DNA from: Patescibacteria group bacterium
Lineage (GTDB): Bacteria; Patescibacteriota; Minisyncoccia; UBA6257; GWB1-50-10
Reading direction: 5' to 3'
Length of the DNA: 38,185 nt
Assembly (NCBI GenBank): GCA_030017555.1
Contig: JASEIC010000006.1
Location: 1 to 38,185 of the forward strand
Positions within the stretch are counted from its first letter, which is position 1. The number at the start of each line of letters is the position of its first letter. The position numbers and the translations under genes are program-made. Below, in pieces: positions 1 to 38,185 of the stretch. The notes under the pieces are model-generated. The model was not told the origin of the DNA. It was given only the letters and a program-made list of their open reading frames with translations, and ran no database searches.

Positions 1-55
1 GTTGGGGGGAAGGAATTTTTGCCCGCCCTCGCTTTCCGCCGCCGCCGAATTTCGT
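1..55 (-). repeat. Partial copy of a hairpin-rich repeat element; perfect inverted copy of 2044-2098
   Basis: Positions 1-55 are the exact reverse complement of 2044-2098. The window starts inside this copy. Confidence 0.95.
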
Positions 56-133
56 GCCAACGAAGTTGGCGCGTCGCCTGATCATTCAAAAATAATTCCA
101 CACTTTCTAATCTGATATAGATTTCCCAACCAG

Positions 134-1627
134 CTACTTCGTCGTCAAAAAACTATACCACGGAAGACGTTCTCTAATTACATTTCCATTTCCAGCGTCT
201 GCGGCTACGGTCTTTTGGATATTAAACGGAATAAACCCGAACAGCTTTCGTCGTTCTTCGATTTTCATATTATAGACCGCCTTGGCGTTTTCTTCTTTTA
301 ATTCAATGGTTTTCGGCGCAAGGTTAAGTTTCTCCGTCACCTCGCTTGCAGACATTTTTACTTCAACGCCGCCTACGTTTAATACATTTTCTTTAATCGT
401 GATTTTATCTGTTTTTACTTCCAATCCTTTATCCCGAATGAGCACTTGGCTTGCCGTGGGTTCAACGCTCACTGGCCTATCTCCCACATTGACAAGCATC
501 TTTTTCTCCGTAGTTTTCACTGCTATATTATCGACCTTGATTTCTCCCTGACTTACTTTTATTTCTTTCACTAAGTTATTCAGCTCGCTTGTTTCTAATT
601 CTTTTCTGCTTTTTATAAAATTGGTAATAAGCCCGTCTATTTCGTCTCTCAACGCTTTAAGTTCTTCTATTTGTTTTTCTTCTCCTTGTATGGAAGCTGT
701 TTTTTCAAGTTTAGCTTTATAATAAGCGCTGATTTCTTGTCCTGATTCAACAACCACCGGTTTCACCGACTCTGTAATAGACAACAAACCCGCTGTCGCT
801 GTGGACGGCGCGGTAATTGTTCCGCTTTGATTACTGCACTGCGCTTTTACTTTTTCAAGGCCAAGCGAAAGGTCTTGCAAGATTTTTTCAACTTCTTCTC
901 GTGAAAAACCTTCTTTCTTTAAATCGGCATCGCTTAAACCGCTAAATTTTTTATAATAGGCAATCTTATTTTCCCATTGCGCAACTTCGTCACAACGATT
1001 TATCGATACGGCAACCGGTTTATTTATCGCTATCGGCGGGGCCAATGGCACTGGCTGCGAAACAGCCGTTGGTTTCGGCTGCGGAACATTAGCGCACTCT
1101 TTTTGTTGTTTTTCAATCTCCTGTTTCAGCGCAATTATTTTCTTAGTTATTTCTTCTGCCCTTACTTTATCAGATCCTGATTTTTGCAACTCAAGAATAA
1201 GCTGGTTGTATTCCTGCATTAAATTGTCGCTGATGTAGCATATAGAAATCGGTTTTGGCGCTGACAATGGCTGCGGCAGAGGTTTCGGAATAATATTTGG
1301 CTCTTTTCCGGTTGAACAGCGATTAACGCACACATCTTTTGCATACTGTTGCCATGTTTCGGAAGATTTGCACGAAGTTGCGTCTCCCATGGTAGTTTCA
1401 TAACCGTCATAACATTGAACATAAGCGCTTTTGAACGCGCCAACGCCACAATCGTTGTTGACAACAAAAGTGTTCACTCCGCATTTTACAGGCATCGGAG
1501 AAACGGCGGTTGTTTGCGGAGAAATAACATTTGCGGGAGAGGGGACTTGAGTATTTGAAGTTTGCGCTAACCCGATAACGGGAGATATTATTAAGCCAGT
1601 GAAAAATAAAATTGTTGTGATTTTCAT
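134..1627 (-). CDS. Secreted coiled-coil protein of unknown function
   Basis: 497-aa ORF with N-terminal signal peptide (MKITTILFFTGLIISPVIGLAQ), Pro-rich linkers and charged helical segments. Confidence 0.8.
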   Translation of the reverse strand: MKITTILFFTGLIISPVIGLAQTSNTQVPSPANVISPQTTAVSPMPVKCGVNTFVVNNDCGVGAFKSAYVQCYDGYETTMGDATSCKSSETWQQYAKDVCVNRCSTGKEPNIIPKPLPQPLSAPKPISICYISDNLMQEYNQLILELQKSGSDKVRAEEITKKIIALKQEIEKQQKECANVPQPKPTAVSQPVPLAPPIAINKPVAVSINRCDEVAQWENKIAYYKKFSGLSDADLKKEGFSREEVEKILQDLSLGLEKVKAQCSNQSGTITAPSTATAGLLSITESVKPVVVESGQEISAYYKAKLEKTASIQGEEKQIEELKALRDEIDGLITNFIKSRKELETSELNNLVKEIKVSQGEIKVDNIAVKTTEKKMLVNVGDRPVSVEPTASQVLIRDKGLEVKTDKITIKENVLNVGGVEVKMSASEVTEKLNLAPKTIELKEENAKAVYNMKIEERRKLFGFIPFNIQKTVAADAGNGNVIRERLPWYSFLTTK

Positions 1628-1718
1628 ATTATTGTTTTTAAAAATTAGCCAAAGTTAATTTATTATGCGCGACCTTACTTATAGTTTACCCCCCCCGACA
1701 CTTTCTGCAATACCATAT

Positions 1719-1925
1719 TTATTTTAACAAATCCTCGATTGAAACGCCTAATGCTTTGGCTATTTTCGCCATAGTTTGAACGCTTGGCTTATTAACTGTA
1801 CCGCTTTCGACCTTCATAAGCGTTGTGTATTTTATGTCCGCTTTTTTGGCTAAATCGTCTTGGGTTAAGCCAAGCTTGGTGCGCATTTTCTTGATATTTT
1901 CGCTGATTGTTTTTCCACTTGTCAT
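1719..1925 (-). CDS. XRE-family HTH transcriptional regulator
   Basis: 68 aa; ISENIKKMRTKLGLTQDDLAKKADIKYTTLMKVESGTVNKPSVQTMAKIAKALGVSIEDLL is a classic HTH_3/Cro-C1 domain. Confidence 0.93.
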   Translation of the reverse strand: MTSGKTISENIKKMRTKLGLTQDDLAKKADIKYTTLMKVESGTVNKPSVQTMAKIAKALGVSIEDLLK

Positions 1926-1936
1926 ATAAATAAAGT

Positions 1937-1989
1937 TTTGGTAGTATTATAGTATATAAGATTATTACCCTTATTGTTATACTACCAAA
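1937..1989 (-). promoter_or_regulatory. Inverted repeat overlapping the putative promoter of the XRE gene (candidate operator)
   Basis: Arms TTTGGTAGTAT (1937-1947) and ATACTACCAAA (1979-1989); on the gene strand a TATACTATAAT -10-like sequence lies between or near the arms. Confidence 0.6.
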
Positions 1990-2026
1990 TAAAATGAAAA
2001 TAATCAAACAAAAGTTTTGGCGGTGC

Positions 2027-2157
2027 ATTTCGCAAAGCGAAATACGAAATTCGGCGGCGGCGGAAAGCGAGGGCGGGCAAAAATTCCTTCCCCCCAACCC
2101 CCTTCCTTTTTGCCCGCCCGAGCGTTCAGAATCGTTTGTGCCGCGCGTAGCGTGGCA
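2027..2157 (+). repeat. Hairpin-rich repeat element (MITE/REP-like candidate)
   Basis: Contains hairpin ATTTCGC-aaa-GCGAAAT (2027-2043), the 55-bp core shared with 1-55, a 13-bp inverted repeat GGGCGGGCAAAAA/TTTTTGCCCGCCC (2071-2083/2107-2119), and hairpin TGCCGCGC-gta-GCGTGGCA (2139-2157). Confidence 0.8.
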
Positions 2158-2212
2158 ACCATTCAGTTTTTGTCAAAAAATGTTCGAGCAGAGTTGTATA
2201 ATTCCACCAGAA

Positions 2213-2252
2213 TAAAACAACCTATCGTGGAACAATGGGTTGTTTTATTTTC
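2213..2252. terminator. Terminator-like inverted repeat
   Basis: TAAAACAACC (2213-2222) / GGTTGTTTTA (2238-2247) followed by a T-rich tract. Confidence 0.5.
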
Positions 2253-2297
2253 CACAAATTTCACTAAATTTAATATCTTTGCTAAAATATTTCTACG

Positions 2298-2996
2298 ATG
2301 ACTGATGAACCCTTATTAAAAGTAAACGATTTAACCGTTGTCTTGGATGGCGAAAAAATCCTTGATGATATTTCTTTTGAAATTAAAAAAGAAGAAGTGC
2401 TTGCGGTAATCGGTCCTAATGGTTCGGGCAAAACCGTGCTTTTAAAAACACTGATCGGGCTTATTAAGCCGACTAAAGGAATAATAGAATGGGCGCCAAA
2501 CACGGAAATCGGCTATCTCCCCCAAAGATTTCAGGTTGACCGGTACCTACCAATGACTGTCAAAGAATTTTTGCGCCTTAAATTTGATCCTAAAAAATCA
2601 ATCAGCGCCGTTTTTAGGGAGGTTGGATTAAAAAATGAACTGCTTGACGAATCAATAGCTCACCTATCGAGCGGCCAGCTCCAAAAAGTCTTGTTTGCTT
2701 GGGCGTTAATTAATAAACCGGGAATCTTGCTTTTTGACGAACCAACTGAAAATATTGACGTGGTTGGCCAAGAATCAATTTACAAACTGCTCCATCATCT
2801 GCAGGATACATTAAATATTTCGCTAATCATTGTTTCCCACGATCTTCATGTTGTTTATCGTTACGCAAACCGCGTGCTCTGCCTGAATAAAAAAATGCTT
2901 TGCTACGGCGAACCGCACACCGCGTTGACTGACAAAATTTTAGCGGAACTTTACGGCGATCACGCTTTTTTCCACCACCATCATTATGATAAATAA
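2298..2996 (+). CDS. znuC: Metal (Zn/Mn) ABC transporter ATP-binding protein
   Basis: Walker A GPNGSGKT, signature LSSGQLQKVLFAWAL, Walker B ILLFDEPT; His-rich C-terminus (HAFFHHHHYDK); followed immediately by the permease gene. Confidence 0.9.
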   Translation: MTDEPLLKVNDLTVVLDGEKILDDISFEIKKEEVLAVIGPNGSGKTVLLKTLIGLIKPTKGIIEWAPNTEIGYLPQRFQVDRYLPMTVKEFLRLKFDPKKSISAVFREVGLKNELLDESIAHLSSGQLQKVLFAWALINKPGILLFDEPTENIDVVGQESIYKLLHHLQDTLNISLIIVSHDLHVVYRYANRVLCLNKKMLCYGEPHTALTDKILAELYGDHAFFHHHHYDK

Positions 2997-2999
2997 AAC

Positions 3000-3764
3000 A
3001 TGATTGAAAATTTTTCACTTATTCTTTTATCGGGCGTGGCGGTCGCGGCGGCAAGCGGTTTGGTTGGCACTTTTTTAATTTTGAGAAAAATGACTTTGCT
3101 TTCTGACGCTTTATCCCACGTGGCTTTGCCGGGCATTGCTTTGGGAGTTATTTTTAATTTTCAACCGATCGTGGGCGGTATTGCGTTTCTTTTTTTTGGA
3201 ATATTACTTATTTGGCAAATAGAAAACAAAACAAAACTTGCCATTGAATCAATAACCGGCGTTCTTTTTGTAACCACTTTAGCAATCGGCGCTTTAATTA
3301 TGCCGGAAACCGAACTGCTTGAAGCTTTTTTCGGTCATATTAAAAACACAACTGTTTTCCAAATTGTCCTTCAGACAATTATCGCGCTTTTAGTCATTGT
3401 AATCGCTTTGAAATACATAAAACCTTTAGTTTTAACCTCAATCGCGCCGGATTTAAGCGCCGCTGAAAAAATATCGCATACTAAAATGCAATTTCTTCTT
3501 CTTGCTCTTATTGCATTTACAATCTCAATTGGCATCAGTTTTGTGGGCGTGCTTTTAATAAGCGCTTTATTAATCGTGCCGGCCGCGACTGCCAGAAATC
3601 TATCTTCAAACTTTAAAACTTTTGTCGTACTTTCAATGATACTCGCCGTTGTCTCACTTTGCGGCGGTCTTACTGTTTCTTATTTCTGGAACATTGACCC
3701 GGGTGTTGCTACTGTTCTTTTAAGCGCCTTTCTTTTTACTTTAAGTTTATTTAAAAAACAATAA
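3000..3764 (+). CDS. znuB: Metal ABC transporter permease (ABC-3 family)
   Basis: 254-aa multi-TM protein with ...LLSDALSHVALPGIALG... typical of ZnuB/TroC permeases. Confidence 0.9.
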   Translation: MIENFSLILLSGVAVAAASGLVGTFLILRKMTLLSDALSHVALPGIALGVIFNFQPIVGGIAFLFFGILLIWQIENKTKLAIESITGVLFVTTLAIGALIMPETELLEAFFGHIKNTTVFQIVLQTIIALLVIVIALKYIKPLVLTSIAPDLSAAEKISHTKMQFLLLALIAFTISIGISFVGVLLISALLIVPAATARNLSSNFKTFVVLSMILAVVSLCGGLTVSYFWNIDPGVATVLLSAFLFTLSLFKKQ

Positions 3765-3777
3765 GAAAACTTTTTGC

Positions 3778-3956
3778 GTCCCCACGAGGAATCGAACCTC
3801 AATCTTTACCTTACCTGCCCGCCGTATACCTGTACCCTCGGTAGGAATCGAACCTACATCTAGGGATTAGAAGTCCCTCGTTCTATCCATTGAACTACGA
3901 GGGCATACTTTGGCAGACGGGGAAGGGTGTTACTCTATCCGTTGAGCTATGGGGAC
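3778..3956 (-). tRNA. Split tRNA: 5' half (acceptor plus D-arm, 3931-3956) and 3' half (T-arm plus acceptor, 3778-3801) flanking a nested tRNA-Arg
   Basis: On the minus strand GTCCCCA (5') pairs perfectly with TGGGGAC (3'); D-arm GCTC-AACGGATA-GAGT; T-arm TGAGG-TTCGATT-CCTCG. The anticodon arm is not contiguous and its identity is undetermined. Confidence 0.6.
3833..3904 (-). tRNA. tRNA-Arg (anticodon TCT)
   Basis: Minus strand GCCCTCG TA GTTC..GAAC, AGGGA-CTTCTAA-TCCCT, GTAGG-TTCGATT-CCTAC, CGAGGGT; complete cloverleaf. Confidence 0.92.
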
Positions 3957-4047
3957 AACGACAAAAGTTTAAAACTAATCTGAATAGAAGACAAGAGTTA
4001 AAAATTTAGTTTAATTTTATAAGCTGAATTTGAAAAATATTATTATC

Positions 4048-4593
4048 TTAAGACCCAACAAAAACTACGGCTGAAATAACTGTTGTCCAAAAACCGTCTT
4101 TGTGCCCCTCAGCTGATTGAGTAGTATTAGTAGTTCTTACAATTTTTCCGCTCATTTTAAAAAGCTGTTCGCGTTCGTCCCAAGCTTGTTCGGCATTAAA
4201 TTCAATACCCAAAATTGAAGCAAGCATTGATGCCGCCAAATCTTCCGCGTATTCGCCGGCTTTATCACCGGTTTTACCAAAACTGTGATGTTCAGAAATA
4301 TAACCGTGAGCATTTGGATCAACCGGAACAGCGAGCCCCACCGAAGAAGCAATCAAGCGATTCGGTTCATTAGTAGAATTGCGAGCCATAACGCAATAAA
4401 CAATTTCGCCCGGCCGGAGCAGAGCCAATCCTTCTTCTTTGGAAACTCGTTTACAATTCGGCGGATAAATACTTGAAACCGAAACTAAATTAAAAGACGC
4501 AATGCCGGCATCGCGAAGCGCCATTTCAAAAGAAGTAAGCTGTTCTTTATGAACGCCAACGCCTTTGGTTAAAAAAACTTTTTGCGGGACCAT
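4048..4593 (-). CDS. pdaD: Pyruvoyl-dependent arginine decarboxylase
   Basis: Contains the family's self-cleavage region ...[14 protein letters not shown]..., plus [13 protein letters not shown] and the C-terminal ...[12 protein letters not shown]. Confidence 0.9.
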
Positions 4594-4667
4594 TTAGTTA
4601 ATTTATTATATCAAAACTATTTTTAATTTGAAATAAAAAATGAAACAATTTAAACTAAAAACACGTA

Positions 4668-4738
4668 CGGGATGTGGTGTAATGGTAGCACGCATGCTTT
4701 GGGAGTATGTAGTCCGGGTTCGAATCCCGGCATCCCGA
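4668..4738 (+). tRNA. tRNA-Pro (anticodon TGG)
   Basis: CGGGATG...CATGC-TTTGGGA-GTATG...CCGGG-TTCGAAT-CCCGG-CATCCCG; complete cloverleaf. Confidence 0.93.
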
Positions 4739-4747
4739 CCAAGTTTT

Positions 4748-5356
4748 TTATTTTACAAAAGAAGCGTCAAATTCAGCCATTTTAACTAAAAATTCTTTAT
4801 TTAAACTGTTAATTCTTGCTACCTGGCCGTTTACTTCCCTGATGGATTCTTCGACATTTCTCCGGCTGGCAAAAGAATTAGTGGAAACCGCCTTGGTTAA
4901 ATTATCAAAAAATTTATTTAAATATTGAGTGTAAACAATAAAATCGCTTACAAGCGAAAGTTCAATTGCAATGGCTTGAGAAGCTAATTGCTGGCCTTCT
5001 ATACCGCGAATGTCATTTAACGACTCGGCGAGTCGCTGCAGACTTTTTGCCAATTCAGTTGCCTGATCATAAGCCCTTCGATTGCTTTCTTTCGCGTCTT
5101 TAATTAAAAGCAAGGCTCGATCCGGATCGCCTGTTAATTCTGAAACATTTACAACTTTTATTTTCTCGGCAGTTTCTTTGGTAAGCGATGCTATTTTTTG
5201 GCTTATTGCGGCCGTATCTTGCCGCGCCATTAAAAATTCTTTTGGAATCTCTGGGCCACTTGTTAAAACAAAATAAAATACCGCCGCAAGGGCAATAATT
5301 ATAAAAATGCCCCAACCAATCAATCTTAAAGTTCTTTTCTTCAAGTTTATAGCCAT
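4748..5356 (-). CDS. Single-TM membrane protein with extracytoplasmic helical domain, unknown function
   Basis: 202-aa ORF; basic N-terminus followed by TM LIGWGIFIIIALAAVFYFVL and a long helical region. Confidence 0.75.
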   Translation of the reverse strand: MAINLKKRTLRLIGWGIFIIIALAAVFYFVLTSGPEIPKEFLMARQDTAAISQKIASLTKETAEKIKVVNVSELTGDPDRALLLIKDAKESNRRAYDQATELAKSLQRLAESLNDIRGIEGQQLASQAIAIELSLVSDFIVYTQYLNKFFDNLTKAVSTNSFASRRNVEESIREVNGQVARINSLNKEFLVKMAEFDASFVK

Positions 5357-5480
5357 AATTCTTATTCTTGCGAATATAACAATAATAACATAGCTTTTCA
5401 GAAAATCTCAACATTTTTGAAAGACTTGCATACATTTGGCTTTTTATGAGAGTATTATTAAACTAAGCGTTACTTGTAAC

Positions 5481-5531
5481 GCGGGTGTAGCATAATGGCC
5501 AGCGTGCCTGCTTTCCAAGCCCCGACACCCC
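5481..5531 (+). pseudogene. tRNA-Gly(TCC) remnant with internal deletion of variable region and most of the T-arm
   Basis: GCGGGTGTAGCATAATGGCCAGCGTGCCTGCTTTCCAAGC runs directly into CCCGACACCCC with no GGTTCGA T-loop. Confidence 0.7.
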
Positions 5532-5584
5532 AAAGAACGATCATTGTTACATTATTTATCAGGCTTCAAAACAAAAAGTGTGAT

Positions 5585-5655
5585 GCGGGATTAGTTTAGT
5601 GGTAAAACACGAACCTTCCAAGTTTGAATCACCGGTTCAATTCCGGTATCCCGCA
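5585..5655 (+). tRNA. tRNA-Gly (anticodon TCC)
   Basis: GCGGGAT...CGAAC-CTTCCAA-GTTTG...ACCGG-TTCAATT-CCGGT-ATCCCGC. Confidence 0.9.
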
Positions 5656-5695
5656 CAAACAAAAACTTTATGTTACACCGCGTTACAAATACAAG

Positions 5696-5764
5696 CCCGG
5701 TAGTACAACATTACTAATAAAGTACTTAAGGGTAAGTTTTCGGTGGTATAGTTGTACTACCGGG
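5696..5764 (+). promoter_or_regulatory. Perfect 14-bp inverted repeat between tRNA-Gly and the ECF sigma operon; overlaps a -10-like TATAGT
   Basis: CCCGGTAGTACAAC (5696-5709) / GTTGTACTACCGGG (5751-5764), 41-nt spacer. Confidence 0.7.
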
Positions 5765-5844
5765 TAAAGTCTTTAAAAAAAAACGTCAATAAAACAAACG
5801 CTTTTATACAAAGAAACAAAAATCATGTTTTATCGTTTTAACTT

Positions 5845-6396
5845 ATGAAAGAAGAAATAGAGATCGTTAAAAAAGCAAAAAATGGCGATGAAAAAGCATT
5901 CGGCAAATTATACGACGAACACATGCCGAGGATTTACCGCTTTGTCCTTTTGAGAACCGGACGGAAAGCCGACGCCGAAGATTTAACTCACCAGATTTTC
6001 ATGAATGCTTGGCAAAATGTAAATCGGTATGAATTTAGAGGTTTTCCTTTTTCGAGCTGGCTTTACCGAATTGCTAATAACGCGGTTATTGATTACTACC
6101 GAACTTGGAAAAACAATCAACCGCTTGAGACGACTGCGGAAGAAGTTCTAACCGAATCGCCAAATTTTGATGAACAGCTTGATCAACAATTAAATTTAAA
6201 AATAGTAAAAGCCGCGATTAACGACCTCGAGCAAAATCAACAAAATGTACTAATCATGAAATTCGTTGATGATCTGTCAAATAAAGAAATTGCGGAAGCT
6301 TTAGAAAAAAGCGAGGGCGCCATAAGAGTTATCCAACACCGAGCGTTAAAACAATTAAAAAATATTATTAATAATTCTCAAATTAAAGAGGTTTAA
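5845..6396 (+). CDS. RNA polymerase sigma factor, sigma-70/ECF family
   Basis: Region 2 (LYDEHMPRIYRFVLLRTGRKADAEDLTHQIFMNAWQNV) and region 4 (LEQNQQNVLIMKFVDDLSNKEIAEALEKSEGAIRVIQHRALKQLK). Confidence 0.93.
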   Translation: MKEEIEIVKKAKNGDEKAFGKLYDEHMPRIYRFVLLRTGRKADAEDLTHQIFMNAWQNVNRYEFRGFPFSSWLYRIANNAVIDYYRTWKNNQPLETTAEEVLTESPNFDEQLDQQLNLKIVKAAINDLEQNQQNVLIMKFVDDLSNKEIAEALEKSEGAIRVIQHRALKQLKNIINNSQIKEV

Positions 6397-6402
6397 ACTA
6401 TT

Positions 6403-6870
6403 ATGCACGAAGAAATAATTCAACAAATAAAAAAATTAAGGGCGATAAGGCCCGATGAACAATTTGTAAAAAATTCTCGCGGCTTAATTTTAGCTGCCAA
6501 CGGACCGGCTAAAATTCAAATAAAAGTAACTTGGCCAATCTTTGCTTGGAGCGCGGTTGCCGCTTTTTGTATTATTCTTGTTATTTCTTTATCTTTACCG
6601 CGTATCCAAAATTCAAAAATCCTTTCTTCTTCATTAGACCAGGCAAAAATTGAGCAAGAACTCAATAATTTAACTATTAATATTCAACTTGAACAAATCA
6701 CATATAACCAAACAGTCAGCCAAACAATCGCTTCAGCGTTAAACGAAATAAGCGACACGTATATTAAACATTTAAATCGCGGCATTTTGGAATCAGAGCA
6801 AAGAACATTGAATGATTTAAACCCGCAGACACCCGATATAGATACCATGCTAAACAAAGTTATATTTTAA
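6403..6870 (+). CDS. Membrane protein, putative anti-sigma partner
   Basis: 155 aa with one TM (FAWSAVAAFCIILVISLSL); directly downstream of the sigma gene. Confidence 0.55.
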   Translation: MHEEIIQQIKKLRAIRPDEQFVKNSRGLILAANGPAKIQIKVTWPIFAWSAVAAFCIILVISLSLPRIQNSKILSSSLDQAKIEQELNNLTINIQLEQITYNQTVSQTIASALNEISDTYIKHLNRGILESEQRTLNDLNPQTPDIDTMLNKVIF

Positions 6871-6874
6871 AAAA

Positions 6875-7873
6875 GTGCCTAAAAGATTTTTCAAAATTAT
6901 TTCTATTATCACCGTAATTTCACTAATTTCACTCGCCTTTCCCGCGAGTCTTGTTTTCGCTCAATCGCCAACTATTCAAAAGGCAATTGAAAATGTCCGT
7001 GATCGTCTTGATAACTTAGTAACCGCTAAGGATGAGAATAACCCAAACGAACTTAATTTTAGGATTGAAACGTTTAAAAAAGTTATTGATTTATCAATTA
7101 CTGAAGTTAAAGATTTAAAAGTGAAACTTTTTTCGATTGATCGCGAACTTAATGAGGCGACTAAAGCTTGGCAAAAAGCAATGGTTGAAAATCTTGATAA
7201 AGCACTCGAATATTACAACAAACAAGCGCAACTTATTGGTGACAGCGGAAAAAATTTCGATATTCAAACAATAAAATCGACTGCCTTAGAATTTAAAAAC
7301 TGGCGCGAAACCAATTATCTTGATACCGCAAATCAAATTAAGGACTTTTTCTTAATTGACCAGGAAGCAAAAGCTATTCAAATAGCGACGCGACGGCTTC
7401 AAAAAATAAGCGATGATTTAAAAAAATTAAACTTATTTCTTTCAAAAGGATCAGATAAATTAAATGGGCTTTTTTCACAAGCAAAGACTTTGATAAAAAA
7501 CAGTGAAAATCTAAATAACGAAGCTTATAATCTGTTTAATGGAATGTTTATAAACCGTTTTAGGACTGAATCGCTTAAATTATCTGCCACTTCTTCTCCT
7601 TCCTCTACTGCCTTAGCCTCAACCGAAGTTCTAAGTGAAAATCAAAAAAACACCGAGCCACCAACATCTACCGCTATCTCGACCCCTTCGATTCCCATTG
7701 AATCTGCCACAACCACTGCCACTTCCACCCCCGAGACGAATAGTTCTTCGTCTCTTCCTATCCTTCCTAATCCGTCAATAAAAGACTTAATTAAAGACTC
7801 TTTGAGTAAAATCAAAGAAGCTTATCAAGTCTTTATTGAAATGAGTAATTCGGTGAGGGAATTGCTCAAGTAA
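6875..7873 (+). CDS. Secreted helical protein with Ser/Thr/Pro-rich linker
   Basis: GTG start; signal peptide IISIITVISLISLAFPASLVFAQ; C-terminal STATSSPSSTALAS...TSTPETNSSSS linker; co-oriented with the sigma operon. Confidence 0.75.
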   Translation: MPKRFFKIISIITVISLISLAFPASLVFAQSPTIQKAIENVRDRLDNLVTAKDENNPNELNFRIETFKKVIDLSITEVKDLKVKLFSIDRELNEATKAWQKAMVENLDKALEYYNKQAQLIGDSGKNFDIQTIKSTALEFKNWRETNYLDTANQIKDFFLIDQEAKAIQIATRRLQKISDDLKKLNLFLSKGSDKLNGLFSQAKTLIKNSENLNNEAYNLFNGMFINRFRTESLKLSATSSPSSTALASTEVLSENQKNTEPPTSTAISTPSIPIESATTTATSTPETNSSSSLPILPNPSIKDLIKDSLSKIKEAYQVFIEMSNSVRELLK

Positions 7874-7875
7874 AT

Positions 7876-7907
7876 AAAAAACCCAAGGATGAACCCTTGG
7901 GTTTTTT
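7876..7907. terminator. Rho-independent terminator after the sigma operon
   Basis: AAAAACCCAAGG-atgaa-CCCTTGGGTTTTTT. Confidence 0.85.
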
Positions 7908-7943
7908 ATTTTCACTCAAGTAAAAATACAATGCGGTAACTCT

Positions 7944-8219
7944 TTATTTAACTGCTTCTTTTAAAACCTTGCCAGCCCTAAATTTTGGCTTTGTTGAAGC
8001 GGCAATTTGTATTTTTTCACCAGTTTTCGGATTAACGCCCATTCGAGCCGCTCTTTTTGCAATTCTAAAAGTGCCAAAACCGCTGATTGCTACTTCTTCA
8101 CCGCGGCTCAAAGTTTTTACAATCGTATCAAAAACAGTCTCAACCGCTAATTGCGCTTGTTTTTTAGTTTCAATACCGGTAGCGCTAATTACTGCATCAA
8201 CGAGTCCGTCTTTTTTCAT
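7944..8219 (-). CDS. HU-family DNA-binding protein
   Basis: 91 aa; VAISGFGTFRIAKRAARMGVNPKTGEKIQIAASTKPKFRAGKVLKEAV. Confidence 0.96.
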   Translation of the reverse strand: MKKDGLVDAVISATGIETKKQAQLAVETVFDTIVKTLSRGEEVAISGFGTFRIAKRAARMGVNPKTGEKIQIAASTKPKFRAGKVLKEAVK

Positions 8220-8518
8220 AAACTATTTTTTAAATTCTATATTTTTTCAACATCTCTCGACCTTTAAAAGTCGCTTTTATTATAGCAGACAAGCAAAATC
8301 AAGCAAAAACAAACCTGTCCACAAAGTGTGGAGAAGAAAAAACATAATATTTTCCTTATTAATTCCAATAAAACTGATAAAAATCGGAAATTATTTTATT
8401 TAATTAAGCGAAAAATCCCTGATTTTATCAAGATTTTACCGCTATTGACACAAATAGATATAGCCGGTGATTCGAAGAGCAACTCGGGAAAATAAATATT
8501 CTACATGCTCTCCTACGC

Positions 8519-10048
8519 TTACCTGGCAAACTCCACCGCCTTTATTTCCCTTATAACTGTAACTTTGATTTCACCCGGATATTGAATATCGGATTGAATT
8601 TTACCAGCCACTTTTTTAGCTAGCTGTAAAGCGCCAAAATCATCGATTTTTTCAGGCACAACAAAAACCCTGACTTCCCGACCGGCCGACACGGCATAAG
8701 CTTGTTTTACTCCTTCAAACGAATGAACAACTTTTTCTATTTCTTCCAAACGTTTCAAATACTTTTCAAGGGAATCTCGGCGGGCGCCCGGTCGAGCCGC
8801 GGAAATCGCATCCGCGGCAGCTACCACATATGATTCGGAACTTGAAAAAGGATATTCTTCATGATGAGCCTCCATGGCCTGAATTACCGCGTCATCAATA
8901 TTATATTTCTTTAAAATTTTTCTTCCTAAATCAACGTGAGTTCCTTCAACTTCATGATCAATCGCTTTGCCGATATCGTGAAGTAATGCCGCTTTTTTAG
9001 TAATTGCGATATTTAAATGAAGTTCAGCCGCAATCATTGCTGATATATGAGTCATCTCAATCGAGTGCTGAAGAACATTTTGCCCATAACTTGTCCGGTA
9101 ATTTAAACGTCCTAAAAGGAATGTAATTTCTTTTGGTAAATCAAGAATACCGACTTCATAAGCGGCTTCTTCACCGATTTTTCTTACTCGAGAATCCAGT
9201 TCAAGACGCGCTTCTTCAATTTTTTCCTCAATTTTAGCCGGTTGAATCCGACCGTCTTTTATAAGTTTTTCAAGCGCAATTTTTGCAAGCTCGCGACGCA
9301 TTGGATCAAAAGAAGATAAAAGAATACTCTCCGGCATTTCATCAACAATCACTTCAACGCCGGTTAACCTCTCGAAAGCTCTAATGTTCCTGCCTTCCCG
9401 ACCGATAATCTTTCCTTTTATTTCTTCATTAGGCAATTCAACAACCGTGGTGGTCACGTCAACCACATGGTCACGCGCATATCTTTGAATTGTCGAAGTA
9501 ATAATCTCAAGAGCTTTTGCTTCTACTTGATCTCTCCGATTTTTTTCAAGCTTAACAATACTTTCCTTCAAATCTTCTTTATATTCCTGTTCTAATTCAC
9601 GAAAAAGAGTATTTTTGGCCTCTTCTCGACTTAAACCCGCAACTCGTTCCATTTCTTTTACTGCTTTTTCTCGGAATGCTTTAGCGTCAGTTTCTAAATT
9701 CTCACTTTTTTGAAACTCTTTTTTTAATCTTTCACTTTCTGCATTTACATTGGAACGCTCACGTTCTAACAAATCCTCCTTTTTAACCAATCGTTCCTCA
9801 AGATGTCTTAATTCTTGCTTACGTTCGCGTTCTTCTTTTTGGGCTTCGACTAAAATGGACGCGGCCTTGTCTTTGCCCGCAATAATAATTTCTTTAGCCT
9901 CGTTCCTGGCAGATTCTAATTCAGCTTTAATTTTCTGCTCTAAGGTCGCGCCAATGCGCTTGGCAACTACGAGCCTCACAAAATAACCTAAAGCCAAACA
10001 TAAAACTACCAGACCACCGAGTAACCAAAGATTCATCTCTGTGGTCAT
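8519..10048 (-). CDS. rny: Ribonuclease Y
   Basis: N-terminal TM, coiled coil, KH domain (IIGREGRNIRAFE), HD domain (LLHDIGKAIDHE). Confidence 0.97.
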   Translation of the reverse strand: MTTEMNLWLLGGLVVLCLALGYFVRLVVAKRIGATLEQKIKAELESARNEAKEIIIAGKDKAASILVEAQKEERERKQELRHLEERLVKKEDLLERERSNVNAESERLKKEFQKSENLETDAKAFREKAVKEMERVAGLSREEAKNTLFRELEQEYKEDLKESIVKLEKNRRDQVEAKALEIITSTIQRYARDHVVDVTTTVVELPNEEIKGKIIGREGRNIRAFERLTGVEVIVDEMPESILLSSFDPMRRELAKIALEKLIKDGRIQPAKIEEKIEEARLELDSRVRKIGEEAAYEVGILDLPKEITFLLGRLNYRTSYGQNVLQHSIEMTHISAMIAAELHLNIAITKKAALLHDIGKAIDHEVEGTHVDLGRKILKKYNIDDAVIQAMEAHHEEYPFSSSESYVVAAADAISAARPGARRDSLEKYLKRLEEIEKVVHSFEGVKQAYAVSAGREVRVFVVPEKIDDFGALQLAKKVAGKIQSDIQYPGEIKVTVIREIKAVEFAR

Positions 10049-10290
10049 GTTTTTAAATTTTAATTAAATTATTTTTTACCCAGCTTAGAAAATTGAGTTA
10101 AGCCACTCTTAAAAAGAAGTGGATTGTTACTATAGGAAAATGGACAAAATTCTTGAAATAAAAACACGTTCTTAAATTCCCTAACTGGGACTAATCGACG
10201 TTTTACATAAAAAGTATAATCCTCCAAATAAGACATGTCAAAAACGCGCCTGGTGATAAATCGTTAATTTTCGGCTAAAATAAAGGAATT

Positions 10291-11838
10291 ATGAAAAGAA
10301 CTGTTACTCTTGTTGTCTTGGATGGTTGGGGTATTGGCAAACAAGATGAATCAAACCCAATTTATGCCGCGAAACCCAAAACCATTGATTATATTCAAGC
10401 CAATTTTCCAAACGGCGCTCTTCAAGCCTCGGGTATTGCCGCGGGCCTTCCTTGGGAAGAAGAAGGCAATAGCGAAGTGGGTCATTTAACAATCGGTGCC
10501 GGGAAAATACTTTATCAGCATTTTCCAAAAATTTCATTGGCTATTGATGACGGCAGTTTTTTTGAAAATACGGCATTAAAAGAAGCTTTCCTGCATACCA
10601 AGAAAAATAAAAGCGCAGTTCATTTAGCGGGTCTTCTTACAAGCGGTAATGTTCATGCGTCTTTTAAGCATTTAATTGCTTTGCTTAATATGGCGAAACG
10701 CGAAAATATTTTTCAAATTTACCTTCAAATATTTGCCGACGGCAGAGATAGTCCTCCGCATTCAGCCGGTAAGTTTATTCAGGAATTAAGAAGTGAAATT
10801 CAAAAACTAAATCTGGGCAAAATCGTAAGTTTAAGCGGCCGATATTATGCCATGGATCGAGACGGCCATTGGGATCGTACTCGACAAACATATCGTTTAA
10901 TTACCGAAGCAAAAAATACTCCGCAAAACGTAGAACAAGTACTTAAAAAAACTTATGATCATAATTTGAGCGATGAATTTATTGAACCGGCGATAATTGA
11001 CGAACCGCACCCGGTCAAAACTAATGACGCAATAATATTCTTTAACTTCCGTGAAGATCGCATGCGGCAAATTACTGAACCATTTTTAAACCCAAGCTTC
11101 GATAAATTTCCCATTCAGAAAATCAAAAACCTTTATATCACCACCATGACCGAATACCAAGAAAGACTTCCGACCAATGCCGCTTTCCATAAAGAAAAAG
11201 TTGAAAGTTCTCTTGGTAAAATTCTTTCTGAAAATAATAAAACTCAGCTTCGTATTGCTGAAACTGAAAAATACGCTCACATTACTTACTTTTTTAATGG
11301 CTTGCAAGAAAAACCCTTCCCAAATGAATATCGAGTTTTAATACCATCAGACGATGTTGCTCATCGTGAAGACCGTCCAGAAATGCAAGCTCGAGCCATT
11401 ACCGACCGGGCTCTTATTGCGCTAAAAGAAGGCGGTTTTGATTTTGTTCTTATAAACTATGCAAATCCTGATATTGTTGCCCACACCGGCAATTATGATG
11501 CGACAGTCAAAGCGATAAAAACCGTTGACCAAGAATTAGAACGCCTTCTTGAAGCTGCTTTTTCAAATAATCACTTGGTTATTATCACCTCTGACCACGG
11601 CAATGCCGAGGTTATTTTTGATCCGAAAACCGGAAGCATTGAAACAAAACACAATACTAATCCTGTTCCTATTTATCTTGTTGCTCAAGAATATAGGCTG
11701 CCCAAACCAAAATATGCAAATCATATTCAAACAATTGGTTTGTTATCCGATGTCGCGCCGACAATACTCGCTTTAATGAATATCAGAAAACCACCGGAAA
11801 TGACAGGCCAAAGCTTACTTGATCAACTTCTTTTCTAA
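10291..11838 (+). CDS. gpmI: 2,3-bisphosphoglycerate-independent phosphoglycerate mutase
   Basis: LVVLDGWGIG, GNSEVGHLTIGAGKI, ITSDHGNAE; full-length 515 aa. Confidence 0.97.
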   Translation: MKRTVTLVVLDGWGIGKQDESNPIYAAKPKTIDYIQANFPNGALQASGIAAGLPWEEEGNSEVGHLTIGAGKILYQHFPKISLAIDDGSFFENTALKEAFLHTKKNKSAVHLAGLLTSGNVHASFKHLIALLNMAKRENIFQIYLQIFADGRDSPPHSAGKFIQELRSEIQKLNLGKIVSLSGRYYAMDRDGHWDRTRQTYRLITEAKNTPQNVEQVLKKTYDHNLSDEFIEPAIIDEPHPVKTNDAIIFFNFREDRMRQITEPFLNPSFDKFPIQKIKNLYITTMTEYQERLPTNAAFHKEKVESSLGKILSENNKTQLRIAETEKYAHITYFFNGLQEKPFPNEYRVLIPSDDVAHREDRPEMQARAITDRALIALKEGGFDFVLINYANPDIVAHTGNYDATVKAIKTVDQELERLLEAAFSNNHLVIITSDHGNAEVIFDPKTGSIETKHNTNPVPIYLVAQEYRLPKPKYANHIQTIGLLSDVAPTILALMNIRKPPEMTGQSLLDQLLF

Positions 11839-11869
11839 AATAAAGGTTTTTTGTGCTAAAATTAACAGG

Positions 11870-12235
11870 ATGAAGCTTATTGGAAAAATTATCTTCCATG
11901 TTTTTTCTAACGCTATAGCAGTACTTGCTGCAAGTTATTTCATTAATGGTTTTGTTTTTAACGGTGATTTTCTGGCGTTACTTATCGCCGCCGTAATTCT
12001 TACTTTAATAAATACCTTCATCCGTCCAATCTTAAAATTATTCTTGGGACCATTAATTGTTTTGACTTTTGGTCTTTTTACCATTATCCTTAATGCAATC
12101 ACCCTCTACCTTCTTGACGTATTAAGCAGTTCTCTTACAATCCATGGATACTTGCCTCTTGTATTAGGAACGTTTATGATTGGGGCAATTAACTTTGTTT
12201 TAAATTTCGCAGCTAAAAAATCGCATCAAAAATAA
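11870..12235 (+). CDS. Phage holin family 4 / small multi-TM membrane protein
   Basis: MKLIGKIIFHVFSNAIAVLAASYFINGF...NTFIRPILKLFLGPLIVLTFGLFTIILNAITLYLLD; four TM segments. ATG at 11870 preferred over the track start inside gpmI. Confidence 0.8.
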   Translation: MKLIGKIIFHVFSNAIAVLAASYFINGFVFNGDFLALLIAAVILTLINTFIRPILKLFLGPLIVLTFGLFTIILNAITLYLLDVLSSSLTIHGYLPLVLGTFMIGAINFVLNFAAKKSHQK

Positions 12236-12448
12236 ATGCTTACCGTTGCTCAAATAGTTGTTTCAATAATCCTTATCATTCTTGTTCTCCTACAAGAACG
12301 TTCTTCTGGTTTATCGGGTGTTTTTGGCGGCACTGGCGGTACTCCTTATCAAAGCCGCCGCGGTTTAGAAAAATTCATTTATTGGGCAACTATTGGCGCT
12401 GCCTCCATTTTTGCGGCTTTAGCAATAATAAATCTGATTATTAAATAG
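12236..12448 (+). CDS. secG: Preprotein translocase subunit SecG
   Basis: IILIILVLLQERSSGLSGVFGGTGGTPYQSRRGLEKFIYWATI. Confidence 0.92.
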   Translation: MLTVAQIVVSIILIILVLLQERSSGLSGVFGGTGGTPYQSRRGLEKFIYWATIGAASIFAALAIINLIIK

Positions 12449-12503
12449 CTTGTTTTCTGATTTTTAAATCGGTACAATTTCTCGCTTTTTTCTTATTTTT
12501 GCC

Positions 12504-14168
12504 ATGCATAGCATAAAAAAAATTTTAAGCTCGCTTACCAAAAAAGAGAGAATATTGGTAATTATTTCGCTTGTAATTTTCGTTATAAGTTTTATCGCGA
12601 ATCTCGCAACTAATATCAGCGAACGAAGCGCCTTTGTACCTATCCGAGGAGGTTATTACATAGAAGGATTTGTTGGTCAGCCAATAGCTATAAACCCTAT
12701 TATTTCTAACAATCAGGCCGATCTTGATATAAGCGCATTGATTTATAGCCGCCTTTTTGATCTTTTAGCTCATCACGAAATTACTGATAACGGCCGGGTT
12801 TATGTTTTAAAGCTCAAAAACGACCTAGTTTGGGACGACAATGAACCGCTTACAAGCGATGATGTAATTTTTACCATCAAAACAATTCAAGATCCATCAA
12901 GTCATTCCCTTTTAATGAGAAATTGGGAAGGTGTTATTTTAGAACGGTTGAGCGAACTTCAAATAAAAATAACCTTGGCTACGCCCTATGCGTTTTTAAT
13001 TGACAATATTAAAAGATTGCCGATTTTACCAAAACATATTTTTGGCAATATTCCACCGGCAAACTTACGTCTTTCTGCTTATAATCTTGAGCCGGTTGGT
13101 AGCGGCCCGTATCGTTTCAAAGACTTTTCTAAACGTCGCGACGGTTTTATTACAAACTATCATTTAGTAACAAATGATAAATACTTCGGCGATAAACCTT
13201 TTATTGAAGATTTTTATTTTAATTTTTATGAACGCATTGACGAATTAATCGACGCCTTCCGCCTTCATCAAGTAAATGGTTTTGGAAGCGCGTTGCCGTT
13301 CAAAGAAGAAATAAAACAATTGGCCCAGGCAAAGTTTGAAAAAATAACAATGCCTCGCTATTATTCGTTATTTTTTAATTCTTTAAGCAATCGTTACTTA
13401 AAATCAGAAAATCTCAAATTGGCTCTCGCGACCGCCATTAACCGAGAAGAAATAATCAAAAAATTCTTGGACGATAGCGCTTTAATAACCGAAAGTCCTT
13501 TTTTGGAATATTCTAAAAAACCTTGGGCTCAAATCATAAACAATTCCGATGCTAATGATAATTTTTTAGATTGGCAACAAAAAACAAAATATGATCCGGA
13601 AAAAGCCAAAGAATACCTCGAAAACTGGCAAAAACAAAATAAAAAAGCTGAATTAAATCTTAATGTCTTTGTGCCCAAAATAAATTTTTTGGAAAAAATC
13701 GCAAATTCAATTATTGAATCTTGGCAAGCAATTGGTATTGAAAAAATTAATGTGAGCGCCATAGAAACCGAGGATATATTAAACGATGTTATAAAAACAA
13801 GAAATTACGATATTCTTCTTTTTGGTAATGTCTTAGAAAATCCTGAAGATTTCTTTCCGTTTTGGCACTCGTCACAACGTTTTTATCCCGGTTTAAATCT
13901 GTCTCTTTTTCAAAATCAAGAAGTTGATAAAATTATCGAAAATATTCGCCAAAAAGAAATGACTGATTACGAACGTTATTTAGAACTTAAAAAATTAGAA
14001 ACCTCGATCCTTGAAGAAAATCCGGCAATCTTCCTTTTTTCTTTACCGTATTTTTATGTTCATACTGAACGTTTAGAAGGATTTAACCCTAATATAATAA
14101 TCACTCCGGCTGATCGTTTCCGTGATATTAACAAATGGAATGTTGCTCGAGTAAGGGTAATAAAATAA
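12504..14168 (+). CDS. Peptide ABC transporter substrate-binding protein (SBP family 5)
   Basis: 554 aa; N-terminal TM; LTSDDVIFTIKTIQDP, SGPYRFKDF, NREEIIKKF motifs. Confidence 0.9.
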   Translation: MHSIKKILSSLTKKERILVIISLVIFVISFIANLATNISERSAFVPIRGGYYIEGFVGQPIAINPIISNNQADLDISALIYSRLFDLLAHHEITDNGRVYVLKLKNDLVWDDNEPLTSDDVIFTIKTIQDPSSHSLLMRNWEGVILERLSELQIKITLATPYAFLIDNIKRLPILPKHIFGNIPPANLRLSAYNLEPVGSGPYRFKDFSKRRDGFITNYHLVTNDKYFGDKPFIEDFYFNFYERIDELIDAFRLHQVNGFGSALPFKEEIKQLAQAKFEKITMPRYYSLFFNSLSNRYLKSENLKLALATAINREEIIKKFLDDSALITESPFLEYSKKPWAQIINNSDANDNFLDWQQKTKYDPEKAKEYLENWQKQNKKAELNLNVFVPKINFLEKIANSIIESWQAIGIEKINVSAIETEDILNDVIKTRNYDILLFGNVLENPEDFFPFWHSSQRFYPGLNLSLFQNQEVDKIIENIRQKEMTDYERYLELKKLETSILEENPAIFLFSLPYFYVHTERLEGFNPNIIITPADRFRDINKWNVARVRVIK

Positions 14169-14310
14169 CTCTTGCCTTACTAGTACAAAAAATTGACAAA
14201 TAAACATTTATAAATTAAACTTAAATCGACTTAGTAAATCTCTCATATTTTCTTCTTTAAATCTCCGCAAAATATCTTTAAATTCAATTTTTATTTACAC
14301 AAAACAGAGA

Positions 14311-14394
14311 GCCCTCGTGGCGGAACTGGCAGACGCGCAGGCTTCAGGAGCCTGTGAGAGCAATCTTATAGAGGTTCAAATCCTCTCGAGGGCA
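14311..14394 (+). tRNA. tRNA-Leu (anticodon CAG)
   Basis: GCCCTCG...CAGGC-TTCAGGA-GCCTG, long variable arm, GAGG-TTCAAAT-CCTC, CGAGGGC. Confidence 0.92.
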
Positions 14395-14411
14395 CGTAAT
14401 TAATTTTATTT

Positions 14412-16142
14412 ATGGTTACACGACACAAAAAAATAGGCATAAAGTCGACTCACAAACCGACTTTAAAAACCATGGACAAGGAATTTGTCCGATTTGTGGC
14501 ACTGGGCGGCCTCGAAGAGATCGGCCGCAATATGATGTTTTTCGAATACAAAAACGAAATTCTCATTATTGACGTCGGCCTTCAATTTCCAGAAGAAGAA
14601 CAACCGGGCATTGATTACATCATCCCTAATGTAAGTTACTTGGAAGGAAAAAAAGATAATATTAAAGGCATTATTATTACTCATGGCCACTATGACCACA
14701 TTGGCGCTCTGCCGTATCTTTTAAACAAATTAGGCAATCCGCCAATTTACGCCACCCGCTTAACTGAAGAAATCATAAAAAAACGCCAGGAAGATTTCCC
14801 TAATTCTCCAAAGCCAATTTTCCAAATTATAAAAGGCGGTGAAATGCATGAAATTTCAGATTATTTTTCCGCAACCTTTTTTGATGTTGTCCACAATATT
14901 CCGGAAGGTGTTGGCCTAATTATCCACACGCCAATCGGCAACATTGTTCATCCTGGTGAATTTAAATTTGATTATGACATGAATGGCAAACCAAAAGGAC
15001 TGGAAACTTGGAAACGGGTTGGCGCCCAAGGCATTCATACTCTCATGCTTGATTCTACCGGCGCTGAAGTGCCTGGTTTCGCTTTATCAGAAAGAATCGT
15101 TGAAGCTGAACTTGAAAAACTTTTTAAGGCCGCGCCTGGTAGAATTTTGGTTGGCACTTTCGCATCGCTTCTTGACCGCATTGGGGAAATTATAAAAATC
15201 GCTGAAAAAATTGGCCGCAAAGTTGCGGTCAGCGGCTTTTCAATGCAATCAAATATCCAGATCACTCAAAATCTGGGATTTCTTAAATTCCAAAAAGGCA
15301 CCATCATTCCGCTTGACGCCATTAACAGATACCACGATGACAAACTTTTGATTCTTTGCACTGGCGCCCAAGGCGAACCAAACGCAAGCCTGATGAAAAT
15401 TGCAAACGGCGAACACCGAAATATTAAAGTTAAAAAATCCGATACCATTATCCTTTCTTCATCTATTGTTCCCGGCAATGAACGCAGTGTCCAAAATCTT
15501 AAAGATAATTTAAGCCGTCAGGGCGCGCACATTTTTCATTATAAAATGCTTGATATCCACTCATCTGGCCACGCGCCTCAAGAAGAATTAAAAACCGTTA
15601 TGCGTTTGATAAAACCCCGATTCTTTATACCGATTCACGGCTATTATTTTATGCGCTCACAAAACGCCAAACTTGCTGAACAAGAATTAAAATTAAAACC
15701 GGAAGAAATCGCTTTAACCGACAATGGCCTTGTGGTTGAACTTCACAGAAACGGCGTCCGCGTCACCGACGAACAACTGCCCGCTCATTATGTTATGGTT
15801 GATGGTTTAGGTATTGGTGATGTCGGTGAAGTGGTTTTACGCGATCGATTAGCTTTAGCTCAGGAAGGTATGGTTGTCATTATCACAACTATTAGCCGGC
15901 AAAACGGCAAAATTTTGAAAAATCCCGATATTATTTCCCGCGGTTTTATTTACTTAAAAGAAAACCAAGAACTTTTGGATGAAATTAGGCGCAAAATCCG
16001 CGGTATTATCAGCCGCATCCCGCAATATCAACCGCTTGACGCGGACTACGTAAAAACTCTAATCCGTGACCAGATCGGACAGTTCCTCTACACAAAGACG
16101 AAAAGACGGCCCATGATCTTGCCGGTCATTATAGAGATTTAG
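14412..16142 (+). CDS. rnj: Ribonuclease J
   Basis: Metallo-beta-lactamase/beta-CASP: ITHGHYDHIGALPYLL, GFALSERIVE, SSGHAPQEELKTVMRLIKPRFFIPIHGY. Confidence 0.97.
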   Translation: MVTRHKKIGIKSTHKPTLKTMDKEFVRFVALGGLEEIGRNMMFFEYKNEILIIDVGLQFPEEEQPGIDYIIPNVSYLEGKKDNIKGIIITHGHYDHIGALPYLLNKLGNPPIYATRLTEEIIKKRQEDFPNSPKPIFQIIKGGEMHEISDYFSATFFDVVHNIPEGVGLIIHTPIGNIVHPGEFKFDYDMNGKPKGLETWKRVGAQGIHTLMLDSTGAEVPGFALSERIVEAELEKLFKAAPGRILVGTFASLLDRIGEIIKIAEKIGRKVAVSGFSMQSNIQITQNLGFLKFQKGTIIPLDAINRYHDDKLLILCTGAQGEPNASLMKIANGEHRNIKVKKSDTIILSSSIVPGNERSVQNLKDNLSRQGAHIFHYKMLDIHSSGHAPQEELKTVMRLIKPRFFIPIHGYYFMRSQNAKLAEQELKLKPEEIALTDNGLVVELHRNGVRVTDEQLPAHYVMVDGLGIGDVGEVVLRDRLALAQEGMVVIITTISRQNGKILKNPDIISRGFIYLKENQELLDEIRRKIRGIISRIPQYQPLDADYVKTLIRDQIGQFLYTKTKRRPMILPVIIEI

Positions 16143-16193
16143 AGTTTTATCAATGATTATTGAAATTTAAATTGAATTAGATAATATAAACAC

Positions 16194-16325
16194 AGGACTT
16201 TCACGAGGTGGCGAGTTAAAGAAGGTTGATCCTGATTCTTTGTATTACCATGCTTCCTGAAAGGACTTTTTATATAAAGGATCTGATCGCGATTAAGAGG
16301 CGTTTTGAAACGCCTCTTTTGTTTT
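16194..16325 (+). ncRNA. Candidate leader or small RNA upstream of trpS, ending in a terminator
   Basis: TTGAAA-16 nt-TAATAT promoter-like (16160-16187); hairpin AAAGAA-GG-ttgat-CC-tga-TTCTTT; GATCCT complementary to downstream AGGATC; terminator AGAGGCGTTT-tg-AAACGCCTCTTTT (16296-16320). Confidence 0.5.
16296..16325 (+). terminator. Intrinsic terminator upstream of trpS
   Basis: AGAGGCGTTT-tg-AAACGCCTCT + T-rich run. Confidence 0.85.
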
Positions 16326-16353
16326 TATAAATAAACGTTTTATACTGAAATCT

Positions 16354-17412
16354 ATGAAACCCATCCTCGTCTCCGGCATCCAGCCCACCGGCAAGCTCCA
16401 TTTAGGCAATTATCTCGGGGCGCTTAAAAACTTTGTCGAACTCCAAAATTCAAACAAATATTCCTCTTATTTCTTCATTGCGGATTACCATTCGCTCACT
16501 GAAACATTCGATCAAAAAGAAAAATCTGGGCAGATTCTTGATATAATGATCAATTTTCTCGCCGCAGGATTAGATCCAAAGAAATCCGTTATTTTTCTTC
16601 AATCCGCAATCCCTGCGCATGCAGAGCTTTGTTGGATTCTGAATACCATAACGCCTTTCGGCGAACTCCGCCGAATGACGCAATTTAAAGATAAGACTCA
16701 AGTTATTTTCGAATACCTCGATATAAAGCACAAAAATGAGCGGGGGTATAGCGATGAAGTAAGTGACGAGTTGGCGATCGAGTTGGCTACAAACGTCGGC
16801 CTCTTTGACTACCCCGTTCTTATGGCTGCCGATATTCTTCTCTACGATGCGGCGTTTGTCCCGGTGGGCGAAGATCAGCTTCAGCATCTTGAACTCACCC
16901 GTACCCTCGCACGTAAATTCAACTCCAAATTCAGCAAAACCTTCATCGAACCGAAACCGCTCCTGACCGAGGTGCCACGCCTTATGAGCTTGGATGATCC
17001 TACAAAAAAAATGTCTAAATCCCGTCCACAAGGCTGTTTGTTTTTGGATAATTCGCCGACAGAAATCAAAGCAAAAATCCAAAACGCAACAACTGATTCC
17101 GGCAAAGAAATAAAATATGACGAAACCCATAAACCCGGAATTAGCAATTTACTTTTAATCTACTCTTCGTTAAATAACGAATCTATAAAATCTATTGAGA
17201 AAAAATTTATTGGTAAGGGCTATGGCGATTTTAAAAAATCACTAGCCGAAGTCATAATAAAAGCCCTTGAACCATTCCAAAAAAACAAAAAAGAATTATC
17301 AAAAAACTTGAATTCAGTTAAGAAAATTATTGAAATCGGCAATAAAAAAGCCCTTGAAATAACAGGTAAAAAAATCATTCAAATAAAAGAAAAAATAGGG
17401 CTTATTTGGTAA
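16354..17412 (+). CDS. trpS: Tryptophanyl-tRNA synthetase
   Basis: SGIQPTGKLHLGNYLGAL, PVGEDQLQHLELTR, DPTKKMSKS. Confidence 0.97.
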   Translation: MKPILVSGIQPTGKLHLGNYLGALKNFVELQNSNKYSSYFFIADYHSLTETFDQKEKSGQILDIMINFLAAGLDPKKSVIFLQSAIPAHAELCWILNTITPFGELRRMTQFKDKTQVIFEYLDIKHKNERGYSDEVSDELAIELATNVGLFDYPVLMAADILLYDAAFVPVGEDQLQHLELTRTLARKFNSKFSKTFIEPKPLLTEVPRLMSLDDPTKKMSKSRPQGCLFLDNSPTEIKAKIQNATTDSGKEIKYDETHKPGISNLLLIYSSLNNESIKSIEKKFIGKGYGDFKKSLAEVIIKALEPFQKNKKELSKNLNSVKKIIEIGNKKALEITGKKIIQIKEKIGLIW

Positions 17413-17427
17413 TTTTTTATTTTTCTC

Positions 17428-17456
17428 TTGACTTCCTGAAAACACTAAAATAAAAT
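17428..17456 (+). promoter_or_regulatory. Sigma70-type promoter
   Basis: TTGACT (17428-17433), 17-nt spacer, TAAAAT (17451-17456). Confidence 0.65.
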
Positions 17457-17462
17457 AAACAT

Positions 17463-17802
17463 CTGTCAAACAAACAGCACATTTAAAAGAAGACGGGCGG
17501 GGCTTTTTGATCCTGAGCCTCTAATTCCAAGTTGGGCGACGTAATAACCCAACACAAAAGTATTCTTTGCAAGTAAGCGAGAATATGGGCATCTTATACC
17601 CGACAAATCTTTTGTAAAGAAATGCGGCTCTTCAAACGCGGAACGCGAAAAGAGCGAAAACGTTTTTATCTTATTTTTAAAAAAACGACGCATTTCAACC
17701 CTCCCTGTTCTGCTGAGGTCGGCAGATAAATGGAGCGGTAAGCTCGGGTAACGTCACTGAGCATGGATCACACCGGGGAACGATTTGATCGTTCCCTTTT
17801 TA
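17463..17802 (+). ncRNA. Candidate structured non-coding RNA (~340 nt), family unknown
   Basis: Promoter upstream; hairpins GTTGGG/CCCAAC and ACAAA-TCT-TTTGT; stem GAAATGCG/CGCATTTC (17619-17626/17689-17696) enclosing GCTCTT-caaa-CGCG-gaa-CGCG-aa-AAGAGC and CGTTTTT/AAAAACG; terminator GGAACGAT-ttg-ATCGTTCCCTTTTT. Confidence 0.6.
17777..17802 (+). terminator. Intrinsic terminator
   Basis: GGAACGAT-ttg-ATCGTTCC followed by CTTTTTA. Confidence 0.85.
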
Positions 17803-17917
17803 TTCCTAAAAAATCTTGAATACCGCGTCCACTAGCGCAGTTTTTTCTTTATTCTCAATTATTTTAAATATTAATCGAGAATTTACAAAAAATTCCATAA
17901 AATATATGATTGTATTC

Positions 17918-18754
17918 ATGAACAATAGACTGAGCGAGGAAAATAAAATATTTGAAAATTTAGATATTGACCAAGCATACAAAGAAGCGAATCGGCTTTT
18001 TAAAAAAGACGCAATTAAAATTTCAAATTTTTCTGATCTTTACGGTCAAAACATTATCAGTGAAGACGCGGCTTATGTTAAAAAAATGGAAGAATTATTT
18101 GTTAAAAACAACCTCCCTGAACAAGAACGAATAAAAAAACTTGCGGTTATTTTTGAAGCCCTTATCCATTACAATGTGGAACTTAATGACTGGTTTGGAC
18201 CAAATGCTTTTACTATAAAAACTTCTCGTTATGATGATATAAAAAATGGCATTGATGATATTGTTGAATTTGAGGAATCGGAAACAACCGTTTCTCACCT
18301 TGCTTTAGCAATTGACGTCACATTCAGTCCTGAAGAAAAACAAAAAACATTTGAACGAATTAAAAAAGAAATAGAATCTGGTGAATTAGCAAAAGTTAAA
18401 TACTTTCAGTCAGACCACATAAATATAAGAGGAGAGCTCATAAAAATACCAAGAGTAGTAATTGGCGCCGACACCAAAACTATTAAAAGACTTGGCATAG
18501 CTTGGTTGGAAAAAGATAATAAAACTTTAGGAAACGATCCGATTCAGCTTCAAATTCTAGAAGAAATCTTAATTCAATTAGAAGTTTTTCGAGCTTATGC
18601 AGAACGAGTAAAAAAATTGGAAATTGCGGAAATATATGAAAAAACACACGCGATGATTCAAAAAATTCACAATGAAAAAAGGTCGTCTATTGACGACTCT
18701 GGTATGCGCGATCACGTTTTTGACGCGATTAAAACCAGTCTTGATTATTTTTAA
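17918..18754 (+). CDS. Hypothetical protein
   Basis: ORF from ATG 17918 (MNNRLSEENKIFENLDIDQAYKEANRLFKK...); no family recognised. Confidence 0.7.
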   Translation: MNNRLSEENKIFENLDIDQAYKEANRLFKKDAIKISNFSDLYGQNIISEDAAYVKKMEELFVKNNLPEQERIKKLAVIFEALIHYNVELNDWFGPNAFTIKTSRYDDIKNGIDDIVEFEESETTVSHLALAIDVTFSPEEKQKTFERIKKEIESGELAKVKYFQSDHINIRGELIKIPRVVIGADTKTIKRLGIAWLEKDNKTLGNDPIQLQILEEILIQLEVFRAYAERVKKLEIAEIYEKTHAMIQKIHNEKRSSIDDSGMRDHVFDAIKTSLDYF

Positions 18755-21700
18755 TTTTCTATTTTTCTAATTCCGATCCAAAGCGGCCATTCATCTAATC
18801 TCGTTTCTAATTCAACGCTAAATTTTGCCGAACGTTTAAAATCAATGGAAATTGCATTGATTTCTTTTTTAATTAAATCCTCGTTTTTCTCAAAAACATA
18901 AGTTAATTCCTTGCCGCCATCAGCCATTAATGCTATTTTATCTTTTGGTTCAAATTTACCGTCTTGTCTCAGATCTTGAACAATTCGCACAAATTCGCGA
19001 AGCCAACCCTCTTCCTTTAGTTCGTGGGTAATTTTAGTATCCAGTTCAAATTCGTTTTTTATACTTTTATCAAAAACAATATTTTTTACATTTATTTCGT
19101 CTTTCAAAATATCAAGCAATTCTTTCTGATTGTTTGATTTATGTCCGTCAGCTGACAGATTAATTTTAAGCTCCAAAAGCGGTTGTCTCACCTTAATTTT
19201 AACTTCGGCTCTTTTTGCTAATACGGCGCTCGCTAATTTCCTGATTTTTTCCATAGAATCAATTAAATCTTTATCAATAAACTCTTTATCGGCTTCCGGC
19301 CATTCTTCAAAATGAACTGATGCTTCATGATTTTTGTTTAAAGACTTATATAAAGCTTCGGCAAAAAACGGCGTAAAAGGCGCCATTAATTTACTTAAAA
19401 CAATAAGCGCATGTCCTAAAGTCTCGGAAGCGTTTTTATAATCTTTTTTTTCTTTTTCATTACCTTGACCTCTGACCGCAAGCGAAAAACGCCGGCGTGA
19501 ACGGCGGATATACCATTTTGATAAATCCTCGACAAAATTCTCTATAGATTTAGCTGACCGACCAACATCATAATTCTCTACGCCTTCGGTTGCCTCAATA
19601 ATTGTTTCATTAAGACGGGCAATAATCCATCGATCTAAAACATTTACTAGTTTAGTTTTTTTAACATCTTTCAGCGAATTAAAATCAGCGCACGCATATG
19701 AATCAAAAAATACAAACGAGTTGTAAATAAGTAATATAAACCGTCTTAATCCTTTCACTAAATCTAATTCATCAAACTTTTTTGTTTCACCCGGCGGATT
19801 AATGGTGAAGAAATACCATCTAATGGCATCGACGCCGTATTTTGCAATCACGGCCCAAGGATCAATAACGTTACCTCTAGATTTAGACATTTTCTGACCA
19901 TCTTTGTTTAAGACCAATCCTAAAGAAATCACGTTTTTAAAAGACAATTCAAAACCAAGCAAAACCGAAACAGCAAGAAGGGTGTAAAACCACCCGCGGG
20001 TTTGATCCATCGCTTCTGAAATATATTCAGCCGGAAAATTATTTGGTTTTTTTATATTTTCATTGCCTTTAAACAGCCAATGATTTTGAGCAAAAGGCAT
20101 TGCGCCAGAATCAAACCAAACATCAATTACTTCCGGAATTCGCTTCATTGCGCCGCCACAACCCGACTCCTTACATTTAAACTCAAACTCATCAACATAA
20201 GGTCTATGTGGATCAGTAATACCATATTCATTTCTCGGAAGATAAAATAAATCTATTTCTCGCCATTCTGCTTTGCCAATAAAATCATCGCCCCGCGCTT
20301 CTTTTCCTTCAATTGATTGTTCCACTCCCCAACCGCGCGCGGAAGTTTCTAGCATCCAAATAGGATATTCATGGCTTATTATTAAAATTGTTTTTCCTTT
20401 ATGTTTTTTCTCTAAATCAAATAGAGCTTCAGAAACACGTTTTGCCAATTCCAAAAGATTCTCGCCTCCTGGCGGTACTTTAGTGAATTTTTCTATATAA
20501 GAAGTAGTGAAATTACCATAAGTTTGACCGGGCTTACCGTTAAATTCACCGGTATTTATCTCTCTTAATCTTTTTTCAAAAATAATTTCTTTAACGCCTA
20601 AACCTGATGCAACAATCTCGGCTGTTTCTTTTGTCCGTCTAAAATCAGATGCCACAATTAAATCGATTTTTTCTTTTTTAAGATTTTCCACTGTTCTTTG
20701 AACTGCGGTTCTGCCTTTTAAAGTTAATGGATAAAGATTTTTGTCTTTTGGATCGCTATTTATAATATTTTTGATATTTGTCTCTGCTTCGCCATGACGC
20801 ATTACCAAATAGCGATTGCTGGCTTTTTGTTTTAAATTGCTTAATTCTTTGAAGCTTCCAATTACTTTTTGATGTCCGCATTTTTTGCATTGCCAAATTG
20901 GCATTGGCGTTCCCCAATATCTTTCTCTGGAAACTGCCCAATCTTTAACTTCTTTAAGCCACTCGCCAAAACGGCCATCCTGTAAATGTTCTGGAACCCA
21001 ATTTATCTTTTTGTTAGCCGCAAGGAGTTTTTCCCTCAATTTGCTCATAGCAATAAACCAAGAATCACGCGCGTAATAAAGGAGCGGCGTATCGCAGCGC
21101 CAGCAAAATGGATATTCGTGCTTATAACTTTCACTTCTCAAAAAATTACCTTGTTTTTTTAAATGATCAAATATTTTCTCGTCTGTTTCTTTTGTTTTAA
21201 CTTTCATTCCGTGAAATCCAACCACGTCTTTAGTAAATTTACCTTGTTCATCAACTGTGTGGTGCTCTGGCAAACCGACTTCTTTGCCTAAGTTATAATC
21301 ATCTTCACCATACATTACTGCTATGTGAACCACGCCCGTGCCTTCTTCCGTCGAAACAAATTTTGCCGGATAAACCTTATGGGCAGTTTTATTTTCGGGC
21401 GTTCTCGCTTTAAAAAGCGGTTCATATCCCAAATCAATCAAATTTTTTCCTTTGATATCGAGAATATTTTCTAATTCTTCGGTTTTAAAAACCTTGCTGA
21501 TAAGTTCGGATGCTAATATGTAAATTTCTTTGTTTTTTGAATCTTTTACCGCCCTATATTCAATATCTCTGCCCACTGCGAGCGCAATATTTCCAGGCAA
21601 GGTCCACGGCGTAGTTGTCCACGAAAGGATATAAGTTCGGTCGTCGGTCTTATATTGAAGAATTTGTTGGTCTTTACGAAGTTTGAATTTCACATACACA

Positions 21701-22320
21701 GACAATTCCTCAACCTCTTTATATCCTAAAGCCGCTTCATGCGAAGAAAGCGCCGTGCCGCACCGCGTACAAAACGGCACAACCTTATGTCCTTTATAAA
21801 GCAAATTTTTATCCCAAATATTTTTTAAAATCCACCAAAGCGTTTCAATATAAGAATTTTCGTAAGTGATGTATGGATTTTTTAAATCCAGCCAAAAACC
21901 AATTCGTTCAGTTAATTTTTCCCATTCTTCTTTGTATTGCCAAACAAGCTCACGGCATTTTTTGTTAAATTCTTTAATACCAAATTCTTCAATTTCTTTT
22001 TTTGATTTAAGACCCAATTTTTTCTCAACCTCAAGTTCAATCGGGAGCCCGTGAGTGTCCCACCCGCCTTTGCGTGGCACAAAAAACCCATTCATAGTTT
22101 TGAAGCGTAAAATAATATCTTTAAAAACCCGGGCTAAAACATGATGGATGCCCGGCCGCGCATTTGCGCTCGGTGGTCCTTCATAAAAAACAAATGTTTT
22201 TTTCTGATTTTTTCTAAAATCTAAGTTTTTCTCCGGAATATTATTTTTCCGCCAAAAATCCAAAACTTTTTCCTCAATTTCCGGCAATGAAAATTTTTCT
22301 AAATCTTTAAGCATAAACAA
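18751..22320 (-). CDS. ileS: Isoleucyl-tRNA synthetase with inserted histidine-phosphatase (phosphoglycerate mutase-like) domain
   Basis: IleRS: GPPSANARPGIHHVLAR, GWDTHGLPIE, DVWFDSGAMP, DGQKMSKSRGNVIDPW. Insert: YLVMRHGEAETN...IVASDFRRTKETAEIV...GGENLLELAKRV...ILIISHEYPIWML. Confidence 0.96.
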   Translation of the reverse strand: MFMLKDLEKFSLPEIEEKVLDFWRKNNIPEKNLDFRKNQKKTFVFYEGPPSANARPGIHHVLARVFKDIILRFKTMNGFFVPRKGGWDTHGLPIELEVEKKLGLKSKKEIEEFGIKEFNKKCRELVWQYKEEWEKLTERIGFWLDLKNPYITYENSYIETLWWILKNIWDKNLLYKGHKVVPFCTRCGTALSSHEAALGYKEVEELSVYVKFKLRKDQQILQYKTDDRTYILSWTTTPWTLPGNIALAVGRDIEYRAVKDSKNKEIYILASELISKVFKTEELENILDIKGKNLIDLGYEPLFKARTPENKTAHKVYPAKFVSTEEGTGVVHIAVMYGEDDYNLGKEVGLPEHHTVDEQGKFTKDVVGFHGMKVKTKETDEKIFDHLKKQGNFLRSESYKHEYPFCWRCDTPLLYYARDSWFIAMSKLREKLLAANKKINWVPEHLQDGRFGEWLKEVKDWAVSRERYWGTPMPIWQCKKCGHQKVIGSFKELSNLKQKASNRYLVMRHGEAETNIKNIINSDPKDKNLYPLTLKGRTAVQRTVENLKKEKIDLIVASDFRRTKETAEIVASGLGVKEIIFEKRLREINTGEFNGKPGQTYGNFTTSYIEKFTKVPPGGENLLELAKRVSEALFDLEKKHKGKTILIISHEYPIWMLETSARGWGVEQSIEGKEARGDDFIGKAEWREIDLFYLPRNEYGITDPHRPYVDEFEFKCKESGCGGAMKRIPEVIDVWFDSGAMPFAQNHWLFKGNENIKKPNNFPAEYISEAMDQTRGWFYTLLAVSVLLGFELSFKNVISLGLVLNKDGQKMSKSRGNVIDPWAVIAKYGVDAIRWYFFTINPPGETKKFDELDLVKGLRRFILLIYNSFVFFDSYACADFNSLKDVKKTKLVNVLDRWIIARLNETIIEATEGVENYDVGRSAKSIENFVEDLSKWYIRRSRRRFSLAVRGQGNEKEKKDYKNASETLGHALIVLSKLMAPFTPFFAEALYKSLNKNHEASVHFEEWPEADKEFIDKDLIDSMEKIRKLASAVLAKRAEVKIKVRQPLLELKINLSADGHKSNNQKELLDILKDEINVKNIVFDKSIKNEFELDTKITHELKEEGWLREFVRIVQDLRQDGKFEPKDKIALMADGGKELTYVFEKNEDLIKKEINAISIDFKRSAKFSVELETRLDEWPLWIGIRKIEN

Positions 22321-22468
22321 GTATCTATCTATATTAACTTAACACAAAAAAAATGCCAAATTTAGAAATAAGTATATTTGCTTAAACTTGACTTTTTTAT
22401 TAATCTTTGCTATACTTAAAATAGTTTAATTAATAAATTTTAATCGCCATCTTGAAAGGATTTTTGAA

Positions 22469-22822
22469 ATGAAAAAAATAATTTCTTTGTTTTGTCTTAT
22501 TTTTTGTATATTTTTTCTGACCGCATGCGAAAATACCGCAAAATTCAAAATCGCTTACGGCAATCGGTTAGATGCCGACATCGATGCAGTTCTTAACGGC
22601 AATAATATTGGTATGGTTCTAGCTGGCGAAGCTAGAGAATTCACGATAGAACTCGAAATTTTAGATTCATCACCAACTAGTCCGCATGAACCAGAAATGG
22701 CTTATGCGACTGCCTCGGCCAGAAACCGTAAAACCGGCAAACTCTCAAGATCTTATCCGATTACTCTTTATACTGATCGATCTACCTACATTGAGGTAAA
22801 TCCTTGGGATTTTCCAGAATAA
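22469..22822 (+). CDS. Small putative lipoprotein
   Basis: Signal with lipobox-like FFLTAC; 117 aa; no family recognised. Confidence 0.65.
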   Translation: MKKIISLFCLIFCIFFLTACENTAKFKIAYGNRLDADIDAVLNGNNIGMVLAGEAREFTIELEILDSSPTSPHEPEMAYATASARNRKTGKLSRSYPITLYTDRSTYIEVNPWDFPE

Positions 22823-22826
22823 ATTT

Positions 22827-22854
22827 ATCCCGCCTTTTCACGAAAAGGCGGGAT
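22827..22854. terminator. Bidirectional terminator between convergent genes
   Basis: ATCCCGCCTTTT-cacg-AAAAGGCGGGAT, perfect 12-bp stem. Confidence 0.85.
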
Positions 22855-24443
22855 TACATTTTATCTGGCGCGGAAATTCCTAAAACTTCAAAGAGATCTT
22901 GAAAAACAATAACTGCGGCTTTTATAAGCGAGGCACGGGCATTAACTATTTTTTCTTCTTCGCCAATAACCCGCTCTTTTTCATAAAAATCATGGAATAC
23001 TCGGCTTAAATCTTGAGCATAACGGGTAAGTCGATGTAATTGATAATCTTTGCTTGTATCCTCCAAAACTTCTGGAAAACGTGAAAGATTCAAAATAAGA
23101 TTCAAATCTTCTTTTGTGTTTAGAATGCTCAAATCCGCTTTTTTAGATATTTTGCCTAATTTTTCCAAAATATTTTTCGCCCTCACATAAGCATATTGCG
23201 CGTAAAAAACCGGATTTTTCCGCGATCGCTCTTTAGCAAGACCAATATCAAAATCCATGTGAGTACCCACTGAAATCATCAAGAAAAAGAATCGGGCCAC
23301 GTCTTCTCCGACCTCATCAATCAAATCTTCAAAAGTCACAAACTCGCCTTTTCGTTTGGACATTTTCGCTTCTTTGCCGTCACGCACAAGCCGGATTGCC
23401 TGCGTAATAATTACTTCTGATTTTTCAAGACCAATAATTTTTGCCGCCGACTGAATACGCTTAACATAACCGTAATGATCTGGCCCCAAAACATTGATTT
23501 TCCCGTCAAAGCCGCGCTCTTTTGTTTCTAAATAATGGCCGGCGTCAGCTAAAAAATATGTTGGCTCATGATCGCTTGTCATAAGCACGCGATCTTTGTC
23601 ATCTCCAAATTCTGTTGTTTTGAGCCACATCGCGCCGTCTTTTTTATAAACCTTACCCTCTTTATCAAAAAGCTTTAACACTTTTTGAATTAAGTCTTTT
23701 TTATGAATATCTTTATCTTCTGAAGTAAACCGATCAAAACGAATTCTTGCTTTGTCCTGAACTGCTTTTTTTATTAATTTCAAAAAATCTTCCGCTGCCC
23801 GCTGACCAAGTTTTAACGGATTATTTTTGTTTTCTTCAATAATTTTTTTATTTTTCTCCGCCCACTTCTTTATGTAATCGCCTTTATAAAATTCTTCTTC
23901 TTCTTTTAAAAATCCGGCGGCGGCTAAAATCGATTTTCCAAAAGTAATAATTTGATTTCCTGTATCATTAACATAATATTCTCGTTCAACTTCATAACCC
24001 GACCATTGAAGCACGTTTGAAAGCACGTCGCCGAAAAATCCGCCCCGGCCATTAGCTAAGGTCAAAGGTCCGGTAGGATTAGCGGAAATAAATTCAACCT
24101 GCACTTTTTCAATTTTGCTCTTTGACAATTTTTTCTTGCCAAAATCATTGCCGGCTTTCAAAATTTCCTGCAATCTTTTATGAAGAAAATCCAATGAAAA
24201 ACTAAAATTAATAAATCCCGGCTTTGAAATTTCTATTTTTTCAAAAATAAACGGTTCTTTCTTAAGAAAGGCGTTTTTTGATTCCTCGGCTGTTGCCATC
24301 GGATCGCTCTTTTTTTCTTTAGCCAATCGAAAAGCCACGTTCGTGCTGTAATGGCCGTATTTTTCATCATCGGGTATCAAAACATCAAAATCTATTTTTT
24401 TCGGAACTGTTTTTTTTATTAAATCAATGATTATTTGCCTCAT
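22854..24443 (-). CDS. argS: Arginyl-tRNA synthetase
   Basis: VEFISANPTGPLTLANGRGGFFGDVLSNVL, AKMSKRKGEFVTFEDLIDEVGEDVARFFFLM; C-terminal region typical. Confidence 0.96.
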   Translation of the reverse strand: MRQIIIDLIKKTVPKKIDFDVLIPDDEKYGHYSTNVAFRLAKEKKSDPMATAEESKNAFLKKEPFIFEKIEISKPGFINFSFSLDFLHKRLQEILKAGNDFGKKKLSKSKIEKVQVEFISANPTGPLTLANGRGGFFGDVLSNVLQWSGYEVEREYYVNDTGNQIITFGKSILAAAGFLKEEEEFYKGDYIKKWAEKNKKIIEENKNNPLKLGQRAAEDFLKLIKKAVQDKARIRFDRFTSEDKDIHKKDLIQKVLKLFDKEGKVYKKDGAMWLKTTEFGDDKDRVLMTSDHEPTYFLADAGHYLETKERGFDGKINVLGPDHYGYVKRIQSAAKIIGLEKSEVIITQAIRLVRDGKEAKMSKRKGEFVTFEDLIDEVGEDVARFFFLMISVGTHMDFDIGLAKERSRKNPVFYAQYAYVRAKNILEKLGKISKKADLSILNTKEDLNLILNLSRFPEVLEDTSKDYQLHRLTRYAQDLSRVFHDFYEKERVIGEEEKIVNARASLIKAAVIVFQDLFEVLGISAPDKM

Positions 24444-25192
24444 GTTTCTTGTTTGTTACACAAAATCGCACGCATTTCCTTTTTAAACTCGTTAATGTTA
24501 TGTTTTTCTACTTTCAAATACTTTTTCCAACAGGGCAATATTTTCTTTTTGTATTTCTCCAACCATTTATGCCCGACAAATGGCGGGTATTTGCCTCCAT
24601 TCAATCTTACGCGCAATTCTTCGTCTGCTATTAATTCGACAATAGCGTGTTCAACATCAGACCGACCAATATAAAACTGCAATATTTCGTTCCATAAATA
24701 TACGGTTGTATAATTCGGCCAATCCTCATGATGTCCCCACTCAATTAAATTACTATTTCTATTACTGCCGTTTTTTAAACTTGGGTGAGTGATAAAAACA
24801 TCAATTTTTTTATTTAGCTTAAACCCCGTAAATTTTTTAATATATTTACTTGTAATGTGATAATTATTTTCCCACTGATTTTTGCAAAAATTCAAATATT
24901 TTTTAGTTTGCGACAAAATTTTCCTATACTGCTTGCTTTTTTCAAGTTCTTTTAAAAATTTCGGCAATTTTTTACAAATTTGTTGAATGTTTTTGTTTTT
25001 TATTTCCTCCGAAGACAATCTCCCAACTAACAATTGATAACACGACTTGCTCTTCCGCCAAGCATAATTTTGAAAAGATACAATATCTTTTTTGTGCTTC
25101 GTGGATGAAAATCTATGATTCTCCATACTAGAAAGCGTATGAATTATTAAAACATCGTTGTTGATCAAAAAGTTTAATTTTATTCCACTCAT
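24440..25192 (-). CDS. Hypothetical protein
   Basis: 250-aa ORF; stop overlaps the argS start (ATGA). Conserved-looking motif VEHAIVELIADEELRVRLNGGKYPPFVGH. Confidence 0.7.
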   Translation of the reverse strand: MSGIKLNFLINNDVLIIHTLSSMENHRFSSTKHKKDIVSFQNYAWRKSKSCYQLLVGRLSSEEIKNKNIQQICKKLPKFLKELEKSKQYRKILSQTKKYLNFCKNQWENNYHITSKYIKKFTGFKLNKKIDVFITHPSLKNGSNRNSNLIEWGHHEDWPNYTTVYLWNEILQFYIGRSDVEHAIVELIADEELRVRLNGGKYPPFVGHKWLEKYKKKILPCWKKYLKVEKHNINEFKKEMRAILCNKQET

Positions 25193-25201
25193 GTTTAATC
25201 T

Positions 25202-25879
25202 TTATGCTTCCCCTCTAAACTCGCGATAATTACAAAACTGACATTCAATATTAGAAAGCGGCATCTCGCCTCTTAAAACGCTTACTGCTTCTCTAAAAAT
25301 ATCTTTTACTTGGTCCGGTTTAGTTTTCACCTCCTCAACTGTCACATTAAAGTGAAGCGGTTTTTCCATATCAAAACTTTTGTGATTAAAAAACCAATAA
25401 ACAAGATACGCCAACTCTTTTGTTTTAAAACCAGTTTCACGCAAAAGCAATGTATAAACGCTCATTTGAGCAACATGAGCGATGTGCGGTTCAAGCGGCG
25501 GAAAACCTTTGGTTTTGTTGTCCAACGGCACTATTGAACCTCCCGGAAGCTCCAAGGCATCGTCCAAAATACCCGTGAAATACGCATTCGATTCTGTATC
25601 GTGCCAAATAAATGACCGCGACCGAAACTTAGCAATAAGCGCTTGTTCGGCCACCAACTTGCCCGGCAGTTTACCGTGAAGAAGCGGCGGCAATACATTT
25701 TCTTTTCGCCAATGATCAAAATAAGCTTTAAGCGTAAGATCGACACCCATTGGTAAGGTTGAACTTGGATGTTCCGGTCTTTTCGTACCTTTATTGAGTT
25801 GTAGCCAAAAACAGCGCGGACACTCCCGGAAAAGATTCAAAGACGACGGTGATATTTTTATTGGTTTTTCTTCGCTCAT
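25202..25879 (-). CDS. PD-(D/E)XK nuclease, Cas4/RecB-like
   Basis: SLNLFRECPRCFWLQ, FTGILDDALELPGGSIVPLDNKTKG (D-x(n)-DNK), C-terminal CQFCNYREF; Cys pattern compatible with an Fe-S cluster. Confidence 0.8.
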   Translation of the reverse strand: MSEEKPIKISPSSLNLFRECPRCFWLQLNKGTKRPEHPSSTLPMGVDLTLKAYFDHWRKENVLPPLLHGKLPGKLVAEQALIAKFRSRSFIWHDTESNAYFTGILDDALELPGGSIVPLDNKTKGFPPLEPHIAHVAQMSVYTLLLRETGFKTKELAYLVYWFFNHKSFDMEKPLHFNVTVEEVKTKPDQVKDIFREAVSVLRGEMPLSNIECQFCNYREFRGEA

Positions 25880-25946
25880 TTATAAATTAAAGCAAAAAAA
25901 CACGCTTTATTAAAGCGTCTGTGTTATCCTAAAATAAAAGAAATCC

Positions 25947-26387
25947 ATGCCAATACTTTCTGTCAACAAACGAGCCATATTCGATTATGAAATCTTCGAG
26001 AAATTCGAAGCCGGTATTGAACTCAAAGGATTTGAAGCAAAAGCCATTACCACGGGCCGCGCAAATATTTCCGGAGCTTATGCTGTTATCCGAGATAACG
26101 AAGTTTGGCTTTTAAATCTTGATATCCCGCCATATCAGCCAAAAAATACTCCGGAATCATACGACTCAAAACGCACCCGCCGGCTTCTTTTAAAACGCAA
26201 TGAAATTAAAAACTTAATCGGTAACACAAAAGAAAAAGGATTGACTCTTGTAGTCACGAAATTGTATACTAAGAATAACAAGGCGAAAGTGGAATTAGGT
26301 CTTGCGCGGAGCAGAAAAAAGCACGATAAACGAGAGCTTATCAGAAAACGAGAAGTAGAACGAGAAATTCAGAAATTTAAAAAATAA
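25947..26387 (+). CDS. smpB: SsrA-binding protein SmpB
   Basis: NKRAIFDYEIFEKFEAGIELKGFEAKAITTGRANISGAYAVIRDNEVWLLN; KLYTKNNKAKVELGLARSRKKHDKRE. Confidence 0.97.
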   Translation: MPILSVNKRAIFDYEIFEKFEAGIELKGFEAKAITTGRANISGAYAVIRDNEVWLLNLDIPPYQPKNTPESYDSKRTRRLLLKRNEIKNLIGNTKEKGLTLVVTKLYTKNNKAKVELGLARSRKKHDKRELIRKREVEREIQKFKK

Positions 26388-26394
26388 ATAGCGA

Positions 26395-26705
26395 GGGGAC
26401 GCACGAATCGACAGGGAAAACTCTTTAAAAATTGCAAGTCGAGACGACTTTCTCGTAAATCCAGTCAAAAAACAAACAACTGCCAATAAAAACGCAGTCC
26501 CGGCGCTTGCGTTCGCGTAAGTGAAGGCATCAGCCCTTGATACCTACTGGAGGATCACTGGTGTAATACCGTAGGCTCGCTTTGGTGATTGATTCGTAAA
26601 CTAAAGCTAAATATTAGAATCAATTTGTTTTCGAAAGAAAGCTAAACTTGTAGATTGTTTTCAAAGATTTCCTTGGAAGAGGGTTCAATCCCTCCGTCTC
26701 CACCA
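26395..26705 (+). ncRNA. ssrA: tmRNA
   Basis: 5' GGGGACGCACGAATCGACAGGG and 3' GGGTTCAATCCCTCCGTCTCCACCA form the tRNA-like domain; internal reading frame GCC AAT AAA AAC GCA GTC CCG GCG CTT GCG TTC GCG TAA; adjacent to smpB. Confidence 0.95.
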
Positions 26706-27063
26706 CGATAAAACTAAAAGGCTTTTTGAAAAATTAAATAATGAGATTTTTTGTATCGCTCTTTTCATTCTTGATAAATTGATGTAAACATCTGCTTTTT
26801 TCTTGGATTTTTTGTCCTTAATAATACAGGTAGTAAAGTTTGAAATTCAAAAAGCAGTATACCCTTCTTCGTGCTTCCCTTATTGGAAGCGGTTATTTCT
26901 CTTGTCACAAAATTCCATTCCCGATCAAATTAAGTTATCCCCAGCATGACGCAAGAAAAATGAAAATTATGAAAAAGCAACTCAAATAAGAAATGAGGTA
27001 AAAACTTACCCAGGTTATAATTAATTTTCAGCAAAAAATGTTTGATTTCCTTAAAAAATGTGT

Positions 27064-27078
27064 TATGCTTAACTCATA
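27064..27078 (+). promoter_or_regulatory. Putative infC promoter (-10 TATGCT at 27064-27069; -35 TTGATT at 27042-27047)
   Basis: 16-nt spacer; predicted transcription start near 27076. Confidence 0.4.
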
Positions 27079-27576
27079 CAGTACAGAATAAACAATCAAA
27101 TAACCGTTCCGGAATTAAGAGTCATTGATGAAAACAGCGCAAACCTGGGTGTTTTGAAACGCGAAGAAGCATTACGTCTCGCCAAAGAAAAAGGCTTGGA
27201 TTTAATTGAAATTGCGCCTACCGCAAAACCACCGGTAGCTCACATTATTAGTTTTGATAAATTCCGTTACCAAAAAGAAAAAGAAGAAAAAAAACAACGC
27301 CAAGCCCAAAAAACAAAAGAATTAAAACACATCCGAATTTCACCGCGGGCGGCTCTAAACGACCTGCGAATAAAAGCCAACCAGACTGAAAGTTTTTTAG
27401 AATACGGACACCAGGTTGAAATACTCCTTTTTGTTCGCGGTCGCGAAAAAGGCAATAGAGACTGGAATTTGAAAAAGCTAAATGGATTTCTTAATATGAT
27501 AAAAATACCGCATTTGATTAATTTAGAACCACGTTTTGTCGGCAAAGGATTTATTGTTCACATCGCTAAAAAATAA
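27076..27576 (+). CDS. infC: Translation initiation factor IF-3
   Basis: In-frame upstream extension (I)QYRINNQITVPELRVIDENSANLGVLKREEALRLAKEKGLDLIEIAP; the track start at 27154 truncates the conserved N-domain. Start codon apparently ATA (27076 or 27088). Confidence 0.92.
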   Translation: MQYRINNQITVPELRVIDENSANLGVLKREEALRLAKEKGLDLIEIAPTAKPPVAHIISFDKFRYQKEKEEKKQRQAQKTKELKHIRISPRAALNDLRIKANQTESFLEYGHQVEILLFVRGREKGNRDWNLKKLNGFLNMIKIPHLINLEPRFVGKGFIVHIAKK

Positions 27577-27633
27577 ACTAATATGCTTGAAAAAACAAAT
27601 AAAATAGTGTAACATTCGGATTACTAAATTTAT

Positions 27634-27658
27634 AAGCACTTGGTTTAAAAAAGTGCTT
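27634..27658 (+). promoter_or_regulatory. Hairpin upstream of rpmI (candidate regulatory site)
   Basis: AAGCACT (27634-27640) / AGTGCTT (27652-27658). Confidence 0.4.
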
Positions 27659-27682
27659 AATAATTAGCAAAATAGCATTAAA

Positions 27683-27853
27683 ATGAAAAAAAGCGTTTCT
27701 CAAAGAATTAAAATAACCAAATCCGGTAAAATATTACATCGAGCAATGGGACTTAGTCATTCTCGCGCAAGCAAAACCGGCATTCAAATGGGAAGAAAAA
27801 AAAGAAAACGCGCATTAAGCATTCATTCTTATACTGTCAAAAAATATTTATAA
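27683..27853 (+). CDS. rpmI: 50S ribosomal protein L35 (bL35)
   Basis: Not in the ORF track (56 aa): MKKSVSQRIKITKSGKILHRAMGLSHSRASKTGIQMGRKKRKRALSIHSYTVKKYL, between infC and rplT. Confidence 0.9.
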   Translation: MKKSVSQRIKITKSGKILHRAMGLSHSRASKTGIQMGRKKRKRALSIHSYTVKKYL

Positions 27854-27991
27854 AGCATGCCAGGCAGTGAAAATTCGATTGTTGCTATGGCAACAATTGG
27901 AAGCACTACTTGGAATAATAAATTGAATAAAAATAAATTATTTAATCTAAAAAGTCGGAACTAAAAATTAATCGAATTTCTACTACCTGGT

Positions 27992-28336
27992 ATGACCAGA
28001 GTAAAAAGAGGTAAAACAGCTCATAAAAAGCGAGAAAAATTATTGCGCCGCACAAAAGGCTATCGCTGGGGCCGTAAATCCAAAGAACGCGCCGCCAAAG
28101 AAGCATTACTTCATTCATTAAGCCGCAAGTTTAAAGGACGCAAAGAAAAAAAACGTAATTTCCGCGCACTTTGGAATGTTCAAATAAACGCGGCTTTAAG
28201 AGAAAATAATTCCACTTACAGCAGATTCATTAGCGCCTTGAAGAAAAAAAACGTAAAACTTGATCGCAAAATATTGGCTGAAATCGCAAAAACCGAACCA
28301 GAAGTATTTAAAAAAATAATTGAATTTGTAAAATAG
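27992..28336 (+). CDS. rplT: 50S ribosomal protein L20
   Basis: TRVKRGKTAHKKREKLLRRTKGYRWGRKSKERAAKEALLHSLSRKFKGRKEKKRNFRALWNVQINAALRENNSTYSRFI. Confidence 0.97.
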   Translation: MTRVKRGKTAHKKREKLLRRTKGYRWGRKSKERAAKEALLHSLSRKFKGRKEKKRNFRALWNVQINAALRENNSTYSRFISALKKKNVKLDRKILAEIAKTEPEVFKKIIEFVK

Positions 28337-28372
28337 AAAAATCAGTCCGTAAGCTTACGGACTGATTTTTTA
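28337..28372 (+). terminator. Intrinsic terminator after rplT
   Basis: AAAAATCAGTCCGTAAGCTTACGGACTGATTTTT. Confidence 0.88.
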
Positions 28373-28382
28373 TTAAATTATT

Positions 28383-28436
28383 GATTGTGGATAACTTAAG
28401 CTTTAAAACTGCCACTAAAATGTTATTATATTAATA
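28383..28436 (+). repeat. 54-bp direct repeat, copy 1 (promoter-like)
   Basis: GATTGTGGATAACTTAAGCTTTAAAACTGCCACTAAAATGTTATTATATTAATA; identical to 28495-28548. Confidence 0.97.
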
Positions 28437-28465
28437 AGGTAGCTCGCAAAGCTACCTTATTTTTA
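28435..28465 (+). terminator. Hairpin plus T-rich tract immediately after repeat copy 1
   Basis: AAGGTAGCT-cgca-AAGCTACCTTATTTTTATT. Confidence 0.7.
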
Positions 28466-28494
28466 TTAAAAACAATTGATGTAAAAAGAAATTG

Positions 28495-28548
28495 GATTGT
28501 GGATAACTTAAGCTTTAAAACTGCCACTAAAATGTTATTATATTAATA
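28495..28548 (+). repeat. 54-bp direct repeat, copy 2 (promoter-like)
   Basis: Identical to 28383-28436. Confidence 0.97.
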
Positions 28549-28704
28549 TCCGCTTCCCTAATAATACTAGTAAAGGACGGGGAACTCGGATTCGTAGCAC
28601 ATTTACATATTTCATCATCAGCGATGTAAGTCGCATTACCGCAGCTTATACGCTGCGTTTGTTATGAGGGTGGTTACATATTATAAGTGCCACCCTCTTT
28701 TTTT
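28549..28704 (+). ncRNA. Candidate small non-coding RNA with terminator
   Basis: Follows promoter-like repeat copy 2; hairpins GCGA/TCGC and CGCAGC-ttatac-GCTGCG; terminator GAGGGTGG...CCACCCTCTTTTTTT (28666-28704); no ORF. Confidence 0.55.
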
Positions 28705-29365
28705 AAATCAGGTCTTTTAAAATATTTTTGATTTCTTCTTTATTTGTAGACCAGATGATTTTGCCTTTCTCGAAAATGCGCGCCGACCCGTCTTCTTCTG
28801 AAAACACTAAAACAGTAGTATTTTTAAGACGGAACGAAGCGGCAATAGCCACAAGATGCCTTGTATGTACTTTTTTCTCAAATCCAAAAGCCGCCGACAA
28901 ATCCTCAACTCTCGAAGGATGAATTATTCTAACCAACTCTTTTGGTTTTGTATTTTCCAAATAAACGCCACTCGCTAAAATATGTCCATCCTTACTTATT
29001 AAAATTGCTCCGTCAAAATCAATGGTTTTCTTAATGGCTTCACAAGTTTCTTTGAATGATTTTTGCTTAATATCAAAATGGTGCTCTTTGAAAATATTCT
29101 GGGTAACATCGAGAATGGCTGAATAATTTTCGTTCCATTCCCGACGCCAACCCAAAACAATAATAAGCCCGAATGGTTTTTTTATTTCTCTTTTTAGTTC
29201 CAAAATAACTTTGTAAAGCTTTAACTTTAATTCTGGACTCGCGCCCATTTTTCTTATCGCTAAAATAGTAGCGAGATTATCACGCTCATATTTAGAAAAC
29301 AAATCAATCTTTTTTATTAATTTTTCGAATTTAGTAAAGTTTATTTTAAATTTATTTTTAAACAT
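28703..29365 (-). CDS. DAC (DisA_N) domain protein, putative diadenylate cyclase
   Basis: FDGAILISKDGHILASGVYLEN and VHTRHLVAIAASFRLKNTTVLVFSEEDGSARIFEKGKI match the DGA and T(R)HR-type regions of DAC domains. Confidence 0.75.
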   Translation of the reverse strand: MFKNKFKINFTKFEKLIKKIDLFSKYERDNLATILAIRKMGASPELKLKLYKVILELKREIKKPFGLIIVLGWRREWNENYSAILDVTQNIFKEHHFDIKQKSFKETCEAIKKTIDFDGAILISKDGHILASGVYLENTKPKELVRIIHPSRVEDLSAAFGFEKKVHTRHLVAIAASFRLKNTTVLVFSEEDGSARIFEKGKIIWSTNKEEIKNILKDLI

Positions 29366-29374
29366 TTTAAAATT

Positions 29375-31102
29375 TCAGTTTTTTAAAAATTTCAGCATTT
29401 TTTCAACTGGCCAAGCATTAATAACGTCTTCTCGAGTTGCCCAGCCCCGCCGTGCTTCGGCAACACCACATTCTAAATAAGAAAGATGATTTATTGAATG
29501 AGCATCAGAATCAACGGCAATTTTTACTTCGTTTTCAATACACTTTTTTATATATTCGTCTTTTAAATCAAGTCGGTCAGGAAAAGCGTCGACTTCCAAA
29601 ACCGTACCCGTTTCTTTTGCGGCTTTTATTATCTCGTCAACGTCAATTTTATAAGCTTCTCTTCTTTGAATAATTCGCCCGGTTGGATGAAATAATATAT
29701 CAATGTGGGGATTCTCTATAGCTTTTTTAATTCGCTTAGTTTGTTCTTTTTTATCAAGTTTAAAATAAGAGTGAACCGAAACACCCACTACATCTAATTT
29801 TGACAAAGCCCAGTCAGACAAATCTAAAGTTCCATCTTTTAAAATGTCGCATTCAGTACCTTTCAAAACCTTAAATTTAATATGTTTTTTTTCTAATTTT
29901 TTATTAATTCTATCAATTTCTTTTCCTTGCTCAATCAATTTTTTCTCATCTAAACCGTGAGTCATAGCTAAACGCTTTGTATGATCGGTAACGGCAATAT
30001 ATTCCAAACCCGCTTTCATCGCCGCATCAACTATTTCTTCTATTGAGTTTACGCCATCAGTCCAATTTGTCTGAATCTGTAAATCGCCTTTTATATCACT
30101 GTATCCAATAAGTTTTGGCAGTCTTTTTTTCTTAGCTAATTCTATCTCACCAAAATTTTCGCGCATTTCCGGTTCGATATATTCCATACCTAACGCGCGA
30201 TAAAGTTCTTCTTCGTCTTTTCCGGCAACTTGTTTCTTGCCTTTAAACAAACCATACTCACTAAGTTTTAGTCCTTTTTCTCGAGCAATTTTGCGAAGTT
30301 CAATGTTATGATCTTTAGAACCAGTAAAATAATTAAGCGCGGCGCCAAAAGACTTCTCTGCCACCACCCTTAAATCCACGTCTAAACCGCTTTGCAATTT
30401 TATGGCTGACTTGGTGTCGCCGCGAGCATAAACGCGAGCCACTTCTTTCATCCCCACAAAATAATCCATGATTGGTTTTGAATTCTTTGAAATGACAAGA
30501 ATGTCAACATCGCCAATTGTTTCCTTCCGACGCCTAACTGAACCGGCAACAACTATTTTTTCAACTTCTTTTAATTTCTTTAATCTCTCTTCAATAACCC
30601 TTACCTGCGGCATGATAAAACCAAGTACAAACCTGCCACCAGAGCGTTTAACAAACTCTATGCCGCGCAAAATGTTTTCTTCAGATTTTTCGCCAAAACC
30701 TTCCAACTTTCGTATATCACCTCGCTTAACCGCTTTTTCAAGATCATTAAGATTTTTAATACCTAATTCTTTATAAAGCTTCAGAATACTCTTGGACCCC
30801 AAGCCTTCAATACCATTAAAAGAACTTAAATCAATGGGTTTTTTCTCTTTTAATTTTTCATAATAAGAAAGATGGTCGGTTTTGATAAGTTCTTCTATTT
30901 TTTCGGCAATAGAAGCGCCAACGCCAGGAATTTCTTGAAGCGCTTTCAGACCGCCACGTTTATAAATATCAGCCGTTTCTTCTTCTAAACCATCAATAAC
31001 GTCAGCAACTTTCTCATAAGCGCGTGGTTTGAACGATTCATTATCCATTTCAAGATAAACTGCAATTTCGTGCAAAATTTTTGCAATTTCCCGATTAGTC
31101 AT
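29375..31102 (-). CDS. polX: DNA polymerase/3'-5' exonuclease PolX
   Basis: N-terminal HhH/8-kDa domain, pol-beta nucleotidyltransferase (AGSVRRRKETIGDVDILV), C-terminal PHP domain (GDLQIQTNWTDGVNSIEEIV, VTDHTK, VDSDAHS). Confidence 0.96.
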   Translation of the reverse strand: MTNREIAKILHEIAVYLEMDNESFKPRAYEKVADVIDGLEEETADIYKRGGLKALQEIPGVGASIAEKIEELIKTDHLSYYEKLKEKKPIDLSSFNGIEGLGSKSILKLYKELGIKNLNDLEKAVKRGDIRKLEGFGEKSEENILRGIEFVKRSGGRFVLGFIMPQVRVIEERLKKLKEVEKIVVAGSVRRRKETIGDVDILVISKNSKPIMDYFVGMKEVARVYARGDTKSAIKLQSGLDVDLRVVAEKSFGAALNYFTGSKDHNIELRKIAREKGLKLSEYGLFKGKKQVAGKDEEELYRALGMEYIEPEMRENFGEIELAKKKRLPKLIGYSDIKGDLQIQTNWTDGVNSIEEIVDAAMKAGLEYIAVTDHTKRLAMTHGLDEKKLIEQGKEIDRINKKLEKKHIKFKVLKGTECDILKDGTLDLSDWALSKLDVVGVSVHSYFKLDKKEQTKRIKKAIENPHIDILFHPTGRIIQRREAYKIDVDEIIKAAKETGTVLEVDAFPDRLDLKDEYIKKCIENEVKIAVDSDAHSINHLSYLECGVAEARRGWATREDVINAWPVEKMLKFLKN

Positions 31103-31144
31103 ACAAAAAACCAATATCCATTGTCTTAATCGTCCTATAAAATT

Positions 31145-31816
31145 TTATCTATTGATGTTTTGTGGCGTATGATCACGCATCACATTTTCTTCTGAAATCG
31201 GTTTTGGTAAAATCAAATTTGGAACAGATAATAAAATCACGGCACTGGTAAAAGCAAGAATACTCGCAAGTATAAAAACTGCCGGGAAACCAATAAGCGT
31301 AGCTAAGCCACCGCCCAAAATTGCCGTAATACCGGACGCCAACCCCAAAGTAGTGCTGTCTAACGACCAATCGAACGCATAATGCTCTTTATCAAGATGG
31401 CGAGAAAACAAACCCGACCAAGAAGGAATATAAATCCCAAAAGCAACCCCTTGAAGAAAAGCAACGGCAAAAAGGCTTAATGGTTTTTGAACCAATAAAT
31501 ACGCCATTGCAACAAACCCAACTAATACAAAACTAAGAATAAGAGCGGAAAAATCGTCTTTTTCTCCTTTATTTTTGTCAAGAAAAACCGCCACTGGAAT
31601 CTGCGTTATTGATTTAACTATCCAATAGATTCCCGTGGCAAGCCCTATTGTAACCAAGTTAGCGCCTTCGATCCGTTCAAGAATAAAAACCGCAAATATT
31701 GGCCCGATAAGTCCCCAACCGCCAAAAAGAAAAAGATCGCCAATAATCAAAAAACGGATTATTCGATTTACTTTCAAATTTTTAAAATCGAAATTTAAAT
31801 TAACTTTTATTCGCAT
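31145..31816 (-). CDS. MFS transporter-like membrane protein (short, about half-length)
   Basis: 223 aa with about six TM segments; FAVFILERIEGANLVTIGLATGIYWIVKSITQIPVAVFLDK. Confidence 0.75.
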   Translation of the reverse strand: MRIKVNLNFDFKNLKVNRIIRFLIIGDLFLFGGWGLIGPIFAVFILERIEGANLVTIGLATGIYWIVKSITQIPVAVFLDKNKGEKDDFSALILSFVLVGFVAMAYLLVQKPLSLFAVAFLQGVAFGIYIPSWSGLFSRHLDKEHYAFDWSLDSTTLGLASGITAILGGGLATLIGFPAVFILASILAFTSAVILLSVPNLILPKPISEENVMRDHTPQNINR

Positions 31817-31822
31817 AAAATT

Positions 31823-34336
31823 TTAGGACTTTTTCTTAAATTCGAAGCGACCTTTCTCATACGAAAAATTAATGATATTTCCACGTTCTATTTCTTTACG
31901 CAATATCTTTTCAGCCAAAATCCCCCGCACTTGTTCGGAAATAACTTGCCGTAATGGCCTGGCGCCAAACACCGGACTATATCCAAGTTCGGCAATTTTC
32001 TTAATAGCGCTTTTATCGGCAACAAACTCAATACCGTGAGTTTCCCGCAGAGTTTCGTTAATTTCTTTCAGTAATAAACCGGCAATTAAATTGATTTCGT
32101 CGACATTCAAATCGCGAAAAACAATAGTACTTGAAAAACGATTGATAAGTTCCGGTTTAAAGTAATTAGTGAGTTTCTTTTTTATTTCCTCGGCGATTTC
32201 CTCAGCTGTTTTTCCTTTTTCAATTTCTTCTTTGATAAATTGGGAATTGGCGTTTGAAGTTGCGATAATTATCGTGTTTTCAAAATTTACCGTGCGCCCC
32301 AAACTGTCAGTAAGCCGCCCATCATCAAAAACTTGTAGGAATAAATTTAAAATATCGGGATGGGCTTTTTCAAATTCATCAAGCAAGACCAAACCGTAAG
32401 GCGTTTGCAACACCGCATCAGTCAAAGCACCGGTCCGCTCTCCGTCAGGCGTACCAATAAAACGGAAAATACTTTGCTTATCCTGATATTCCGACATATC
32501 AAAACGAAGCATTAATTCTTTAGAACCAAATTGAACTTTAGTTAAAATTTTAGCCAATTCTGTTTTACCGACACCGGTTGGTCCTACAAATAAAAATGCC
32601 GCAATTGGTCCGCCTTTTCTGGAAAGTCCGCTTCGATATTCTCTTAAAGCTCCGGCAACCGCCTTCACCGCTGATTCTTGATTAATAAGTCTTTCATGAA
32701 TAATCGATTCTAAATTCAATAATTTTTCTGTTTCGGCAATATCGGCTTTTTGAATCGGAATTTTACTTTTTTCTTCAGCAACTTGAATTACGGTATTTTC
32801 TTCAAGGGTTTTTAACCCTTCTTGTTTGGCTCGCGCAAAAGCTTGTTTTAAAAGATCCAAAGCGCTTCCTGGTAAAACCTTGTCTCTGAAATATCGATGA
32901 GCGATTTGAACCGCTTTTTTTATCGCTCGAAACGTCACTAAAACGCCGAACTCACGTTCAAGCATCAGTCCGTTATAAACCAAAAAACGCACTGTTTCGT
33001 CTTCGCTTATTTCTTCAATATTCACGACTTCAAATTGCTCCAAAAAATCTGAGCGCGGCTCAACATATTGTTTAAACTCACGCGGATATGTCTCGCCAAT
33101 TACAGGAATTGACTCGCTTTTTATAATTGGCAAAAGAAGGTCAACAGCATTCAATGTCCGAGTCTGACTAGTGCGAAAAAGATCATGAATATTAGGTATA
33201 AAAAGTACGATATTGCCGGCTTGAATTATTTCTTCTGCGACAGACTGAATTCTGCCGGCAAGAACTTCCGATGTAGCATTAGCTACAAGCGATCCAATAT
33301 CCAAAGAAATCAATCGTTTGTCAAAAAGCACGGAAGGCACCCGATCTTTAGTCATTTCAAACGCTAAATGCGCGATAATTGCGGTTTTTCCGATGCCGGC
33401 ATCGCCAACCAAAATTGCGTTTGGTTTACCGGGCCGAGAAATAATATTCAAAAGTTGATCAAATTCTCTTTTATGGCCGATAAGGAAGCCTATTTGTTCA
33501 GCGCGCGCAAGATCAGTCAAATCAGTACTAAATTGATCGAGAAATCGCGTAGGCCGGGCAGTCCAGGCGCGGTTCATTATCCTGTGGCGCAAAAATTTCG
33601 GTCGATTGGCAAATCCTCCCAAAACTGCCGGCAAATGGCGCAAACCAGCAAGTTTTTTACGCCAACGGCCAAAAATTACTGTTTCCTGAATATCAACGGT
33701 CGCTAATTCAAAAGTTTCAAAAAGTTTAGCGATAACACTGTTCTTTACCGTAGTTAGAGCAACAAAAAGATTTCTCGGCTCAATAAATTTCTCGGCAGTA
33801 TTTACCGCATTTTCATAAGCAATTATTACTAAATTTTCAACGCTTAAAAGAATCTCTTCAGAGTTAATTGTTTCTTTTTTTTGAGAGTCGTCAAACGGCT
33901 GTTTTAAATATTCATCGATTTTTTGAGAAAACTCCTTCGGATTAATGTTTAAACGGCGTAAGGCTTCTCCAATATCACTTTGACTGGCTAAAAATTTAGC
34001 CATAATAAGATAAAAATCCTGCCGAGTGGCGCGAGATTTTCTAAAGGAATAATTTAAAACCTTGTAGGCGGCCGGTGTTACGACTTGAGCTAAATTTACT
34101 TTATGTCCTTTAAGTTCTAAGAGACGCTTTTCTGCTTCGCCCATATGGATAACTCGATCAATTAAAAATAAAGCAAATAAAAAACCGAGCCAACGCATAG
34201 AAAAAGTTTCGCTTAAAAAAAGAAAAAGGGTTGTAACCGAAAGTAAAACATAAGAAGAATAAACAATTAATCGTACAAAAAATTCGCCGGGCGTAGAAAA
34301 TAATAATTTTGGTTCTTTGTAAAAAAGGGTCTGCAT
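31823..34336 (-). CDS. Membrane-anchored Clp/Hsp100-type AAA+ ATPase
   Basis: Two N-terminal TM segments, ClpN-like region, D1 Walker A GDAGIGKT, D2 Walker A GPTGVGKT, D2 Walker B GLVLLDEFEKAHPD, C-terminal ClpB_D2-small domain. Confidence 0.9.
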   Translation of the reverse strand: MQTLFYKEPKLLFSTPGEFFVRLIVYSSYVLLSVTTLFLFLSETFSMRWLGFLFALFLIDRVIHMGEAEKRLLELKGHKVNLAQVVTPAAYKVLNYSFRKSRATRQDFYLIMAKFLASQSDIGEALRRLNINPKEFSQKIDEYLKQPFDDSQKKETINSEEILLSVENLVIIAYENAVNTAEKFIEPRNLFVALTTVKNSVIAKLFETFELATVDIQETVIFGRWRKKLAGLRHLPAVLGGFANRPKFLRHRIMNRAWTARPTRFLDQFSTDLTDLARAEQIGFLIGHKREFDQLLNIISRPGKPNAILVGDAGIGKTAIIAHLAFEMTKDRVPSVLFDKRLISLDIGSLVANATSEVLAGRIQSVAEEIIQAGNIVLFIPNIHDLFRTSQTRTLNAVDLLLPIIKSESIPVIGETYPREFKQYVEPRSDFLEQFEVVNIEEISEDETVRFLVYNGLMLEREFGVLVTFRAIKKAVQIAHRYFRDKVLPGSALDLLKQAFARAKQEGLKTLEENTVIQVAEEKSKIPIQKADIAETEKLLNLESIIHERLINQESAVKAVAGALREYRSGLSRKGGPIAAFLFVGPTGVGKTELAKILTKVQFGSKELMLRFDMSEYQDKQSIFRFIGTPDGERTGALTDAVLQTPYGLVLLDEFEKAHPDILNLFLQVFDDGRLTDSLGRTVNFENTIIIATSNANSQFIKEEIEKGKTAEEIAEEIKKKLTNYFKPELINRFSSTIVFRDLNVDEINLIAGLLLKEINETLRETHGIEFVADKSAIKKIAELGYSPVFGARPLRQVISEQVRGILAEKILRKEIERGNIINFSYEKGRFEFKKKS

Positions 34337-34348
34337 GATTTTTCGTTA

Positions 34349-34693
34349 TTAAAAAAACACTCGGCTCAATATATAAATTGGCGCAACAAGCCAAATAATA
34401 TAAAATCCAATGGCAATAGTAAAAACAATTAAATAAATAAAACTACTGACCAAGAGCCGGCCTAGCCTAAAACCAAATCCTAAAATATAGCCCAAAATCG
34501 TATAATCTTTATAAAGAGGTTCAAGAAGATGCTTAAGAGTAATGCGCCATGCTAAAAAATAATCAAGCTCTTTTAATTGATCCATTACAAAATTAAAATA
34601 AATCCGCATACTTTTTACGTACCAATGCCTGAAAAACTGAATAATCCTGTAAAAAAGCTTTTCAACTAAATAAACTAAAGCGTTATTCGTCAT
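34349..34693 (-). CDS. Small membrane protein in operon with the Clp-like ATPase
   Basis: 114 aa; GYILGFGFRLGRLLVSSFIYLIVFTIAIGFYIIWLVAPIYIL; 12 nt upstream of the Clp-like gene. Confidence 0.65.
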   Translation of the reverse strand: MTNNALVYLVEKLFYRIIQFFRHWYVKSMRIYFNFVMDQLKELDYFLAWRITLKHLLEPLYKDYTILGYILGFGFRLGRLLVSSFIYLIVFTIAIGFYIIWLVAPIYILSRVFF

Positions 34694-34731
34694 CCTATTT
34701 ATTATACCGCAAATTCTCTAATCTAAACAAA

Positions 34732-34759
34732 ACCCCTCCTAAATCCTTAGATTGGAGGG
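34732..34759 (-). terminator. Terminator-like hairpin downstream of the 34780-35007 ORF
   Basis: Complementary CCCTCC and GGAGGG arms; T-rich on the minus strand. Confidence 0.5.
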
Positions 34760-34779
34760 ATTAAAAAAATCTACAAACT

Positions 34780-35007
34780 TTATTTTTTTGAACGTTTTTC
34801 AGCAACTATTTGCGGCATTTGATTCCTAATCGGCGAATGCTTTTCAGGCATTATTCTTCTTTGCATTAAAGACTTACACACAAGCGGTACAACACATCTT
34901 AATTTTCGTTGATTCTTATAAACCTGCCGGCGCAAAAATCTTTTATTTGGAAAAAAACTATATGAATCTAAAAAATCAATGTAAATACCGAACACGTTAA
35001 TCCGCAT
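34780..35007 (-). CDS. Small basic hypothetical protein
   Basis: 75 aa, Arg/Lys-rich, followed by a terminator-like hairpin; no family recognised. Confidence 0.4.
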   Translation of the reverse strand: MRINVFGIYIDFLDSYSFFPNKRFLRRQVYKNQRKLRCVVPLVCKSLMQRRIMPEKHSPIRNQMPQIVAEKRSKK

Positions 35008-35097
35008 ATATTCTCCTTTAAAAGGGCATTTATAAATAAACCAATTAATTTGGCAAGAATAACATTAACTTACCGAAGTCGTTTTAGTCAAGCTTAA

Positions 35098-36381
35098 TTA
35101 AAACAGTCCTTTTTGGGCTTCTAATTCTTTTCTTTCTTGTTCTTCAAATATTTTTATCTTGCCGTATTCGCCGTCATAACCCGGCTCAATATGAACCTTG
35201 CCTTGTCGCATCCTTATTACTCCTTCGGCAATAATGGGTATTAATCCCGACCGCAAATCTTTTTCCGTTGCATTAATCAAAATATTAAATTCAGAACCAA
35301 ATTGTTCAATGGCATTTTCATATTCAATCCAAACGCTTTTTGAAGCCTTGCCCACCCCCAAGCTTTCACCAATCACTTCATCAAAAGGCACAAAATTATA
35401 AAACGGTTTTGCCCATACTGGTTTAAATCCTTGCGGCCGCTTGGGATCAGCAAGCTCATCAATCCGCGCCATTACCCCGACTGTTACCGGCTTGCCGCAA
35501 TTTGGACAAATTCCTTTATGCTTTTTTGTTTGTTCCGGCGCCCAAACAACCTTACACTCCTTGTGCCCGTCATAATGATATCTGCCTTCTTCCGGGAAAA
35601 ATTCAATCGTACCCGCCAATTCTTTTCCTTTTTTGTCTTTTAACGCACTCATAATTCCTTGATAAGACAAATCCGTATCAAAAATAGTTGCTTCCCGACC
35701 AATTCGAATTAAAGAATGAGAATCAGAACTTGAAATTATGGTTTTGTCATCCAAAAAAGGAATGCGCCAGTTCATTGGCGGATCAGAAGAAAGCCCTGTT
35801 TCTATGGCAAATATTTGCGGTGTCAGTTCGTCAAAACATTCGTGAAGCGAATTAAACCCTGATTTTGAACCAAAAACACCGAACCAGGGCGTCCAAACAT
35901 GAGCCGGAATAAGAACGCAATCAGGCGACGCTGTTAGTAAAACCTTAAACAATTCTTTTGAATCAATGCCAATAATGGGCCGGCCGTCTGATTTAATATT
36001 GCCGATCCAGCCAAGTTGAGCATTTATTTTTTCCGCGATTTCAATTGAAGGCGCGTAAATCAAATGATGCACTCTTCGCCCCCTGCTATTTTTTGTATAA
36101 ACACAGCTTATTTCTCCTGATAAAATAAATCTCGTGTCCCGTGGATTGTGCACGCCATTACTTTTCAAAACATATTTCTCTTTAATTTGATAAAGTCCGG
36201 GCTCGGCCGGCTCTAATTTTTCTTTAATGTCTTTAAACCACGCGGGGTGAGTAAAGTCCCCGGTGCCCAAAACTTTAATGCCCTTTTTCGTAGCCCAAAG
36301 CGCTAAGTTTTCTAAAACCATTTGCGGACTTACGGCTCGCGCATATTTTGAATGGATTTCAATATCAGCAATAAATTTCAT
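35098..36381 (-). CDS. PHP-domain protein, endonuclease Q-like
   Basis: MKFIADIEIHSKYARAVSPQMVLENLALWA, LGTGDFTHPAWF, LSGEISCVY, PAHVWTPWFGVFGSKSGFNSLHECF, SSSDSHSL, zinc-ribbon CPNCGKPVTVGVMARIDELAD. Confidence 0.88.
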   Translation of the reverse strand: MKFIADIEIHSKYARAVSPQMVLENLALWATKKGIKVLGTGDFTHPAWFKDIKEKLEPAEPGLYQIKEKYVLKSNGVHNPRDTRFILSGEISCVYTKNSRGRRVHHLIYAPSIEIAEKINAQLGWIGNIKSDGRPIIGIDSKELFKVLLTASPDCVLIPAHVWTPWFGVFGSKSGFNSLHECFDELTPQIFAIETGLSSDPPMNWRIPFLDDKTIISSSDSHSLIRIGREATIFDTDLSYQGIMSALKDKKGKELAGTIEFFPEEGRYHYDGHKECKVVWAPEQTKKHKGICPNCGKPVTVGVMARIDELADPKRPQGFKPVWAKPFYNFVPFDEVIGESLGVGKASKSVWIEYENAIEQFGSEFNILINATEKDLRSGLIPIIAEGVIRMRQGKVHIEPGYDGEYGKIKIFEEQERKELEAQKGLF

Positions 36382-36448
36382 ATATTTAATGCTAACACTT
36401 TAAAAATAAGTCACAAAATTATCCACAACTCTTTATTTTTAACTTTGA

Positions 36449-36650
36449 TATAATATAAATACAAAAGAAAACCGCCTCATTTTTATCGCAAATAAGACGG
36501 TTGCGGCCAGCTTCTTGGTGTACCGATCGATTACAGAAGTTTGTATTGTGTTAGGGATTGTTTTGCCTGACTGGAAACACAAATTATGAAATCTTGCCGA
36601 TGCTAGAAACGTGGCCTCTCCCTAAAGAGCGTATCGGGAAATTGTTTTTA
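36449..36650 (+). ncRNA. Candidate intergenic structured RNA (weak)
   Basis: TATAAT at 36449-36454; hairpin AACCG...CGGTT; CCGAT...ATCGG enclosing CTCTccctaaAGAG followed by a T-rich stretch. Confidence 0.3.
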
Positions 36651-36655
36651 ATAAC

Positions 36656-37543
36656 TCACAAGCCAGACAATTTTTTTATGGCATTATCCGATGACTTGTG
36701 TATAAAGAAAAAATTAGAGAAAAAATATTTCCCTGCCTCCTCTGAGGTTTCACGAATTTTCTTCGAGTCGCACAATTGTAGTTTCATATTTTCGTCGGAA
36801 CAATAAGCGTCATACCCTGCATCCCAAAATATTTCAAATGTCGCGAGATAATTCGGATTAATTCCGCGTTCTCTCGGTTGATTTCCCGTCAGAGTAGTAA
36901 TTTCGACCATCCATATCGGCTTCGGGTCAGATTTCAACAATTCTTTTGCTCCATTTAATACCCCATACTCTGCCCCTTCAACATCAATCAGTATAAAAAC
37001 ATTTAATCCGGCAAGCCTTTTCCCTATAACTAAATCTAGGGAAGAAACAGGAACTAATGTCGGCGTTCGGGAAGAAAATCCAGCCCGCCCTTTAATGAAC
37101 GAGGCTCCCGTCCCCCCACCATACATCTCAAGTATTCCAGATTTATCAGCCAACGCCAACTGAAACACTTCGGCATTATTTCCCCATCCGTTCAAATAAA
37201 TATTCTTGAGTAATACTTTCGTATTGAGCGGCATCGGCTCGAAGGCAATAAGGTGTTTATTTAAGCTAAGCGCGTTCAAACAATAATATCCGACGTGAGC
37301 GCCCACATCAATGACCACATCAACGTCTTCAACAAATGCCCTAAATTTTTTATTGTCAGATTGTTCAAACTCACCCTTTTGCATCGCATCTCCCGCTATG
37401 ATTTTAAATCCGAAAGGAGTCGCAACGGCTTCTCTATTCGCCCACCGATTGTCTCGTATATTTCGGTATATCGTTGGAATAAATGGAAGTTTTTTAACGA
37501 GGCTTTTGAGCTTTTCCATTATTCCATAATAACCGACTCTCAA
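36656..37543 (-). CDS. FkbM family methyltransferase
   Basis: VDVVIDVGAHVGYYCLNALSLNKHLIAFEPMPLNTKVLLKNIYLNG, LADKSGILEMYGGGTGAS, FILIDVEGAEYGVLNGAKELL. Confidence 0.9.
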   Translation of the reverse strand: MRVGYYGIMEKLKSLVKKLPFIPTIYRNIRDNRWANREAVATPFGFKIIAGDAMQKGEFEQSDNKKFRAFVEDVDVVIDVGAHVGYYCLNALSLNKHLIAFEPMPLNTKVLLKNIYLNGWGNNAEVFQLALADKSGILEMYGGGTGASFIKGRAGFSSRTPTLVPVSSLDLVIGKRLAGLNVFILIDVEGAEYGVLNGAKELLKSDPKPIWMVEITTLTGNQPRERGINPNYLATFEIFWDAGYDAYCSDENMKLQLCDSKKIRETSEEAGKYFFSNFFFIHKSSDNAIKKLSGL

Positions 37544-37627
37544 AATATTACAAACGTTCTATTTAATGAGTTTTTCTTTGGTGGCAATCTAATTATGAAT
37601 TTAACTCAATTAAAAATCAAAAAAATG

Positions 37628-37653
37628 AGGGAGCCGCTTTTGCATACTCCCTC
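37628..37653. other. Inverted repeat with GAGGGAG/CTCCCTC arms (hairpin)
   Basis: GAGGGAG-ccgcttttgcata-CTCCCTC. Confidence 0.4.
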
Positions 37654-37733
37654 GGATACATTGATGGGGTTCCATAAGCAAACTAACAGAAATGGCTACA
37701 AAAATCAAAAATATCTAACTTCTTCTTCTAATC

Positions 37734-37943
37734 CTATACAACTTCCTCTTTTTTCTTATGCCCGTAACCTAATTTGTACGCTACAAAATATACCGGCAAG
37801 AAAAGTATAAGCCCAACCAAATCCTCTGCTATCCCCTGCGACGGTATGCCACTCTTGAGAAAATTAAAACTTTCTCCCAACGCTATACTAACTGCCTCTA
37901 TCGCTAAATCTGCAATAAGTACTACAAAAAAACCTTCCACCAC
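37734..37943 (-). CDS. Small membrane protein
   Basis: 69 aa with hydrophobic segments, overlapping the end of the next ORF. Confidence 0.5.
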   Translation of the reverse strand: MVEGFFVVLIADLAIEAVSIALGESFNFLKSGIPSQGIAEDLVGLILFLPVYFVAYKLGYGHKKKEEVV

Positions 37944-38185
37944 CGAGGTATAAACAATGGTTTCTTAAATATGTAACTATAGAGCGAGAGCATGCTGAAA
38001 ATTATCAATAGGAAACCCATCCAATCTGCTGGTTTAAGCAAGGATACAAATCGACTGAAAACTACCACGAGTCCTAAAACGCTAAAAGAAGTAAATACCC
38101 AAAAATATATCTTCCACCCCATATTAGAAGTGCTGCGAGGAGTAGTATCTGTAACAACAGGCGCTCCTTGACCAGCAAGTACCAC
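37922..38185 (-). CDS. Multi-TM membrane protein, possibly truncated at window edge
   Basis: 87-aa ORF reaching the end of the window; TM segments IYFWVFTSFSVLGLVVVF and WMGFLLIIFSMLSLYSYIF. Confidence 0.5.
   Translation of the reverse strand: MVLAGQGAPVVTDTTPRSTSNMGWKIYFWVFTSFSVLGLVVVFSRFVSLLKPADWMGFLLIIFSMLSLYSYIFKKPLFIPRWWKVFL

Follow-up and report, generated by a model that had tools for sequence, protein, structure and literature searches.

How can a bacterium live with a tRNA gene that is split in two by another, complete tRNA gene? Few genes are as conserved as those for transfer RNA, and a genome of 0.7 Mb should not tolerate insertions into tRNA genes that it has in single copy. Such an arrangement lies on the minus strand of contig JASEIC010000006.1 of a Patescibacteria group bacterium, of which positions 1 to 38,185 (38,185 nt; the window) were analyzed.

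The original prediction, made from the letters of this DNA, described a complete tRNA-Arg(TCT) enclosed by the halves of a second tRNA, and this anatomy is borne out (Table 1). Both outer halves are present with the 7-bp acceptor GTCCCCA/TGGGGAC, and so are the paired flanks CTGCC/GGCAG, GTAT/ATAC and CCTT/AAGG. On the minus strand, the insert consists of CCCGTCTGCC, AAA, GTAT, the inner tRNA, CAGGT (its last T at 3828), ATAC and GGCGGGCAGG. Excision of exactly these 108 nt restores the empty site, a 72-nt tRNA of sequence GTCCCCATAGCTCAACGGATAGAGTAACACCCTTC^TAAGGTAAAGATTGAGGTTCGATTCCTCGTGGGGACG. Since ARAGORN reads the joined halves as tRNA-Arg(TCT), the identity of the outer tRNA, on which the prediction took no side, is settled as Arg(TCT). 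The joining proposed at that time, with the loop CTTCCAA, is superseded: removal of 3921-3814 gives ACACC-CTTC^TAA-GGTAA, a 7-nt loop with anticodon TCT, and places the insertion point between anticodon bases 35 and 36. The joined tRNA has a fully paired acceptor stem (7/7) and intact D and T stems, with 3/5 pairs (two mismatches) in the anticodon stem. For the whole 180-nt strand, a single long hairpin of -67.3 kcal/mol is predicted (z = -3.3). Its tip is the inner cloverleaf, on a stem where the anticodon arm would be, as had been proposed, and the arms of the insert bring both outer ends together.

Table 1. Features of the nested tRNA-Arg(TCT) locus, in window coordinates
Feature	Position	Strand	Evidence
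Upstream region (TAGTTTTAAACTTTT..TCGTT), presumed promoter of the whole nest	3957..4047	-	visual alignment: common to the un-nested locus of G001
Outer (resident) tRNA-Arg(TCT), 5' half, acceptor to anticodon base 35 (GTCCCCA...CTTC)	3922..3956	-	match of the joined outer tRNA to un-nested genes of relatives
Inserted element, 108 nt, hairpin-ended, with inner tRNA, no target-site duplication	3814..3921	-	removal restores the 72-nt tRNA exactly; same ends in 76 distinct elements
Element left arm CCCGTCTGCC	3912..3921	-	pairs with 3823-3814; C.A mismatch at pair 3, T.G at pair 7
GTAT, inner stem strand adjoining the inner tRNA	3905..3908	-	pairs with 3827-3824; equivalent short stem in other elements
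Inner complete tRNA-Arg(TCT), the only one found in the genome	3833..3904	-	Rfam tRNA, 74.5 bits
ATAC, inner stem strand	3824..3827	-	pairs with 3908-3905
Element right arm GGCGGGCAGG	3814..3823	-	pairs with the left arm
Outer tRNA-Arg(TCT), 3' half, anticodon base 36 to discriminator (TAAGG...TGGGGACG)	3777..3813	-	reading of the joined outer tRNA

The genome is an assembly of 39 contigs, and the nest might be a chimera, as the original prediction had itself cautioned, or a tandem misassembly. This has practically no probability left, as dozens of genomes show the same architecture with exact junctions, among them named public MAGs that come from different projects. With a covariance model and DNA searches, the arrangement was located at the same insertion point in G065, G084 (Jorgensenbacteria RIFCSPLOWO2_12_FULL_42_11 in public records), G088 (Parcubacteria group bacterium CG1_02_44_31) and the Paceibacterota MAG STB_91. 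With a left-junction pattern, the list grew by G005, G312, G321, G366, G373, G397, G409, G422, G429 and G501, and the nest in G025 was recognized by reading its locus. Other tRNAs are involved as well: Gly(TCC) is both the inner and the outer tRNA in G005, and so is Pro(TGG) in G397, where the element lies in the opposite orientation to the tRNA. A two-ended pattern that is blind to the tRNA matched in 36 of 384 genomes of the class and in 18 of 287 genomes of the phylum (16 of 264 outside the class), against a single match in total for a backward control pattern. Since this pattern demands near-exact arms, around a loop of 85-115 nt, the element counts are lower bounds for loops of that size. 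Pattern matches and the loci already in hand amount to 76 distinct elements from CPR/Patescibacteria-like genomes, mostly MAGs; 50 of them contain a complete tRNA, with 20 anticodons represented.

Nested tRNAs are easily missed in standard annotation, because both ARAGORN and the Rfam tRNA model report the inner tRNA alone at the window locus. A covariance model (R1) built from four nested loci and run on 244 genomes ranked these training loci far above the rest, and G005 was an 87-bit match indistinguishable from ordinary tRNAs. The plain-pattern search was therefore the more useful one.

The inner and outer tRNAs are matched. When the flanks of the 50 tRNA-bearing elements were joined, ARAGORN called a tRNA across the joint, together with its anticodon, in 18; in 18/18 this was the anticodon of the inner tRNA. 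The matched pairs include Gly(TCC), Gly(CCC), Pro(TGG), Pro(GGG), Gln(TTG), Cys(GCA), Thr(TGT), Thr(CGT), Val(CAC) and Val(GAC). Under a more permissive criterion (the loop plus at least two stem pairs), 39/50 joined flanks show the anticodon loop of the inner tRNA; 1000 permutations of the anticodons among elements averaged 6.0 and never exceeded 13. The flanks resemble halves of the inner tRNA in 40/50 elements by an automatic test, versus 3/156 control flanks, and tRNA remnants were seen by eye around the ten elements that failed it. None of the 50 tRNA-bearing elements was seen anywhere but in a tRNA gene.

Which of the two copies was there first? Alignment of orthologous loci from relatives, a check put forward with the original prediction, shows a single un-nested tRNA-Arg(TCT) at the syntenic locus of the same-genus genome G001. 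Synteny is marked by a pyruvoyl arginine decarboxylase gene (PvlArgDC, 87% protein identity), tRNA-Pro(TGG) and a hypothetical gene (83%), and the region upstream of the tRNA is visibly similar in a visual alignment of the window with G001. The joined outer tRNA is closest to the un-nested tRNA-Arg(TCT) genes of G018 (88%), G067 (86%) and G006 (85%), two of the three in the same family. The inner tRNA is closest to the TCT tRNAs of other families (G136, 93%; G229, 92%), among loci gathered in part by their similarity to it. Synteny and these closest relatives together indicate that the outer copy is the resident gene and the inner copy the likely newcomer. Given the 85-88% match to relatives' genes and the recurrence in dozens of genomes, the nested architecture is, at the level of sequence, far beyond chance.

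Two other origins were considered and rejected: i) the inner copy is not a fresh duplicate of the resident tRNA, because inner and outer copies are only 59-88% identical across the elements; and ii) a single ancient insertion inherited by descent does not fit very similar cassettes in different outer alleles, nor the un-nested state of most relatives.

The inner copy is also the one intact tRNA-Arg(TCT) of its genome; no second was found in the 39 contigs, among 47 Rfam tRNA matches. A TCT pattern returned one uninterrupted gene each in the un-nested G001, G002, G006, G018 and G067, and one gene each, the inner copy, in the nested G065, G084 and G088; it missed G025 and returned none in G021. 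These single-copy counts apply to Arg(TCT), the one anticodon checked among the 20 that are nested. Elongator tRNA-Met, tRNA-Ile(CAT) and tRNA-Leu(TAA) were not recognized among the 47 matches; they may be interrupted beyond detection by the tools or lie on missing sequence.

The outer copies range from pristine to wrecked. The joined outers of G409 (Arg), G312 (Arg) and G397 (Pro) are pristine, and that of G005 (Gly) is near-intact with one T-stem mismatch. Damage is seen in the window, with its two anticodon-stem mismatches, and in G088 and G429, with palindromes in the T loop. The outer remnant in G025 has a D-loop palindrome and has lost its 3' half, and in G065, G084, G321 and G501 the 3' half is unrecognizable. 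The inner copies are intact by construction of the element set. Takeover by the inner tRNA, with the outer no longer constrained and able to degenerate, would be expected to produce such a series; a general need for spliced outer tRNAs would not. Replacement seems to have happened more than once in G501, where a third tRNA fragment is apparently present, and in G025, where one 5' fragment follows another.

The original prediction had offered two options, a tRNA pseudogene split by a tRNA insertion and an intron-like insertion carrying a tRNA. The first is much the better supported: outers are often damaged or missing, while every inner in the set is intact; no TCT copy other than the inner turned up in the nested genomes checked; and the insertion points, in the anticodon loop, D arm or T loop, vary between tRNAs. 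Under the second, both tRNAs would be made, the hairpin with its inner tRNA being excised like an intron and the outer halves ligated, for example by RtcB. The perfect or near-perfect joined outers of G409, G312, G397 and G005, an RtcB RNA ligase gene in the window's own genome (E 2e-165) and the predicted fold, which brings the outer ends together, all fit this scheme. It is nevertheless quite unlikely, because the outers of G025, G065, G084, G088, G321, G366, G429 and G501 are broken, truncated or carry further palindromes, and the two mismatches in the window outer point the same way. The outer copies, which in a tRNA intron would be preserved as functional tRNA, are thus intact in some genomes and broken or lost in many. 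Insertion into the D arm and T loop also speaks against splicing; we know of no tRNA splicing system that works there. A group I intron was rejected, as the Rfam scan of the window at the gathering threshold reported tRNAs and tmRNA only, with no group I or other intron family.

The insert itself is of the REP/MITE-like hairpin kind, to judge from its conserved inverted ends, its copies in unrelated contexts and the lack of a target duplication, the last following from the exactness of the joined outers. A conserved C.A mismatch interrupts the pairing of the arms at pair 3, and pair 7 is T.G. These arms also surround short loops in 47 palindromes from 15/59 genomes (0 in the control), and a tRNA-less sequence of ~70 nt in 26 elements, mostly in ordinary DNA. 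A weak site preference (S|Y, with A/C next) is common to tRNA-bearing and tRNA-less elements, the tRNA sites not being independent of one another. A strict TTC target rule, drawn from the first Arg, Gly and Pro cases, fails on Cys, Thr and Val and on the tRNA-less elements.

No transposase or integrase linked to the element was found. Y1_Tnp (RAYT-like) genes occur in 25/59 genomes, that of the window included, and in 8/15 genomes with related short palindromes versus 17/44 without, i.e., with no association. A RAYT or IS200/IS605 transposase is therefore not claimed as the mover. A viral origin was also rejected: the 5' pattern matched a single unrelated sequence (five contigs) in IMG/VR, with no tRNA cassette.

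In G409 and G366, the outer alleles differ although their cassettes are very similar, which favors a cassette moving as a unit, and the element may well be mobile. The finding of no un-nested tRNA cassette among the 50 hints at homology-directed or highly site-specific insertion and goes against free transposition. Transposition might be dispensed with altogether if incoming DNA, already nested, recombined within the conserved tRNA halves, the nest spreading as gene conversion at the native locus. Gene conversion would explain both why tRNA cassettes are never seen outside a gene for the same tRNA and why similar cassettes occur in different outer alleles. It leaves without explanation, however, the first insertions at many positions in ~20 isoacceptors, and the same ends and similar site preference of tRNA-less elements in ordinary DNA, and is considered unlikely.

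The explanation that is probably correct, as far as it can be read from these genomes, is that a hairpin-ended tRNA cassette splits the resident gene of the same tRNA, uses its promoter and replaces it. An element of ~110 nt, its ends being REP/MITE-like hairpins and its cargo a complete tRNA gene that apparently lacks a promoter, would insert precisely and without target duplication into the resident gene, in the window between bases 35 and 36 of the anticodon. The composite would be transcribed from the resident promoter, and the inner tRNA would fold on its hairpin and be cut out by RNase P and the 3' processing enzymes. It would then replace the resident tRNA, the outer halves being discarded and, with time, decaying. 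Two filters would operate: i) in an essential single-copy tRNA gene, an insert can be survived only if it brings the same tRNA; and ii) a promoterless cassette is expressed only inside a transcribed gene. Both favor the same-isoacceptor nesting that is observed.

Alternatively, selection could act on the nest itself, if the outer halves and arms served as a scaffold in the processing or regulation of the inner tRNA, or if they worked as functional tRNA fragments. The stable composite fold and the recurrence are consistent with a scaffold. It is very improbable, as the outer halves are lost in several genomes where the inner tRNA is still intact, and relatives use un-nested genes.

How does a replacement cassette compare with known systems? 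REP/MITE-like palindromes (REP-RAYT, IS200/IS605-derived PATEs, Rickettsia palindromic elements) are likewise short hairpin-ended repeats with conserved mismatches and no target duplication, present in multiple copies in ordinary DNA and sometimes inside RNA genes. Here, however, the loop is a complete tRNA gene, the target is a gene for the same tRNA, and there is neither a linked transposase found nor an association with Y1_Tnp. Integrative elements of tRNA genes (prophages, ICEs, islands) also insert into tRNA genes without depriving the cell of a working tRNA, but they carry an integrase, and what they rebuild through att homology is the 3' part alone. The ~110-nt element supplies a full separate tRNA that would replace the resident, and the 108-nt insert of the window is too short to encode an integrase. 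Intron-containing and split tRNA genes (group I, archaeal BHB, Nanoarchaeum split tRNAs) resemble the nests in that their interruption, often located in the anticodon loop, has complementary sequences on either side; the nests differ in having no group I core match, no conserved site, insertions in the D arm and T loop, and outers that are frequently pseudogenized. In Alphaproteobacteria, a tRNA-Sec gene is reported to lie within selB (PMC8124441), again one gene inside another, but the host there is protein-coding and not a tRNA gene of the same isoacceptor.

Reported tRNA gene types are continuous, intron-containing, split and permuted, and a nested type is not mentioned (PMC5733544). A literature search that reached few subscription journals or preprints found no report of a tRNA nested in a tRNA. 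The hairpin element is of a known general kind, while its tRNA cargo and its self-rescuing, isoacceptor-matched target are apparently new. A cassette that breaks a gene and supplies the replacement explains how insertions in single-copy tRNA genes are survived. It would provide a concrete and apparently undescribed route for replacing essential RNA genes, with the "Russian doll" loci as a record of past swaps. A bolder proposal, somewhat less likely than not, is that self-rescuing mobile elements home into tRNA genes throughout the phylum, each carrying the isoacceptor that it destroys, so that foreign versions take the place of essential tRNA genes time and again; in its extreme version, outers would also be matured in some lineages by hairpin excision and RtcB ligation. 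The nested loci are also a natural experiment on the ability of bacteria to mature a tRNA that contains an insert as large as a tRNA.

In G002 (C5; L237, around 3850-4300) and G025 (C31; L235), successive tRNA fragments surround one intact tRNA-Arg(TCT), a 5' piece with a D-loop palindrome lying upstream and, in G002, also a 3' T-arm piece downstream, much as repeated rounds of replacement would leave them. In G067 (C9:28100-28700; L076/L236), a tRNA-Arg(GCG) is nested in a heavily interrupted second tRNA-Arg, the anticodon of which is not readable. The arms of this nest are different (TCCCGCACTAAAA...TTTTTAGTGCGGGG), with further palindromes in the outer D and T regions, and it is possibly an independent kind of nest. 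A tRNA-Asn-like sequence in G000 (C22:43797-43896; L074) has a disrupted 3' half, scores 29 bits and is not recognized by ARAGORN. A REP-like palindrome (CCCGCCTGC...GCGGGCAGG) lies in the D loop of a tRNA-Thr-like sequence in G021 (C33:22893-23021; L217). Inverted T-arm fragments with palindromes, common in these genomes, occur just downstream of intact tRNA-Arg genes (L034, L037, L038, L040), which suggests other tRNA-derived repeats. The tRNA-less elements of G397, G504 and G498 (L280, L302-L305, L282, L283) are 105-108 nt long, with ends in common and highly variable middles. Their covarying inner stems (GCCAATAG/CTATTGGC, GCCGATAA/TTATCGGC) make them look like a structure-conserved DNA or RNA family. 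The tmRNA of the window lies at 26395-26705 and encodes the tag ANKNAVPALAFA.
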